From Planctomycetaceae bacterium (lineage in GTDB: Bacteria; Planctomycetota; Planctomycetia; Planctomycetales; Planctomycetaceae), in contig PBSL01000012.1 of the NCBI GenBank assembly GCA_002726205.1, forward strand, positions 1 through 62,165: a stretch of 62,165 nucleotides of DNA. The letters are read 5' to 3'. The position numbers and the translations under genes were made by a program. Below, piece by piece: positions 1 to 62,165 of this stretch. Under the pieces are notes generated by a model. The model worked only from the letters and a program-made list of their open reading frames with translations, searched no databases and was not told where the DNA came from. Position 1 is the first letter of the stretch. Each line of letters opens with the position of its first letter.

Positions 1-1
1 G

Positions 2-436
2 GCCTTTAGTCGTTGGGACTGGCACGGCAACAACTTCGGCCGCAGCCGGCAGGACTTTCCGATGCTCGACCAGGGCGTCAGCGCGCTGGTCGAGGATCTT
101 GAGTCCCGGGATCTGCTCGAGGATGTCACCGTGGTGGTCTGGGGAGAGTTCGGTCGCACGCCGAAGGTCAACAACAAGGCCGGTCGTGACCACTGGCCGC
201 GGGTCAGTTGTGCCCTGCTGGCTGGAGGTGGGATGCAGACAGGACAGGTGGTCGGTGCCACCAACCGGTTGGGCGAATTTGCCCAGAAGCGACCGGTGCA
301 CTTCCAGGATGTATTCGCGACGATGTACCACAACCTGGGCATCGATGTCGAAAACTGGACCGTCGAAGATCTGCAGGGGCGTCCTCGGTACCTGGTCGAC
401 AACGACCAGCACCGCGTGATGCCGGAACTGGTCTGA
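2..436 (+). CDS. DUF1501 family protein, C-terminal part (5' end outside window)
   Basis: The frame is open from base 2, so the start lies before the window. Visible residues begin with WDWHGNNF and continue through [19 protein letters not shown] and the closing GRPRYLV segment. These are the C-terminal signatures of DUF1501, a family related to the sulfatase/alkaline-phosphatase fold that is very abundant in planctomycetes. The two complete DUF1501 proteins in this window (25736 and 36017) show the same blocks. The usual partner in this phylum is a DUF1549/DUF1553 protein, which would have to lie upstream, outside the window. The function of the family is not established. The 145 visible residues are about a third of the normal 420-480. 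Confidence 0.9.
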
Positions 437-473
437 GTCGATACGTCGTTTGGGTCCGTGCGAGAACGGTGTG

Positions 474-1916
474 ATGGACGGCCCAGAGTTCTCGCACGTC
501 ACCGACATCACCCCCGCCCCGGTCGGCCTGCTGCGATTGTGGTTTGGCTTTCGTGCCGACGTGACCCGTGCCAAGTACGTGGCAACGGGAGTCGGCTTGA
601 TGATTGTCAAGTACGCTGTCGAGGCCGCGGCGTTGGGGTTGCTCAACGAGCGATTCCTGTCGCCCTTTGATTTTCTGAATCCGGTGTACTCGGTCCGCCA
701 GGAACTGGTTCGTGGTGCCCCGGAGTGGCTGGGCTGGGCCTGGTTCTTCTGGACGCTGCCGTTTCTGTGGATCGCTGTGACGATGACCGTGCGACGAGCG
801 GTCAATGCGGGGCGCTCGCCCTGGTTTTGTCTGCTGATCCTGGTGCCGATCGTCAACCTGGCCGCGATGCTGTTTCTGGCGATCGCACCCGGTCGCCAAC
901 GCTTCGAGTCCGTTCCGCAGCGTGACGAGGTCGCGGTCCCCGTCCAGAGTTTTCGCAGTGCCGTGCTGGGCGTTGTTGTGGGCCTGGGCATTGCGCTGAC
1001 GATGGTGGGCGTGAGCGTCTATGCGTTTGACACTTACGGCTCTTCGCTGTTTCTGGGCACTCCCGTGCTCATGGGAGCGGTTGCCTCGGTGATCTCCAAC
1101 TCGGTCGCACCACGAAAATACTCCTCGAGCATCAGCCTGGGCATGCTGACCGTTCTGCTTGCTGGTGCCGGGCTGTTGGCCTTCGCCCTCGAGGGGCTGA
1201 TCTGTATCGTGATGGCGGCACCGATAGCACTTCCTCTGGGAGGATTGGGAGGGGTCCTGGGCAAGATCATCGCCGAGGTCAGTGTGCGACCGATCCAGGG
1301 CACGATGGCCGCAATGATGTTCTTGCCGATCTGGGCCGGCGTCGAGGGCTTTGTCACGCCGGAGAGAGAATTCGTGGTGACGACTGCCGTGGAAATCGAT
1401 GCGGGCATCGACCGTGTCTGGAACGGCGTGATTCACTTTCCGGAACTGCAGAAACCCGATGAATGGTACTTCCGCTGGGGAATTGCCTGTCCGATGCGGG
1501 CCGAGATCGACGGCGTCGGCGTCGGTGCCGTGCGGCGCTGTATCTTCACGACGGGGACCTTCGTCGAACCAATCACCAGTTGGGACGAGCCCCATCGACT
1601 GGCGTTCGACGTGGTATCGCAACCGGCTCCGATGTTCGAGTTGACGCCCTACGCCGACGTTCATCCACCACATCTCGATGGTGGTTTACGCAGTACGCGG
1701 GGAGAATTCGTTCTCGAGGAAGTTTCGCCGGGCAAGACGCGTCTGCTTGGTCGAACCTGGTATCGGTTCGACATGTTCCCCCATACCTACTGGACGCTCT
1801 GGTCTGACCTGATGATCCATCGGATCCACAAACGGGTACTCGACCACGTCAAGTTTCATGCGGAAAGAAATCCGCCGGAACGCTCCGCGGTGATCCCGAC
1901 CGGGCCGCCGCGTTGA
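474..1916 (+). CDS. Membrane protein: DUF805-like transmembrane region with C-terminal SRPBCC-like domain
   Basis: About 480 residues. Residues 1-300 hold roughly seven hydrophobic segments. One stretch (RRAVNAGRSPWFCLLILVP) resembles the DUF805 core, where a short basic/Gly loop precedes a membrane helix. From about residue 300 to the end the protein is soluble: VVTTAVEIDAGIDRVWNGV starts a domain with the layout of SRPBCC/polyketide-cyclase proteins, in which a beta strand and a helix follow an xVW motif and a long C-terminal helix (IHRIHKRVLDHVKF) closes the fold. The ATG at 474 is preferred; the frame is also open to a TTG at 450. The 3' end overlaps the convergent exonuclease gene by 61 bases. 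No enzymatic residues are evident, so a lipid- or ligand-binding role is only a guess. Confidence 0.75.
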   Translation: MDGPEFSHVTDITPAPVGLLRLWFGFRADVTRAKYVATGVGLMIVKYAVEAAALGLLNERFLSPFDFLNPVYSVRQELVRGAPEWLGWAWFFWTLPFLWIAVTMTVRRAVNAGRSPWFCLLILVPIVNLAAMLFLAIAPGRQRFESVPQRDEVAVPVQSFRSAVLGVVVGLGIALTMVGVSVYAFDTYGSSLFLGTPVLMGAVASVISNSVAPRKYSSSISLGMLTVLLAGAGLLAFALEGLICIVMAAPIALPLGGLGGVLGKIIAEVSVRPIQGTMAAMMFLPIWAGVEGFVTPEREFVVTTAVEIDAGIDRVWNGVIHFPELQKPDEWYFRWGIACPMRAEIDGVGVGAVRRCIFTTGTFVEPITSWDEPHRLAFDVVSQPAPMFELTPYADVHPPHLDGGLRSTRGEFVLEEVSPGKTRLLGRTWYRFDMFPHTYWTLWSDLMIHRIHKRVLDHVKFHAERNPPERSAVIPTGPPR

Positions 1917-2479
1917 AGCAGCGTCGTGTAGAGTGTCGCGAGGTTTCGACAGTCGTCGATTCCGCGATGGTGGTGCCCGGCCAGAGTCAGGTCCAAATCT
2001 GTCAGCATCCGCGCCATTCCCGGTGCCCTGGAGCAGCCCTTGACGGAACAGAATGCGTGCTTGATGTTCTGCCAGCGCGTGTAGATCGGGCGAAGACTCG
2101 CGACTTCGGGCACGGCCGCTGAACATTGTGCGGGGAGCATCGTACCCAGGTCCCAGTCTCCGCAGGTGACAATCAAGGCGTTGGTCTCGTCCAGATCATG
2201 GCCGTCCAGCCAATCGTGATGACGTGCCAGGACCTCCGTGAAACTGTCTGCGGTTTCCACGTCGGATTGGCTGATCGAGGTGAGGTTTCTGCAGAACTCG
2301 GTCAGAACCGGGTGGTGTCGGGGGCGGACAAAAGACTGGAACTCGTCGACGATCTCGAAAGAACCCAGCGAGATGAGTACCGAGGGGAACTCGATGATCT
2401 CCTGCGGCCGTGGTTGGTTGCGGTCGTCGCAGGTCGCCTCGAAGTCCACGATCACGGCGAATGCGTATTCACAATCCAT
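1856..2479 (-). CDS. DEDDh 3'-5' exonuclease, ERI1/KapD-like
   Basis: A 207-residue DnaQ-fold exonuclease. Exo I is VIVDFEATCD near the N terminus, with Asp and Glu as metal ligands. Exo II is the TCGDWDL region in the middle. Exo III is HHHRGIDDCRN near residue 175, which supplies the catalytic His and last Asp of the DEDDh class. The ATCD spelling and the CGDWD block are typical of the ERI-1/KapD branch, which trims RNA 3' ends, rather than of DNA polymerase proofreading subunits. It is a lone domain without extra RNA-binding modules. The ATG at 2479 was chosen; a GTG at 2503 would add eight residues. It is divergent from the following HTH gene. The RNA substrate is inferred from the family. 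Confidence 0.85.
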   Translation of the reverse strand: MDCEYAFAVIVDFEATCDDRNQPRPQEIIEFPSVLISLGSFEIVDEFQSFVRPRHHPVLTEFCRNLTSISQSDVETADSFTEVLARHHDWLDGHDLDETNALIVTCGDWDLGTMLPAQCSAAVPEVASLRPIYTRWQNIKHAFCSVKGCSRAPGMARMLTDLDLTLAGHHHRGIDDCRNLATLYTTLLQRGGPVGITAERSGGFLSA

Positions 2480-2753
2480 GTTTGATTCGAGGCCTGTTAC
2501 CACTGGCTGTCGAGCACCCGGTTATTGCCGTGCAGGGGAAAACCTCTCGCACGGGGTACGATTGTGTGACGAGCTCAGCGTATCAACACCCGGGATCAAT
2601 CGCAAAACTCGGACGAGCGTCGACGGTTGGTCGGCAATCAATGACAGGCCGTCATGTCGGTTGATACCATCCGGGAGAAGCTCGGCGTAAGATCCGAAGA
2701 ATGTTGTCAGCCGCGTTGACTCGGGTGACCTGCAGAAAGGCGGTTGCGACACC

Positions 2754-3428
2754 ATGGCGAGTGATCAGCAGAGATTGAGCTACGAGCAGGCTGCCTTGCG
2801 ACTGGGCCTGTCGGAGGATCAACTCCGCGATCTGAAGAAGGCCCGCCGAATTCGTGATTACCCCGACTACGGGGGGTGGATGTTCAAGGCCGAGGAGATC
2901 GAAGCCCTGGCGCTTGAACTGGCCGCTGAGCAAGCCTTGCCAGCTGCCGATCAAACAGCAGACGGCGAAGCGAATCGCCTGTTCGGGACCGGAATCGATC
3001 GGCGGCCCTCGACGCCCTCGCCGGTTTCAGATGACCTGGTCGAAGCAGCTCAGGATCACCCGAATGAGGAAAAGAACGACGCCAGTGGTTCGGACGATGA
3101 CGCAGCCACGAAAGAGGAGCGAAAGGCCGAACAACGGGAGTGGAAGGCCTGGCGGAGAAAATGGCTGCTGCAGTGCCCCGTGGATCATCGCGGCCGATTC
3201 GGACACTTCATCAATCGCAATTTCCGGGATGACTACCGGAACACGACGACGAATCCCTGCGAGTTGTTCCTGGATCAACTCAAGGACACATCCAGCAGCC
3301 CAACCAGGGACAGTTCCGGCAGTGAAATGCGCGAAACGTCCGAGACTCTGTCCGTGTTGTCGAATTTCGGGTGTGTCGGGGCCATTGTGCTGTTTTTCGT
3401 CATTTGCTGGATTGCCTCGCTATTGTAG
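2754..3428 (+). CDS. Putative HTH protein with C-terminal membrane anchor
   Basis: 224 residues, function unknown. Residues 6-50 (LSYEQAALRLGLSEDQL, then RRIRDYPDYGGWMFKAEEI) look like an excisionase/MerR-type HTH module: helix-turn-helix, a short wing, then a helix. Residues 60-125 are polar and charged, probably disordered. Residues 125-190 contain WKAWRRKWLLQCP and a conserved-looking HRGRFGHFINRNF segment. The last 20 residues (VGAIVLFFVICWIASLL) are one hydrophobic helix, so the protein may be tail-anchored with the HTH in the cytoplasm. It follows a 250-base divergent gap that includes an imperfect dyad at 2637-2665. A membrane-bound regulator is one reading, but DNA binding is not shown by sequence alone. 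Confidence 0.6.
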   Translation: MASDQQRLSYEQAALRLGLSEDQLRDLKKARRIRDYPDYGGWMFKAEEIEALALELAAEQALPAADQTADGEANRLFGTGIDRRPSTPSPVSDDLVEAAQDHPNEEKNDASGSDDDAATKEERKAEQREWKAWRRKWLLQCPVDHRGRFGHFINRNFRDDYRNTTTNPCELFLDQLKDTSSSPTRDSSGSEMRETSETLSVLSNFGCVGAIVLFFVICWIASLL

Positions 3429-3488
3429 TGCTCGCAGTCCTGATCTCGCTCTTGTTGCAACTGATCCCCGCAGAAGGCCACGACAATC

Positions 3489-4394
3489 ATGCGAAAAGAA
3501 ACCGGAACAACCGTCGGTTGGGGACGTCGAGCCTTTCTGAAGGACGGGGCGCTGGTCCTGGCCGCCACCGCAGTGAGTCCCGCGTCATTGCTGAATGCTG
3601 AAGAAAAATCGGACTTGAAGGTCGGGCTGATCACCGACCTTCATTATGCCGACAAGGCTCCCTCAGGAACTCGCCACTACCGGGCGACTCCGGCCAAACT
3701 GGCTGAAGCTGCCGAGGAATTCGGCCGGCAGAAGCCGTCTTTCGTCGTGGAACTCGGCGATTTCATTGATGCGGCCGACTCGGTGAAAGCAGAGCTCGGC
3801 TACCTGAAGAGAATCAACCGGGATTTTTCAACGATCTGCAAGAACCGGCATCACGTGCTCGGCAATCACTGTGTTTACACGCTGAGGAAGCAGGAGTTCC
3901 TCGAAGGGGTTGGACAGAAGAAGTCGTATTACTCGTTTGACGTGGGGCGATTTCATTTCGTCGTGCTGGATTCGTGCTTCCGCAGTGATGGGGTGCCCTA
4001 CGGTCGGAAGAACTTCGAGTGGACCGATCCCAATATCCCCGCTGCTGAACTTGATTGGCTCCGGGCGGACCTGAAAGCCACGTCGAAGCAGACCGTCGTC
4101 TTTGCACACCAGCGGCTGGATGTCAGCACTCATTACGGTGTCAAGAACGGTGTCGCTGTCCGGAAAGTGCTTGAAGCGTCGAAGAAGGTCCTGGCCGTCT
4201 TTCAGGGGCACAGCCATGTGAATGACCACAAGGACATTGCAGGCATCCATTACTGCACACTGGTCGCGATGATCGAGGGCCCCGGACCCGAGAACAACGG
4301 TTACTCGCTGATGAGCCTCGCCGACGACGGAACGATCCGTATCAAGGGCTTCCGAAAGCAAAGTCCCTACCAATGGCGACCGGGAGTCGGCTGA
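3489..4394 (+). CDS. Tat-exported calcineurin-like metallophosphoesterase
   Basis: 301 residues. The N terminus has a twin-arginine leader (GRRAFLKDGALVLAATAV), so the folded enzyme is probably exported with its metals bound. All dinuclear-metal motifs are present: DLH at 50-52, GDF at 90-92, GNH at 125-127, FAHQR in the middle and GHSH near residue 240. Such enzymes hydrolyse phosphomonoesters or phosphodiesters; the substrate cannot be inferred here. The gene begins 60 bases after the HTH/anchor gene on the same strand, which may mean a shared transcript. The convergent DUF3500-like gene ends 60 bases downstream. Confidence 0.88.
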   Translation: MRKETGTTVGWGRRAFLKDGALVLAATAVSPASLLNAEEKSDLKVGLITDLHYADKAPSGTRHYRATPAKLAEAAEEFGRQKPSFVVELGDFIDAADSVKAELGYLKRINRDFSTICKNRHHVLGNHCVYTLRKQEFLEGVGQKKSYYSFDVGRFHFVVLDSCFRSDGVPYGRKNFEWTDPNIPAAELDWLRADLKATSKQTVVFAHQRLDVSTHYGVKNGVAVRKVLEASKKVLAVFQGHSHVNDHKDIAGIHYCTLVAMIEGPGPENNGYSLMSLADDGTIRIKGFRKQSPYQWRPGVG

Positions 4395-4454
4395 GTGCCC
4401 TGCCCTGCCCGGTGCCGGTTGTCACAACGATGAGGTCCCGGCTCAGCGGAAGCG

Positions 4455-5492
4455 TCAGGCCGGTTTGCGGATGTGGACCCAGGTGTGCACGTGCGGTTTG
4501 CCGCGGAAGTACCAGACCATGGCCGGCCCTTCGATCTGCCAGACATCCCACACGCGGTCATTGCCGATGTCCATGTTCTGGTAATAAGCGAAGTGCAGTT
4601 TGTCGAACTGGGCCTCGACCAACTTCATGCACTCGTCCACGTCGACCTTTCGAAACGGGGCCAGGACATCGGCGATCACCTTGCGGGCCAGGTTCTTTTG
4701 GTCGTCGCTGAAATCCGCAACCGGAACACCGTGGGGGGCTACGTTCCTGGCGTGGAACTGGACCGTCTTTTTCTTCTGTTCGGGTCGGGCGTCGTTGCGG
4801 AGAGCGAGTTTTCTTTGCTTGCCATCCAGTGCCTGGAACAAGGCGTTGGCGCGTTTGGCCTGGTACCAGTAAATGTTGCCGGGGTGCCCGGGCTTTTCGT
4901 TGAAGCCTCCCGCGGCATGGCCGTAGAAGATCGGCCCGCCAAACGCGGCTCCTTTGACCGAGTCGCCGTCACATCGTCGGGTCACGTGTCGGCCGGAGAA
5001 CACGAACTCGAATTTGCCCGATCCGGGCTGACCAAACAGGGCAACCGAGCAACCGTCGAATCCGCGTCGTCGATTCGCCTGCCGATTGTCGCTCTCGACC
5101 TGGGTCAACACCTTTCCAGAGAATTTCTCGCTGTGCAGGCTCTTGAAGATGTCGCGGATCATCGCCTGCTGGTCCTTGGAGAAATCCGTGCCGACGGTGG
5201 CCTTGGTGATGTTCCAGTTGTTGTTGACCGCCTGGCGGAGTGGATGGCCGAAGGGAAACGTCATGATCTTCTTCTGCGGCTCGGTCAACGTCTTGTAGAA
5301 GTGACCGACGAGCGTTTCCGGGGTCGGCTTTTTTGCCGCCTCGGCCGCCTCGGCCGCCTTGACCGTCGCGGGAGAAAGTGGAGGCGACAACGCCGACGCC
5401 GTGACAATTCCGGCGGTCGTCGTTTCCAGGAACTTGCGACGCGTCAGTTCAGCGGGACGGGAAGAATCAGCGTGTTGTGGCTGTCCAAGCAT
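4455..5492 (-). CDS. DUF3500-like exported protein
   Basis: 345 residues with a Tat-type leader (LTRRKFLETTTAGIVTASAL) at about 16-36. The mature part resembles the DUF3500 family: a helical start built around LTEPQKK and MTFPFGHPLR, a central FVFSGRHVTRRCDGD segment, then FGGPIFYGH. The C-terminal half has the HFAYYQNMDI and GPAMVWYFRG segments expected of that family. The biochemical role of DUF3500 is unknown. The start is the ATG at 5492, which follows an AGAGAG stretch. The opposite strand is also open through this whole gene, in frame with the downstream esterase, but that reading has no family features. Confidence 0.65.
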   Translation of the reverse strand: MLGQPQHADSSRPAELTRRKFLETTTAGIVTASALSPPLSPATVKAAEAAEAAKKPTPETLVGHFYKTLTEPQKKIMTFPFGHPLRQAVNNNWNITKATVGTDFSKDQQAMIRDIFKSLHSEKFSGKVLTQVESDNRQANRRRGFDGCSVALFGQPGSGKFEFVFSGRHVTRRCDGDSVKGAAFGGPIFYGHAAGGFNEKPGHPGNIYWYQAKRANALFQALDGKQRKLALRNDARPEQKKKTVQFHARNVAPHGVPVADFSDDQKNLARKVIADVLAPFRKVDVDECMKLVEAQFDKLHFAYYQNMDIGNDRVWDVWQIEGPAMVWYFRGKPHVHTWVHIRKPA

Positions 5493-5711
5493 GTCAGATC
5501 TCTCTTCTGGTCTGTCGGTCTGGTGTACCGGTGGAGAGTGGAAGCGTGGCGTGATCAGGCCACCGGGCGAATCGCGATCGATGGATTATTCCCGAAAGGC
5601 CAGCGGTTGTGCCAGTGTCCGTGGCAAGAGAATCCGGACCCGGTTCGCTTGAACCCCTGCCCTGTTTCGGACGAGACTGATCATCCTGGATCCTGGTGGG
5701 TGCGAGACGTC

Positions 5712-7520
5712 ATGAATCGACTTGTCGTGGTTTTGCTTGTGCCGTGGATGGCAGCTCCGGTTGTCGCGGCTGACAGGGTGCCGACGACTGTCCCCGAGAT
5801 CGCCGCCGACTTCGACCCGGGTGCAGAACCGCTGGACATCAAGGTCGTGCGGGAATGGAAAGAAGAGGGTCTTGTTCTCCGTCACGTCACGTTTCATGTC
5901 GGCACGTTCAAAGACCGGCCAGCCCGGATGGCAGCGTTTTATGGATTTCCCTTGAGTAAGAAGAAATTGCCGGGCCTGTTGCACCTGCACGGTGGTGGGC
6001 AACGGGCGTTCCTGCACGAGGTGAAGTTTTATTGTCAACGGGGCTACGCTTGCCTGTCGATCAACTGGGGCGGGCGGGAAATGGAACAGGCGCGGCCCGG
6101 CGATGCCAACACCGATTGGGGCGCCGTTGATCCCACGCAAAAGAACGTGCCGGGATACTTCAACTTGCAGCCCGGGCCGAGGTCTCTCGATACGACCGAT
6201 TCCCCTCGGAACAACAACTGGTACCTGCTGACGATCGGGGCCCGGAGGGGATTGACCTTCCTCGAGCGGCAGCCACGAGTCGATCCCTCGCGGCTCGGTG
6301 TCTACGGGCATTCGATGGGTGGAAACCTGACCGTCTATGTGGCCGGGACCGATCAGCGGGTCAAGGTGGCGGCACCCTCGGTGGGCGGCCAGGGGTTTCG
6401 TACGGTCCCCTGGCCGCTGCTGCCGGCGCAGAGAAAGCAGGTTCCCAGGGGTGATATCGAAATGTTCCGGGCCACACTGGGCTTCCAGTCCTACGCACCG
6501 CACATCAAGGCCCCCCTGCTCTGGCTCGGTGCAACCAACGACTTTCATGGAATCATGGACGACACCTACCGGACCGGATTGCTGATCCCGCATGCGAATG
6601 TTCGCTACTCGTTCGCCCTGCACCTGAATCACCGCTTCACATCGGCGTTTGCCGTGACTCGACCACTCTGGATCGACCAGCATCTCAAGGGAAGCTTCAG
6701 GTTTCCCGAGACACCCGCGTCGTCGTTGGTTCTCGACAAGGTTCCCCGACTCAACGTCACGCCCGATGCTTCACGTCCCGTCGAGAAGGTCCAGATCCTG
6801 TACTCCGTCGATCCCGACCCTCAGGCCCGATTCTGGCGGACGGCCAGGTTGCTGCGAAAAGGTGAATCAGGATCCTGGACGGCCGAACTCCCCATCCTCT
6901 CAAACGATCAACCGCTGTTCGCCTTTGCCAACGTGCATTACCGGCTCGAGAAGCAGGTCCCGGTCCAATTTGCTCGGCCCACATCGACCTTTACCATCAG
7001 TTCACTGATTCACACGGCCACACCGGAACAACTCAAGCACAACCGTGTACTGGTCACCGACAGGCGATCCTTGCTGATCGACAGTTTTGCCCACGGCTTT
7101 CGGGACTGGTACCGGTTGTCGGCTGACAACCCGCACCACTGGCAGTTCTGGACACGCAAGCTCGGCGATTCCAAGTGGCGAGGTCCGGCAGACCATCGCC
7201 TGACGTTTGACGTGAAAACCAGGGAAGCGAACCGGCTGGTCGTGATCATCAACGAGAACTTCTTCCGGTCCTACCGGGGTCGCAATCGTGAGATGCTGGG
7301 CAGTGTGGATCTGCCGGGAGGCAACAGGTGGCACACGATCAGCCTGGGTCCGTCGCGGTTCAGGACAGCCGACGGCAAGGACAAGCTGAAATCGTGGGAG
7401 CATGCCGACCAGCTTGGTTTTCGAGCCTACTACGGGTCTCAGCAGAAGCCGGTGATTGGCAGCACCCGCTGGGCTGGTCCTCGCCCGGAATTCCGGAACC
7501 TGAGGTGGACGAAGCCGTAA
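5712..7520 (+). CDS. Secreted alpha/beta hydrolase, acetyl-xylan-esterase/dienelactone-hydrolase-like
   Basis: 602 residues. The signal peptide is MNRLVVVLLVPWMAAPVVAA. The catalytic domain spans about 45-330. HLHGGGQ (92-98) is the oxyanion side, GHSMGG (199-204) holds nucleophile Ser201, and the best acid and base candidates are Asp277 in GATNDFHG and His307 in LHLNHRF. The remaining 270 residues are beta-rich with no clear named domain. They may be a carbohydrate-binding or packing module. The open frame runs upstream to 4473, but the signal peptide fixes the start at the ATG at 5712. The protein probably removes acyl groups from carbohydrates outside the cytoplasm. The substrate is inferred from family and context only. 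Confidence 0.82.
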   Translation: MNRLVVVLLVPWMAAPVVAADRVPTTVPEIAADFDPGAEPLDIKVVREWKEEGLVLRHVTFHVGTFKDRPARMAAFYGFPLSKKKLPGLLHLHGGGQRAFLHEVKFYCQRGYACLSINWGGREMEQARPGDANTDWGAVDPTQKNVPGYFNLQPGPRSLDTTDSPRNNNWYLLTIGARRGLTFLERQPRVDPSRLGVYGHSMGGNLTVYVAGTDQRVKVAAPSVGGQGFRTVPWPLLPAQRKQVPRGDIEMFRATLGFQSYAPHIKAPLLWLGATNDFHGIMDDTYRTGLLIPHANVRYSFALHLNHRFTSAFAVTRPLWIDQHLKGSFRFPETPASSLVLDKVPRLNVTPDASRPVEKVQILYSVDPDPQARFWRTARLLRKGESGSWTAELPILSNDQPLFAFANVHYRLEKQVPVQFARPTSTFTISSLIHTATPEQLKHNRVLVTDRRSLLIDSFAHGFRDWYRLSADNPHHWQFWTRKLGDSKWRGPADHRLTFDVKTREANRLVVIINENFFRSYRGRNREMLGSVDLPGGNRWHTISLGPSRFRTADGKDKLKSWEHADQLGFRAYYGSQQKPVIGSTRWAGPRPEFRNLRWTKP

Positions 7521-7644
7521 CGGTTTGGCCGGTCCAGGCTGCGTGATCGATCGAGCAGTTTTCGTCAGCGGGTTGAATGGCCGACGCCCAGCGAAGTAAG
7601 GTGCTGCGTCCCAATCACAGGACGTTTCCGGGAAGAACCTCATC

Positions 7645-9576
7645 ATGCGACCACCTGTTTCGTTGATCCGGCGTTTTCGTCAACCTGGCGGTCTGTCGAT
7701 TGTGCTTGTCGTTGGCCTGATGGCGACGGTGGGGCCTGGTGCCGACAAGAAGCCGCCCGAAGCGATACTCAAGCCCCTGCTGAGGGAGACACCGAAACCC
7801 AACTATGGTGTTGCGGTACCGGCGAGGGTTTCCGGACACGTTCTCCTGGGATCGGACGGTGCGACCCCCGGTGCCAAGGGGGTCTCGATTACCGACGGCT
7901 ACTCGGTCGTCAAGACCGACCACCGGGGCCGGTTTTCGATCGTGCCGAATCCCAGTGCCGTTTTTCTCTACGTGACCCGTCCTTCGGGATACGACGTGGT
8001 AGGCGACTGGTACAAGTCGCTGGCGGCGGAGGTCAATTTCACACTCAAGCCGGCGGCGAAAACAGAAAACGAGTTCAGCTTCATCCATGTCACCGATACG
8101 CATGTCTCGCAGAATCGTCGTTCACTGGTGGGACTGAGTCGATTCGTGACCGAGGTCAACGCCCTGGAACCCGGGCCCCGGTTCGTCGTCAACAGCGGTG
8201 ACCTGTTGAATCTGAACAAGGCCCTGCTGAATTCTCCCGCGGCCGGCCACGCCGATTTTCGCAGCTATGTCGGCATCATGAATCACCTGGCGATGCCGCA
8301 TTACAACGTTGCCGGGGACCACACGGATTCGTCGTACCGCCTCGCCGATTTTCCTCGTGGAGACCACCGCTGCGCCAAGGCGTTGTACTGGGAGTATCTC
8401 GGGCCACATTTCTTTTCGTTCGAATACGGCAAGATCCACTTCGTGTCGGTGGACTTTGGATACCACCTGGGCCGGAGGCAGATCGTCGTCAAGGGCAAGC
8501 CGTTGGAATACCCCACGAATCGGGTTCAACCGATGCACCTGAAGTGGCTGGCCGACGACATGGCACGTCGGACCCACGGCACGCACGTGATCACGACGGC
8601 GGAAGCCGACCTGGAGGACCACTGCCCGGGTTTTCTGCAGATGGCTCGCCGGTACGATATCCGCTTCCAACTGACCGGCGACATCCATGTTGTTTCCCAC
8701 AAGGCAAGGACGGTGCCCTACCGTGCCGGCGGTGCCTTGGCCGGTTGCTGGTGGAATCCCAGGACCAACCAGTTGTGTCCCGACCTCTCACCACAGGGAT
8801 ACGTTGTCTACCGCGTGACCGGGGAAAGGTTGGAGCACTTCTACAAGGGGCTGGGCCAACGCGTGGCCATCCTCACGCATCGGGTCGGTGCCGCCTGCCG
8901 AGGACAGTTGAAGATCCAGGCGCATCTGGTCCAGCCACGGTCGGGCGAACGACTGGAAATTTCAACCAATGGCAAGGATTGGCAGAAGATGCAGGAGGTC
9001 GGGCGACCCTTTTATCGTGCCCTGTTCACTGCGTCGCTGGACTCGACAACACTTCCGGACGGGCTGGTTAATCTCAGCGTGAGGAATCCGGCTGACGGAG
9101 AAGTTCGCAGCCGTGTTGTCGTGGTCGCCAACGGCCGGGATGCGGCACCGGTCCAGGCCGACGGGTTGCTGGAGTTTGCCATCGATCCCCCGACCAGCTG
9201 GACCACACAACGGGCCCCGGCCGGCAAGGTCGAGGTTCTCTTCAACGGGACGGTCGTTGGTGTTCTGCAGCCCGGGCTGCGGAAGGCGTATTCGTTTCCG
9301 GTGTCTGCCAGCCGGATCCGCCGCGCCAACACGTTGTCATTTCGTTTCGCCGGACCCGGTGACGGAATGATCCTGGGAAGCCCGACCTTCAAGATCGGGA
9401 AGACCGTGCTGCGTGATACGCGGGACAAGGCCCTGCGACTGGTCAAGGCCGCGCACTGGGGTGCTGCGTCCGTTGATTGGGGCGGTTTCATTGCCGGTGA
9501 TGTGGCGCCCCCCGACGAGACCCCGTTTCATCGCCGGCAGAATGTCTTCTGCTTTGTCTTCAGCGATTCGAAGTGA
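7645..9576 (+). CDS. Large secreted calcineurin-like phosphoesterase with flanking beta domains
   Basis: 643 residues. An N-terminal hydrophobic segment (about 17-30) suggests export. Residues 60-135 form a carboxypeptidase-regulatory-like beta domain (RVSGHVLLGSDGATPGAKGV). The phosphoesterase core covers about 143-365, with DTH at 151-153 and GDLL at 185-188. Two ligand motifs differ from the norm: GNH is GDH at 224-226, and GHxH is GDIH at 345-348. The C-terminal 250 residues are beta-rich. This matches the N-domain/core/C-domain plan of planctomycete and Bacteroidetes phosphoesterases. The Asp substitutions leave metal binding possible but altered. It lies downstream of the esterase on the same strand. 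Confidence 0.82.
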   Translation: MRPPVSLIRRFRQPGGLSIVLVVGLMATVGPGADKKPPEAILKPLLRETPKPNYGVAVPARVSGHVLLGSDGATPGAKGVSITDGYSVVKTDHRGRFSIVPNPSAVFLYVTRPSGYDVVGDWYKSLAAEVNFTLKPAAKTENEFSFIHVTDTHVSQNRRSLVGLSRFVTEVNALEPGPRFVVNSGDLLNLNKALLNSPAAGHADFRSYVGIMNHLAMPHYNVAGDHTDSSYRLADFPRGDHRCAKALYWEYLGPHFFSFEYGKIHFVSVDFGYHLGRRQIVVKGKPLEYPTNRVQPMHLKWLADDMARRTHGTHVITTAEADLEDHCPGFLQMARRYDIRFQLTGDIHVVSHKARTVPYRAGGALAGCWWNPRTNQLCPDLSPQGYVVYRVTGERLEHFYKGLGQRVAILTHRVGAACRGQLKIQAHLVQPRSGERLEISTNGKDWQKMQEVGRPFYRALFTASLDSTTLPDGLVNLSVRNPADGEVRSRVVVVANGRDAAPVQADGLLEFAIDPPTSWTTQRAPAGKVEVLFNGTVVGVLQPGLRKAYSFPVSASRIRRANTLSFRFAGPGDGMILGSPTFKIGKTVLRDTRDKALRLVKAAHWGAASVDWGGFIAGDVAPPDETPFHRRQNVFCFVFSDSK

Positions 9577-9585
9577 TGGCTTGCG

Positions 9586-9604
9586 GCCGCGGCCTGTCCG
9601 CGGC
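9586..9604. terminator. GC-rich hairpin between convergent genes
   Basis: A perfect 7-bp stem (GCCGCGG / CCGCGGC) with a 5-base loop lies between two convergent stop codons at 9576 and 9666. It has no T-tract on either strand. It could stop transcription in both directions or simply stabilise 3' ends. Confidence 0.4.
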
Positions 9605-9665
9605 AGTCACACACCCGGGCCGTATGGGCAAGAACGTTGTCTGAGGGCTCTGGCTTGGGCAGGGC

Positions 9666-12600
9666 CTACTTCAGTTCTTCACTTGTCTTGCCACCGTGCT
9701 TGCGGAGCATCTCGGCGATTCCCGGCCGGGCCGACTTCAATTCTTCCATGTCCACCTTGATCTTCAGGACATTGGCGGTGAACTGGGTGCCCCGCTGGAG
9801 TGCTTCGGTCCAGTCCGAGGCAACCGATTCCAGCGGGGTCTCTCCGTCGTCGTTCTTTGTGTTGACGTTGGCCTTGTGCTTGATCAACAGCGCCACGATC
9901 TCGACGCGTCCCAGAAAAGCGGCAGCGTGCAGGGGTGTGTTGCCTTCCTTGTTCGTCGCGTTGACCTGGGCTCCCTGTTCGATCAGGAATTCGGCGGCCC
10001 GAGTGTGGCCGGCCAACGCGGCCCAGCCCAGCGGTGTGATTCCACGTTCATCGGAGCCGTTCACGTCAGCCTTCTTGGCCAGGTGCTGCTTGAGAGCGTC
10101 GAGATTTCCGGACCTGGCGGCATTCCAGATGTTGTCGGCCTTCGCCTTGGCCAGGTCGTCGGCCGTTTTGCCTCCGTTGCCTCGCAGGAATGCCGCCACG
10201 GCGGGTCGACCGGCTTTCACGGTTCCCAGGTCGATCGGGATCTGCAATCCGTCGATAATCGCGTCCTTGATGAACTTCGCCAGCTCGGGGGTCCAGCGAT
10301 CCGAGGCAATATCCAGCGGGGTCTCTCCCTCCTTGTTCCTGGCATTCACGGCGGCGCCATTCTTGAGGAGTGTTTTTACGACGCCAACGCGTCCCAGGAA
10401 TGCCGCTGCGTGCAAGGCGGCATTGCCATCATCATTGACCGCGTTGACCTCGGCCCCCTTGCTGAGCAGGAATTCCAGGACCTTGTCCTTTCCCGCCAGG
10501 GTGGCCAGAGAGAGGGGAGTTCCCTGGGGACCCCGTGCGTTGACATCGGTGCCCTTGCCCAGGTGGCCCGCCACGGCCCGTAGGTCGCCCGTCTTGGCTG
10601 CGAGCCAGATCGTGTTGGTTGCGGGTTTTCTTCCGGCGTTCTTCTTGCCGCGTCCGGCATTCTTCTTGCCGCGTCCGGCGTTGCGAGCTCGCGGGTTGCC
10701 TCTTCTTTGTCCGGCGGGCGCCTGCAACTGTGGCGGTGGGCCCGCTGCGGCCGTCCAGATCGGCATCCCGTCGGCGGTTTCCTTTTCGATATCCGCACGC
10801 CGGGTATTGATGAAGTGGCGTAGTCCGGCGAGTTTCCCCGGCATGGCCCGGACCTGTGAGGGAGCGAGGTCGCCGGGCTTGAGCATGGCTTCAATCCGGT
10901 GGGTTTCGGCAATCAGCCGTTCCTCGTTCCAGTGTTCGGCCATGATCTGCTTGAGTGTCTTGAGGTAACGCTCGCGCACAGACTTGATCTGGTAGAGCTT
11001 GTGGGCCACACGTCCCATTGTCTTGACCGAGACCGGGGCGCGGGGATCAACTCTCAGCCGGCTCCTCTTCTCGAACATGCAGTCACCACCCCAGGGCAGG
11101 AAGTGAAACTTGCCCGAATAGGGATTGAGGTAGATGAAGAAATTGTTCCTGTTGGCGGTGTATCCGTCCCAGAAGCCGAGCAATCCCTCGACGGCCCAGA
11201 ACCTGTAGAACGCATCCAGGTCGACCAGTTCACCGATGGCCTGTTCCATGTTGATTTCGTTGGTCTGGATCTCGGCGAGAATCAGCATGTCGGTGCTGGC
11301 TGGTGCGACATTGAGTCCGTGGATGGCGAGTACGTTTTTCCCCTTGCGGAACTTGTCTCGGTGCTCGGAGATGTTGAAAGCCTCGAACTCCTTGGCCTGG
11401 GGGTCGTCGTGTCCGCCGGTGGCCCTGGAATTCCAGCGGATGGGCTTTGGTGAGTTGGCCGAGGCGATCCGGTGACCGTTGAGATAGGCCACGAAGCCGT
11501 CGTCGTATTTCATCTTCAGGATGAGATCGCCGCGGATCGCCGCGGGGTCCTCGAGTTCGAACGGGAACCGCAGGTACACCGACGCGCTCTTCTCGAACAT
11601 GTCGGCCTGGAAGTCAAAAGGCTCGCTGATGAGCGATTCAAACCCCTCTCCCTTTTCGTAGCCCGCACCGTTGCGACCGGCCGTCCAGTTGGAATCGTCG
11701 AAGTCCAGGGCCGTCCAGTGTTCGTAGTGCTGTCCGGCCAGGGTGGACAGTTCGTCGCGGATCGGCTGCAGCGACGGAGCGATGGCGAGGTAGTAATCGG
11801 TGAGAACCTTCTCCTGGTCCTTGTTGCGATCACCGGCCGGGACCTTCAATGCTGCCAGTACCGGTGGTGGAAACGACTTCTGCAAGGGCCGGAAAAAGAG
11901 TCCTGATGTTCCCCCGCTGTTGATGATCTTCATCAGGATCCGGTTCTCGCCGGCCACCAGATTCAGTTCTGTCCTGTCCGTCGCCGGCATCACCCCGCGG
12001 AGTTCCTTCTTCTCGAACTGGAGCTTGCCGTTGAGCCACAGCTTGATGCCGTCGTCGCTGCCGAGCATGACCGGCAATTTCCTGGCGGTTGGCGAGTTGA
12101 CCGTGCGGAACAGGTAGGTTGCCGAAAAAGGCTGAGGGCTGAGCGGAAACGGCCGACCGTCGACGATTCTTTTGACTTCGACCCATCGTAGCGGCCCGCC
12201 CCTGCGGTTCCCGGCACGTTTGCCGTCCTTGGACTTCTTGCCGTCCTTGGACTTCTTGCCGTCCTTGGACTTCTTGCCGTCCTCGATCTTCTTGCCGTCC
12301 CTGGTGTAGATCTGGGCCAGATCCACCTTGGTCTCTGGTGGGAAGGCGTGCTTGAACGCTTCGTCGAAACTTGTCGTCTGGAACGGGCCGATTACCGACC
12401 ACGGCGAAAGCGAAACGCTTTGGTTGGTGTTTTCGGCTTCCCATTTCTTCTGTGCCGCGGCCAATTCCGGCGTCACCGTTGCCAGGGTCTTTCTGAGGCT
12501 GGCGATGCGATCCTCGAGAGCCTTCAACGCCGCGTCGTTGGTTGCGCCGGGATACACGGCCCTGTTCCCTCTGCCGTCCTCGCCGTTGCCGGTCGGTACC

Positions 12601-13427
12601 CAGCCGCGTCCCATCGTCTGTGAATCCAGGATCGTGGTGCCGCTGATTTCACCTTGCAGGACCTCGATGAGCTGTTTGATCTTGGGGCGGGCGAGCCTGT
12701 CCTTGCCGATCTTCCTCTCGAAACTGCCTTCCCAGCCTGCAAAGAAGTCGGTGACCGTTCCTTCGTAGACGGTTCCCCGGTCGTCTCCGAATCCACGACG
12801 CAGTAGCGGCTTGAGGACGGGTTCCACGTGCGAGTAAATACCGAGATTCTTGCCGTTGACGGTCAGCCTGGCCAGGGCGCATCGCGGAGCGGGCGAACCG
12901 ACGGCGTTGAAGAGCGCATACCCCATGAACTGGCTCATCTGGCTGGTGTCTTGATTGTTGTTGTTGAAGGTCAGGGTGCTCTGCCCTCCCAGTTGTGCCT
13001 TCTTGTCGACGTGGTTCAGCTTGATCTTCAGCGAGGGTCGACTGGAGTTCTGGGAGCCGATGAATCCCTTCTTGCGGAGTCCGACATCGGGAAACTCGAT
13101 TCCGTCAATTGTCACCGTGGCGTTCACGTAGACGTAGGGACCCTTGACGGGTTTTTCTTTGCGACCGGCCTGCAAAGCCTCGTAGAAATTGCGAGTCTGC
13201 TTCCGGATCTTGTCCCAGTCCTCTTCGGCAACGGTGATCTGCACATCCAGCACCCGGTCGGTCGGAAACAGATCGACGACGGTCTCTTTCTCGATGGCGG
13301 CGATTCCCAGGGCTGCCGCAACACAGAGACCCGAGACAAGCAGCAGCGGAACCAGGAAACGAAGGCCGCTGATCAACATCGCGCTGAGAGGCGGGTTCGA
13401 GTTTCGACGCGGGGGCGTGGGAGGCAT
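9666..13427 (-). CDS. CotH kinase family protein with inserted beta domains and C-terminal ankyrin repeats
   Basis: 1253 residues. A membrane/signal segment lies at 18-45. The first part of the CotH fold runs about 50-260, with VGLRKKGF and VNGKNLGIYSHVEP. The second part is at about 728-850, with FWDGYTANRNNFFIY and FHFLPWGGD, which replaces the usual PWDxD. Between them are about 450 residues: a coiled segment, a WSVIGPF module, a lysine-rich repeat (376-403) and a DSNWTAGRNGAGY beta module. Residues 900-935 are basic linker. From 936 on, ankyrin repeats form two homologous blocks of about 155 residues. CotH proteins are secreted protein kinases in spores and other systems; activity here is inferred. 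It is the last gene of the CotH/VTC/DUF4956 cluster. Confidence 0.85.
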   Translation of the reverse strand: MPPTPPRRNSNPPLSAMLISGLRFLVPLLLVSGLCVAAALGIAAIEKETVVDLFPTDRVLDVQITVAEEDWDKIRKQTRNFYEALQAGRKEKPVKGPYVYVNATVTIDGIEFPDVGLRKKGFIGSQNSSRPSLKIKLNHVDKKAQLGGQSTLTFNNNNQDTSQMSQFMGYALFNAVGSPAPRCALARLTVNGKNLGIYSHVEPVLKPLLRRGFGDDRGTVYEGTVTDFFAGWEGSFERKIGKDRLARPKIKQLIEVLQGEISGTTILDSQTMGRGWVPTGNGEDGRGNRAVYPGATNDAALKALEDRIASLRKTLATVTPELAAAQKKWEAENTNQSVSLSPWSVIGPFQTTSFDEAFKHAFPPETKVDLAQIYTRDGKKIEDGKKSKDGKKSKDGKKSKDGKRAGNRRGGPLRWVEVKRIVDGRPFPLSPQPFSATYLFRTVNSPTARKLPVMLGSDDGIKLWLNGKLQFEKKELRGVMPATDRTELNLVAGENRILMKIINSGGTSGLFFRPLQKSFPPPVLAALKVPAGDRNKDQEKVLTDYYLAIAPSLQPIRDELSTLAGQHYEHWTALDFDDSNWTAGRNGAGYEKGEGFESLISEPFDFQADMFEKSASVYLRFPFELEDPAAIRGDLILKMKYDDGFVAYLNGHRIASANSPKPIRWNSRATGGHDDPQAKEFEAFNISEHRDKFRKGKNVLAIHGLNVAPASTDMLILAEIQTNEINMEQAIGELVDLDAFYRFWAVEGLLGFWDGYTANRNNFFIYLNPYSGKFHFLPWGGDCMFEKRSRLRVDPRAPVSVKTMGRVAHKLYQIKSVRERYLKTLKQIMAEHWNEERLIAETHRIEAMLKPGDLAPSQVRAMPGKLAGLRHFINTRRADIEKETADGMPIWTAAAGPPPQLQAPAGQRRGNPRARNAGRGKKNAGRGKKNAGRKPATNTIWLAAKTGDLRAVAGHLGKGTDVNARGPQGTPLSLATLAGKDKVLEFLLSKGAEVNAVNDDGNAALHAAAFLGRVGVVKTLLKNGAAVNARNKEGETPLDIASDRWTPELAKFIKDAIIDGLQIPIDLGTVKAGRPAVAAFLRGNGGKTADDLAKAKADNIWNAARSGNLDALKQHLAKKADVNGSDERGITPLGWAALAGHTRAAEFLIEQGAQVNATNKEGNTPLHAAAFLGRVEIVALLIKHKANVNTKNDDGETPLESVASDWTEALQRGTQFTANVLKIKVDMEELKSARPGIAEMLRKHGGKTSEELK
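12225..12296 (-). repeat. Four 18-base tandem units inside the ankyrin-CotH gene
   Basis: Three exact copies and one variant copy of an 18-base unit encode the DGKKSK-type hexapeptide repeat at about residues 378-401. The repeat sits in the linker between inserted beta modules. Such repeats can change copy number by slippage without shifting the frame. Confidence 0.85.
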
Positions 13428-13598
13428 GGTCGGCCTACTGACATTGGGATTCTGGGGACGGTTGACGCGGCAGCAATTGCTGCCGGCGGTTCAATCAACA
13501 AACAAAGCCCAGGCCAACAAGAGGCCTTGCGGGCAACCTACAACGTATCCCTTCCGGAACCCGCGGGCCATACCAGTTGGCCGGGGACCCGGGTGGGG

Positions 13599-16058
13599 TT
13601 ATTTCGATTCAGGGCGCCGATTGGCTTTGCCCGGAGATGGCTGCATCGCTCGCCAGTTTCCCTGGCCGTCGGGGGATTGGCCGAGTGCGGTTTCGGAGGC
13701 CTGCCGGCCAAACTCGACCTGGTCGAGGATGGTACTTCCCTTCGAGAAAAACACGGTCTCGCCATTTCGCGAGAGCCGGAAGTTGGCGTGCAGGCCCCGG
13801 GTCGACCTGTTTTTCTTGTCGGCCCAGATCACCAGGAAGCCTCTCGCCGGAATGACGGTGTCCTTGGGAAACGACCACTTGTCGAGCGAGTTCCTGGAAT
13901 CGCTCAGAGAAAAACCCGAGAGGTTCACGGCGCGGTCACCGCGATTGAACAACTCGATCCAGTCCTCGAAGTTTCCCTCGGGATCGGCAACGGTTCGATC
14001 GTTGGCAGCCATGATCTCGTTGATCACCACGGCCGATCGACTGCGGGAGCGACCGTTGGGAAGCGGTGATGCATCGGCCCCTTGCCGCGACCGGGCCGAC
14101 CGTGTGTCGCGAGGCAAGGAGGCAATTTCCGGATGTTGCAGCAGAAACTGGCGACGTCGTTCGATGAAACCTCGCAACGTCAGTCGTCCTCGTCCTCGCC
14201 CGTTCTCCGGGCCCGGTTCGTCAGCCATTGCAGCGAGAAATGCTTCGAAGGGGTCCAGTTTTCGCGTGTCGGCCTTGATCTCTTTTTCGATCAACGAACG
14301 GCATCCCTGCACGACCGGTCCAAGTGTTTTCCAGTCGAGCGATGTTGCGGCGATCGTCCGGACATTCTCCAGGTATCTTCGTCTCAGGTTTGGGACCGCC
14401 AGGACCTTGCTGCGCAGTGCCATGCGGGGATCATCGATCGAAACCAGTGGGTCCAGTTCGATACCGTCGCCATCCCCGGGTCCTTCGGGACCTCCGGGAG
14501 GACCGGAAAAGCCACGATCGCGGCGGTCCCCACCGGGGCGAGGAAGATCACCGTCGGCAGTTCCATTTCCGCGACGAGCATCTCGGGGTCCGCGGTCGGG
14601 GAGGTCGCGTGACCGGCCTCCGGGAAAGTCGCCGGGGGGACCGAATCCGCGTCGAGGGCGAGAGCCGCCTGGTCGCCGGTGAGGTGTTCGAAACGCCTCG
14701 TTCATGTCGTAGGCAATAATGTGGAACCGGCCGCGAACGTCCTGGAAGATGCTGTAATCGCTGGCACGGGTCCAGTACCCGTCGTTGTTGATCAGGACCA
14801 CGTCGAAGGCGAGAAACCAGAGCAGTTCATCGACGTCGAGAATCGGCCGCAGGGCCTGTTCCAGTTGCGCCGGCGGTGTCTGTTCGAGCGTGCGGCAGAG
14901 CGAGATCAATGCCTGCCAGGATTCGGGGCGATCCTTGGACTTGATCTCGTAGCGCTGGCGATAATCGGCAACGTTCTCGCCGAGGTATCTCATTCCTCCG
15001 TCCGCCCGGGGGCTGCCATTGACCTTCCAGCGGGCGCCCTGGGCCGAACCAAAATGTTCGGCAACGAACTCCTTGTTGAATTGCTGGGTATTGGCATAGA
15101 TGCCCCAGCTTCTTCCATTGATCACGACCTTGACGAAGTTGGCCTTGGGAACGGGCATCCTGGTCTCAGCCAGGTGAGAATACAGCACCGTGCTCATCAT
15201 CGTGGGGTCGCCCATGCTGTTGAGCAGGTTGAGTGTCTTGTAGCCGTAGAGTCGTTGCTTGCGGTTGACGAAATCCAGCGAGAGGTTCAGCGAACGTTTG
15301 TAGCCGGCCGAAACAGCACGGTAAGACGAATTGCCGCGAAATCGAACTCCGACGTCGGGATAACGCTTTCCGTCGACGGTCAGCGTGGCGGTCACCTCGA
15401 CATCGGTATCCTTGAAGTCGGCCAATTCCTCTTCCCAGTCCTTGTTCTCGAATTCCAGGAACAGGGTCCGCAGAACAGTGCGATCGTAGAGCGGTGCGTC
15501 GGGAATGGGTTTGACTTCCGCGGGGGACACCTTCTGGCCCGGCGTGGCCGGGGGGCGGTTGTTCAACGGGCCACGTCCACCGGGAGGTCCAAACCTCCGC
15601 CGGCCTCCGCGGCCGCTTCTCTGCTGGGTGGCGAGCCAGTCCCTGGCTGCCCGACGTTCCCCGGCGTCGAGTCGCTTGTCCTTGTTCTTGTCGAACTGCT
15701 TGACGAGTTTCAGTTTCTCCCGCGAGGGGCCGCCGGGACGACCGGGGCCGCCGGGAGGGGCCAGTTCGTCGGCGGTGATCTGTCCGTCACCGTTGCGGTC
15801 GAGTTTCTTGATGATCGCCGGTGCGTTCCTGATCTCGTCGTTACTGATCTCGCCGTCCCGGTTGGTGTCGAGAATGTCCAGGATGGGAGAGATCGGAGGA
15901 CGACCACCGGGACCTGGAAACCCGCGGTCGAAACCACGGGGCGCGAATGGGTCCCGGCGAGGATCGTCGGGGCGTTGGGCTTTTAGCGACGGCGGGGAGG
16001 ATTGGACCAGGGCCAGGGTGATCGTGCCCACCAGCGCGGCCATCACTACTTGTCGCAT
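13599..16058 (-). CDS. CotH kinase family protein with EF-hands and lamin-tail domain
   Basis: 819 residues. A signal peptide covers about 1-24. Two canonical EF-hand loops (DTNRDGEISNDE at 64-75, DRNGDGQITADE at 87-98) and a third, shorter one near 123 suggest calcium binding. The CotH domain covers about 195-590, with FRGNSSYR, VINGRSWGIY, NNDGYWTRASDY and IIAYDMNE, the last being the counterpart of the catalytic PWDxD motif. Within it, a Gly/Arg/Pro-rich insert sits at 460-530. A lamin-tail domain (VVINEIMAAN, then WIELFNRGDRAVNLSG) spans about 677-785. It stands 31 bases after the VTC-type gene and 171 bases before the ankyrin-CotH gene. The likely location is outside the cytoplasmic membrane. 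Confidence 0.88.
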   Translation of the reverse strand: MRQVVMAALVGTITLALVQSSPPSLKAQRPDDPRRDPFAPRGFDRGFPGPGGRPPISPILDILDTNRDGEISNDEIRNAPAIIKKLDRNGDGQITADELAPPGGPGRPGGPSREKLKLVKQFDKNKDKRLDAGERRAARDWLATQQRSGRGGRRRFGPPGGRGPLNNRPPATPGQKVSPAEVKPIPDAPLYDRTVLRTLFLEFENKDWEEELADFKDTDVEVTATLTVDGKRYPDVGVRFRGNSSYRAVSAGYKRSLNLSLDFVNRKQRLYGYKTLNLLNSMGDPTMMSTVLYSHLAETRMPVPKANFVKVVINGRSWGIYANTQQFNKEFVAEHFGSAQGARWKVNGSPRADGGMRYLGENVADYRQRYEIKSKDRPESWQALISLCRTLEQTPPAQLEQALRPILDVDELLWFLAFDVVLINNDGYWTRASDYSIFQDVRGRFHIIAYDMNEAFRTPHRRPGGSRPRRGFGPPGDFPGGRSRDLPDRGPRDARRGNGTADGDLPRPGGDRRDRGFSGPPGGPEGPGDGDGIELDPLVSIDDPRMALRSKVLAVPNLRRRYLENVRTIAATSLDWKTLGPVVQGCRSLIEKEIKADTRKLDPFEAFLAAMADEPGPENGRGRGRLTLRGFIERRRQFLLQHPEIASLPRDTRSARSRQGADASPLPNGRSRSRSAVVINEIMAANDRTVADPEGNFEDWIELFNRGDRAVNLSGFSLSDSRNSLDKWSFPKDTVIPARGFLVIWADKKNRSTRGLHANFRLSRNGETVFFSKGSTILDQVEFGRQASETALGQSPDGQGNWRAMQPSPGKANRRPESK

Positions 16059-16089
16059 CGCGGCACGTCTCCGAGTCTGGGTGGCATTT

Positions 16090-16872
16090 CTAGAAGCTCA
16101 TCGGCAGCAGGCCCAGCAGATGGCAGCCGTGAACGTACTTCGAGAATGGGGCGATGCGCGGTGACAGGGGGTGCAGGAGGTTCTTGAGATCCTGTTCGCA
16201 GCCGACCGGGAACTTGCCTTCCAGGACGACCACGTTGGGCAGGCGATAAGGGAACGCGGTGGAGATATGGCGTTTTCCCGTCTGGTCGTAAAAGGCGAGG
16301 TCGTAATCCAGTGTCGCCCGCAGGTTGGCCTCGCGGGATTCGAAGTGCTCCCGCTTGTACTCGACGATCACGATCGGTTCATTGCTTGGCAACAGCTCAC
16401 CGACGAAGGACGCAGGCAAAACGCCAAGCAACTCGTCGACGATCTGCCGGTAAGGCAAGTCGGTGATCGGCTGTTGGGCCTGCAACTGCAGCCGGTGCTT
16501 GCCGGTGATCCGGTTGTTACGCCACTTGATCTCGAAAAACAGGTCCTGGCCGGGGGCCAGAGAATCATACCACCGCAGCCGGACCTTCTTTCGCCGGCTG
16601 ACTCCGTCGATGTTGGCCCGACAGGCCGAGAGCTGGACATCGTCGAAGTAGATACTGCGGACGGTCGAAACAGGCTTGTTGTGGACCAGCCGGCGGCCAC
16701 TCCCGTTGAGAAGTCCACGCAGCTTGGCGACATCACCACAGGGGAAGACGTACTTGACTTCCCGGCGCGATGCGAGATCGGTTCGCACCACATCGTCTTC
16801 GACGACACGAAACGCCGCTTTCGGGGGTTCAAGAACCTCCGGAGCCGGGCGGATTTCATTCTCGCTGACCAT
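16090..16872 (-). CDS. VTC-domain polyphosphate polymerase-like protein
   Basis: 260 residues from the ATG at 16872; the open frame upstream overlaps the DUF4956 gene and was not used. The fold is that of the VTC tunnel domain. RREVKYVFP starts the barrel, and basic residues recur through the strands in STVRSIYFDD, RRKKVRLRWYD, FEIKWRNN and IVEYKREHF. In yeast Vtc4 this domain makes polyphosphate from ATP. Bacterial copies commonly neighbour CotH and DUF4956 genes, as here. No SPX domain is present. Its gene starts 14 bases after the DUF4956 stop, indicating one transcript. Polyphosphate synthesis is inferred from family; some bacterial homologues may bind other phosphorylated ligands. Confidence 0.85.
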   Translation of the reverse strand: MVSENEIRPAPEVLEPPKAAFRVVEDDVVRTDLASRREVKYVFPCGDVAKLRGLLNGSGRRLVHNKPVSTVRSIYFDDVQLSACRANIDGVSRRKKVRLRWYDSLAPGQDLFFEIKWRNNRITGKHRLQLQAQQPITDLPYRQIVDELLGVLPASFVGELLPSNEPIVIVEYKREHFESREANLRATLDYDLAFYDQTGKRHISTAFPYRLPNVVVLEGKFPVGCEQDLKNLLHPLSPRIAPFSKYVHGCHLLGLLPMSF

Positions 16873-16886
16873 GGGCACTCCGATGC

Positions 16887-17606
16887 CTACAGCGTCGATT
16901 CCAGGTTGACGTAAGAGAACTCGCACCCGGGCAGTCGCTCACGCAGGCGGGCAATCAATGCCGAGGTGTCTTTGCCGCTGTGACGGTTGAGCACGATCCT
17001 GACCTGGCCACGGTTTTCCTCGATGTCGAATCGTTGCAGGGTGTAGCGACCGGCCAACTCGTCGACGACCGACAACACGCTGGTCTCCTCTTCATTGAAA
17101 TGCTGCTGCGAATCGCCGGTGATGGTCAACAGCAGACTTTGCCGACGCTTGTTTCCCGTGGTGAAATGGACCCCGAGAACAAACACGGTGACCACGACAA
17201 CCAGCGCCACCGCCAGCAGGGGTTGCGATGCTCCCAGTGCGAGGCCGACCCCGATGCACAGGAAGAGGTAAACCAGTTCTTCGGGTTCCTTGATCGCCGC
17301 CCGGAACCTGACGATCGACAGGGCGCCGACCAGTCCCAGCGACAGGGCCAGCGAAGACTTGACGACGGCGATCACGCCGATGGTCACCATCGTCAGCGCG
17401 GGGAAAATCCGGGCCACCGAATCAGCATCCGAAAGCGAGGAGTTGCACCGGCGATAAAGGAACCGGATGTACAGGGCCAGCAGGCCACCAATCAGCAGAT
17501 AGACCGCGATCGTCAGAACCGAGGTGTTTTCCGCGATGGAAATCGACGACTGCAGCTCTTTCCAGGTGAGTTCAGACCAGGCTGCGGGGGCGGGTTCCGG
17601 GTTCAT
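16887..17606 (-). CDS. DUF4956 membrane protein
   Basis: 239 residues from the ATG at 17606. Four or five hydrophobic segments occupy about 25-150. The signature LGLVGALSIVRFRAAIKEP at about 100-120 is characteristic of DUF4956. A soluble C-terminal domain (about 155-239) contains LTITGDSQQH and ends in a strand-rich segment, reminiscent of small regulatory domains. DUF4956 proteins are regularly encoded beside VTC-type polymerases and may anchor or regulate them at the membrane. The role is not proven. It is the first gene of the four-gene minus-strand cluster. The frame runs upstream to 17699, but those residues are not family-like. Confidence 0.82.
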   Translation of the reverse strand: MNPEPAPAAWSELTWKELQSSISIAENTSVLTIAVYLLIGGLLALYIRFLYRRCNSSLSDADSVARIFPALTMVTIGVIAVVKSSLALSLGLVGALSIVRFRAAIKEPEELVYLFLCIGVGLALGASQPLLAVALVVVVTVFVLGVHFTTGNKRRQSLLLTITGDSQQHFNEEETSVLSVVDELAGRYTLQRFDIEENRGQVRIVLNRHSGKDTSALIARLRERLPGCEFSYVNLESTL

Positions 17607-18099
17607 ATCGTTTGCTCTCGTAGTAGTTGTCTGCTCAAAGGCGTGGAGCTCTACCCACCGTTGGGTGCCAGCAACAAGCCGCTCGTGCACAATCGGCAAC
17701 CGGTTTCACCGGCTGACCGTGGGATCTACTGGTTATCGCCGAAATCTCAATCTGTCAACAATACGCAGGTTGTCTACGTTCGTACACAATGGAAGGCGAT
17801 TCTGCGAAAAAAAAGTGGCGACCGCGAGTGAATCAGGGGTCATACGGCTAAGAATCGCAAATTCTGACCGTGTTCACGTTTTCGATGCCGGGGAACAATC
17901 ACGCGACCTGGCAACCTCTGGCCAGCTGAGAGGCGCGAACGGATTGCATGGTTAATCCACCGCGTTGCGGGGAAATGGACATGGTTTTCCGGTCATTTCT
18001 GATCTCGATGGCGAACGGAAACAAAAGCAGAGTGAGTAGCAGGCCGATATGAAGAACCACGCGGTTTAACAGATTCGCGAGGAAGTTGCCGTCCCGCTT
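17607..18099. other. 493-base gap without a convincing gene
   Basis: This stretch lies between the DUF4956 start and the end of the glycosidase-like gene, both on the minus strand. Short open frames exist on the plus strand but lack any family feature. Apart from the weak promoter candidate at 17732-17758, no RNA gene or strong hairpin was seen. Confidence 0.5.
17732..17758 (-). promoter_or_regulatory. Candidate promoter for the DUF4956-VTC-CotH cluster
   Basis: On the minus strand a perfect TTGACA (17758-17753) is followed after 15 bases by GATAAC (17737-17732), about 125 bases before the DUF4956 start. The spacer is short, and the -10 element matches only four of six positions, so this is a weak call. 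Confidence 0.3.
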
Positions 18100-19716
18100 T
18101 CATCGCCGCGGTTTCACTCGAATCTCGATTTCCCACACGACGATCTCTGCAGCACCCTTGTCTGAGCGTTTCGCCAGGCTCACGGCCAGGCTGTTGTCTC
18201 CCGGTCTGAGCCAGTCGTGGCGAAGCGGGAATTCGTGGAGATGGAATGGGCCACAGGGGCGACCTTCATCGGCAGCCAGGCCATCCCGGTCAAAGGTTCT
18301 GCGGATCGAGTCGGTCGGAACGCGGTTGCCGTTGACGGCAACCGTCAGACGGTCGGCGTCTTCAAGTCCCAGGGCACGGAACTGCATCGAGAGTGTTCGC
18401 GGCACCCCGGCGTCGTTCTCGTACAACCGCAACCTCAAGTCACCATCGGCGGTGCCGCTTTTTCGGTTGATCACGCAGCGGTCGTACTTGACGGCACCGC
18501 TGGGAGAACGGTTCTGCCAGAGTGGATAGAAGAGATAGTGGCGATCCCGGGCCGCGAGCGCCTTGGGGTCTCGTAGCTGAGTCATCCATCGCAGTGTCTT
18601 TGGCCAGCCATCGACCAGCCCGCGGGTTCCGCCAGTCCATCGTCGCCAGTTGTACTGGTAGTTGTAGGTGGCAATGCCGGCGGCCCCGGCGGCGTAGTAG
18701 CTGCGGGCCAATGCCCGGTAGTTGGCGGGCGTGATGTTCTCGGGAAAGTTGACCTGTACCAGCGGATGAATCGCGGGATAGATCCGGCAGGCGGTTCCCT
18801 TGCACAGCGACACGAACCGGTCGACTCGCATGTTGAAGTCGGAGAAGAAGAAATCCGACGGGCAGACATAATCGACCAGCCCTTCCTTGATCCAGGTCTT
18901 GACGTCGAACCCCAGCCGGTGGCATTCGGCGAGAGTCTGCGGGACGCGGACCGAGAGCAGAAGTTTGCTGCGACCACGCTTCCTGGCGGCGGCGTCGATG
19001 ATCGCCCGGGCCTTGCGAGTCATCTCGGTCAACAGGGGCGCGTTTTGTACGGCCTCGTCGGTGCGGAACATGTGACACCATCGCAGGTAATCCAGCTCGA
19101 TGCCGTCGATGTCATAGAGCTCGAGTACTTCTCTGATGAACGCCAGGACCCCGTCGCGAACCTTCTCGTGCTTGAAGTCGAGTCCGCCCGGGAATTCCTC
19201 GAGACGCAAGCCGGGGTTCTCGACATAGAATTTCGCGGTTCGAGCCACTCCGTGACGATCGTTCATCCGCAGACAGACCAGAAACTGCATCTGGTTCCTG
19301 CGGCACCGCTTGAGCAGGATTGCCAGTTGATTGTCGCCGGCCTCGTGCAGTGCCTGGAAACCCGGTGCCCGGGTGTGAATCCCTTTGTCGAAGTCGCACG
19401 TCTTGAACCCGGGCACGGGTGATTCGAAACGGACCCACGCGCAGTAGGCCAGTCGGTCGAAACCGGCGCGGGCGTGCTCGTCGAGTGCTGTCTGGATCAC
19501 GCGGCGGACCGACGCCGCATCGAGTGGTTGCTTGTGCTTGCGCCGCTGCTGCAACTGCGACATCCACATTCCCTGTTCATCCCAGTTGATCATCAGCCGT
19601 ACCGGCCGTGAGACGGGGTCGATTTCAGCCGACCCAGCCCACCGACCGCTGGTCAATACGATGAGGGCCGTCAGTGCCAAGCCCAGAAATCGCGGGGAGG
19701 GAATCCGGATCGTCAT
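18100..19716 (-). CDS. Secreted glycosyl-hydrolase-like protein (GHL10-type TIM barrel)
   Basis: 538 residues from the ATG at 19716. A signal peptide covers about 1-30 (FLGLALTALIVLTSG). The barrel contains GFDRLAYCAWVRFESP, FLVCLRMNDRHG, YDIDGIELDYLRWCH and DYVCPSDFFFSDFN, the strand-end blocks of hypothetical glycoside-hydrolase-like families related to GHL10. The Glu-Asp pair in GIELDYLRW is the best candidate for an active-site acid. A beta-rich C-terminal domain of about 130 residues follows. The substrate is unknown. The gene stands alone, divergent from the following plus-strand gene. Long upstream open frame was ignored because the signal peptide fixes the start. Confidence 0.7.
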   Translation of the reverse strand: MTIRIPSPRFLGLALTALIVLTSGRWAGSAEIDPVSRPVRLMINWDEQGMWMSQLQQRRKHKQPLDAASVRRVIQTALDEHARAGFDRLAYCAWVRFESPVPGFKTCDFDKGIHTRAPGFQALHEAGDNQLAILLKRCRRNQMQFLVCLRMNDRHGVARTAKFYVENPGLRLEEFPGGLDFKHEKVRDGVLAFIREVLELYDIDGIELDYLRWCHMFRTDEAVQNAPLLTEMTRKARAIIDAAARKRGRSKLLLSVRVPQTLAECHRLGFDVKTWIKEGLVDYVCPSDFFFSDFNMRVDRFVSLCKGTACRIYPAIHPLVQVNFPENITPANYRALARSYYAAGAAGIATYNYQYNWRRWTGGTRGLVDGWPKTLRWMTQLRDPKALAARDRHYLFYPLWQNRSPSGAVKYDRCVINRKSGTADGDLRLRLYENDAGVPRTLSMQFRALGLEDADRLTVAVNGNRVPTDSIRRTFDRDGLAADEGRPCGPFHLHEFPLRHDWLRPGDNSLAVSLAKRSDKGAAEIVVWEIEIRVKPRR

Positions 19717-19968
19717 GCTCGAGTCCTCTGTGACTTGTCCAAGAATAATGCCCGGCCACTCCCCTGGCAGTTCCGGAAGCTGGTCGGCAGGGCCGTCAGT
19801 TTCACCGGCGGCTGCCGCGGTTTCAACCGGCCGCGCTGTTCGCGGTAAACGCATGTGGGTTTACAGGAAGCCGACGGAAGCTTCTTCTAGATGCGAGGAT
19901 GTCACCGGGAAGTGCGAAACGGGTGATTGCGACCAGCGATTGCTTCTTGCGTTTATGAGAGACTCGAC

Positions 19969-21552
19969 GTGGCCGTGATCTACCGTCTGATCCTGTGTGC
20001 TGCGATTGTCATCGTCGTGTCGGAATTGGCACTTGCCGACGCGCCGCCAAAGCCGGGCAAGTCCAAACCCAAGGTCACGATCTCGAAGAAGACAACCCGT
20101 GTCACCGGCCCGTTGACCCGCGACGGCTACGTGGATTACGCCGGTGCGATCAACGAGCGGACCGGTAAGGGGGTGACCCCGAAGAACAACGCCAACGTGC
20201 TGTTCTGGCGGGCCGTGGGGCCGCACCCGGGTCGTGCGACGATGGAACCGAGGTACTTCGAGTTGATGGGGATGCAGGCCCCGGCGGAACGAGGCCGGTA
20301 TTTCCTTGGTCTCGACGAATATCTGCAGAAGGTCCTTCCCGACACTGCCGCGCGAAAGCAGTTGATCAACGAGGTCAACGAGGAGTTGAACCAGGCGATG
20401 TCGCGACCATGGCAGGCAGGGGAATTTCCTCGAATCGCCCAGTGGCTCAAAGCCAACGAAAAACCACTGTCGGTGCTGGTCGAAGGGACAAGGCGTTCGA
20501 AGTTCTATTCGCCGGTGGTGGTCCCCGCGGAAGCAAAGGGACTGGCGGAGAAGACGCTGTTTGCCGTGCTGCTGCCATTCCTGCAACAGTCGCGAGGTTG
20601 TGCCCGCGCGTTGACGGCCCGTGCCTTGCTGCACGCGCGGGAAGGCCGAACGCGGGCGGCCTGGCAAGATCTGTCGGCCTGCCACCGCCTGGCGCGATTG
20701 ATCGGACAGGGTCCGTTTCTGATCGATGCCCTGGTCGCGTATGCGGTCGAGGCTGTTGCGATCGAGGCCGAGCTGAGATTCATCCAGCACACCCGGCCGA
20801 CCGCGAAGGACGTGGCGAAGTATCTGGGCGAACTGGCGTCGTGGCCACCGGTGGCCAGTGTGGTCGAGAAAATCGAGGTGTCCGAGCGGTTTGCGTTCCT
20901 CGACGTGACACAGATGCTTGCCCGGCACGGATCCAGTCATCTCAAGGAACTGGCCGACTTGACCGGTTCGGATCAGCCGAACCCGTCGGTTTCGAGGTTG
21001 ACGGTGAGTTCGATTGATTGGGACACCGCGATGATCCTGGGCAACCGGTGGTACGATCGCCTCGTGACCGCCTTGCGGAAGCAAGACCGGCGGGAAAGGC
21101 AGGAAACGCTTGCTGGGATCAACGCGGAACTGGAGAAGCTGGCCAGGGAGGTCGTCAAGAACAGGAAACCGCCGAAAACCAGGAAAGCGGCGGGCGAGTT
21201 GATCGGTGGGATCCTGCTGTCGCTGCTGTTTGGTCAGGTCTCGGCTGCACGGCTGGCCGAAGACGAGGCTCTGCAGAGAGAGCGGAATCTGCGAGTGGCA
21301 TTTGCCCTCTCGGCTTATCGCGACCGACGCCGAGTCTATCCCAAGTCGCTGGACCAACTTGTTCCGGAATTCCTGGCGAAGGTCCCCGGCGATCTGATTT
21401 CGGGAAAATCGCTGGTTTACCGTCCGTCAAAAGGCGGCTACCTGTTCTACAGCGTCGGTCGAAACGGAAAAGACGACGGCGGCCGTTCGCGGAGTGACAA
21501 GGACAAAGGCGATGACCTCCGGGTTCGTATGCCGGTCCAGGATGAGGATTGA
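19969..21552 (+). CDS. Secreted planctomycete protein of unknown function
   Basis: 527 residues from a GTG at 19969, which follows a GAGAG stretch; a GTG two codons later or a TTG at 19927 are alternatives. Residues 1-22 form a signal peptide (VIYRLILCAAIVIVVSELALA). The body is helical, with ARALLHAREGRTRAAWQDL and GQGPFLIDALVAYAVEAVA, which resembles a family of large planctomycete proteins without a name. The last 100 residues include ALSAYRDRRRVYPKSLDQL and a YLFYSVGRNGKDDGG-type end, a shape seen at the C termini of pseudopilin-like proteins in this phylum. There is no enzymatic motif. The sulfatase gene starts 45 bases downstream on the same strand. Confidence 0.75.
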   Translation: MAVIYRLILCAAIVIVVSELALADAPPKPGKSKPKVTISKKTTRVTGPLTRDGYVDYAGAINERTGKGVTPKNNANVLFWRAVGPHPGRATMEPRYFELMGMQAPAERGRYFLGLDEYLQKVLPDTAARKQLINEVNEELNQAMSRPWQAGEFPRIAQWLKANEKPLSVLVEGTRRSKFYSPVVVPAEAKGLAEKTLFAVLLPFLQQSRGCARALTARALLHAREGRTRAAWQDLSACHRLARLIGQGPFLIDALVAYAVEAVAIEAELRFIQHTRPTAKDVAKYLGELASWPPVASVVEKIEVSERFAFLDVTQMLARHGSSHLKELADLTGSDQPNPSVSRLTVSSIDWDTAMILGNRWYDRLVTALRKQDRRERQETLAGINAELEKLAREVVKNRKPPKTRKAAGELIGGILLSLLFGQVSAARLAEDEALQRERNLRVAFALSAYRDRRRVYPKSLDQLVPEFLAKVPGDLISGKSLVYRPSKGGYLFYSVGRNGKDDGGRSRSDKDKGDDLRVRMPVQDED

Positions 21553-21597
21553 CAGCAAGGGCGTTTGCCGTCGTCGGGGATGTGTGAGGAAAGGACC

Positions 21598-23085
21598 ATG
21601 AGACTTGTTGTACTGGCGGTTGTCGGTTGTGCCATTGGATTCGGCAGCGCCGCGACTGCCGCAGCGCCGGGTCGGGATCGACCCAACGTCCTGCTGATTG
21701 TCTGCGACGATCTGAACAATCACGTCAGCACAGCCGGTTATCGTCCGATCAAGACGCCGGCATTTGACAGGCTGGCGGCCAGCGGGATGGTCTTTCGTCG
21801 GGCGTACTGCCAGTACCCGGTGTGCGGTCCGTCGCGGTCGTCGTTCCTGACCGGTCTGTATCCCGAGTCAACCGGGGTCATCGACAACCGTACCGACATC
21901 CGCACGGTTCGGCCGGGAACGGTGTCACTGCCGACGCTCTTCAAGAGAAATGGATACTGGACCGGTGGTGTCGGAAAAGTCTTCCACGGCAAGTTCGACC
22001 AGGGAAGCCTGGCCTGGCACGAATTCCACAAGTTCGGGAACGAGCGGAACCCGGTCCAGGAGCAGGCGCGACGGGAATTTGAGGCAAAGAACGGATCGAT
22101 CGACAAGCCCGAGAATCGTCGTGCCTGGCGGCAGAAGTTGCGGTCGCTCCGCAAGCGAAAGAGTGGCCAGACACCGCCCGGCTACGGACCAACCAGCATG
22201 ACCGATGCCGAGCACAAGGATGGCAAGAATGTTCGACAGGTCGCCGGTTGGTTGCGGAAACGAGCCTATGGGACCAGGCCCTTCTTCATCGTCTGCGGAA
22301 TCCAGAAGCCACACGTTCCCTTCTGGGCGCCCCGCAAGTACTTCGACATGTATCCGAAAAAGTCGCTCGTGCCGCCTCTGGCGCCGGCCGACGATTGGAA
22401 AGACATTCCGCAGCGAGCGATGGTCAAGCGATTCGAGGCGTTTGGTTTCAAGCTGGGCAAAACCAACGACGCGTTGAGCCGCAATTACGTCCAGGCCTAT
22501 CACGCCTGTATTTCCTTCATCGACGCGCAGATCGGCCTGCTGTTGGCAACGTTGGAAAGTGAGGGGCTTGCCGACGACACGATCGTCGTCCTGACATCAG
22601 ACCACGGCTATCACCTGGGTGAACACTCGATGTGGGGCAAGGTAACGCTGTTCGAGGAGTGCGCCCGGGTTCCGATGGTGGTTCGCGTGCCGGGACGGAC
22701 TGTTGCCGGGAGTCGGAGTGAATCGCTGGTCGAACTGGTCGATCTGTATCCGACGATCGCCGGGCTGTGCGGGGTCGCCGTACCCGAGGGGCTGCAGGGT
22801 CGGAGTTTTGCCGGCGTGTTGAAAGATTCTCGACGGCCGGCACGTGATTCGGCCTACACCGTGGTGACTCGAGGGAAGCTGATCGGACGCTCGATCCGTA
22901 CCAGGCGGTGGCGGTATGCCGAGTGGGGGTCGGCCACCGAAAATGAACTCTACGACCTGTCGGCCGATCCCGCCGAACACACCAACCTCGCCAGGAAAAC
23001 CGGCTATGGTGAAATCGTGACGAGGCTGAGGGCCGTGCTGAAGGACCGCGAGGCGAGTGGTCGGGCCCAGTACCGCGGGCAATGA
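21598..23085 (+). CDS. Secreted sulfatase, iduronate-2-sulfatase-like
   Basis: 495 residues. The ATG at 21598 follows a GAGGAAAGG ribosome-binding site. A signal peptide ends near residue 24. PNVLLIVCDDLN supplies the first metal-binding Asp pair (37-38). CGPSR at 76-80 is the CxPSR sulfatase signature, whose Cys is converted to formylglycine by a separate maturase. TSDHGYHLGEHSMWGK gives the later metal and substrate residues. The order and the short C-terminal domain (ELYDLSADPAEHTNLA) match the iduronate-2-sulfatase-like branch. It hydrolyses sulfate esters, probably from sulfated polysaccharides in the periplasm or outside. The specific glycan is not evident. Confidence 0.93.
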   Translation: MRLVVLAVVGCAIGFGSAATAAAPGRDRPNVLLIVCDDLNNHVSTAGYRPIKTPAFDRLAASGMVFRRAYCQYPVCGPSRSSFLTGLYPESTGVIDNRTDIRTVRPGTVSLPTLFKRNGYWTGGVGKVFHGKFDQGSLAWHEFHKFGNERNPVQEQARREFEAKNGSIDKPENRRAWRQKLRSLRKRKSGQTPPGYGPTSMTDAEHKDGKNVRQVAGWLRKRAYGTRPFFIVCGIQKPHVPFWAPRKYFDMYPKKSLVPPLAPADDWKDIPQRAMVKRFEAFGFKLGKTNDALSRNYVQAYHACISFIDAQIGLLLATLESEGLADDTIVVLTSDHGYHLGEHSMWGKVTLFEECARVPMVVRVPGRTVAGSRSESLVELVDLYPTIAGLCGVAVPEGLQGRSFAGVLKDSRRPARDSAYTVVTRGKLIGRSIRTRRWRYAEWGSATENELYDLSADPAEHTNLARKTGYGEIVTRLRAVLKDREASGRAQYRGQ

Positions 23086-23171
23086 GGCCACCGCAGTCGA
23101 GCATCGCTTGAGGAGCTGCTCGGTTCAAATCGCGATGGACTGACTGGACATCGTCGGTGTCGAGGAAGGGG

Positions 23172-24548
23172 CTAGAGACTCCATCCCTTACGATACTCCT
23201 TGTGGACGTAAGGATTGAGTTCCGGCATGTTGGTGACCTTCATCGTCTTGCCGTTCCACGCCAATCGGTGGCCCGGTGCGCGTTGGGCCAGTACGCCCAG
23301 CAGCACGGTCTCTGTCAGCGGGCCCGAATAGCTGAAGTTCGACATCGCCGTTGCCTGCCCCTTGCAGGCTGACAGCCATTCGGAGTGATGGCCCTTGGAT
23401 CGCGGCATCGTCATTTTCACCAGGCGGGCTTCTTCGCTCAACTCGTTGGGCAGCAGGTGTGGCATTCCGCCGTGCGAGCCGTGAAAGAGTTTTCCCTTGC
23501 TGCCAATGTACAGCACACCGTTGGTGGGCAATCGGGTGCCGGCCGGCATTTCGGCCGGGGTGGGCGGCATCAGGCCTCCTTCGTGCCAGGTCATTCTTAC
23601 CGGCGGCAGGTTGCCACGGGCAGGGAATTCATAATGGATCATCGCGGCAATCGGGTAGGTTTCGAAGTTGGGTTTGCCGTCGACTTCCGATCCATCCAGC
23701 GTGGTAACCGCTTCGACAGCCGTGGGACTGCCCAGCTTCAGGGCCCACACCGGATGATCGACGATATGACAGCCCATGTCGCCCATGGCACCGGTGCCGA
23801 AATCCCACCAACCTCGCCACTTCGAGGGCGCGTACGAGGGGTGGTAGGGTCGCTCGGCGGCCGGGCCCAGCCACAGGTTCCAGTCCAATGTCGCCGGAAC
23901 CGGTGGTTTGTTTTTCGGGCGACCGATGCCCTGCTTCCAGAGTTTTCCGGCACGATCGGTCCAGGCATGCACTTCCCGCACGTCTCCGATCACACCGGCC
24001 TGGATCCACTCGTTGGTCAATCGGGCGCCCTCGGTCGCATGACCCTGGTTGCCCATCTGTGTGGCAACTCCGTGCTTTTTTGCTGCCAGTGCCAGTTGTC
24101 GAGCCTCGTAGATCGTGTGCGTCAGCGGTTTCTCGCAGTAAACGTGTTTGCCACGACGGATCGCATTCATCGACGCCACGGCGTGGATGTGGTCGGGCGT
24201 TCCCACGGTGACCGCGTCGATGTTGTTTTCTTCCTTGTCGAGCATTCGGCGAAAGTCCTTGTAGACCCGCGCCCTGGGAAATTTCTTGAACGTGCTCGCG
24301 GCGTGAGCCTGGTCGACGTCGCACAGGGCAACGACGTTGGCGCCCAGAGCGGCCATGGCGTTGATGTCGCCCCCGCCCTGGCCGCCGGCACCAATACCGG
24401 CAAAGTTGACCCGTTCGCTTGGCGGCGTGTGTGCGGGACCGCCCAGCACGTGGCGGGGGACGATCGTGAACGACAGGGCCGAGGCCGCGACGGTCGATGA
24501 CAGGAAGCGGCGACGGGAGACGGAAGAGGTGGAGGCTGGTTTCGTCAT
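23172..24548 (-). CDS. Tat-exported Gfo/Idh/MocA oxidoreductase
   Basis: 458 residues from the ATG at 24548, preceded by GAGGAA. The leader SRRRFLSSTVAASALSFT is a clear twin-arginine signal. The Rossmann fold begins at VNFAGIGAGGQGG, with ALCDVDQ binding the cofactor ribose side. YCEKPLTH is the family EKP motif, whose Lys contacts substrate. The C-terminal domain shows the long planctomycete form with WDFGTGAMGDMGCHI. NAD(P)-dependent oxidation or epimerisation of a sugar or inositol derivative is expected; export by Tat implies the cofactor is carried folded in. It is convergent with the sulfatase gene and divergent from the DUF1080 gene. Confidence 0.9.
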   Translation of the reverse strand: MTKPASTSSVSRRRFLSSTVAASALSFTIVPRHVLGGPAHTPPSERVNFAGIGAGGQGGGDINAMAALGANVVALCDVDQAHAASTFKKFPRARVYKDFRRMLDKEENNIDAVTVGTPDHIHAVASMNAIRRGKHVYCEKPLTHTIYEARQLALAAKKHGVATQMGNQGHATEGARLTNEWIQAGVIGDVREVHAWTDRAGKLWKQGIGRPKNKPPVPATLDWNLWLGPAAERPYHPSYAPSKWRGWWDFGTGAMGDMGCHIVDHPVWALKLGSPTAVEAVTTLDGSEVDGKPNFETYPIAAMIHYEFPARGNLPPVRMTWHEGGLMPPTPAEMPAGTRLPTNGVLYIGSKGKLFHGSHGGMPHLLPNELSEEARLVKMTMPRSKGHHSEWLSACKGQATAMSNFSYSGPLTETVLLGVLAQRAPGHRLAWNGKTMKVTNMPELNPYVHKEYRKGWSL

Positions 24549-24737
24549 GCGAGAATTCCTCGAAGTCCGGGGCATTGTCGACAAACCGGGTGCCAGATGG
24601 TTCGTCGGCGCTTCTGGCGTTTTACCATTCTCGGCGACTGATTTCACATGTGGGAGGGGGCCCGGTTGTCCGGCGTGTCGGGAAACTGCAAGATGCAACG
24701 GCGTCGACCGTGAATCACCAGGAACTCCCGGAAACCA

Positions 24738-25550
24738 ATGACCATGACCGCCCTGCCCCGCCTTGCCGTGTTTGCGCTGGTGTTGCTGATCCCGCTGGCC
24801 TCCTCCGCGGCGTTGGCTGCCGGACCGAACACACTTTCCGCTGGAGAGAAATCAATCGGCTTTCAACTTTGCTTCAACGGTCGCACGCTGGCTGGTTGGA
24901 AACACCAGGGGAACTGGGAAGTGAAGAAGGGGACGATCACCCGCACAGGACGCGGGGGCAGTCTGGTGTACCGATCCAGGAAGATCCCGGACAACTTTGA
25001 GCTGCGATTTGAGTGGCGAGTGTCCCCGGGCAGTAACAGCGGGGTGTATTACCGGCCCGGGCAATATGAATACCAGATCCTGGACAACAAGAAGCACATC
25101 GATGGCCGCAACCCGCGGACCAGTGCGGCGTCGCTGTACTTCTGCATGGCTCCCGCACGGGACGTGACCGCGACAGTGGGAACCTGGAACACCGGCCGTA
25201 TCGTGGCCAAGGGGACTGTGATCCAGCACTGGCTCAATGGTCGAAAGGTCATCGACTTCGATTATGCCGATCCGCGATGGAAGGAGAGCGTCGAGTTGCT
25301 CAGGTTGCGTGGGGGCCGGTTGGCCGATCGCGGGGCTTTCCTGAGTCTCCAGGACCACGGGGATCCAGTCTGGTACCGGTCAATTCGGCTGCGGGAGCTC
25401 CCCGCGGGTGAGAAACTGGTCAGCGAGAACATCAAACCGCAACCGCTCACGCCATCCGTCCGCGCCGCCGAGCGGAAAAAACTCAAGGGGATTCTCGACA
25501 GGCGACGAAAGAACGCGGCGAAGAAGGCCGCAAAGAAGAAGGCCGGATGA
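24738..25550 (+). CDS. DUF1080 protein (3-keto-disaccharide hydrolase family)
   Basis: 270 residues with a signal peptide ending near residue 28 (LVLLIPLASSAALAA). The jelly-roll domain contains CFNGRTLAGWKHQG, FELRFEWRVSPGSNSGVYYR and GTWNTGRIVAKG, all typical of DUF1080. Some members of this family cleave 3-keto-glycosides, and others are found with Gfo/Idh/MocA oxidoreductases, which could supply the keto sugar. The neighbour at 24548 fits that picture, although it is divergently transcribed. The last 35 residues are a basic Ala/Lys tail (KKAAKKKAG) of unknown use. Confidence 0.9.
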   Translation: MTMTALPRLAVFALVLLIPLASSAALAAGPNTLSAGEKSIGFQLCFNGRTLAGWKHQGNWEVKKGTITRTGRGGSLVYRSRKIPDNFELRFEWRVSPGSNSGVYYRPGQYEYQILDNKKHIDGRNPRTSAASLYFCMAPARDVTATVGTWNTGRIVAKGTVIQHWLNGRKVIDFDYADPRWKESVELLRLRGGRLADRGAFLSLQDHGDPVWYRSIRLRELPAGEKLVSENIKPQPLTPSVRAAERKKLKGILDRRRKNAAKKAAKKKAG

Positions 25551-25735
25551 CTTGGCAGGCTCGAAAGGCCGTGGCGGAATTGACACGGTTGGCGGGAAAA
25601 ACGAACCGTCGAGGGCTTCGAAACGCCGAGAAGTATTGATATGGGACCAACGATCGTAGTAAAAAGGGTAGATAGAGAGTGCCCTGTAGCGACTACGGGG
25701 ACTCGTCAAAAACAATCCAGTCTGGGAGACAGGGA

Positions 25736-27010
25736 ATGTTCTCGATCATGTCCGGAAAAAAGGGTCCGCGGTTCTGTGATGGACTCACTCGCAGGGATGC
25801 GTTGCAGGTCGGTGCCATGGGCGTCGGCGGATTGACTCTCGGCGAACTGCTGCGTGCCGAGGGGAAATCGGGTACCGGATCGTCTCACAAGTCCCTGATC
25901 AACATTCATCTTGCCGGTGGTCCCTCGCACCTGGACATGTGGGATCTGAACCCCGGAGCGCCGCGAGCATTTCGTGGCGAATTCGAGCCGATTCCGACAA
26001 ACGTTCCCGGACTCGACATCTGCGAGCACTTTCCGATGCTCGCCCATTCCGGCGATAAGTTCTCGGTGATTCGTTCGTTGACCGGTTCGATTTCCGATCA
26101 CAGCGACTATCCGACCCAGACCGGTTTTTCCCGGTCCAACCTGCAGGGACTCGGCGGCCGGCCGTCGATCGGCACCGTGGCGGCCAAGTTGCAGGGGAGT
26201 TCGGGTACCGGAGCCCCTCCGTTCATCGGCTACAACGGTGCCTACACGGGCTTCCTGAGTTCGGTCTACAAGCCGTATCGTCCGCAAGGCGGCGAATTGA
26301 AGTTGAACAAGACGATGACGGCCGGTCGATTGCAGTCGCGGACCGATCTGCTGGTCGGGCTGGATCGCCTCCGTCGCGATGTCGATCATACCGGCCACAT
26401 GCTGGCCCTGGATGCCTACACCCAGCAGGCGGTTGACATCGTGACATCCGGACGCGTCGCCGACGCGCTGGATATGAACACCGAAGACCCCAAGGTTCGC
26501 GAGCGATACGGGAACGACGGCAAGATGTTCCTGACCGCGCGGCGGCTGATCGAAGCCGGCGTCCGCGTTGTGGGCTTCAACTGGGGGAGCTGGGATACCC
26601 ACAGCAACAACTTCAACCACCTGCGTGGTCAGTTGCCCCGATTGGACCGTGCCCTGCACTCTCTGCTGGACGATTTGCACGCCCGTGGGATGGAGAAGGA
26701 CGTCACGGTCGTCGTCTGGGGCGAGTTTGGGCGGACGCCGCGTGTGAACGGAAACAAGGGCGGACGCGATCACTGGACCCAGTTGGCAGGTTGCTTCCTG
26801 GCCGGTGGTGGCATGAAGAACGGCCAGGCAATCGGCACATCGAGCCGTAACGGCGAACGGGCCATCAAACGCCCGGTGCACATCCTCGAAGTCTTCTCGA
26901 CGCTCTATCACAACCTGGGCATCGATGTTCGCACGACGACGATCACCGACCCGGCCGGGCGGCCACAGTACCTGACCGATGGTCGCGAGCCGATCTGGGA
27001 GTTGATCTGA
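25736..27010 (+). CDS. DUF1501 family protein, Tat-exported
   Basis: 424 residues from the ATG at 25736. The leader LTRRDALQVGAMGVGGLTLG is Tat-like. Family blocks in order are [70 protein letters not shown] and GRDHWTQLAGCFLAGGG. These metal-site-like Asp/His blocks relate it to the alkaline phosphatase/sulfatase fold. The activity is unknown. A DUF1549/DUF1553 partner, often adjacent in planctomycetes, is absent here. The CBM9-like gene follows 50 bases downstream on the same strand. Confidence 0.93.
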   Translation: MFSIMSGKKGPRFCDGLTRRDALQVGAMGVGGLTLGELLRAEGKSGTGSSHKSLINIHLAGGPSHLDMWDLNPGAPRAFRGEFEPIPTNVPGLDICEHFPMLAHSGDKFSVIRSLTGSISDHSDYPTQTGFSRSNLQGLGGRPSIGTVAAKLQGSSGTGAPPFIGYNGAYTGFLSSVYKPYRPQGGELKLNKTMTAGRLQSRTDLLVGLDRLRRDVDHTGHMLALDAYTQQAVDIVTSGRVADALDMNTEDPKVRERYGNDGKMFLTARRLIEAGVRVVGFNWGSWDTHSNNFNHLRGQLPRLDRALHSLLDDLHARGMEKDVTVVVWGEFGRTPRVNGNKGGRDHWTQLAGCFLAGGGMKNGQAIGTSSRNGERAIKRPVHILEVFSTLYHNLGIDVRTTTITDPAGRPQYLTDGREPIWELI

Positions 27011-27060
27011 GAGGATCGACGGTCTGAAGCACGGCGAGACGTGCCGTCCGGAGACGTTGA

Positions 27061-28026
27061 ATGACGATTCGACAGCGCCTGGCGGTTGGGCTGGTGTTGC
27101 TGTCGTGTCTGGAGCAGGCCGGCGTATGTGGCCCGCCCCGGTACACGATCCGTCGCGTGACGCGATCGACCGCGCCCAAGATCGACGGGCGTCTTGAGGA
27201 CGCCGCCTGGGAGTCGGCCGCGAGCATGGGGCCGTTCCAATTTGCCTGGTGGAAGCAGGGCAAGAAGGAACAGACCGATGCCCGGATGGTCTGGGACGAC
27301 CAGAATCTTTACGTCGCCTATCGCTGCCGGGATGCTCATGTCTGGGCAGTGTTCACCAAGCACGACGAGCCGGTCTACATGGATGATTGCGTCGAGCTGT
27401 TCACGTCACCTCACGTCGACCATCGCGAGAACTACTTCAACATCGAGATGAACGTCAATGGTGCGATCCTCGATCGTCATCATCCCGAGGGGCCAGGCAA
27501 GAAGCCGCCGACGAACTGGAACTCGCGGGGAATCAGGATCGCGACACGTGTCGATGGAACGCTCAACGATGATTCCGATGTCGACAGGTGCTGGGTCCTC
27601 GAGGTGGCGATTCCGTTCGCCAACTTCCAGGCGGTTGCCCGGCATACCCCTCCAAGAAACGGCGATGTCTGGTATCTGAACCTGAATCGCTGTGGAGGCA
27701 TGACCAACCCGCAGTACAGCCAGTGGTCAAAAGGTGGCACCAAGACACCGAAGTTCCACGTTCCGCGGTATTTCGGGCGGGTCAAGTTTTCGACCCGGTT
27801 GGTGTCTGTCGTCAAGAAAACGACATCCCGCAGCAGACGGATCTTTCGTCAGCTGGGACTGGCCGCATCAGCCGGCCGGCGTGTCGGGGTCGGCGACCAG
27901 GCCGTTGTGTCGCAGCAGCGGTTGCGGGCTGGGTTCACGACCCCGGAAGTCGCGGAACACGTCCATCGGGTGTCGTCCGCCTCCACTGGCCAACACCGTG
28001 TCACGAAACTTCCGACCGGTCGCTGA
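27061..28026 (+). CDS. Secreted CBM9-like carbohydrate-binding protein
   Basis: 321 residues. A signal peptide ends near residue 23 (GLVLLSCLEQAGVCG). The CBM9-like jelly roll spans about 28-250 and contains PKIDGRLEDAAWESA, DQNLYVAYRCRD, DCVELFTSP and GDVWYLNLNRCGG. Such domains bind terminal sugars and often occur alone in planctomycetes. After about residue 250 (VKFSTRLV) the family ends, but the frame continues for 70 residues of basic low-quality sequence that overlap the convergent M3 peptidase gene by 159 bases. Loss of the original stop codon, or a sequence error near 27800, would explain this tail. Confidence 0.8.
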   Translation: MTIRQRLAVGLVLLSCLEQAGVCGPPRYTIRRVTRSTAPKIDGRLEDAAWESAASMGPFQFAWWKQGKKEQTDARMVWDDQNLYVAYRCRDAHVWAVFTKHDEPVYMDDCVELFTSPHVDHRENYFNIEMNVNGAILDRHHPEGPGKKPPTNWNSRGIRIATRVDGTLNDDSDVDRCWVLEVAIPFANFQAVARHTPPRNGDVWYLNLNRCGGMTNPQYSQWSKGGTKTPKFHVPRYFGRVKFSTRLVSVVKKTTSRSRRIFRQLGLAASAGRRVGVGDQAVVSQQRLRAGFTTPEVAEHVHRVSSASTGQHRVTKLPTGR

Positions 28027-29997
28027 GACGGCCTGCTCGTTGTCGAGGCCAGCGTCCTCGAAGGCGCTGAAGGCGTCGGCGCTGAGAACCTCGGCCCACT
28101 TGTAGCTGTAGTACCCGGCGGCATAGCCGCCAGCAAAGATGTGCTGGAACGCGCACAACGAGCGATCTTCGGGCAGCGGTTCGAGTACCGAGGTGAGGCG
28201 GGCGATTCGTTGTTTGACGTCGCGGACGGTTTCGCTGCCGGAGGGATCGTACTGGTGATGCAGCTGCATGTCGACCATGCCGAAGTTCAACTGTCTGAGC
28301 ATCAGCGAGCCGGCTCGAAACGTCCGGGCCCGGCAGAGCTTCTCGAACAGATCCTCGGGCAGCACCTCGCCGGTTTCGAAATGCCTGGCGATGCCCAGCA
28401 GTGTGGGGCGGTGGTAACACCAGTTTTCCATGAACTGGCTGGGTAACTCGACGGCATCCCACTCGACGCCGTTGATGCCCGAAGCATCCGGGTAGTCGAC
28501 GATCGTTAGCATGTGTTGCAACCCGTGGCCGAATTCGTGGAACAGCGTCTCGACTTCCCGGAAGGTCATCAACGACGGGCGTGTGCCGACGGGCGGTGTG
28601 CCGTTGCAGATCAGGTGAGCGACTGGCAACTGCAGTTTTGCGTCGACGCGGCGGCGGGCGAGGCATTCGTCCATCCAGGCCCCTCCCCGCTTGTTCTCGG
28701 GGCGAGAATACGGATCGAGATAGAACGCGGCAATCGGTGCACCATTGTCATCGTGAACACGGAAGAAACGGACATCGGCGTGCCATTTCGGTGCCTCGCC
28801 GTCGGCCGGCTCGACGCTGATTCCAAACAGGCGGCCGACGAGCGCAAACAGGCCATCGAGCACCCGTTCCAAGGGAAAATAGGGCCGCAACTGCTCGTCG
28901 GTCATGTCGAACCGTTCTTCCCTGAGCCGTTCGGACCAGAAGGCCTGGTCCCAGTGGTTGAGCGGTTGTTGCTGGCCGTGGGCTGTGGCCAGTGAACGCA
29001 GGTCCTCGAGGTCGTCCAGGCCGGCCTGCCAGGAAGCGTCCCGGAGCAGTTGGAACATCGATTCGACCGACGGCACATCGGCCATCTTCGTGACCACGCT
29101 CATCTCGGCAAACGAGGTGAAGCCCAACAGTCCAGCGCGTTCGCGGCGAAGTTGCAGAATTTCATCGATCAACGGGGCATTGTCGAGTTCTGCGCTCGAG
29201 GCGCGGGTGACATAGGCCAGGTAGAGACGTTCGCGAAGATCGCGATTGCGGCAGTGTTGCAGAAACGGCATCGCGCTGGGCACATCGAGTGTAAACCGCC
29301 ACGGTCCGGTCTCGGGATCCCCGTCTCCAGCCTGGTCTTGGGCCTGGTCTTGGGCCTGGTTGTTGAAGGACTGCGAGGCCAGCTGCTTGAGGGTGTCGGG
29401 CATTTCCGCGACGTCGGTGGGATCGTCGAGGATCAGATCCCAGGCCTTGGTCGCGTCGAGGACGTGGTTCGAAAACTCGGTACTCAGCTGAGAGAGCCGG
29501 GTAGCAATCTCGTTGAATCGTTGCTGGTCGTCCTCGGACAATGCGATTCCCGCGAGTTCTGCATCGCGAATCCGGTCGTCGATGATCCGTTGCTGTGTTT
29601 CGCTGAGACCGTCCCAGTCGGGTCCGTCGCGAAGCGCCTTCAGTGCCTGGTAGACCGGACGGCTCTGGCGGATCCTCAATCCCAGTGCCACCACGTCTGG
29701 CAGGACCGATTCATGAGCCTCGCGAAGTTCCTCGGAATTGGCGACACCCAGCAGGTGAGAAACCGGGGACCAGGAACGTTCCCAGACACGGCCGAGCTCT
29801 TCAAGGGCCCCGATCGTGTTTTCCCATGTCGGCGGCGAGGCATCCTGCAGGATCTGCTCGATTGTCTGGATTCCCGAAGTCGTTCGCTCGAGGATGTGGC
29901 GAACGGCCGGTTCGACGTGCTCGGCTCGGATCCGGTCAAATGGAGGTAATCCCTCGATGGTCAGCAGCGGGTTGTCAGGGGAGTGAGCATCGGTCAT
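27868..29997 (-). CDS. M3 family metallopeptidase, oligopeptidase A-like
   Basis: 709 residues from the ATG at 29997. The zinc motif HEFGH lies at 487-491, preceded by VETLFHEFG and followed by GLQHMLTIVDYPDASG. The third ligand Glu is expected in WDAVELPSQF, a family block. The N-terminal two thirds is the long helical region that forms the substrate channel, starting with NPLLTIEGLPPFDRIRAEHV as in PrlC/OpdA-type enzymes. No signal peptide is seen, so it is probably cytoplasmic and cleaves short peptides or degraded leader peptides. A short QDQAQDQAGD low-complexity segment lies in the middle. An upstream open frame to 30474 is unrelated. Confidence 0.9.
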   Translation of the reverse strand: MTDAHSPDNPLLTIEGLPPFDRIRAEHVEPAVRHILERTTSGIQTIEQILQDASPPTWENTIGALEELGRVWERSWSPVSHLLGVANSEELREAHESVLPDVVALGLRIRQSRPVYQALKALRDGPDWDGLSETQQRIIDDRIRDAELAGIALSEDDQQRFNEIATRLSQLSTEFSNHVLDATKAWDLILDDPTDVAEMPDTLKQLASQSFNNQAQDQAQDQAGDGDPETGPWRFTLDVPSAMPFLQHCRNRDLRERLYLAYVTRASSAELDNAPLIDEILQLRRERAGLLGFTSFAEMSVVTKMADVPSVESMFQLLRDASWQAGLDDLEDLRSLATAHGQQQPLNHWDQAFWSERLREERFDMTDEQLRPYFPLERVLDGLFALVGRLFGISVEPADGEAPKWHADVRFFRVHDDNGAPIAAFYLDPYSRPENKRGGAWMDECLARRRVDAKLQLPVAHLICNGTPPVGTRPSLMTFREVETLFHEFGHGLQHMLTIVDYPDASGINGVEWDAVELPSQFMENWCYHRPTLLGIARHFETGEVLPEDLFEKLCRARTFRAGSLMLRQLNFGMVDMQLHHQYDPSGSETVRDVKQRIARLTSVLEPLPEDRSLCAFQHIFAGGYAAGYYSYKWAEVLSADAFSAFEDAGLDNEQAVSATGRKFRDTVLASGGGRHPMDVFRDFRGREPSPQPLLRHNGLVADPDTPAG

Positions 29998-30168
29998 TGC
30001 GTTGACTCGCAGACAAGAGTGTTCGGAAGTGCCGTCATGTTGGCGGGCCGAGCGAACGGTATCAAGCAGTCGGGCGCGCTTGACTGGTCGTAAGGTTGTG
30101 GCACAGTACAGACGGTTTGCTGAAAACGCGTACAGATTCCACCTCCAACCCTGACCGGATGACACCCC

Positions 30169-31185
30169 ATGAAAGTCTCGAAGCACACTGCAATCGGCTT
30201 CTCCTGTGCCCTGATCGTCGTCTCGACGATCTGTCTGAACGCTCCTGCCGCCGAGAAGAACGTTTCGGCCAAGCACAAGATGACTCTCACCGATATCGAG
30301 CGGCAATTGAAGGTGCTGTCGAACTGGCATCGCTGGGGGCAGAACGACCAGCTGGGAGCGATCAATCTGATCACACCGAGAACCCGGCGCCGGGCGGCTC
30401 GACTGGTCCGCCGTGGTGTTACCGTTTCGCTGGCGAGAGTTGCCGAGGAGGTTGAAGCGGCCGACAATCCGCAACCATTTGAGCAGAAGATGCTAGAGAT
30501 CGGTCGCACACCGGGAGTGCCCTGGGCGGTCGATAACTACAGTGTCGCCTATCACGGTTACGCCCACACGCATATGGATTCTCTGTGCCACCTGTTTTTC
30601 CGGGGACGACTCTACAACGGTTTCACGCACGACGACGTCACCGAAAAGGGCGCGTCGAGATTGAGCATCCACAATCTGCGGCACGGGATCTTCACCCGCG
30701 GAATCCTGGTCGACATTCCTCGCCTGAAAGGGAAAAAGTGGTTGGAGCCGGGCGAAGCCATTTTTCCGGAAGATCTTGACGCCTGGGAAAAGAGAGCTGA
30801 CGTGAAGATCCGTTCCGGCGATGTCGTGTTTTTCCGCACCGGTCGTTGGGCACGTCGCGATGCCAAGGGGCCTTGGGACGTGAAAGAACAAGGCCTGGCC
30901 GGATTACACGCGTCGTGCTGTGCGTGGTTGAAGAAACGTGACATCGCCATGGTGGGCAGTGATGCCGCCAGTGATGTGATGCCGTCTCGGATCGAGGGCA
31001 TCACTCACCCGGTGCATCTGTTGCTGTTGCACGCCATGGGAGTGCACATCTTCGACAACTGCGACCTCGAGGACCTTGGAGTGGCCTGTCAGAAATTCGA
31101 GCGCTGGGAATTCCTGTTGACCGCGTCGCCGATCCCCGTGGAGGGAGGGACGGGGTCTCCGCTGAACCCGATTGCCGGTTTCTAG
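30169..31185 (+). CDS. Cyclase family protein (kynurenine formamidase-like metal hydrolase)
   Basis: 338 residues. A signal peptide or membrane anchor lies at 9-28 (IGFSCALIVVSTICLNAPAA). The family motif HTHMDSLCH at 133-141 corresponds to HxGTHxDxPxH, whose His and Asp residues bind the metal. WGQNDQLGAINLITP and the later GSDAASDVMPSR are typical of the longer cyclase-family enzymes. Members include arylformamidases and other amidohydrolases, so the substrate cannot be set. The export signal makes a role in tryptophan breakdown less likely. It is divergent from the M3 peptidase gene. Confidence 0.87.
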   Translation: MKVSKHTAIGFSCALIVVSTICLNAPAAEKNVSAKHKMTLTDIERQLKVLSNWHRWGQNDQLGAINLITPRTRRRAARLVRRGVTVSLARVAEEVEAADNPQPFEQKMLEIGRTPGVPWAVDNYSVAYHGYAHTHMDSLCHLFFRGRLYNGFTHDDVTEKGASRLSIHNLRHGIFTRGILVDIPRLKGKKWLEPGEAIFPEDLDAWEKRADVKIRSGDVVFFRTGRWARRDAKGPWDVKEQGLAGLHASCCAWLKKRDIAMVGSDAASDVMPSRIEGITHPVHLLLLHAMGVHIFDNCDLEDLGVACQKFERWEFLLTASPIPVEGGTGSPLNPIAGF

Positions 31186-31217
31186 GATCGAAATCGGGTC
31201 GGCGGCCATGAGAAAGC

Positions 31218-31232
31218 GACCGGGTGTCGGTC
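31218..31232. terminator. Short hairpin between convergent cyclase and typA genes
   Basis: A 5-bp stem (GACCG / CGGTC) with a 5-base loop lies in the 55-base gap between two convergent stop codons. It lacks a T-tract, so a terminator role is possible but weakly supported. Confidence 0.25.
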
Positions 31233-31240
31233 CCCGAAGG

Positions 31241-33058
31241 TCAACGGTTCCCCAGCGGGTTTCGCTTGCGGGCGTTTTCGGTCAGGTGGATCTTCCGCAG
31301 CCTGATCGCTCCAGGGGTGATTTCGACATATTCATCCTGTTCGATGTACTCGAGCGCCGCCTCGAGAGTGATCTCTCGCGGAGGTTTGAGCATGATATTG
31401 TCGTCGGCACCGGCAGCCCGGATGTTGGTCAGCTTTTTTTCCTTGGTGGGATTAACCACCATGTCGTTGTCACGGGAATTTTCGCCGACGATCATCCCTT
31501 CATAGACCACGTCGCCGGGAGCCACGAACAATTCGGAGCGTTCCTGCAGTTTCCAGATCGCGTATCCAACGGCGTGCCCGGGCGATTGGGAAACCAGGAC
31601 ACCGGCCTTTCGCCTGGGGACCTCGCCATCGCACTTGCGGTAGGCATCGAACCGGTGATGCATGACTGCCTCGCCACGGGTTGCATTCAGTAGTCGGGTC
31701 CGCAGGCCGATCAGGCCCCGGGCGGGGATCGAGAACTCGATGTGAGTCTGGGAACCGGGTCCGGGCAGCATTTCGAGCACCTGCCCTCTTCGCGTCCCCA
31801 CCAGTTCCATGACCGGGCCCACGTCGTTGGGTGGAACATCGACTTCGAGCCGCTCAAACGGTTCATGCCAGCTCCCGTCGATCTCGCGTCGGATCACCTC
31901 GGGTTTGCCGATCGAAAGCTCGTAGCCCTCGCGTCTCATTTGCTCGACCAGGATCGAGAGGTGCAGGATTCCGCGTCCCGAGACCTTGAAAGTGTCCTTC
32001 ACCTCGGATTCCTCCACCCGCAGCGCAACGTTGGACTTCAATTCTCGGAACAATCGATCTCGCAAGTGCCGACTGGTTACGAATTGTCCTTCCTGGCCGG
32101 CCAAGGGCGAAGTATTGGTGGTGAAGAGCATCGAAAGCGTCGGTTCGTCAACGGCAAGTCGAGGCAACGCGATCGGGTTGTCCGGATCAGCGACCGTGTC
32201 ACCGATGGCTGGTTCTTCGAGCCCGACGATGGCGACAATGTCACCGGCATGGGCCTCGTCAACAGCTCGCCGACCCAGTGCGTCGAAAAGTTCCAGGCGC
32301 GTGATATCTCCCCGCGTCGATTCCCCGTGTTCCTTGAGCACCACGACTTGCTGCCCGCCGGCGAGGCTGCCCGACGTGATCCGGCCGATCACGATCGATC
32401 CCACATACTCGGACCACTCGATCGTGGTCACCCGCAGTTGCGTCGGCCCGTCGAGATCATCGTGTGGAGAAGGCACGTGGTCATAAATCAACTCGAGCAA
32501 CGGCTTGATGGTGCCCGTGCGATCGGAGGGATTGTGCGATGCGTAGCCGTCGCGGGCGCTGGAAAAGATGTAGGGGAAATCCAACGTTGCATCATCGGCT
32601 CCGAGATCCACCATCAGGTCGAAGGTCTCCGAGAGGACTTCTTCGGGACGGCTGTCAGGGCGATCGACTTTGTTGATTACCACCAGCGGTTGCAGACCCC
32701 TTTGCATCGCCTTCTGCAGGACGAATCGAGTCTGGGGGCGCGGACCTTCGAAAGCATCGACCAGCAGGAGGACCCCGTCGGCCATCTGCAGCACCCGCTC
32801 GACCTCTCCACCGAAATCAGCATGGCCGGGCGTGTCGATGATGTTGATCGTCACATCCCGATAGGGCAGCGCGATGTTCTTGGAGAGGATCGTGATGCCG
32901 CGTTCGCGTTCCAGATCATTGGAATCGAGAATCAGGTCTTCGGACAACTGACCCTTGCGGAACTGTCCACTCTGTCGCAGCAGGCAATCCACCAGGCTGG
33001 TCTTGCCGTGATCGACATGTGCAATGATCGCGATGTTGCGCAGGTCGGTCCGCGGCAT
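31241..33058 (-). CDS. typA: Ribosome-associated GTPase TypA/BipA
   Basis: 605 residues, the usual length. The GTPase domain begins [17 protein letters not shown] (G1), followed by the ERGITI switch I segment, [12 protein letters not shown] (G3) and [14 protein letters not shown] (G4). Translation-factor domain II follows. The BipA-specific C-terminal part is recognised by MFEKR-less but conserved [18 protein letters not shown] and the final [14 protein letters not shown] segment. TypA binds the 70S ribosome and supports 50S assembly and growth under cold or stress. It is transcribed alone, with a 371-base divergent gap upstream. Confidence 0.95.
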
Positions 33059-33429
33059 GAATGGGTCCGATTCAGAAGGTCGGTGTTCGAAGAGGAGAGA
33101 ATTATGGATATCGGTCCCGGAATGAGCAACAGCGGTTCAACAGTGCCGAAGCCACGATTTTCGGTGCAATCGCGAGATTTCACAAAAAGGGCAAATCAGC
33201 ATTGTTCGGGTCGACACGGCAAACTGGGCTGTTCGGTTCAACCCCGACGAATGCCAGAACCGATAAAGGTCGTACCGTACGGCGGAATGCGTCGTCGGCG
33301 GGGAGTGCGAAATGCTCTTCAGTGGAGCGGTTCAGAGGGAGTACGTCGAGGGCTTGGTCAGCGATTGGAACGACGGCCACGCTCGCTCGGCGGAAGGTAT
33401 CAACAACTACAACTGCGGGGGGCAGCCCG
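33059..33429. other. 371-base divergent gap between typA and the basic repeat protein
   Basis: The plus-strand frame of the downstream gene is open through this gap, but its codons give no signal peptide or family match until the ATG at 33430. The region presumably holds the promoters of both genes. No clear -35/-10 pair or RNA structure was recognised. Confidence 0.45.
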
Positions 33430-35865
33430 ATGCGACCGACTGGAATTCGGTTCATCCTGGTATCGGCAACCATCAGCCTCGTCACTGCGTTGACGTGGAC
33501 CGGTGTTGCGGCCATGACGAGTGATCAAGTCTCGATCAAGCAACTCATGGTGTCGGCAGAGCGTTTCGAACGCCAGGGACAGCTCGAGAAAGCGGCGGAA
33601 GTCTACGCCACGGTCTTGAAACGAGAGCCCGATCACAAGGCGGCCAGCGAACGCTTGGCGTCGATCGCGAAGGCGAAACGTCCAAACGCTCAGGTCGTAG
33701 CGGTGCCTTCGAAAGAGAATTCCGGCAAGAAGTCGGAGCCGCGAAAGGCCGTGGACCTTGGCACGGTGGCCTCGAAGACACGGGCCGCTTTGGCAAAGAT
33801 TCCGAGGCCCGGATTGCCTAAGGTCTCGTTGCCGTCATTCTTGCGTCGAGGGAAGCCAGAAGTGGCTACGAAGACGCCCGCGGCCGGAACTGCAAGAAAA
33901 ACAACCAGCGACGCGCCAAAATCAGTGAAACAGGAGTCGAAGCCCAAAAAGGTCATCGATTTCAAAGAGGTGGCATCGAAGACACGATCGGCGTTGAAAA
34001 AGATCCCAACGCCGACATTGCCGAAGTTGTCTCTACCGGCGTTTGGGGGCCGCGGAAAAGGCTCCGAGACGACCGTAACCAGGCCCACGCCCGATGCGAC
34101 GGAAAAGGCTGCGGAGAAGAAAGCCAAACCGAAGGCGAGAAAGGCTCTGAATTTCGGGGAAGTGGCAACCAAGACGCGATCCGCCCTGCGTAAGATCTCG
34201 GTACCGCGTTTGCCAACAGTCTCCCTACCGGCCTTCGCCCGTCGAAAGAATGAGCCGAAAAGTACCACGACGCCCGCGGTGGAGCCTGCAAAGCCGGTCA
34301 AGAGTGCCTCTCCTCGAAAGACGAACAAGAAATCAGTGCAGAAGACTCGCACCCGCGAGACGACCAGTCGCAGTGAAACACGCGGAGCGAACCTTTATGA
34401 GCGGTTGAGGAACGATTCCTCAGTCAGTCGATTCAATGATCTGACCTCGCGAAGACTGAAATCCTTACGACCGTCTTTCATGAGAGCCACGCCTCCGCGT
34501 CGCCGCCGGATACGATCCCGCAAAACCGGCATGTTGATGATGCCGATTCAAAAGCCCAAGCCGATCGTCTCGCGGGAACGAAAAACAATCGACCCGAGTG
34601 TCGTTCAGGAAAAGACTCGAAAGGCGATTACGAAGATCACACCGAACGTCGCACGACTGACTCCGAAACTGCCGAAACTACCATCGCTGAGAAAGATGAC
34701 CCCGAAGGTTCCCTCGATTCCAGCCCTCAGCAGGGCCCTCGGAAAGCCCGCGGCGGTGACATCACCTAAGCGACAGGTCCTCGACCGGAAGCAGGTCCAG
34801 GCAAAGACACGCCAGGCAATCAAGAAGATCGTGCCGGCGATCCGAAAAGTGACGCCGGGCGTACCCAAACTTCCAGCGATTACTGAGGCGGTTTCGCTCC
34901 CGAAGAAGCAGGCTTCGCGGAAGGCAGACGCATCGAAAGAACCTCTGCCGTCGATCAACGAGAGAGCCCGACGATTGGTTGACAGTGCGAAGGCATCCCT
35001 GAAGAAGATGCAGGCGAAGCGGCCCGGGAAGATCAGCGATCCCAAGAAGAAATCGCCGATCTGGCCGCAGTTGCAATTGGCGCTGCGAACGACACGAGAG
35101 AATCTTGTGCGCAAGGTGGTCCCCGTTCCCAAGGCGCCGCTCTCGGTACTGGTCGAGAACACCAAACCCAAGCCGACGATTCCGATGGAGAGCAAGACCG
35201 ATAAGACAGTCGGCGAATCGAGGAATAAGGGTGCCGTGAAAGAAGCGAAGACGCCGGTGCGGACGGTGGCGGTGGAAAAGACCGAAGCCCGTCCGTCACT
35301 GACACAGGCGGAACGGATCAGGCTTGCCGGTCAGCAACTGGGTGCCGATGAGACGGATTTCCATGCAACGACGGTCCTGATCGAAAGTCTTTCTTCACGG
35401 AAGGAAGACAACGTCGAGTTGGCCGCCTACCTGTTGGGGATCTACCAACCGAGTGACAAGAGGGTAGTGACGGCACTCAGGAGCCGTCTGGAGACGACTC
35501 GGGGCCACGTGAGGGTTCACGTGGCAGAAGCTTTGCTGAGAAATGATCACGAAAATCCCCAGGCGATCGAGGTCTTGATTTCGCAGTTGCGGTCAGGAAC
35601 GCGACGAATGCAGATGATGTCGGCCCTGGCGATGCATGCGGCCGAAGGTGCTCAAAGGCGACGGTGCGTCGCGGCGTTGATTGTTGCCCTTGCGGACGAT
35701 GATGCGAATGTCCGTGCGGCGGCGGCGGCGGCGGTTGGCGGGTTTGGAGCCGATGCGGTGCAAGCCGCACCGGCACTCAAGAAACTGGCCAAGGACGGAA
35801 ATGCCGACACCGCCCGAGTCGCCGGTGTGGCGCTGCGGTGTGTTTTGGGTGAACCCGTCAAGTAA
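33430..35865 (+). CDS. Exported highly basic repeat protein with TPR-like start and HEAT-like end
   Basis: 811 residues from the ATG at 33430, which has a G-rich stretch upstream. Residues 1-28 are a signal peptide (FILVSATISLVTALTWTGVAA). Residues 37-75 form a TPR-like pair (AERFERQGQLEKAAEVYATV). A module with KTRxALxKI followed by LPKxSLP recurs at about 106, 174 and 238, with longer variants at 385 and 448 and more distant copies near 510 and 545. The linkers are rich in Lys, Arg, Pro and Thr, so the charge is very positive. Residues 625-805 are HEAT-like helical repeats (RVVTALRSRLETTRGHVRVH, ALIVALADDDANVRAAAAAA). No known family covers the repeats. Binding to an acidic polymer outside the membrane is a guess. 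Confidence 0.72.
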   Translation: MRPTGIRFILVSATISLVTALTWTGVAAMTSDQVSIKQLMVSAERFERQGQLEKAAEVYATVLKREPDHKAASERLASIAKAKRPNAQVVAVPSKENSGKKSEPRKAVDLGTVASKTRAALAKIPRPGLPKVSLPSFLRRGKPEVATKTPAAGTARKTTSDAPKSVKQESKPKKVIDFKEVASKTRSALKKIPTPTLPKLSLPAFGGRGKGSETTVTRPTPDATEKAAEKKAKPKARKALNFGEVATKTRSALRKISVPRLPTVSLPAFARRKNEPKSTTTPAVEPAKPVKSASPRKTNKKSVQKTRTRETTSRSETRGANLYERLRNDSSVSRFNDLTSRRLKSLRPSFMRATPPRRRRIRSRKTGMLMMPIQKPKPIVSRERKTIDPSVVQEKTRKAITKITPNVARLTPKLPKLPSLRKMTPKVPSIPALSRALGKPAAVTSPKRQVLDRKQVQAKTRQAIKKIVPAIRKVTPGVPKLPAITEAVSLPKKQASRKADASKEPLPSINERARRLVDSAKASLKKMQAKRPGKISDPKKKSPIWPQLQLALRTTRENLVRKVVPVPKAPLSVLVENTKPKPTIPMESKTDKTVGESRNKGAVKEAKTPVRTVAVEKTEARPSLTQAERIRLAGQQLGADETDFHATTVLIESLSSRKEDNVELAAYLLGIYQPSDKRVVTALRSRLETTRGHVRVHVAEALLRNDHENPQAIEVLISQLRSGTRRMQMMSALAMHAAEGAQRRRCVAALIVALADDDANVRAAAAAAVGGFGADAVQAAPALKKLAKDGNADTARVAGVALRCVLGEPVK

Positions 35866-36016
35866 GGCGATCTCGTCGCGACAGGGATGGGATCGCATTG
35901 AGTCACAGAATGTTTTGGCTGTCGGGGTCGAATTCCGTGTCAACAACGCAGACCTTGTCCCGGGTGGTGTTTGCGCGGTAGAGTCCGCGAAATAGATTTC
36001 GCAGGGCGACGCTAGA

Positions 36017-37357
36017 ATGGCTATTGCCGGGTCGGGACTCGACGCTGCCACGTTGCAGGTGGGTGTAAGGTCCCGGCGAATGTTCCTGGGTGCGTCGCTC
36101 GCCGGTCTCGTGGGAGCGACCGGATCGTTGCCGGCGGCCGAACCTGCGAAGAACACGTCTTGCATTGTGTTCTTTCTTGACGGTGGTCCCTCTCACCACG
36201 AGACGTTTGATCCGAAACCCGAGGCCCCGGCGCAAGTTCGTGGGGAATTCGGCGTGACGGACACGACGGTTCCCGGGCTAACGATTGGCGATCGTTTGCC
36301 CCTGTTGGCCAAACGGGCTCGGGATTACTCGGTGATCCGGTCGCTGCATCACGGGAATCCCAGCCACGCTCCTGCCGAACACCAGATGTTGACCGGGCGG
36401 ATGGGCAGTCGGTCCGGGACGGCGAGAGCATTTATCGAGACACCCTCGCTGGGTTCGATCGTCTCACGACTTGGTGGGCGGCCAGAGTCCGGCATGCCCT
36501 CTTACGTCGCTGTCCCCTGGAGCTTTCATCACGCCTACGGAGGATCGCCGTTCGGCGGGGCTGCCTACCTGGGCGCAAGTTACGAGCCGTTCGAGAGTGG
36601 CCCCCCCCCGAAAACGACGTCAGCCGCTTTTTCGGTTCCCTCGCTAACACTGGGCGAGGGAGTGACGAAGAACCGTCTTGGGGGCAGGCGGCAGTTGCTC
36701 GGTCAACTTGATTCCCGACAGCGGGGACGGCGGGCTCGACGGGCGCGGGCCTTCACCTCAGAAGCACTTGATCTCCTCGGAGACGAACGGATCCGGAAGG
36801 TGTTTGATCTGTCTCGTGAATCGCGAGCGGTGCGCGAGACTTACGGTGGACACGAGTGGGGTCAGGGCGCTTTGCTTGCGCGTCGGCTGGTCGAAAACGG
36901 CGTCAAGTTCGTCATGCTGCAGTGTGGACTGCGGCAGGACTGGGACACGCACGACAATAACTTCAAACGGCTCGGCGATTCCTTGCTGCCGCCCCTGGAT
37001 CGTGCAGCGGCGGCGTTGATCGGGGACCTGGTGGATCGCGGGCTTCACCAACAGACGTTGGTGATGGTGATCGGCGAGTTTGGACGGACACCGATCGTCA
37101 ACGGCAAGGCCGGACGGGATCACTGGGCCAGGGTGTTCAGCGCGTTGGTGTCCGGCGGTGGATTGCGGAACGGGCAGGTCATCGGAGCCAGCGACACGAC
37201 AGGTGCCGATCCCGCCCGACGGGCTGTTCATGCTCGGGATCTGTTTGCCACGATGTACCACGCGTTGGGAATCGACTGGACGAGAGTGTTCACCGACGGT
37301 CTGGGACGGCCAGTGCCCGTGCTGCGAGAGGCCTCTGCGATCGCAGAACTGGTTTGA
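36017..37357 (+). CDS. DUF1501 family protein
   Basis: 446 residues. A Tat-like leader, RSRRMFLGASLAGLVGATG, starts near residue 18. The ATG at 36017 lacks a clear ribosome-binding site, and the ATG at residue 22 would cut off the arginines, so the upstream start is kept. Family blocks are CIVFFLDGGPSHHETFDPKP, IRSLHHGNPSHAPAEHQML, DWDTHDNNFKRLGD, VIGEFGRTPIVN and GRDHWARVFSALVSGGG. Unlike the copy at 25736 it has the HHETFD and NPSHAPAEHQ variants, which mark a different DUF1501 subgroup. The symporter gene is convergent, ending 44 bases downstream. Confidence 0.92.
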   Translation: MAIAGSGLDAATLQVGVRSRRMFLGASLAGLVGATGSLPAAEPAKNTSCIVFFLDGGPSHHETFDPKPEAPAQVRGEFGVTDTTVPGLTIGDRLPLLAKRARDYSVIRSLHHGNPSHAPAEHQMLTGRMGSRSGTARAFIETPSLGSIVSRLGGRPESGMPSYVAVPWSFHHAYGGSPFGGAAYLGASYEPFESGPPPKTTSAAFSVPSLTLGEGVTKNRLGGRRQLLGQLDSRQRGRRARRARAFTSEALDLLGDERIRKVFDLSRESRAVRETYGGHEWGQGALLARRLVENGVKFVMLQCGLRQDWDTHDNNFKRLGDSLLPPLDRAAAALIGDLVDRGLHQQTLVMVIGEFGRTPIVNGKAGRDHWARVFSALVSGGGLRNGQVIGASDTTGADPARRAVHARDLFATMYHALGIDWTRVFTDGLGRPVPVLREASAIAELV

Positions 37358-37400
37358 TCGGAGGGGATGTCCGGTGCTGGCTGCGGTCGAGGTGCCGTGG

Positions 37401-39482
37401 CTAGGCAAAGTAGAAGTGCATCCAGACGGCCGTTGCGCAGAGGACAGCTGCCCAGAGCCTGTCTCGTTTCCACCACGGTTCGATGATCAGCTTGGGGTCG
37501 GTGGCGCGACGTTGGGCATTCACGGCGAAGGCGCCGAGAATGACGATCGCACCCAGGACCGCCGCCCACGATGGGCTGAGCCACCCGGAAGCCATCGCGA
37601 CGGCAATCAACGCCAATGAAAGAACCGTGGCCACGATCAGCTTCAGCAATCGCGCAAGATCACCGGACTGGTGACCACCCAACGCCGTCCAGGTCTGTTG
37701 AGATTGCTCCTGGCCGACGGTCGTGTTGTAACTGACCACGACGTGAACCAGCAGGCAACTGAAGATCACGGCGACGACGCGGTGAAAAAAGTTGAGTTGA
37801 GGTCCCAGGAAGCGGTTGAGCGGATTGAGTTGTTCGCGGAAGCCCTCGACGCGTTCACTGATCTGGGCGACAGGAAGTGCTTGCCAATCCTTGGGCAGAG
37901 CATCGATGCGCACCGAGTCGAGGGCCGCCTGGTCGGTGACGACGTTGTAGACAGCCGGAGGCATACCGACGGAACGGTCGTAGGCGGCCTGGAACAGGGC
38001 CGAAAAGGCGACCCCGGCCACAATGCTCGTCAACGCTCCGGCTGCTGTCGCCCGTGACCAGAACATGCCCACAAGGAAAGCGACCAACAGCCCCGGGGTC
38101 AGGTACCCCGAGTAATCAACGATTTGAAGGAAGAAGTTGTCATTACTGTTGGGGTCGATTACCAGGAAGGTTAACGCCGTTGCAAAGACGACGAAGACGA
38201 CGATGGCAATTCGTCCCGCACGGACCAGTTGGCGATCACTGGCCTCGGGGCGAATGTACTTCTGGTACACATCGATCGTGAAGATCGTTGCTGCCGAGTT
38301 CATCATCGAATCAATCGATGAGAGGATGGCACCGATCAAACCGGCGGCAATCAGACCGACCAGGCCGATTCCGGCCGGGACGACGAGTTTTACGAGTTCG
38401 GGAAAGGCCGTGTCGGGGGCGACGACGTGATCGAGTTTCTGTTCGAAGAGGTAGTATCCGGCAATTCCGGTTGCCACAGCGAAGAAGGGGATCAACAACT
38501 TCAAGAATCCGGCGGAAATGATGCCGATTCGCGCTTCCCGGTCCGAACGGGCTCCTAACGCTCGCTGGACGATAAACTGGTTGGTGCCCCAGTAGAAACA
38601 ATGCAAGAACATCAAACCGGTCAGCACACCGGTCCAGGGCAGTTGCGGGTGGGAACTGGGCATGTAGAGTCGCATCCGCGGCTTGAGAGTTGCCGCGTCG
38701 AGATCGAGCATCCTGTTCCAGCCCTCCAGGAGTTGGCCGGTGCCACTAAGTTCGGTGAAGGTCAAAACGGCCAGCAGCACGCCGGCCGCCAGGAGCAGAA
38801 CCGACTGAATGGCGTCGGTCCAGACGACGGCACGTAGTCCGCCCAGGACGGTGTAGACGGCCGACACGACCGCCAGGGCAATAACAAACGCTGCATACCA
38901 GTTCATGTCGACGATGATTCGCGGCCGTGTCGGCAGTTCCTCGCTGGTGATTCGGCCCGCTTCAACCTCCCGTCGGTCGCCAATCGTCTCGACGACTTCC
39001 GTCGAGGTGGTGACCGCCGGTTCGTTGACCATGACGCAAGCCGAGCGGGCACCGATATACAGGCCGGGAACCATCTGCACCCCAGCCATGATCAAGACCA
39101 TGATCACCGCATACGCCAGTCGGCTCCGGTCGTCGTAGCGTCGGCCGAGATATTCAGAGAGCGTGTAGATCCTCAGGCGACGGTAGACCGGAAGAAAGCC
39201 ATAGCAGAGCATCAGCAACCCGAAGATCGCACCAAGCTCGAAATGGCTCTGCGCGAACCCGATCGAGAAACCGATCCCCATCATGCCCACCATGTGGTTG
39301 GCACTGACGTTGGAGCCGTAGATCGAACCGGCGACACCCCACCAGGGAATGTGTCTCCCGGCCAGGAAGTACTGCTCGGATGAATCCGATTCACGGCGAC
39401 CGGCAAAGAGCCCGACCGCCATCACCGACACCAGGGCGGCAACGAAGATCACCAGATCAATCGTGGTGAACAAGTCGGTCAT
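37401..39482 (-). CDS. Sodium/solute symporter (SSS family)
   Basis: 693 residues with about 14 hydrophobic segments, the normal count for the longer SSS members. The N-terminal helix is followed by EQYFLAGRHIPWWGVAGSIY and SNVSANHMVG, the unwound first helix that binds sodium and substrate in SGLT-type carriers. A polar loop of about 40 residues (TEVVETIGDRREVEAGRITS) interrupts the sequence near residue 155. The later GLIGAILSSIDSMMNSAATI segment matches the second sodium-site helix. The substrate is likely a sugar or organic acid but cannot be read from sequence. It is divergent from the STAS gene across a gap with an unusual dyad. Confidence 0.92.
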   Translation of the reverse strand: MTDLFTTIDLVIFVAALVSVMAVGLFAGRRESDSSEQYFLAGRHIPWWGVAGSIYGSNVSANHMVGMMGIGFSIGFAQSHFELGAIFGLLMLCYGFLPVYRRLRIYTLSEYLGRRYDDRSRLAYAVIMVLIMAGVQMVPGLYIGARSACVMVNEPAVTTSTEVVETIGDRREVEAGRITSEELPTRPRIIVDMNWYAAFVIALAVVSAVYTVLGGLRAVVWTDAIQSVLLLAAGVLLAVLTFTELSGTGQLLEGWNRMLDLDAATLKPRMRLYMPSSHPQLPWTGVLTGLMFLHCFYWGTNQFIVQRALGARSDREARIGIISAGFLKLLIPFFAVATGIAGYYLFEQKLDHVVAPDTAFPELVKLVVPAGIGLVGLIAAGLIGAILSSIDSMMNSAATIFTIDVYQKYIRPEASDRQLVRAGRIAIVVFVVFATALTFLVIDPNSNDNFFLQIVDYSGYLTPGLLVAFLVGMFWSRATAAGALTSIVAGVAFSALFQAAYDRSVGMPPAVYNVVTDQAALDSVRIDALPKDWQALPVAQISERVEGFREQLNPLNRFLGPQLNFFHRVVAVIFSCLLVHVVVSYNTTVGQEQSQQTWTALGGHQSGDLARLLKLIVATVLSLALIAVAMASGWLSPSWAAVLGAIVILGAFAVNAQRRATDPKLIIEPWWKRDRLWAAVLCATAVWMHFYFA

Positions 39483-39816
39483 CAGGGGGTGATCCGTGGC
39501 CAGGCTCTGTACTGCACCGGAGGGCTCACTTTAGCAAACAGCCCAGTCGAGAACACGTTAGGAATTTTCGGGTGGCATATTTCATTCAGTACCAGAGTCT
39601 GCGATACTGCGAGCAACGCCGCATTTTGGGAATTCTCCCGTATTCGGCGTTCCCGTTTATCGGACGCCTGTGTTACTGGGGGTTGGTAATCGGACAGAGG
39701 CGCCCGTCTGAGGTCAACCCCGCCAGTTGTTGCTTAGTCTGAGAGAATGTATTTGCGGTGGTCGTGAGATACTGCCGCAAGAAAATGATTTGATTGAGTG
39801 TTTGGGCGAGTGACCG
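39483..39816. other. 334-base divergent gap with a large interrupted dyad
   Basis: The gap separates the symporter (minus) from the STAS gene (plus) and is less GC-rich than its surroundings. Its main structure is the dyad at 39615-39651. No convincing open frame or RNA gene was found. Confidence 0.55.
39615..39651. promoter_or_regulatory. Interrupted inverted repeat, possible operator
   Basis: Outer arms AACGCCG and CGGCGTT pair perfectly over 7 bp. Inner arms GGGA and TCCC pair around an ATTC loop. Between them lie a 6-base and a 5-base unpaired segment. The element is 133 bases before the symporter start and 165 before the STAS start, where an operator for divergent promoters would be expected. 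Confidence 0.4.
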
Positions 39817-40227
39817 ATGTCGGGCAGTGAACGCGTATTTGAGATTGAACGCGCCGGAGAGGTGCTCGTCATCGAGCCACTCGGTGACGAGGCGACATAT
39901 CGCTATTTTGATATCCACAACGAGTCCAATCGCGTGTTGCGAGAACTCGACGATGCCGAGGTCAAGGGTGTCGTGATCGACCTAAGCAGTGTTCCTTCCC
40001 TGGGCTGGGTGATGACCAGCGCCATCGTGCGCCTGGTTCGCAGTGTTGATTATCGAGGAGGGATGGCCGTTTTTTGTAGCGGAACCGAAATCAACCGCAG
40101 ACAGTTCACGTCGATGAAACTGGGACATCCCTGGACGGATCATTCCTCACGATCCGAGGCGGTAGCGGCGTTGAAGCAGGCTGGCGACAGAGACAGCCAG
40201 GCCAATCAAGGGACCGACGAGGCGTAA
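39817..40227 (+). CDS. STAS domain protein lacking the usual phosphorylated serine
   Basis: 136 residues; the STAS fold covers about 8-118. Strand and helix order follow the anti-sigma-factor antagonist pattern: VLVIEPLGDEATY, then GVVIDLSSVP, MAVFCSGTEINRR and a closing helix (SRSEAVAALKQA). In SpoIIAA-like proteins the loop after VxDLS has a DSSG motif with the phosphorylated Ser. Here the aligned residues are LGWVM (62-66), with Thr67 and Ser68 a few positions later, so canonical phosphorylation is doubtful. A 3-base gap separates it from the FHA gene, pointing to co-expression and a signalling function. Confidence 0.85.
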   Translation: MSGSERVFEIERAGEVLVIEPLGDEATYRYFDIHNESNRVLRELDDAEVKGVVIDLSSVPSLGWVMTSAIVRLVRSVDYRGGMAVFCSGTEINRRQFTSMKLGHPWTDHSSRSEAVAALKQAGDRDSQANQGTDEA

Positions 40228-40230
40228 CGC

Positions 40231-40728
40231 ATGCTGGGCGAGTTGATACCGAAAGGTGGCGGAGATTCGATTCCGTTGCTGAACTCGCGTCTGCTGGTGG
40301 GTCGTCGCAGCCGGTGCGATATTTGCCTGGATTTCCCCAATGTCTCGTCGCAGCACTGTGAACTCGAGTTGACCGACGGCTACTGGCAGGTTCGTGACCT
40401 TGGCAGCACCAACGGGATCAAGGTCAACGGTCTGCGCGTCGATGTGCAGGTGTTGATGCCCGGCGACGAGTTGACCGTGGCGCGTCACGAGTTCGAGTTG
40501 AACTACCAGCCCCTGACAGAAGGGCCAGCGCCGGAGGTGGGAGACGCCGATCCGTTTTCACGGTCGCTTCTCGAGAAAGCCGGGCTGGAAGGCCGCCGGC
40601 GCGAGCGGCGAAGAGCTGAGCGTCACGTGAAGAAAAAGACGAGTTCGGTTCCCAACGCCGATGGCGATGAAAACCAGGAAGACACACAGATTCTCGACTG
40701 GCTGACCGAGGAGGACGTTGCCGGATAG
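40231..40728 (+). CDS. FHA domain protein
   Basis: 165 residues. The FHA domain spans about 1-95. The phosphothreonine-binding residues are present: the GRRSRCDI strand with Gly-Arg, SSQHCELEL with Ser and His, and LGSTNGIKVNG with the Thr-Asn-Gly turn. The C-terminal 65 residues are charged and end acidic (DTQILDWLTEEDV), with a basic middle (RRRERRRAERHVKKK), probably disordered. FHA domains dock onto Ser/Thr-kinase-phosphorylated partners, and planctomycetes have many such kinases. It is likely co-transcribed with the STAS gene, so the pair may join a phosphorylation pathway. Confidence 0.92.
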   Translation: MLGELIPKGGGDSIPLLNSRLLVGRRSRCDICLDFPNVSSQHCELELTDGYWQVRDLGSTNGIKVNGLRVDVQVLMPGDELTVARHEFELNYQPLTEGPAPEVGDADPFSRSLLEKAGLEGRRRERRRAERHVKKKTSSVPNADGDENQEDTQILDWLTEEDVAG

Positions 40729-40744
40729 GTTCCGGAGACCGGCT

Positions 40745-42325
40745 TCACGCAGCAGCACGTTTCGGTGAGTCCAGCTGAACCTCCTGGAGCCCCTCGTAAC
40801 CAATTTTCAGTGCCACGTGGCGTGCGGAACTCAGGGCCGCCGCCCGGCTGCGGAAGAACGGTTGACCGTCGCTACGTCGCAGGACCTTGGCCGGTTCGAT
40901 TCCTGGAAAGACAACCGTGGCGACATAGAACTGTTGGCCACCGCGCCGCGTTGTTCCGATCCGGATTGGGAGCAATGTGGTGGGGGGGGCATCAGCCGGA
41001 ACCGACGGATCGTCGGTGGCCATCGCCTGCCTGGCAACCGCTGTTGGGGTCAGGGTGATCGAATCGTCCGTCTTCGCAGTCTGATGATCCCGGGTCCACG
41101 TGGCCCAACGCATGCCTCTCCGTAGCATGCCGACAAATGCTGTCGGGCGGGGCATTTCCTGTGTCATCAGGCCAAGCAACAGCAATGCGAGAACGATCGG
41201 ACCGATCACCATCCAGAAAACCATTTTCGCTGTGATGGACGATGTCGATTCAGTGGCAATCAGTGGATTGGGTGCGTTGGGCTGTGTTGAGGTCGCTGCC
41301 GATCCTCGTGGGCGGGACATCGTGATGACATCGTCGCTTTTGGGATCTGAGACCCGGGGCACTGTGGATGCCGGGTCGCCGGAGAGGACGACAGGGGTGG
41401 CAGGCCGTGTCGTGGGTACGTCCTCTGCCGGCGACGGCGTATGGTGTTCCGTCGGTGGAAGTGCCGTTGATGGTAGGGCAGGTAAAGCGATCGGGGGCGG
41501 TGTGGATGCGGGAACCGACGGAAGTGTTATTGGAGGAACGAGGCCATCGTTGGCCTGGGGCGAAGAAGGAAGTGTTCGATTCGGAATCAAACCCGACTGT
41601 GGTGGGGGTGTCGGTAGAAGAGGTGGTAAGACAGGTGCAGGTATTTCAGCCGTCGTTGCAGGTTGTTTTGCGAGCGGAGCGACGGGTGCGACCTTTACTG
41701 AATCGGATGGCGGCGAGGGGAGAGGTCGAGCGGTTTTTCGATTGTAATCCTCGCCAGACGCTTTTGATGAGGAACTGTTTGATGGTGATGGTGCCGGGAG
41801 TGTGATGGCATCCAGTGTCAGCCGCGGTGTGAGCGGAGAGAGCCTGACGCGTCGCTGTGGCGTCGGCTCCAGGGTTCGGTTGCTCTTGGAAGGGATTGCC
41901 CGTGGCCGGCTTGCAGGAATCTTCGGCGATGCGAGTGAAGGTTCGCCGGGGCCAGTTTCCTTGGGATCGGCTACGGCAACAGCCGGTTTGCCGGCTTCGT
42001 CGCAACCTGGAGCCCGTTGGCGATTTGAGGCCGGTTGTGGTCCAGCCAGACCCGCTTCGTGCCGCGTGATGTATGAGATCAGTGCCTCGTCACGTGAACT
42101 GATCTTGAGTCCGTAAGCGCGGGCGGTCTGTTTGGCTGCATGGTAGCAACGAAGCGCTTCATTTCGGTCGCTGGCATGCCAGGCCTTCTCGGCCTGGGCC
42201 ATGAACCGGGAAAACACCCCGCGACCCAACTCCGGAGAGGGAGCAGGAGAAGGACGTTCAGGGAATGCAGCGGTTCTGGAAGCTAAGATCAGCAACAGAA
42301 TCGCCGCACAACGGCGAGAAATCAC
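40745..42325 (-). CDS. Proline-rich membrane protein of unknown function
   Basis: 526 residues from a GTG at 42325. A signal-like segment covers 5-20 (RCAAILLLILASRTAAF). Residues 35-95 form a short helical repeat (AEKAWHASDRNEALRCYHAA), TPR-like. Residues 95-340 are rich in Pro, Ser and Thr and probably disordered. A single membrane helix at about 358-378 (MVFWMVIGPIVLALLLLGLM) is followed by a C-terminal soluble segment with GQQFYVATVVFPGIEPAKV and a small helix-strand ending. No family is recognised. The gene converges on the FHA gene with 16 bases between stops. The long proline stretch could span part of the cell envelope. Confidence 0.68.
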   Translation of the reverse strand: MISRRCAAILLLILASRTAAFPERPSPAPSPELGRGVFSRFMAQAEKAWHASDRNEALRCYHAAKQTARAYGLKISSRDEALISYITRHEAGLAGPQPASNRQRAPGCDEAGKPAVAVADPKETGPGEPSLASPKIPASRPRAIPSKSNRTLEPTPQRRVRLSPLTPRLTLDAITLPAPSPSNSSSSKASGEDYNRKTARPLPSPPSDSVKVAPVAPLAKQPATTAEIPAPVLPPLLPTPPPQSGLIPNRTLPSSPQANDGLVPPITLPSVPASTPPPIALPALPSTALPPTEHHTPSPAEDVPTTRPATPVVLSGDPASTVPRVSDPKSDDVITMSRPRGSAATSTQPNAPNPLIATESTSSITAKMVFWMVIGPIVLALLLLGLMTQEMPRPTAFVGMLRRGMRWATWTRDHQTAKTDDSITLTPTAVARQAMATDDPSVPADAPPTTLLPIRIGTTRRGGQQFYVATVVFPGIEPAKVLRRSDGQPFFRSRAAALSSARHVALKIGYEGLQEVQLDSPKRAAA

Positions 42326-42565
42326 GTGTGCTCACTCCGAAGCCATTGTTTCACACGACCTGCCGAGGACGACTGCACAGCATTCTCGGATAATGCAACG
42401 AAACCGTAGAACCGTCGCAGGCTGCCCAAGAGGGATTATCGGCAAGAACCGGCCGAGACCATCAGCACGATTGGCCAATTTGCCTGTTCGCCGGCACGAC
42501 AGAACCGGCGTCTGCACAAGGACTTCTGCCGGTGAAGCATCGAGGAATGGGGCGTCGTCGCTCGC

Positions 42566-43507
42566 CTATTCTCCGAGTTTTGACTTGCTCTGCAGCGTCA
42601 GGTCGAGTGCCGCTGGAAGTTTCTGGCCGTTGATTTCCAGCGTCAACGTCCCCTTGGTTTGCAAGGAACTGTTTTCGGACACGATCACGCCACGTTTCGG
42701 GTCGATAAGGATCTCGCCGCTGCTCTTGGCAACTTTCAGCTTGCTGTCGGAGATCTTGGTTGGTGTTCCTTCCGGCGGGTCCTGTGTCAGCGTGATTGCG
42801 ACCGCTTTGACGGTGATTTTCTGGAGTGTCCGGTCGCCCTGCCTGGTCGGTCCGGCGTAGGTGTACTCGCGGGTGATTGTCAATTTCTGGCCGGCTTCGA
42901 GGTCCAGGACAGAGGTGTGTTTCCACTGGTCGCCGTTGCGGACTGGCTTGTCGAGGATTCGATCACTCTGGTCTTTACGCTGTCGCAAGAGGGTCTCGGC
43001 GCTGAACTGTGAAGCCCTTGTCTTACGGAGTTCCGGTTTCAGCGACGCCAGCAACGCGTCGACTCCTTCAACCTTGGTCAGCTTCCCGGACTTGTTGTAG
43101 ACAAACGTCACCTTGAGCTTCGCGATGACCCGGAGGACGTCCAGTATGGACTCCAACTGGGGGAGAGCCGCCTTCTTGTCCGGATTGTCGGAATCAAAGG
43201 TCACACTGATTCCGGGCAGGTTGATTTCCTGCTGCAATTTCCGCACCTGTTCGGTGACGCGAATCGTGCCATCGGCGGCCCGTGGACCGGTCTTGTGATC
43301 AGAAATCGTGAACTGAGTGCTTTTCGTCTCGACATCCATGCCGGCGACGCTCAGGATCTGCGTGGTCGTGCTTTGGGAGCGGTAGGTTTGTTGGGTTTCA
43401 GGCGAGACTCTTGGTCTCAGCGAGACTTGCGCCGTGGCCGTGGACATGCAGGCGACGACGATGGCCAGCGAGGCGAGGGTCAATCGGCCGTAGCGAATGG
43501 TCTTCAT
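42566..43507 (-). CDS. Exported protein of unknown function (DUF6263-like)
   Basis: 313 residues from the ATG at 43507; the signal peptide is MKTIRYGRLTLASLAIVVA. The mature protein is a beta-rich single domain with TTTQILSVAGMDVETKSTQF, VRNGDQWKHTSVLDLEAGQ and EYTYAGPTRQGDRTLQKI, resembling the DUF6263 type of secreted planctomycete proteins. Such proteins look like lipid- or ligand-binding sandwiches, but no function is known. The final 30 residues return to the repeating strand pattern. It stands alone with divergent gaps of about 240 to 270 bases either side. Confidence 0.7.
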   Translation of the reverse strand: MKTIRYGRLTLASLAIVVACMSTATAQVSLRPRVSPETQQTYRSQSTTTQILSVAGMDVETKSTQFTISDHKTGPRAADGTIRVTEQVRKLQQEINLPGISVTFDSDNPDKKAALPQLESILDVLRVIAKLKVTFVYNKSGKLTKVEGVDALLASLKPELRKTRASQFSAETLLRQRKDQSDRILDKPVRNGDQWKHTSVLDLEAGQKLTITREYTYAGPTRQGDRTLQKITVKAVAITLTQDPPEGTPTKISDSKLKVAKSSGEILIDPKRGVIVSENSSLQTKGTLTLEINGQKLPAALDLTLQSKSKLGE

Positions 43508-43780
43508 GGCGAGGTCTCGTGAATGCCGTACTGGGTTGGAAGCTGCTGGATGCAAAGCGGTTGCGGAAACAGGTCCGCGTCAGCACCCATGGGCGCGAGT
43601 CTGGCAGATACCAAGATGAGGTTCCAGCCCCGGAAGAACGGAAATCCCCGCAGGAAGTCGCTCGCCGGTTTTACTTGGTTCTTCAAGTCCGTAGAGTGAT
43701 CGGGAAGCGTTGAGAGGCAACTCGGAGTGCGGGAATCTCGGGTCGATACCGCAACGGTGTTTGATGATGGAGAGTCAACG

Positions 43781-44803
43781 ATGAGTCCAATGAGCAATCG
43801 TGGTATCCGTAGAGCCCTGTTGGTCGTCGGGGTGTTTGTCGTTCAGCTGCCAGGTGTTTGTTCCTGCCCAGCGGCAACACCACACGTGGTGTTCCTGATT
43901 GGTGAACGCGAATACGAAACACGCAAAACGTTGCCGGCGTTTGCCCGCGACGTGTTGATCCGGCAGCTGAAGTATCGCTGTTCGTTCGTTCACGCCGACC
44001 CGAAGGACGGGAATAGTTTTCCCGGAATCCAGGCGATCAAGAACGCCGACCTGCTGGTACTCAGCGTACGCCGCCGAGCCCTGCCCGCCCCTGACCTTGC
44101 CGTGGTTCGTCAACACCTTGCGGCCGGTCGTCCCCTGCTGGGGATCCGCACCGCCAGCCACGCTTTCGATACACGAGGAAAACATCCCGCCGGCCATCAA
44201 GAGTGGCAGAAGTTTGATCCGGAGGTCCTGGGCGGCCACTATGTCGGCCACCACGGGAACAAGCTGGTTACGACCGTTCAGGTATTGCCGTCGGCGAAAT
44301 CGCACCCGATTCTCGAAGGAGTTGACGGGAAACCGTTTGCTGTCGGGGGGTCGCTGTACAGGGTCAACCCGCTCAAGAAATCATGTGTTGCCCTGCTGAG
44401 TGGCCGTGTCGACGGAAAACCGGTGGAGCCGGTGGCCTGGACACATTCGTATCGCGGTGGACGGGTTTTCTACACGTCACTGGGCCATCCCAAGGACTTC
44501 CAATTGCCGGCTTTTCGCCGGATGCTCCGAAATGCTTTCGTGTGGTCGCTAGGTAAGAAGCCTGGCGCGAAGAAACCCGACGGGGACAAACCCACCGCTG
44601 CGAAAACGCCCGCGCGAGTGTTCTCGGGACCGCAGGTCGGAGAAGTACTGCCGAAGTTCACCGCGGAGAGGGTGTTTGATGGGGACCCGATGGGTCGACA
44701 AGTACGCGGTCGCCCGGCCCGGAAGGGCCACGCCAACGAAGAAGAGCGGTCGTTCGCCCTGCCTGGTGTTCTTCGGAGGGGCCAGGTCGAGCCGTCTGCC
44801 TAG
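43781..44803 (+). CDS. ThuA-like domain protein with redoxin-like stump at its C terminus
   Basis: 340 residues from the ATG at 43781, preceded by GGAGAG at a 6-base spacing. A signal peptide covers about 8-30. The ThuA-like glutamine-amidotransferase fold spans about 34-265, with VFLIGEREYETRKTLP, NADLLVLSVRRRALP, GRPLLGIRTASHAF and GGRVFYTSLGHPKDF. A Lys/Pro linker follows, then GPQVGEVLPKFTAERVFDG, which looks like the start of the redoxin-type domain often seen in planctomycete proteins. The frame then drifts and stops four bases inside the convergent subtilase gene. ThuA proteins act on trehalose or related sugars; the substrate is unknown. Confidence 0.8.
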   Translation: MSPMSNRGIRRALLVVGVFVVQLPGVCSCPAATPHVVFLIGEREYETRKTLPAFARDVLIRQLKYRCSFVHADPKDGNSFPGIQAIKNADLLVLSVRRRALPAPDLAVVRQHLAAGRPLLGIRTASHAFDTRGKHPAGHQEWQKFDPEVLGGHYVGHHGNKLVTTVQVLPSAKSHPILEGVDGKPFAVGGSLYRVNPLKKSCVALLSGRVDGKPVEPVAWTHSYRGGRVFYTSLGHPKDFQLPAFRRMLRNAFVWSLGKKPGAKKPDGDKPTAAKTPARVFSGPQVGEVLPKFTAERVFDGDPMGRQVRGRPARKGHANEEERSFALPGVLRRGQVEPSA

Positions 44804-47800
44804 AACGACTCGTAGGTCTTTGGGAACCGTACCAGCAGCCAGCGTTGTTCGTATTGCAGGCAGTGTGACCAGCCCAGGTTTTCAAACAGGTCACGACGCT
44901 TCTTGACGTACCAGAAGTTCGGTGGTGTACCGGGATAGTATTTCTGGAGCCATTTCAGCGCGACCGCCGGTCGTCCTCGACGTCGTTCGCGGCGGATGTG
45001 CAGCAGCACGTACTTCTTTTCGGTCGTGTCGACCCAGTTGGACAGTTCCTTGAAATTGTCTTTGAAGGCCTTGTCGTGAGCCGGCTTGTCGGCGACAGGA
45101 TGTTTCTTGATCACGTCGGGCAATTCCATGTAGGCCAGTGCTCGCCCTTTTCGGTAGAGGGCATCAATGAGCACATCCCTGTCGGCGGAACGACCGCCGC
45201 GTCGACCGAGTGTCCTGGCCAGCTTGTCAATGTCGATGGTTGCGATCACCGCATCGGCCGCCGCCACGACTTCGGTGAGCCGTGTCTTGCGGTGGTCGCG
45301 ATGATCGAGTCGCTCGAGGCGGGTGATCAATACCGTTGGATGTTTGGGTCGGACCTTCAACAGTTTCACGGCCAGTTCCTCGAATTCCTTGCGTCGAGTT
45401 TCGAAGGGAATCCTCTGCAGTCGATCGACGAGAAACTGATGTTGGTCCTTCGCGAAGTCACCAGCAGGTCGTTTCTTGGCTGCCGGCTTTGCCTGCGGGG
45501 TCCCCGGGACCAGGATCGACAACGGATAACCACCCGGCCTCCGGCCCGCTCCGTGACGCGACGTGTCGTTTCGTCCATAGGTGACCGACCCGAGCAGGAG
45601 TTCGCCCCCGGAGACCGACGAGGGGATTTGTGCACGAGTTGGCGAAACGATGAACAGCGACCGGGTCTGGCCTATGGCCAGCGATCCTGACGGAGTCGCC
45701 GAGCTGCCACGGGCCCGGGCCGTTCGATTGGCGGCAAATGACAGCTTGATCGTCTTGGACAGCTTGCGGTCGAGTGCCAACAGCAATTTCTTGTGGCGTG
45801 CCAGCACACCCTCGTCGGTGTGCCTCAACTGCATTCGCAGAACATAGGAACCGGCCGGTAATCGCAACGAATCCGGAAAAGTGTCGTCACAGGCGACGCG
45901 TCGTTTGTTGCTGTCAAAGACCATCCACAACTGTGTCCCGAAAGGCGAGTCGTAGAGCATCCCGTCGAGGTCGGGGAAACGGGGGGTCAGGGTGCCGCTG
46001 CGTTTCTGCTCGAAGGTGTATTCGAGAAGCAACCGGCTGATCTGGCGATCCCGTGGCAAGGAGTCTCGTTCCACCGACAGCGGTTCCAGAACCGAGCGGT
46101 TCGGTGAAATCAGGGTCCGGTGAGTAGACAATGATGCCTGGGGCGCCAGTCGCTCGGCGGTCAGTTCGTTGTGCAGGCGAACGCGGCTACCACCCTGCCC
46201 GGCTGTCAACGATAGCGAGTGCTGGTCAGGGACGATGCCGTGAAAACGGACGGCACAATCGACAGACGACGCTCCAAGACTCGACCAGTACTGGGATATG
46301 CAGACTTCCAGCAACCGCCCGGGGGTGACGGGAACACTCTGGACGGTCTCGGCTCCCGGCCTGAGCGTGAGGTACAGGCGAGACTGGTCGTTGCTGAAAC
46401 TTCGACCCGGCCGCAACTGGACCGTGTGCAGTACGAACCGCCGGTTTCGGCCGGCAGTGTCGGGTCGCTTGGCCGGATCCGACGATGGTGGCTCGCTTGC
46501 CGGGGCCTTGGCCGTGTCGGGATGGAGGGTCAGCGAGATATCTGCCCAGCTGGCCCCTCGGGGAACGTCGAGAAATCTGCGGGTGACCTGGCCGGGTTCG
46601 AACGCAAGAACTTCCTGCCAGGAGGTCGTCGACGGCCCGGTTGTCGGGTGCGGCTTCAGCACGGTGATCGGGACACGAGCAACCGGTCCGCGAGCCGGGC
46701 GTTCGCTGTCCCGGATCAGCACCTCTCCGAAATGGGCTCCGGGTGTAAGGTGTGTCGGATCAATCGTAGCGTTGAAACTGGCACCACCATGAGTCAACAG
46801 CACCTGTTTGCCGCAGTCGATCCAGTCGGCTGTCGCTTCGAGATCCAATTTCAACCGGTAGGCGATCCGATTGTTGTTGTCGGTCATTTCCGGAAATCTT
46901 GGTGACAATCTCACCAGTCGTGATACCGGCCGGGCTGTCTGGTGAGCATCGCGCAGGTAGACGCCGCGTCGTCCTCTTCCTCCACTGACGCGGACGTCGA
47001 TTGGAACCTGCTCACCGGGTGATTTTGCGTGGTCCTGGAGATATTGCCATGCCTTGTCGACCTGCAGCAGCCCGGGCCCCTGCCCGAATCCATCGGCGGC
47101 AGTTCCCTTGATCGGTCGCGCCGTGTTCTGGATGGCACGTCGCAGGCTCGTCGGGGTGTAGTCGATCTCGTGTTGTTTGAGTGCCGAAACCAGCAACGCA
47201 AGGTTGCCGCAGGCATTGGGCGAGGACATCGAGGTGCCGTTCATTCGCATGCTGGCCTGCAGCGTCCAGGTGGGAACCGGAGCAATCGCGCCACCGGGAG
47301 CAAAGATGTCGACACCGGAATCTCCGTCGGACGTGGGGCCACGGCTGGTCCACGTGTAGGGCATGCCCGGCAGGATCTTCCGTAGAGAATACTCGGACCG
47401 CATCATCTCCGGCGAAACGTAGGCTCCCACGCCCAGCAACGCCGACGTCGTGCCTCCCGGTGAACCAACCGTCGACAGGGCCGGACCGGCATTGCCGGCA
47501 CTGGCGACAAAGACGACCCGGTGGCGATTGACCAGCTCGGAGAACAGCGACGTCAGGCGTCCCGTGTCAGGCAGGTTCGAGGGTTCCCCGTAACTCATGT
47601 TGACCAGGTCACACTTGTTGCGGAGCACCGCCCGCAACCCGCGGACCAGGCCGGCACCGGTTTCCATCGATCCCAGCCTCGTATCCCCGATTTTTACCGA
47701 GACGATTTGCGCACCGGGGGCGAGTCCGTTGCGTTGAGGCTGCCCGGGATAGTGTGCGGCAACGATCCCGGCGACGTGAGTGCCGTGAGCACCGCAGGTG

Positions 47801-48687
47801 GTGACGATCGACAACGTGTTGCCGTTGTTGAAGATGTTGACCGAGAAATTCAGCAGGCTGGCCTTCGAGAACGTGCCGAAAGCGGGTTCATCTCGGTAAT
47901 TGGTCAACACGGTCTCGTCGGCCAGGTCACCGTCCTCGTCGGTATCGACGGCCGCCCGCCACCGTTTTCCGTCGTGGAAGACAACACAGTCGAAGATCGG
48001 GCCGGGATCGGCGACGTTGCGTCCCGTTGCGGCCAGTTGGGTGATTCTTTCGGCGAGTTCTTCACGTTCAAGTCGCTGGCTTGCGGTCGGCCGAGGATGC
48101 TGGCGATCCCAGGACTGCAGTTCCTGTTTCAGCCGGTTGTGGGTGGTCCGTTGATGCCGCTCCCAGTCCCGACGGCGTTCACTCTTGAGCCGTCCGACCA
48201 GGCTGGCTGGAAACAGGTCAAAGGCCTGCTTCCAGCCGAGGTGGTATTCGCCGCGAGGATTCTTCCAGTCTGCCGGGATCGAGAGTGTGCGGCCGGTCAG
48301 GCCGAGGATCTTGCCGCCCGAGGCCGGACGGACCGTCGAGGTGTTGACATCGCCGCTGCCGGTCCCATCGATCAGATCGATGACCTTGACTTTGCCTTCG
48401 GTCGTGGTTCGCAACCCGGCGGCCCCGGGATCGACACCCGTGTCGAAGATGGCGACGACGACGCCGCGGCCGTCGAGGTTCTTGTTGGTTGCCAGCAACC
48501 GCGTCGCTCCGGTTTCAACCTTGGGCAGAAGACCCCGGTCGAACGGTGGCGTTTTCGAACCCGGTTTGTCGGCCGCCGATGACGAATCGAGGGCAAGCAA
48601 CAACCCGAGGGATGCGAGGATCAGGAGGTGCGGAGATCTGTCGCGGAGACATCGTGAAGGACGTCTTCGCCTGGCAAGCGGTGTCAT
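44800..48687 (-). CDS. Tripeptidyl-peptidase II-like subtilase
   Basis: 1295 residues from the ATG at 48687; a TTG at 48702 is an alternative. A signal-like hydrophobic segment lies near 20-40. The subtilisin triad is complete: Asp82 in VAIFDTGVDPG, His301 in CGAHGTHVAG and Ser486 in NGTSMSSPNACG, with Asn399 of SAGNAG in the oxyanion hole. The long insert between Asp and His (IDLIDGTGSGDVNTSTV onward) and the 750-residue beta and helix-rich C-terminal part match tripeptidyl-peptidase II, which removes tripeptides from N termini and forms huge complexes in eukaryotes. The MFS gene lies 24 bases upstream on the same strand. Confidence 0.9.
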   Translation of the reverse strand: MTPLARRRRPSRCLRDRSPHLLILASLGLLLALDSSSAADKPGSKTPPFDRGLLPKVETGATRLLATNKNLDGRGVVVAIFDTGVDPGAAGLRTTTEGKVKVIDLIDGTGSGDVNTSTVRPASGGKILGLTGRTLSIPADWKNPRGEYHLGWKQAFDLFPASLVGRLKSERRRDWERHQRTTHNRLKQELQSWDRQHPRPTASQRLEREELAERITQLAATGRNVADPGPIFDCVVFHDGKRWRAAVDTDEDGDLADETVLTNYRDEPAFGTFSKASLLNFSVNIFNNGNTLSIVTTCGAHGTHVAGIVAAHYPGQPQRNGLAPGAQIVSVKIGDTRLGSMETGAGLVRGLRAVLRNKCDLVNMSYGEPSNLPDTGRLTSLFSELVNRHRVVFVASAGNAGPALSTVGSPGGTTSALLGVGAYVSPEMMRSEYSLRKILPGMPYTWTSRGPTSDGDSGVDIFAPGGAIAPVPTWTLQASMRMNGTSMSSPNACGNLALLVSALKQHEIDYTPTSLRRAIQNTARPIKGTAADGFGQGPGLLQVDKAWQYLQDHAKSPGEQVPIDVRVSGGRGRRGVYLRDAHQTARPVSRLVRLSPRFPEMTDNNNRIAYRLKLDLEATADWIDCGKQVLLTHGGASFNATIDPTHLTPGAHFGEVLIRDSERPARGPVARVPITVLKPHPTTGPSTTSWQEVLAFEPGQVTRRFLDVPRGASWADISLTLHPDTAKAPASEPPSSDPAKRPDTAGRNRRFVLHTVQLRPGRSFSNDQSRLYLTLRPGAETVQSVPVTPGRLLEVCISQYWSSLGASSVDCAVRFHGIVPDQHSLSLTAGQGGSRVRLHNELTAERLAPQASLSTHRTLISPNRSVLEPLSVERDSLPRDRQISRLLLEYTFEQKRSGTLTPRFPDLDGMLYDSPFGTQLWMVFDSNKRRVACDDTFPDSLRLPAGSYVLRMQLRHTDEGVLARHKKLLLALDRKLSKTIKLSFAANRTARARGSSATPSGSLAIGQTRSLFIVSPTRAQIPSSVSGGELLLGSVTYGRNDTSRHGAGRRPGGYPLSILVPGTPQAKPAAKKRPAGDFAKDQHQFLVDRLQRIPFETRRKEFEELAVKLLKVRPKHPTVLITRLERLDHRDHRKTRLTEVVAAADAVIATIDIDKLARTLGRRGGRSADRDVLIDALYRKGRALAYMELPDVIKKHPVADKPAHDKAFKDNFKELSNWVDTTEKKYVLLHIRRERRRGRPAVALKWLQKYYPGTPPNFWYVKKRRDLFENLGWSHCLQYEQRWLLVRFPKTYESF

Positions 48688-48726
48688 GGGAACGCTCGGC
48701 AAGAGGGTCGAAACAACGCGAGGCGT

Positions 48727-50106
48727 CTATTGTAAGGTGCCCGGACAGCCAATGGGTGGGGTTTCCTCGAGATGCTCGTCCCGTCGCGGTTCGGACATGC
48801 CGATCGTCATCAACCCGCCCAGGGCGACGATGACGCTGACACCCACGAAAACCGGCGGAAAGCCGATCAGGTCGACCAGCAGACCGACAAACGGTGCCAC
48901 GACGAAAGGGACGGCCATTGCCAGGCTGAGGGTACTGATGTAGCGAGGATGCTCTGACGGCGGCGCCAGTTCCAGGACATAGTTGTTGATCGTTCGGCAT
49001 GTCAGTGGAGTCAGGCCGAGAAAGCTGAAAGGGATCCAGAACAGGCGGCCACCGTCGCGGACGAGTGGTGAGGCGAGCAATATCGCCACCAGAGGGACCG
49101 CAGCCAGCAGAAAGATCTGGATGCGGATCGCCAGACGGTTGCCACGCGAATCGGCGATTCGACCGAAGACAATGCTGAAAACACCAAAGCCGATGTTCTG
49201 TGCTACGACCCAGTACATCAGGTGCAGGCCCTCATCGGCATCGTCGAGATGAATGCGACCGAGTTTCTGATAGTGAGGGAATGCGAGTTGGACGGAGATA
49301 AACAGCATGCCGACCACGGCGATGCGTCGAAACGCCGGGTTGTCCCAGAAGAGTCTCCAGGCGGCATGAAAGACCTGTCGTGGCCGCGGCCGTTCGGTGC
49401 CGACGACGTCAGCCGGTTCTGCGATGAAGCCGGCCGACAATCCCGCCGCAATGAAGCCGCCGGCTGTGACCAGGAAAATCCAACCGAAACCGTGATCTGG
49501 AAGCCCGAGCCATCTCGGGAACAGGATCACGCTGCAGGTCACCGCCACCAGGGAACCCAGCAGTCCTGAAATCAACATCAAGCGACCGCGCCGATTGTCC
49601 CGGATGAGTTTTCCCTGGACGGTCGCGAAAGCCAACCGGTTCAATCCGGTTCCGACGAAGCAGATCGTGTAGCAGGTCAGGAATAACACCGGTAGCCAGC
49701 CGGGGCGCCGGGACTGGTCGATCGAGAACCAGGTAACTGCCAAGACGAAAAACGGTAACGCCATCAGGAGCGTGGCTCCCATCAGCGTCCATTTCTTGCG
49801 GCCGGCGTTTCGCAGTCGCGGCGCGTAGAGTAGCGGGGGCAGGCTGCTGCCGATGCGATTGAGGACGGGCAAACAGCCCCGGAGCCACCCGGCACCGGCG
49901 ATGGTGTCCAGGAAGGCCGGCATGATGACCGTTTCGGTTTTGAAGATCCAACCGAGTCGCAGGCACACGAAATGCAACGACAGCGAGAGGATGTTTCGCT
50001 TCTCGTTGGCGACGATGTCGGCGGCATCGTGGGAGGTTTCGACCGGCGGGCTACAGGACGATGGCCCTGGATCGTTCCCGGACCCGTCACGGGTGTCGTC
50101 GGCCAT
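48727..50106 (-). CDS. MFS transporter
   Basis: 459 residues from the ATG at 50106. About 12 hydrophobic segments follow a 35-residue polar N terminus. FGRIADSRGNRLAIRIQIF is the loop between helices expected of major facilitator proteins, and DNRRGRLMLISGLLGSLVA is a similar cytoplasmic turn. The sequence does not point to a known substrate class; the atypical first helices (AFLDTIAGAGWLRGCLPVL) recall a planctomycete/verrucomicrobial MFS group. The subtilase gene starts 39 bases after this stop on the same strand, so the transporter could export or import material linked to peptide breakdown. Confidence 0.85.
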   Translation of the reverse strand: MADDTRDGSGNDPGPSSCSPPVETSHDAADIVANEKRNILSLSLHFVCLRLGWIFKTETVIMPAFLDTIAGAGWLRGCLPVLNRIGSSLPPLLYAPRLRNAGRKKWTLMGATLLMALPFFVLAVTWFSIDQSRRPGWLPVLFLTCYTICFVGTGLNRLAFATVQGKLIRDNRRGRLMLISGLLGSLVAVTCSVILFPRWLGLPDHGFGWIFLVTAGGFIAAGLSAGFIAEPADVVGTERPRPRQVFHAAWRLFWDNPAFRRIAVVGMLFISVQLAFPHYQKLGRIHLDDADEGLHLMYWVVAQNIGFGVFSIVFGRIADSRGNRLAIRIQIFLLAAVPLVAILLASPLVRDGGRLFWIPFSFLGLTPLTCRTINNYVLELAPPSEHPRYISTLSLAMAVPFVVAPFVGLLVDLIGFPPVFVGVSVIVALGGLMTIGMSEPRRDEHLEETPPIGCPGTLQ

Positions 50107-50169
50107 GTCGAAGAGTGTCGCTGAGAAGGAGCGGGACAGGCAATCGAGTGTGTGGTGGAATTGGGGGAC

Positions 50170-50201
50170 GGTCAAGTCCGCTGACGCTGCAGTGCTTGAC
50201 C
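50170..50201. promoter_or_regulatory. Inverted repeat between divergent MFS and CCA-adding genes
   Basis: Two perfect 7-bp arms, GGTCAAG and CTTGACC, are separated by 18 bases in the 148-base divergent gap. The spacing suits a dimeric regulator binding both arms on one DNA face less well than a close palindrome, so an operator is possible but unproven. Confidence 0.3.
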
Positions 50202-50254
50202 CGGCAACGGCGGGGAAAGAGAGTAGACGCGGCGAGATGCTGGAGAGGTTACTG

Positions 50255-51490
50255 ATGGTGGAGACGGATCAGCGGAGGGCGTTTGCTCTCGAAGTGGTCG
50301 AAACGCTGGTCGACGCGGGATTTGACGCCGTGTGGGCCGGGGGGTGCGTGCGCGATCTGCTGCTCGGGCGGACTCCCGGCGACTACGACGTCGCGACCGA
50401 CGCGCACCCCGATCGCGTTCGCGAAGTCTTCGGTCGATCACGGACGCAGAGCGTCGGTGCTGTTTTCGGAGTGGTGCTGGTGCATGGGGACCGCGGGTTG
50501 CCGATCGAGGTGGCGACCTTCCGGACCGAAGGAGCCTATCACGACGGTCGGCATCCGGAGGTCGTGCGGTTTGTGACACGGGAGGAGGACGCCAGGCGGC
50601 GCGACTTCACGATCAACGGGATGTTCATGAATCCACGCACAGGTGAAGTGTTCGACGACGTCGGTGGGCGTGAGGACCTGGAAAAGCAGGTGGTGTGCGC
50701 GATCGGCGATCCGGAATCGCGGTTCGACGAGGACAAGCTGAGGATGCTCAGGGCGATTCGGTTCACGGCGTCGCTGTCCTTCACACTGGACCCGGCCACG
50801 GCCAAGGCGATTGCCGCTCATGCCGAGGAGATCTTGGTCGTGAGTGCCGAACGACTGGCCGACGAGTGGCGGCGAATGCTCGGCGAATGTCACAGGGGGC
50901 AGGCCGTCCGACTGGCCGCTGAAACGACGTTGCTCGAAAAGATCTTTCCCGAGATTCTTGCCGATGGAGAGGATGAGGCTGTTCGGCGAGTCGACGCCTT
51001 GCCCGGGGAGGCTGGTTTCCCGCTGGCCCTGGCTGCGTTGCTGCTTGATGTCCCCGATTCGTCAGAGACCTGTGCGCGGTTGAAACTTTCGAATCGCGAA
51101 ACCGACGAGGTGGTCTGGCTGGTTGCATCGCAAAACGGATTGGCCGGGGCAGCCGGCCAGAGAAAATCGCGACTGTTTCCACTGCTGTCCCATCGATGGG
51201 CAGATCAGCTGCTGGACCTGGTCGAAGCCGTGAGCCGATCGGCGGGACGGGTGAGCGAGGACGTTGCCTGGTGCCGGGATTTGTTGGGACGGGTGACGCG
51301 GGACGAGTTGGATCCGCCCGAGTTGTTGAGTGGTGATGACCTGGTTGCCGACGGCTTGAGTCCTGGCCCGTTGTTCAAGACACTGTTGGACTCGTTGCGG
51401 GCCGCCCAACTCGACGGTGAAGTGCAATCCCGGAACGAAGCGTTGGTCTTGGTTCGGCAGCTCAAGAGGAAACGAGGGAACAATGAGTGA
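50255..51490 (+). CDS. CCA-adding enzyme / poly(A) polymerase family protein
   Basis: 411 residues from the ATG at 50255, which has GGAGAGG six bases upstream; an ATG at 50237 is an alternative. The nucleotidyltransferase domain is clear: WAGGCVRDLLLGRTPGDYDVAT holds the class II catalytic DxD-type site, RRDFTINGMFMNP and FDDVGGREDL follow, and EDKLRMLRAIRFTASL starts the neck domain. It adds CCA to tRNA 3' ends or a short A-tail to RNA, and the two classes are hard to separate by motif alone. No HD domain is evident. Its last 8 bases overlap the start of the following oxidoreductase gene. Confidence 0.9.
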   Translation: MVETDQRRAFALEVVETLVDAGFDAVWAGGCVRDLLLGRTPGDYDVATDAHPDRVREVFGRSRTQSVGAVFGVVLVHGDRGLPIEVATFRTEGAYHDGRHPEVVRFVTREEDARRRDFTINGMFMNPRTGEVFDDVGGREDLEKQVVCAIGDPESRFDEDKLRMLRAIRFTASLSFTLDPATAKAIAAHAEEILVVSAERLADEWRRMLGECHRGQAVRLAAETTLLEKIFPEILADGEDEAVRRVDALPGEAGFPLALAALLLDVPDSSETCARLKLSNRETDEVVWLVASQNGLAGAAGQRKSRLFPLLSHRWADQLLDLVEAVSRSAGRVSEDVAWCRDLLGRVTRDELDPPELLSGDDLVADGLSPGPLFKTLLDSLRAAQLDGEVQSRNEALVLVRQLKRKRGNNE

Positions 51491-52589
51491 CAGTGTAAGG
51501 ATCGCCATGGTCGGGGCCGGGGCCGTGGCCGACTATCACCACGTTCCCGGGATCCGTGTGGATCCCCGCGCCGAGCTGGTCGCTGTCTGCGACCCGAATC
51601 AGGAGCTGTTGCAGCAGCGACAACGGGATTGGGGACCGGTGCGGGCGGTGACCGACTACCAGGAGATTGCCGAGGCCGACGACATTGATGCCGTGATCAT
51701 TGCGACTCCGAATTTCACGCACAAACCGATCACGCTGGCCTGTGCTGCCGCAGGCAAACACGTGATGTGTGAGAAGCCGTTGGGGGTGAGCTTCGAGGAA
51801 TCAGCCGAGATGTATCGAGCGGCCCGTGATGCCGGGATCCGGCACATGACCGCGTTCACCTATCGCTTTGCTCCTTCGATGAAGTATCTGAGGCAATTGC
51901 TCGTCGACGGCCAATTGGGCACACCGCGTCATTTTCGCAGCCAGCGGTTTCTGGACTTGCCGGAAACGAGTTGGAGTTGGCGGCAGTACAAGAAACTGGC
52001 TGGCGCTGGAGACCTGTACGACATGACGATTCATCGAATCGATTTTGCGCAAGGGTTGCTGGGATCGATCGCTTCGGTCTGCGGGGCGGTGGCCCAGTTT
52101 GCCAGCAGGACCGAGACCGTTGACGGTGGCAGTTGTGATCCTTCGGAGGTCGATGACTGGTCGGCGTTGATCGGTCGCTTCGAGAACGGTGCCGTCGGTG
52201 TCTGGGAAGGAAGTACGTTAATGAAAGGGCGTCACAACGACGGGTACGGGTTTGAATGGGCCGAGATCAACGGCAGCGAGGCCTCGGCGGTCTACCAGTT
52301 GACCGACCCAAACAACATCCTGATGGGCCGTCATGGCGAATCCTTGCAGAAGGTGCCGGTTCCAGCGGAATTCCTGGTGGCCACCGGCAGCCCACGGGAT
52401 CCGTCGGCCGGGGTACCAAGTGATGTTTTTCGACACGACCTTGTCTGGGAATTTGTCTCGGCCATCGTTGAACAACGCGATGCGGTGCCGAGTTTCCGTG
52501 ACGGGGCTCGAGCCCAGGCGGTTGCCGATGCCGTCCTGGAATCCGACGAGCAGGGCCGCTGGGTCGATGTCGCCTGCGAACTCGATTGA
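51483..52589 (+). CDS. Gfo/Idh/MocA family oxidoreductase (cytoplasmic)
   Basis: 368 residues with the start ATG at 51483, overlapping the preceding stop codon by 8 bases, which suggests coupled translation. The Rossmann domain opens with VRIAMVGAGAVADYHHVPG, and ELVAVCDPN provides the cofactor-ribose Asp. MCEKPLG is the substrate Lys motif. Later blocks include DLYDMTIHRIDFAQGLLG and EFVSAIVEQRDAVPSFRDG, normal for the family. Unlike the gene at 24548 there is no Tat leader. An NAD(P)-dependent reaction on a sugar or inositol derivative is likely; the substrate is unknown. Confidence 0.93.
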   Translation: MSDSVRIAMVGAGAVADYHHVPGIRVDPRAELVAVCDPNQELLQQRQRDWGPVRAVTDYQEIAEADDIDAVIIATPNFTHKPITLACAAAGKHVMCEKPLGVSFEESAEMYRAARDAGIRHMTAFTYRFAPSMKYLRQLLVDGQLGTPRHFRSQRFLDLPETSWSWRQYKKLAGAGDLYDMTIHRIDFAQGLLGSIASVCGAVAQFASRTETVDGGSCDPSEVDDWSALIGRFENGAVGVWEGSTLMKGRHNDGYGFEWAEINGSEASAVYQLTDPNNILMGRHGESLQKVPVPAEFLVATGSPRDPSAGVPSDVFRHDLVWEFVSAIVEQRDAVPSFRDGARAQAVADAVLESDEQGRWVDVACELD

Positions 52590-52606
52590 CCATGGTCGAA
52601 ACGGCT

Positions 52607-52624
52607 GCTAAAAGGGCCTTTAGC
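52607..52624. terminator. Hairpin after the oxidoreductase gene
   Basis: GCTAAA and TTTAGC form a 6-bp stem around AGGGCC; an inner AAAG/CTTT pairing with a bulge is an alternative. It lies 17 bases after a stop codon and before the small basic gene. It lacks a T-tract. Confidence 0.4.
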
Positions 52625-52670
52625 CTGTCGAGGCAAGCGACTCAGTTGATTCCGCTCCAGGACGCTACCA

Positions 52671-52850
52671 ATGGGACGTGTTGAACGCACTCGAGAAATC
52701 GCACGACGACGGAGTCGTCGGGTGCAGATCAAGAAGCTGCGTCAGCGGTTTGCTGCCGCCAGCGGCAAGAGCGAGAAGCAGGCGATCATGGAGAAGGTGC
52801 GGAAGATCAGCCCGCTGGTCGACTTCGAGAACGAGTCGTCTGCCGGCTAA
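52671..52850 (+). CDS. Small basic protein of 59 residues (DUF6800-like)
   Basis: 59 residues from the ATG at 52671. The N-terminal half is one basic helix (MGRVERTREIARRRSRRVQ, then IKKLRQRFAAAS), and the second half contains EKQAIMEKVRKISPLVDFE. This pattern resembles a short planctomycete family annotated as DUF6800. The function is unknown; a ribosome- or RNA-associated role is only suggested by the charge. It lies 81 bases after the oxidoreductase stop, with a hairpin between, and converges on clpB, whose end is 26 bases away. The open frame is short, so coding status rests on the family resemblance and the even codon pattern. Confidence 0.6.
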   Translation: MGRVERTREIARRRSRRVQIKKLRQRFAAASGKSEKQAIMEKVRKISPLVDFENESSAG

Positions 52851-52876
52851 GGCCCGCACAGCGCGACGGCCGTGCG

Positions 52877-55531
52877 TTAGTCGCTCGAGGACAGCGGAGC
52901 CGGAGTGCCCGCCGGCGGGTCGGCCGTGAAGACAAATCCGTCGGGTTGGCCGTCCACCACCAGTCGTGCTCCCTCGGAGAATTCTCCTGCGAGAATCCGG
53001 TTGGACAGGCCGTTCTGCAGTCGCTGCTGGATGACCCGCTTCAGCGGTCGTGCCCCGAAGCGGGGATCGTAGCCCTCGGCGACCAGTAATTCGCGAGCCG
53101 TGTCGGTCACCTCAAGCGAGTAGCCCTGCGTGGAGAGTTGCGAGTCGAGTTGGATCAACTGCAGGTCGACGATGCGGCGGATGTCGGCACGGTCCAGGGG
53201 AGAAAAGACGATCGTCTCGTCGATTCGATTAAGGAACTCGGGAAGAAATTCTTTTCGTAACAATTCCGTCACCGTGTCGGTGATCGTGTCGCCACTGCCG
53301 GATTCGACCTGGTCGAGGATGGCCTGGCTGCCCAGGTTACTGGTCATCACGATCAGGCTGTTCGAGAAATCGACCGTTCGGCCCTGCCCGTCCGTCAGGC
53401 GTCCGTCGTCGAGCACCTGCAGGAGAACATTGAAGATGTCCCGGTGCGCCTTCTCGATTTCATCGAGCAGGATCACGCTGTAGGGACGCCGCCTCACCGC
53501 CTCGGTCAATCGCCCACCGGCTTCATAACCCACGTAACCGGGGGGAGCGCCGATCAATCGCGCCACCGAGTGCGGTTCCATGAACTCGCTCATGTCGATG
53601 CGAACGATCGCTCGTTCATCATCGAAGAGAAACTCGGCAAGTGCCTTGCAGAGTTCGGTCTTACCGACGCCGGTCGGACCCAGGAACAGGAAGGACCCGA
53701 TCGGACGTCCGGCTTCCTGCAGCCCGGCTCGCGAGCGGCGAATCGCGTCGGAGACGGCTTCGACGGCTTCGTCCTGACCGATCACGCGGCGATGCAATGC
53801 CGACTCCATCTCCAGGAGCTTATCCCGTTCGTTGCGGAGCATGCGAACAACGGGAATTCCCGTCCAGGCACTGACGACCCGGGCGATGTCTTCGCTGCTG
53901 ACCTTCTCTCGCAACATCCGCTGATCGTCGTCGTGTTCAGTTGCGGCGATCTGGGATTCGAGTTCCGAGAGGGCCCGCCGGGCTTCCTCGAGTCGTTGTT
54001 GGGCCGCATGAGCGGTGACAAAATCCTCGTTGAGATTTGTTCGCTGGGCCCGGTCGAAGGCCTGCTGGTAGGCGTTTTGCAGTTCCTCGATTGATTCCTT
54101 GAGTGGTTGCAACTGCGAGAGGACCTGTTTCTCGGATTCCCATTGCGCCTTCAAGCGATTGACGTCTTCCTCACTGTCGGCGATCTGTCTTTGTAGTTCG
54201 TCGAGCCGTTCGCGGCTTTCGCCGCTCTCCTCCTCGGCCAGTGCCGTGGCTTCGATCTGCATCCGGGTCAGTTGCCGCGTGGCCTGGTCGATTTCTGCCG
54301 GCATCGAGTCGATTTCCATTCGCAATCGACTGCCCGCCTCGTCCACGAGATCGATGGCCTTGTCAGGGAGGAACCGGTCACCAATGTAGCGATCCGAAAG
54401 CGTGACGGCCGCTGCCAGCGCGTCGTCGGTAATCCGGACGCCGTGGTGAGTTTCGTAGCGGTCCTTCAATCCCCGCAGAATCGAAATCGAATCGTCGATC
54501 GAGGGTTCTTCGATCAGCACCGGTTGGAAACGCCGTTCGAGTGCCGCGTCCTTCTCGATGTGCTGCCGGTATTCGTCGAGCGTGGTGGCACCGACACAGT
54601 GCAACTCCCCACGTGCCAGCATCGGCTTGAGCAGGTTGGACGCATCGAGTGAACCTTCGGCGGCGCCGGCGCCGACGACGGTGTGCAGTTCATCGATGAA
54701 CAGGATCACACGGCCGTCGGAGTCCTGGACTTCCTTGAGCACCGCCTTGAGACGGTCCTCAAATTCGCCGCGATACTTGGCTCCCGCGATCAGGGCTCCC
54801 AGGTCCAGGGCGACAACCCGCTTGTCGGTCAATTGCTGCGGCACGTCGCCACGGACAATCCGCTGTGCCAGCCCCTCGACGATGGCCGTCTTGCCGACAC
54901 CGGGCTCCCCAATCAGTACCGGGTTGTTCTTGCGGCGGCGTGAAAGCACCTGGATCACGCGGCGAATCTCGTTGTCTCGCCCGATCACCGGGTCGATGAT
55001 GCCACGTCGCGCCAGCTCAACGAGATCCTTGCCATATTGATCCAGCGACTGGTATTTTTCCTCAGGCGAATCGTCGGTGACCTGTTGTCCGCCACGGAGA
55101 GTGCACAGCGCCTCCAGTACGTCGGTCTCTTCGACCGCACACAGGGCCAGCAAGCGGCCGGCGGCATCCTCGCAACTGGTCAATGCCAGCAACAGGTGCT
55201 CGGTGGAAAGGAACGAGTCACCCATCTCCTGGGCACGTTGCCGGGCATCGGTGAAGAGTCCGGGCAGACCGGGTGCTGCGGTCAATTCGGCATCGCTGCG
55301 ACTGACTCGGGGCAGCCGGTCCAATTCGCCGTCGAGCAGTTCTCGCAATTGCGCCGAATTGACGCCGATCCGCTCGAACAATGATCCGACCACGCCACCA
55401 CGTTCATCCAGTAATGCCGAGAGCAGGTGCAAAGGGGCAAGGAACGGGTGCTCTCGCTCTTCGGCCAGCTGCTGGGCACGCAGAACAGCGTCGCGGGCCT
55501 TGATCGTCAGGCGATCCATTGGCAGGCTCAT
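52877..55531 (-). CDS. clpB: ATP-dependent disaggregase ClpB
   Basis: 884 residues, the expected size. The N-terminal Clp repeat domain (about 1-150) is followed by AAA+ module 1 with Walker A GEPGVGKT and the [10 protein letters not shown] sensor region. A long coiled M domain (about 410-530, with [19 protein letters not shown]) is present, which separates ClpB from ClpA and ClpC. Module 2 has [16 protein letters not shown] and the [14 protein letters not shown] block. It extracts proteins from aggregates together with DnaK. It starts 53 bases after dnaK on the same strand, with GGGAGGAA before its ATG. This is a chaperone operon. Confidence 0.96.
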
Positions 55532-55584
55532 CGCGTTCCTCCCTCTTCTGCGGGTTGACCAGTCCGCTCAGTCGCAGGGCCGAC

Positions 55585-57486
55585 CTATTCGTCTTCTTTC
55601 TTCTCGAATTCCACGTCGATGACATCGTCGTCATCCGGTGTTTCCGTTGCCGCGTCGCCGTTCGGGGCGGTCTCGGGCGCTGATTCGTACATGTGTTGTG
55701 ACAGGGCGTGGGTCGCCTGGGTGAGTTCCTCGACGGCCGAATCGATCGCCGTGGGGTCATCGCCTCCGGCTGTTTCGTTGACCTTGGTGACGGCTTCCTC
55801 GATGGCCGACTTGGAGTCCTCGTCGAGCTTGTCGGAGTGCTCGGACAGCAACTTCTCGGTCTCGTAGACGAGCATCGATGCCTTGTTACGTGACTCGGCG
55901 AGTTCCCGTTTCTGCTTGTCCTCCTCGGCATGGGATTCGGCGTCCTCGCGAGCCGAATCGATTTCGGAGTCGCTCAGGCCACTGGATTCCTCGATCCTGA
56001 CCGACTGCTCGGCATTGGTGGCCTTGTCCTTGGCCGTCACGTTGAGGATCCCGTTGACGTCGATGTCGAAGGTCACTTCGATCTGCGGAACTCCCCTGGG
56101 GGCCGCGGGAATGCCGTCGAGCTTGAACTGTCCGAGCTGGCGGTTGTCGTGGGCCATTTGGCGTTCGCCCTGGAAAACCTGGATGTCGACCGCCGTCTGG
56201 TTGTCCGCAGCTGTCGAAAAGATCTCGCCCCGCGACGTGGGAATCGTCGTGTTCCGTTCGATCAGCCGGGTCATGACCCCACCCTCGGTCTCGATTCCCA
56301 GTGACAGCGGAGTGACATCCAGCAGGACGACATCCTTGACGTCCCCGGCCAGGATTCCGCCCTGGATCGCCGCGCCAACCGAGACGACTTCGTCGGGGTT
56401 GACCCCACGGTGTGGTTCGCGGTTGAACAGCTCCTGGACAAAGGCCTGGACCTTGGGGATACGGGTCGAACCGCCGACAAGAACCACCTCGTCGATTGCC
56501 GCTGGATCCAGCTTGGCGTCAGAGAGCGCGTTGAGAATCGGTTGGCGACAGCGTTCCACCAGTCCGTCGATCAACTGTTCAAACTCCGCGCGGGTGATCG
56601 ACATCTGCAGGTGCTTTGCACCGCTGGCATCGGCCGTGATGAACGGCAGGTTGATGTCGGTCGCCTGCGAGCTGGAAAGCTCCTTCTTCGCCTTCTCGGC
56701 TGCTTCCCGCAATCGCTGCAGTGCCATCGCGTCATCCCGCAGGTCGATGCCCTGTTCGGACTTGAACGCGTCGGCAATGTGGTTGATCAACACCTCGTCG
56801 AAATCATCGCCGCCCAGGTGCGTGTCGCCATTGGTGCTGAGCACCTCGACTGACTCGCTGTCGACTTCCAGGATCGAGACATCGAAGGTCCCACCGCCGA
56901 GATCGAACACGGCGATCTTCTCGTCTTTCTTCTTCTCCATTCCGTAGGCCAGCGATGCCGCCGTCGGCTCGTTGATGATCCGCTCGACCTCCAGGCCGGC
57001 GATCTGGCCGGCGTCCTTGGTGGCCTGCCGCTGCGCGTCATTGAAGTAGGCGGGGACGGTGATCACCGCCTTGTTGACCTTGTGCCCCAGGTAACTCTCG
57101 GCCGCCTCCTTGAGCTTGCGCAAGACCATCGCCGAGACCTCCGGCGGCTTGTACCGCTTGCCGCCCACCTCGACCTCGACATAATCTTGCGGGCCACCAA
57201 CCACCGGATAGGGAACGATCTTTTCTTCCGACGTGACCTCGCTGTGACGTCGGCCCATGAACCGCTTGATCGAATACACCGTGTTGGTGGGATTGGTGAC
57301 CGCCTGACGCTTGGCCGGTTCGCCGACCAAGGTCTCACCCTTTTCGGTGAATGCCACGACGCTGGGAGTCAGGCGATTTCCCTCCTGATTGGCCAGGACC
57401 TTCGGTTCACCTCCCTCCATGATGGCCACCACCGAGTTGGTCGTACCCAGGTCGATGCCGATCACCTTCTCATTCTCTACCGCCAT
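55585..57486 (-). CDS. dnaK: Chaperone DnaK (Hsp70)
   Basis: 633 residues from the ATG at 57486, with AAGGA seven bases upstream; a GTG two codons before is less likely. The ATPase domain begins [16 protein letters not shown] and includes [17 protein letters not shown] and [14 protein letters not shown]. The substrate-binding domain has [19 protein letters not shown], and the lid ends with an acidic tail ([13 protein letters not shown]). It refolds proteins with DnaJ and GrpE, neither of which is encoded in this window. The leader contains a 7-bp hairpin (57546-57564) and a plausible promoter. clpB follows. Confidence 0.97.
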
Positions 57487-57545
57487 GTTCACGTCCTTCT
57501 GCGAAAAATTCTTGCTCGCACTGGCTATCTGACCTGATTTTTAGG

Positions 57546-57564
57546 CAAACCGTGTGCCGGTTTG
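57546..57564 (-). promoter_or_regulatory. Hairpin in the dnaK leader
   Basis: Arms CAAACCG and CGGTTTG pair over 7 bp with a 5-base loop, 60 bases before the dnaK start and downstream of the candidate -10 element. No CIRCE (TTAGCACTC) or HspR-type site was found. The hairpin could influence heat-shock translation or mRNA stability. Confidence 0.35.
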
Positions 57565-57597
57565 AAGTGGCTTGTCCACGAAATGACATAAACACTT

Positions 57598-57627
57598 ATT
57601 ATAAAGCGTGTTAGGCAATAATTGCTA
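57598..57627 (-). promoter_or_regulatory. Candidate dnaK promoter with overlapping small dyad
   Basis: On the minus strand a perfect TATAAT (57603-57598) has a weak TAGCAA (57627-57622) 18 bases upstream. GCAAT-A-ATTGC, a symmetric 11-base element at 57615-57625, overlaps the -35 position and could bind a regulator. Confidence 0.45.
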
Positions 57628-57743
57628 TCGGATAACGCCCTGGGATCTGCAACAGAACTGCCATAGTGGCACGTTCACCTGCTGGAGGACGGAATCCCGG
57701 GGATGCCAAAGTGGCAGTTGGTGGTGGCATCGTCGGCAACCGC

Positions 57744-57772
57744 TTGACACCCCTAACAGCGACCGGTACAAA
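57744..57772 (+). promoter_or_regulatory. Sigma-70-like promoter before pheA
   Basis: A perfect TTGACA (57744-57749) is followed after 17 bases by TACAAA (57767-57772), which matches the -10 consensus at four of six positions. It points toward the pheA start 175 bases downstream. Confidence 0.5.
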
Positions 57773-57947
57773 ACGGCCTCGTCACAGCGTTGGAATTGGC
57801 GATCTTGGGTCCCTGATCGGACCGGTTGTCGGTTGTCCTGGGCGGGTGGACCTCTGGGCACGACCAAGGCAACAATGATCGTTGATATGTCGTGGTCTTG
57901 ATGAATCGACGGGCGAGTCGTGGTCGTGTGAGACCGGAGCAGTGGTC

Positions 57948-59099
57948 ATGGCAAAAAAGGCGGCCAGCGGGCGCGGAAAACCGAAGCGGGCATCGAAGCC
58001 GTCTCGGTCGAAACCATCCCGGACAAAGGCGACGCAGGCGTCGCTTCAGACCCGTTTGAAGAAGATCGATCGGGAATTGCTCCAGGCGTTGAATCAACGG
58101 GCCCGGGTCACCACGCAGTACCTTGGTCTTCTTCCCGATCAGCAACGGGCGTTGTACGACCCACAATCGGACGACGAATTGTGGATGCGTCTCGAGAAGC
58201 AGCAATCCGGGCCGTTGCCGTTTGCTGCGATTCGTGGGATCTACCGGGAGTTGCTCAGTGCGTCTCGCCGGGCGATCAAAACCAAGCGAGTGATCTACCT
58301 GGGTCCGCAATTCAGTTATACGCACCTGGCTGCCATCGAGCGATTCGGCAAGTGGGCCGACCTGATTCCGGTCAACACGATTGCGGCGGTATTCGAGGAG
58401 GTCAATCGCGGGGATGCCGACTACGGCATCGTACCGATCGAGAACAGTACCGACGGTCGCATTGTCGACACGTTGGACATGTTCACGAAGCTGCCGCTGC
58501 GGATTTGTGGTGAAGTCCAGATCGCCATCAATCATCACCTGTTGGCCCGTTGCCCTCGCAGCGAGATCAGTGAAATCTACAGCAAGCCCCAGGCGTTGTC
58601 ACAATGTCGAGAGTGGCTCAGTCGCAACATGTCCCAGGCCCGGTTGATCGAGGTGACCAGCACGTCGACGGCGGCGCAGTTGGCGCGGGATAAGCCGGGA
58701 GCCGCGGCTGTCGCCAGCCGGCAGGCGGGGATCGAGTACGACATTCCCGTTGTGGCGGCGGGCATTCAAGACAACGAGGAGAATGTGACACGGTTTGCCG
58801 TGATCGGGGACGACGAGCTCAAGCCGACAGGTAAGGACCGCACGGCCGTTCTGCTTCAGGTTCCTCATCGCCCCGGTTCATTGGCCACCGCGCTGTCGGT
58901 GTTCCAGAAGAACAAGTTGAATTTGACGTGGATCGAGTCGTTTCCGTTGAGGGGTCCGGAGAGCGGCTACCTTTTCTTTCTCGATTTCGAGGGACACGGG
59001 CATGAAGCTCGAACGAAGCGGGCCTTGAGTGAATTGGCCGACCAGGCGACTCGATTGGAAATCCTGGGGTCGTATCCGCGGAGCGATCCGCTGGACTGA
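57948..59099 (+). CDS. pheA: Prephenate dehydratase with degenerate chorismate-mutase-like domain
   Basis: 383 residues from the ATG at 57948. Residues 2-32 are a Lys/Ser/Arg-rich tail. Residues 34-110 resemble an AroQ chorismate mutase helical domain ([17 protein letters not shown]), but the Lys and Arg-Glu active-site positions do not match. The dehydratase domain has [33 protein letters not shown] and [15 protein letters not shown], the last including the TRF motif. A C-terminal ACT domain ([20 protein letters not shown]) gives phenylalanine feedback in homologues. The enzyme converts prephenate to phenylpyruvate. Mutase activity is doubtful. aroF follows 102 bases downstream. Confidence 0.88.
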
Positions 59100-59201
59100 T
59101 CCAGCGATCTCGTTATCCTCTCCCTTGAGCTTTACCCCGGCCGACCCGGGATCTCACGCGGCGCACGCGACCCGGGCGGGTTCCTAACCGAAGGATCGAA
59201 C

Positions 59202-60242
59202 GTGATAATTGTCCTGAAACCCGAGTGTACTGACGAGCAGATTGATCACATCCAGGAACAGATCGTCTCGCTGGGGCTCAAGCCCGAGTTGAGCCGTGGG
59301 GTGAAGCGAACGTTGATTGGCGTGATCGGAGAAGAGGACCTCCTGCGGAGTGCACCACTGGAGGCGTTTCCGGGCGTGGAAACCGTGATGCCGATCCTCA
59401 AACCCTACAAGCGGGCGAGTCGTGAATTCCAGGCGGAGGATTCGGTTTTCGATCTCGGTCACGGTGTTCGGATCGGAGGCGGTGCGCTGGGCATGGTGGC
59501 CGGCCCCTGTGCGATTGAAGGCCACGCGGTCCTGCTGGAAATCGGAACGGCCGTCAAGGCGGCCGGTGCCAATATTCTGCGCGGCGGTGCCTTCAAGCCG
59601 CGGACCAGTCCCTACAGTTTCCAGGGCATGGGCGAAGAAGGCCTGGAGATTCTTCGCAACGTCGGTGACGAGTTGCAGATGCCGGTGATCACCGAGGTGA
59701 TGGACCCCCGGCAGGTCGAACTTGTCGATCGCTACACCGACGTGTTCCAGGTCGGTGCCCGCAACATGCAGAATTTCAACCTGCTCAGTGAAGTCGGCAA
59801 GACCTCGAAACCGGTGATGCTCAAGCGTGGTATGAGTGCCACGATCAGCGATTTGCTGATGTCGGCCGAGTACATCCTGGCCAGCGGCAACAAGGAGGTG
59901 ATTCTCTGCGAGCGAGGTATCCGCAGTTTCGACAACTCGACCCGCAACCTGCTCGACCTGGCCATGGTGCCCAACATCCAGCAAACCTGCCACCTGCCGA
60001 TCATCGTTGATCCCTCGCATGCCACGGGCCGCCCCGAGTTGATCCCGGCAATGGCTCGAGCGGCCGTGGCCAGTGGTGCCGACGGGGTTCATATCGAGGT
60101 TCATTCGTGTCCGGAGAAGGCGATGAGCGACGGATCGCAGGCGCTGTTGCCCGATCAGTACGCCGGGGTGATGGAGGAGCTCAAGCAACTGGCAGCATTG
60201 TTCGACAAGGTGATCCCGGTTCCCCAGGAGCAGGGGGAATGA
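59202..60242 (+). CDS. aroF: 3-deoxy-7-phosphoheptulonate synthase (DAHP synthase)
   Basis: 346 residues from a GTG at 59202, with AAGGA eight bases upstream. An N-terminal ferredoxin-like regulatory domain ([19 protein letters not shown]) is typical of the AroA-beta type found in Thermotoga and Bacillus. The barrel has [48 protein letters not shown] and [15 protein letters not shown], the phosphate- and metal-binding segments. It makes DAHP from PEP and erythrose 4-phosphate, the first step of the shikimate pathway, complementing pheA. The last four bases overlap the tpiA start. Confidence 0.95.
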
Positions 60243-61000
60243 GACGAAAACTCGTCGCGGGCAACTGGAAGATGAACACCGATCGTGGCGAGGCCGTTGA
60301 ATTGGCTTCGGCGTTGGCCCGGCATTGCGAAGCATCAGGCGATGTGGATGTGCTGATCGCTCCCCCGTTTGTCTGGATCGAAGCGGTCGCCACGGCGATC
60401 GATTCTTCGGCTGTCCTGTTGGCGGCACAGAACGCCTGGCACGAACCCAGTGGAGCTTTCACCGGTGAGGTGTCGTTGGAGATGCTCAAGGAGGCCGGTT
60501 GCGGTTGGGTCATTCTCGGTCACAGCGAGCGACGGCATCTGCTGGAAGAATCCGATGAGTTGATCGGTGAGAAGGTTGCCGCCGGACTTGCTGAAGATCT
60601 CTCGGTCATTCTCTGTGTGGGAGAGACCCGGGCCCAGAGAGAGGCGGGTGAGACCGAAGCGGTGCTCGACCGGCAGTTGCTGGCAGGATTGGTGGGATGT
60701 GAGGTGGAATCGACATCGCGGCTCGTTGTTGCCTACGAACCGGTCTGGGCCATCGGAACCGGATTGACAGCCTCCACCGACCAGGCCGAATCGGCTCACG
60801 CTCACCTTCGCAACCAGCTGGCGAATCGCTACAATTCCGAGGTGGCCGAAGCGACGCGGTTCCTTTACGGGGGAAGTGTGAAGCCGGATAACGCGTCTGA
60901 ACTGATGAGGCAGCCCAATGTCGATGGTGCTCTCGTCGGAGGGGCCAGCTTGGCCGTGGATTCGTTTGTTGCCATCATCGAGGCGGCTGCGGGGGTTTGA
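60239..61000 (+). CDS. tpiA: Triosephosphate isomerase
   Basis: 253 residues. The start ATG overlaps the aroF stop (ATGA), so translation is probably coupled. GNWKMN at the start, LGHSERR with the catalytic His, [11 protein letters not shown] with the catalytic Glu and [11 protein letters not shown] near the end are all present. The enzyme interconverts dihydroxyacetone phosphate and glyceraldehyde 3-phosphate in the cytoplasm. Coupling to aroF is unusual, although both use central-carbon intermediates. secG follows 70 bases downstream. Confidence 0.97.
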
Positions 61001-61070
61001 TCAACTCCCGCGGTTGGTTCAGGACGAGAACTGACTGGTTCGTCTGACGGTTGAGACGGAGGAATTCCTG

Positions 61071-62165
61071 GTGAAGGGTCTGCTGGAACACCTGGGGAAC
61101 TACTGGAAGGTTTACACCTTTCTGCTGGGACTGACGGCGTTTGTCTACCTGCTGGGTTATGCGCTCAACGGGGGGCAGCACAGTTCAGGCTTGGCCTGGG
61201 CGATGGTCGTTGATGGCAGCCTGATGATCATGATCATCCTGTTGCAGCAGGGCCGCGGTGGCGGACTGGTTGGTGCCCTGGGAGGAATGGGTGGCCAGAG
61301 CGCGTTCGGAACGAGGGCCGGTGATGCCTTTACCGGGATCACCATCGTCCTGGCCGTGATGTGGGTGATGCTGGCCGGGTTTGGTGGCATTGCCCTGCGG
61401 GCCGATCGCGACAGCCGGCAGTTCTCCGATCCGGAAGTGCGGGTCGTCCGCTCGATCGAACGAAGAGAAGGTGACGGAGAGGAAGATTCCTACGTGACCG
61501 TTCCGATGCACCTGAGCCGGGCCGTTGAAAAGGAAGTGACCGTCGAGTTCAAGATCGGAGCCGCCGGAGACAGCGCCAATCGCGGTGATGATTATCAAGT
61601 CGACGGTCAGCTTGGTGAAAACATCACGATCGTGGAGTCTGAACTGAAAGGGACCACCGCGAAGGACGGCGGACCGCCCAAGCCCAAGACAGTTGAGGAC
61701 CTTGGCCAGGGAGTCCACCCTGACGGCACCAGTGACTACGATGTCTTCAGGCATACCTTCGAGATCACTTTCCTTCCCGGCGAGACGCGCAAGACGATTC
61801 AGATTCGAGTTCTTGGTGACGACGAGCCAGGCTCGACGGCCAGTCGCCAGTTGACCGTGGCGATTTCGGATGCCAGAAATGCCGTGCTTACGAAATCCTC
61901 TCGATCCACCGTGTCAATCATCGATGACGACGGTGAGATTGCCCGCGCGGTTGATCCACAGGCTCCGACGTTGAAGCGAGCCCCAGGCGATTCCACGTCC
62001 GAAACCGGGAAGAAGCCGGCCGAGAAGAAGCCGGTAGAGAAGAAGTCGGCCGAGAAGAAGTCGGCCGAGAAGAAGTCGGCCGAGAAGAAGTCGGCCGAGA
62101 AGAAGCCGGCCGAGAAGAAGCCGGCCGAGAAGAAGTCGGCAAAGAAGAAGTCGGCAAAGAAGAAG
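61071..62165 (+). CDS. secG: SecG fused to a Calx-beta-like domain and KKSAE repeat tail (3' end outside window)
   Basis: 365 codons are visible and no stop is reached. The GTG at 61071 follows a strong GGAGGA site seven bases upstream. SecG features are at 40-110: [20 protein letters not shown], then [17 protein letters not shown] and a second membrane helix at 88-108. An extra helix at about 15-31 precedes them. Residues 140-288 have the Calx-beta pattern: [32 protein letters not shown] and VSIIDDDG, with an insert of about 50 residues in the middle. A tail of 5-residue [10 protein letters not shown] units starts at 314. SecG supports SecYE translocation; the added domain should face the periplasm by SecG topology. 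Confidence 0.88.
62010..62165 (+). repeat. 15-base tandem repeat encoding [10 protein letters not shown]
   Basis: Ten full 15-base units and one partial unit run to the window end. Eight units encode KK-S/P-A/V-E and the last two encode KKSAK. The DNA units are nearly identical, so their number may vary by slippage in steps that keep the frame. Confidence 0.93.

Follow-up and report, generated by a model that had tools for sequence, protein, structure and literature searches.

A planctomycete CotH kinase-like domain interrupted by two inserted modules of different age and followed by ankyrin repeats

The product of gene P0001 of a Planctomycetaceae bacterium is a single polypeptide, probably exported, whose base is one CotH (protein-kinase-like) domain; this domain is interrupted by two inserted modules and followed by ankyrin repeats. 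The gene is one uninterrupted open reading frame of 1253 amino acids with no internal stops, read from the minus strand of a 62,165-nucleotide stretch that was analysed as a whole (the window; assembly GCA_002726205.1, contig PBSL01000012.1). On balance we favour a reading in which a single CotH fold has taken up an older insert (module B), a captured one (module A) and ankyrin repeats, and acts as a phosphotransfer-type enzyme of the envelope with a rearranged active site and a VTC partner. To our knowledge, bacterial kinase-like proteins that act outside the cell are few and poorly understood. The protein is laid out as follows:

9666..13427, minus strand: whole P0001 gene, in the order export segment, CotH N-terminal piece, module A, module B, CotH C-terminal piece, linker, ankyrin repeats
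13293..13427, minus strand: residues 1-45, N-terminal hydrophobic segment read from the sequence, probably a signal peptide or anchor
12573..13292, minus strand: residues 46-285, CotH N-terminal piece (Pfam and clade-specific profiles; pLDDT mostly 70-94 in model 1, below)
11721..12566, minus strand: residues 288-569, module A, two helical arms flanking a WSVIGPF...DDGIKLWLNG module (presence or absence in relatives, tree)
12220..12304, minus strand: 18-bp tandem repeat, 4.7 copies, encoding a Lys-rich (KKSKDG)n loop inside module A
11265..11717, minus strand: residues 571-721, module B, predicted GH2-like jelly roll (profiles, predicted model)
10713..11264, minus strand: residues 722-905, CotH C-terminal piece (Pfam, clade-specific profiles, model)
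10632..10682, minus strand: 21-bp repeat, 2.4 copies, in a Gly/Lys/Arg/Asn linker ahead of the ankyrins
9669..10613, minus strand: residues 939-1253, ankyrin region, six repeats in two groups of three (Pfam and profiles)

The CotH domain (Pfam PF08757) scored 95.2 bits, the cut-off being 23.8, and its match is divided over two stretches. The best of them, residues 124-224, covers profile positions 7-109; a genome search placed the second piece on positions 152-287. A first-pass annotation made from the sequence alone had set the two halves at 50-260 and 728-850, split by about 450 residues and followed by ankyrins. Clade-specific profiles bear this out, with pieces at 46-285 and 722-904 separated by 436 residues and six ankyrin repeats after them. 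The ankyrins scored 117.6 bits with Ank_2 (cut-off 27.3), three repeats each at 939-1034 and 1097-1195, and the NCBIfam matches were mainly to ankyrin-bearing models, every one under its own cut-off. The ankyrins had been thought unusual on such a protein. P0001 is the sole gene found with Ank_2 matches in its own draft genome, but in its clade the combination of CotH with ankyrins recurs, in 11 of 15 proteins. The domain architecture of P0001 was described in no title or abstract opening among the matches listed from open-licence papers touching on CotH. CotH is mentioned in neither PMC7948968 nor PMC10870513, and PMC8250860, in its available part, gives an SH3-CotH protein and no VTC.

The active site departs from that of the Bacillus enzyme, in which a change of D251 to Ala is inactivating according to the available part of PMC7821199. 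The codons concerned are:

11166..11168, minus strand: codon of D754 (WDGY), equivalent of CotH D228
11082..11090, minus strand: codons of G780-G781-D782, with G780 at the D251 position and D782 two residues on
13020..13082, minus strand: residues 116-136, with K120 of RxKG, and R130-P131 in the place of the KK of D-type rows

The expected PWDxD had been read as PWGGD in P0001, and this motif indeed occupies residues 778-782, with G780 in place of the D251-position Asp; WDGY occupies residues 753-756. The alignment that had been proposed for the catalytic Asp residues gave a divided answer: the D228-position Asp is retained as D754, a mapping inferred from the profile alignment to 5jd9 and the 23-residue spacing, and the D251-position Asp is changed. 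Because of G780 we do not place P0001 among the active CotH kinases of Bacillus type. In the 116 distinct CotH rows that could be read, the D251 position is Gly in 58 (G-type) and Asp in 58 (D-type). Every G-type row has an Asp two residues on (58/58), where D-type rows have D in 28, E in 20, N in 9 and H in 1. Decay of the motif private to P0001 was rejected on these counts and on those of the near relatives, where PWGxD is present in all 32 readable rows (a 33rd is cut); the D228-equivalent Asp is likewise kept in 32 of 32. On a tree of 112 CotH rows the G/D difference appears as one change, weakly so with a support of 16.

From this alignment evidence we read the G-type rows as a large branch of the CotH family with a conserved, consistently rearranged active site and putative catalysis. 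The CotH core would then be a cell-envelope enzyme of the phosphotransfer type, with a site rearranged branch-wide, the Asp having shifted two places from the D251 position and the Lys perhaps from the strand of KKS to that of RxKG. A substantial possibility, though we would not call it probable, is that the branch consists of conserved pseudokinases devoid of phosphotransfer, serving as nucleotide sensors or as structural scaffolds that display A, B and the ankyrins. All G-type rows lack the D251-position Asp, Arg takes the place of the first KKS Lys in 44 of 55 G-type rows while this Lys is kept in 43 of 44 D-type rows (neither set de-duplicated), and the big added modules would fit a scaffold. 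However, G-type rows keep the D228 equivalent, the NN motif and the second Asp (83 of 83 for every one of them) and also the Lys of RxKG, in 55 of 55 as well as in 16 of 16 split rows (again not de-duplicated), which is unusual for a dead site. As the rearrangement is so consistent, the choice between a dead and a relocated site is testable by a few point changes.

The genes upstream of P0001 could indicate its partner. They are:

13599..16058, minus strand: upstream neighbour, a protein with EF-hand, CotH (D-type, AYDMN) and LTD
16090..16926, minus strand: upstream VTC-domain protein
16887..17699, minus strand: upstream DUF4956 protein

VTC, DUF4956 and CotH form a recurring gene group. In the window VTC and DUF4956 lie upstream of P0001 on one strand, with the second CotH gene intervening; in G549 both are directly upstream of the gene, and in G547 VTC is directly upstream, at the contig start, with no DUF4956. 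The three genomes that show the VTC linkage belong to a single family. VTC is on other contigs, some of them short, in six genomes that are more distant, and the extra flanks L214, L215 and L216 (genomes G441, G121 and G239) gave no VTC or DUF4956 match. In the lineage of the window the gene product probably works with the adjoining VTC (polyphosphate-type) gene. One could also imagine a different transfer chemistry, in which the rearranged site would act on polyphosphate or on a nucleotide monophosphate and make no phosphoproteins. The VTC genes upstream in the window, G549 and G547, with DUF4956 in the first two, would agree with this, as would a site changed in concert and the absence of extracellular ATP. 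This support is indirect, however, and the D-type CotH of the window has the same neighbours, so that the linkage does not single out the G-type site; we regard such a chemistry as unlikely.

Returning to the reading of a single interrupted fold, we examined two AlphaFold models. Model 1 covers P0001 residues 46-905 (mean pLDDT 57, pTM 0.51) and was built on an alignment (A6) that places 26-27 residues from each of its 11 distant rows in module B. It superposes on Bacillus cereus CotH (5jd9) with a VIA Z of 32.2 and an rmsd of 2.9 (model range 13..844, matching 335 of 358 residues). HipA and CtkA came next after CotH, at a Z of ~11, and Foldseek returned 5jd9 and 5jda only, at E up to 0.001. 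Model 2, of an orthologue without module A (pLDDT 67.5, pTM 0.56, the N-lobe below 50 in parts), came from an alignment with the distant CotH rows left out (A10) and matches 5jd9 with a Z of 18.9 and an rmsd of 3.9 over 294 of 358 residues. The structure prediction that the first-pass annotation had suggested as a check thus places both halves jointly on the solved CotH in two models, and the CotH halves are predicted to form one fold, both models being of middling confidence. Neither of the findings it had named as speaking against its proposal was made: the halves do not model as separate domains, and relatives with the same domain order argue against two fused genes. A division of the kinase into two separate domains by the inserted modules, with loss of the single fold, could be suspected from the long spacer and its low confidence in model 1 (module A mostly <50, module B 34-71), but it is very unlikely in view of the joint alignment in both models and of the rows without inserts, in which the N-terminal CotH piece passes straight into the C-terminal one. 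The chain is thus predicted to exit the kinase fold after the helix PKIKQLIEVLQG and pass through A and then B. From the helix LDAFYRFWAVEGLL onwards it re-enters and finishes that fold, with the six ankyrin repeats next. Modules A and B would loop out from a surface turn of the C-lobe and leave the active site undisturbed.

The same domain order is found in relatives from other assemblies, without module A in L036 and L037 and with it in L199, and for this reason a chance arrangement or a fused gene pair was rejected. L199 is from another genus than the window and its identity to P0001 is 74% in the N-terminal CotH piece, 56% in A, 75% in B, 77% in the C-terminal CotH piece and 53% in the ankyrins. 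An artefact, be it a gene fusion, a pseudogene with read-through or a chimeric assembly, might be suggested by the unusual domain order and by a second gene in the same genome to which module A is 47% identical over its length. On the sequence evidence it is hardly credible, given the single open frame, a GC3 that is even across the segments (0.77-0.82), the same order in L199 and the copies in near relatives that lack A, or both modules, and retain the CotH order.

The spacer had been described as modules seen in other secreted planctomycete proteins. Modules have indeed been inserted, but in two events of different age and origin and not as one spacer, since L036, L037 and L038 have B without A and the window and L199 have both. 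Module B is the older insert, present in 13 members of the 15-protein clade. Its predicted fold in model 2 (pLDDT 79-95) resembles GH2 enzymes such as 6d50 (Z 12.5, rmsd 3.0, 137 residues, model range 215..486) and 8q2h, for which the Z is 12.1 over 138 residues (214..394). The module B of the window has no Pfam family match at E up to 1, the likeness to GH2 (PF02837) being one of fold only at a Z of about 12, and its sequence profile has no match among solved structures at an E of up to 0.01. At that threshold the profile of A gave one match, 6qe7 (RsgI3), at 0.00068. An origin of A and B as one duplicated module is not supported: the hhalign probability is 5.3%, though DDGxxxxLNG-like stretches align.

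Module A is the younger insert, absent from L036, L037 and L038 and present in P0001 and in L199, so that it is no oddity of the window. In its tree the three CotH-borne copies form one clade (99/93), which groups at 99/97 with copies from G000, G547, G548 and G549 hosted by PSCyt/PSD1 (DUF1549/DUF1553) proteins according to Pfam. These groupings, the latter with copies of the same lineage, point to one capture, and module A was apparently taken once from a PSCyt/PSD1 gene, for an unrelated protein of cytochrome type, in the ancestor of two genera, a direction that presumes a root of the A tree off the CotH-borne branch. This would be a datable capture of a domain within a kinase-like fold, and the gene family that probably donated it is still represented in the same genome. 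The Lys-rich repeat, already noticed in the first reading, is an 18-bp expansion in a loop of module A; it is missing from L199 and from the PSD1 paralogue and was rejected as a domain. Glycan or partners at the surface are the probable ligands of modules B and A, glycan being suggested by fold analogy, and the ankyrins would bind protein. A bolder speculation, to which we give little weight, is that this exported branch of CotH, with its metal-binding Asp moved two residues and its phosphate-binding Lys on the adjacent strand as in WNK, is active on a new polyphosphate-linked donor or substrate of the envelope, to which it is targeted by inserts shuttling between unrelated secreted planctomycete proteins (LTD, CotH and PSCyt/PSD1).

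Among known systems, the Bacillus CotH kinase (5jd9/5jda; PF08757) shares with P0001 a homologous domain, the same predicted fold and the D228-type Asp; P0001 differs in the Gly at the D251 position with an Asp two residues on, in its two inserted modules and in its probable export with ankyrin repeats, and it has no setting in a spore coat. Module B is also borne by LTD/CotH proteins of Verrucomicrobia and Planctomycetes, but there it precedes or follows CotH in the listed frames, or lies inside an apparent LTD domain in L115, and the CotH sites read in such frames are D-type. The PSCyt1-PSCyt2-PSD1 (DUF1549/DUF1553) proteins of planctomycetes contain module A complete with the helical arms (47% identity over the module in the same genome), but have no CotH match and carry A between PSCyt2 and PSD1. 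In WNK kinases the catalytic Lys is relocated to a neighbouring strand, a move similar to the putative one in G-type CotH, although the family is unrelated. Finally, kinases of the PKL group can have large helical or EF-hand inserts, as in Legionella Lmor_1975 and the EF-hand insert of FAM69/DIPK (PMC9758233, in its available part), whereas P0001 has two added modules, one of them with a traceable origin.

The gene at 9666-13427 (minus strand) is a single open frame encoding a protein of 1253 residues, P0001. Its Pfam matches comprise several ankyrin models and a CotH domain hit as two separate stretches. The split CotH-ankyrin protein proposed in the first-pass annotation is real and unusual. 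Segment limits, set by profiles built from the window and three close relatives, are as follows:

P0001 segments (all minus strand)
Residues 46-285, CotH-N
Residues 288-568, module A (insert)
Residues 571-720, module B (insert)
Residues 722-904, CotH-C
Residues 939-1195, six ankyrin repeats

Judging from the sequence, with a long hydrophobic run at its N-terminus, P0001 is putatively exported. GC3 is even across the segments (0.77-0.82). The draft genome (4.86 Mb) holds only two Ank_2 matches, both in this gene. The linker ahead of the ankyrins carries a short tandem repeat, 2.4 copies of a 21-bp unit (window 10632-10682), the second such repeat in the gene.

The first-pass annotation had also called for structure prediction of the two halves, and both models that we obtained align to Bacillus cereus CotH (5jd9). 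The first (P0001 46-905; mean pLDDT 57, pTM 0.51) is confident for CotH-N and for the majority of CotH-C helices; most of module A scores under pLDDT 50 (helical arms 46-66), and module B lies at 34-71. It matches 5jd9 with a Z of 32.2 at 2.9 Å over 335 of 358 residues spanning both halves, the next matches being HipA and CtkA at Z of about 11. The second model, of the relative L037 (B present, A absent; mean pLDDT 67.5, pTM 0.56, N-lobe partly below 50), matches 5jd9 with a Z of 18.9 at 3.9 Å over 294 of 358 residues. Its module B aligns with GH2 enzymes (Z about 12, 3 Å, 137-138 residues); against Pfam, the window's B matched no family up to an E of 1.

A genome scan gave the relatives L036 (matched over 28-1253), L037 (49-1247) and L038 (without ankyrins). 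All three have module B without module A, so the CotH spacer is two separate insertions and not one. A CotH-N profile matched 69 of 392 genomes of the phylum at 1e-12 and 68 of 170 genomes of the family. We surveyed 30 extracted loci (all matches listed at E 2.2e-48 or better, window excluded) together with L036-L038 and the window. CotH stands alone in 15 loci, in one of which (L212) CotH-N spans two frames; it occurs with ankyrins but no B in two (L201, L204), with B in four (L183, L184, L189, L038), with B and ankyrins in seven (L036, L037, L185, L186, L188, L200 second frame, L202; of these, L185 and L186 are incomplete, and L200 and L202 match B in part only), and with A, B and ankyrins in two, the window and L199. 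L187 and L194 show CotH-N only, each at a contig end. Genome G549 probably has a single gene divided between two contigs, with L203 (CotH-N with an N run inside, then A; cut) on one and the first frame of L200 (B, CotH-C and ankyrins; cut) on the other. In L200 this cut frame is followed immediately by the second CotH-B-ankyrin gene, a tandem pair. L209 has CotH-N and CotH-C in different frames, likely a frameshift or assembly error.

A 30-row tree restricted to CotH columns unites all 15 rows with B or ankyrins in one clade (100/99), with B in 13 and ankyrins in 11. On it L199 is sister to the window (95/85), and the two are 75% identical. Among the gains and losses of B and ankyrins within these 15, the tree places one: L204, which lacks B, groups with the B-bearing L200 and L202 at 100/99 and reads as a clean loss of B. 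L036 is recorded as Verrucomicrobiales, yet its protein adjoins the window's group (85/62), pointing to either a transfer or a mislabelled bin. Elsewhere in the window's genome (contig C37), the L115 frame 1451-5218 shows, in order, part of an LTD domain (76-156, matching profile positions 6-74 of 109), B (201-336) and a stretch resembling the remainder of the LTD domain. Module B has apparently entered more than one kind of fold.

The window's module A has a counterpart, 47% identical over the full module, on a different contig of its own genome, in a gene for a PSCyt1-PSCyt2-PSD1 protein with A between PSCyt2 and PSD1. When 30 distinct copies from ten genomes are placed in a tree, the three CotH-borne copies form one clade (99/93, recovered in 96% of 200 bootstrap trees) within a seven-row clade (99/97) whose other four members come from G547, G548, G549 and the window's genome. 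By Pfam all four hosts are PSCyt/PSD1 proteins, the check covering five of the hosts of the 27 copies that are not CotH-borne. The simplest history would be that a PSD1-protein segment, helical arms included, was copied once into the CotH gene of the two genera's common ancestor; this direction is suggested by how widely PSD1-type copies are distributed, with a root taken outside the CotH branch. The Lys-rich repeat noted earlier between the CotH halves is present and can be placed more exactly, as an expanded 18-bp unit within a loop of A, missing from L199 and the PSD1 paralogue. The window's A core matches a single Pfam family, PA14, below its cut-off of 24 bits (13.3 bits, E 0.073), and other A rows are weakly similar to PA14, rhamnosidase-D2 and GH2-N (E 0.00087 at best). 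Some frames of L240, L245, L253 and L020 hold two tandem A copies.

Upstream of the P0001 gene, on the same strand, lie genes for an EF-hand/CotH/LTD protein (Asp at the site discussed below), a VTC protein and a DUF4956 protein. The CotH-A gene of G549 directly follows VTC and DUF4956 without the second CotH. In G547 the contig opens with a VTC end (2-556), and the CotH frame begins at 606 on the same strand; the second copy, L202, has a DUF4956 end alongside on the opposite strand. Both genes stand at contig starts in G548, compatible with adjacency but no proof of it. VTC was present in 10 of 11 genomes searched, with none found in G441. The VTC-CotH link is shown for the window's lineage only, since in six genomes of other families the two genes lie on different contigs (some of them short) and G441 gave no VTC. 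Near the CotH-A-ankyrin genes are ankyrin-repeat proteins with lipoprotein-like starts (L213 3734-6013, plus strand, G549; L199 3790-5769, plus strand, G547), whose spacer between repeat groups is similar by eye to that of the CotH tail.

Profile alignment to 5jd9 mapped two of its Asp residues, that of FDGF and, 23 positions later, the first in PWDYD. We infer that these are D228 and D251, whose spacing is the same; CotH is reported to be inactivated by D228Q and by D251A (PMC7821199). The altered PWDxD motif (PWGGD) pointed out at first pass stands, with qualifications: P0001 has G780 at the D251 position and D782 two residues further, but keeps Asp (D754) at D228, and PWGxD occurs in all 32 of the near relatives that can be read (L194, a further row, is cut). 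Among 116 readable rows of 150 distinct strings, where overlapping loci may enter one gene twice, 58 have Gly at the D251 position, all 58 with Asp two on, and 58 have Asp, followed two on by Asp (28, including three with Glu at D228), Glu (20), Asn (9) or His (1). On a tree of 112 rows (55 Gly, 57 Asp; contained duplicates removed, scored columns masked) the swap needs a single change, although on a branch with a support of just 16, which argues for one event retained by many rows, not repeated covariation.

Lys positions of other motifs, counted without de-duplication, differ in concert too. The RxKG Lys is present in 55/55 Gly-type and 16/16 split rows; Asp-type rows (n=43) have Arg 16, His 13, Lys 10 and Gln 3. 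The first Lys of KKS is kept in 43/44 Asp-type rows and is mostly Arg in Gly-type (Arg 44, Lys 7, other 4; n=55) and split rows (Arg 15, His 1; n=16), the second being Pro in 55/55 and 16/16. The loss of D251 would suit a pseudokinase, but the strict conservation of the rearranged site residues puts that reading slightly behind a working, rearranged site, which we slightly favour. P0001 is potentially important for this rearranged site, conserved across its whole branch. As a CotH-domain protein it is ordinary; it is unusual for its traceable insertion.
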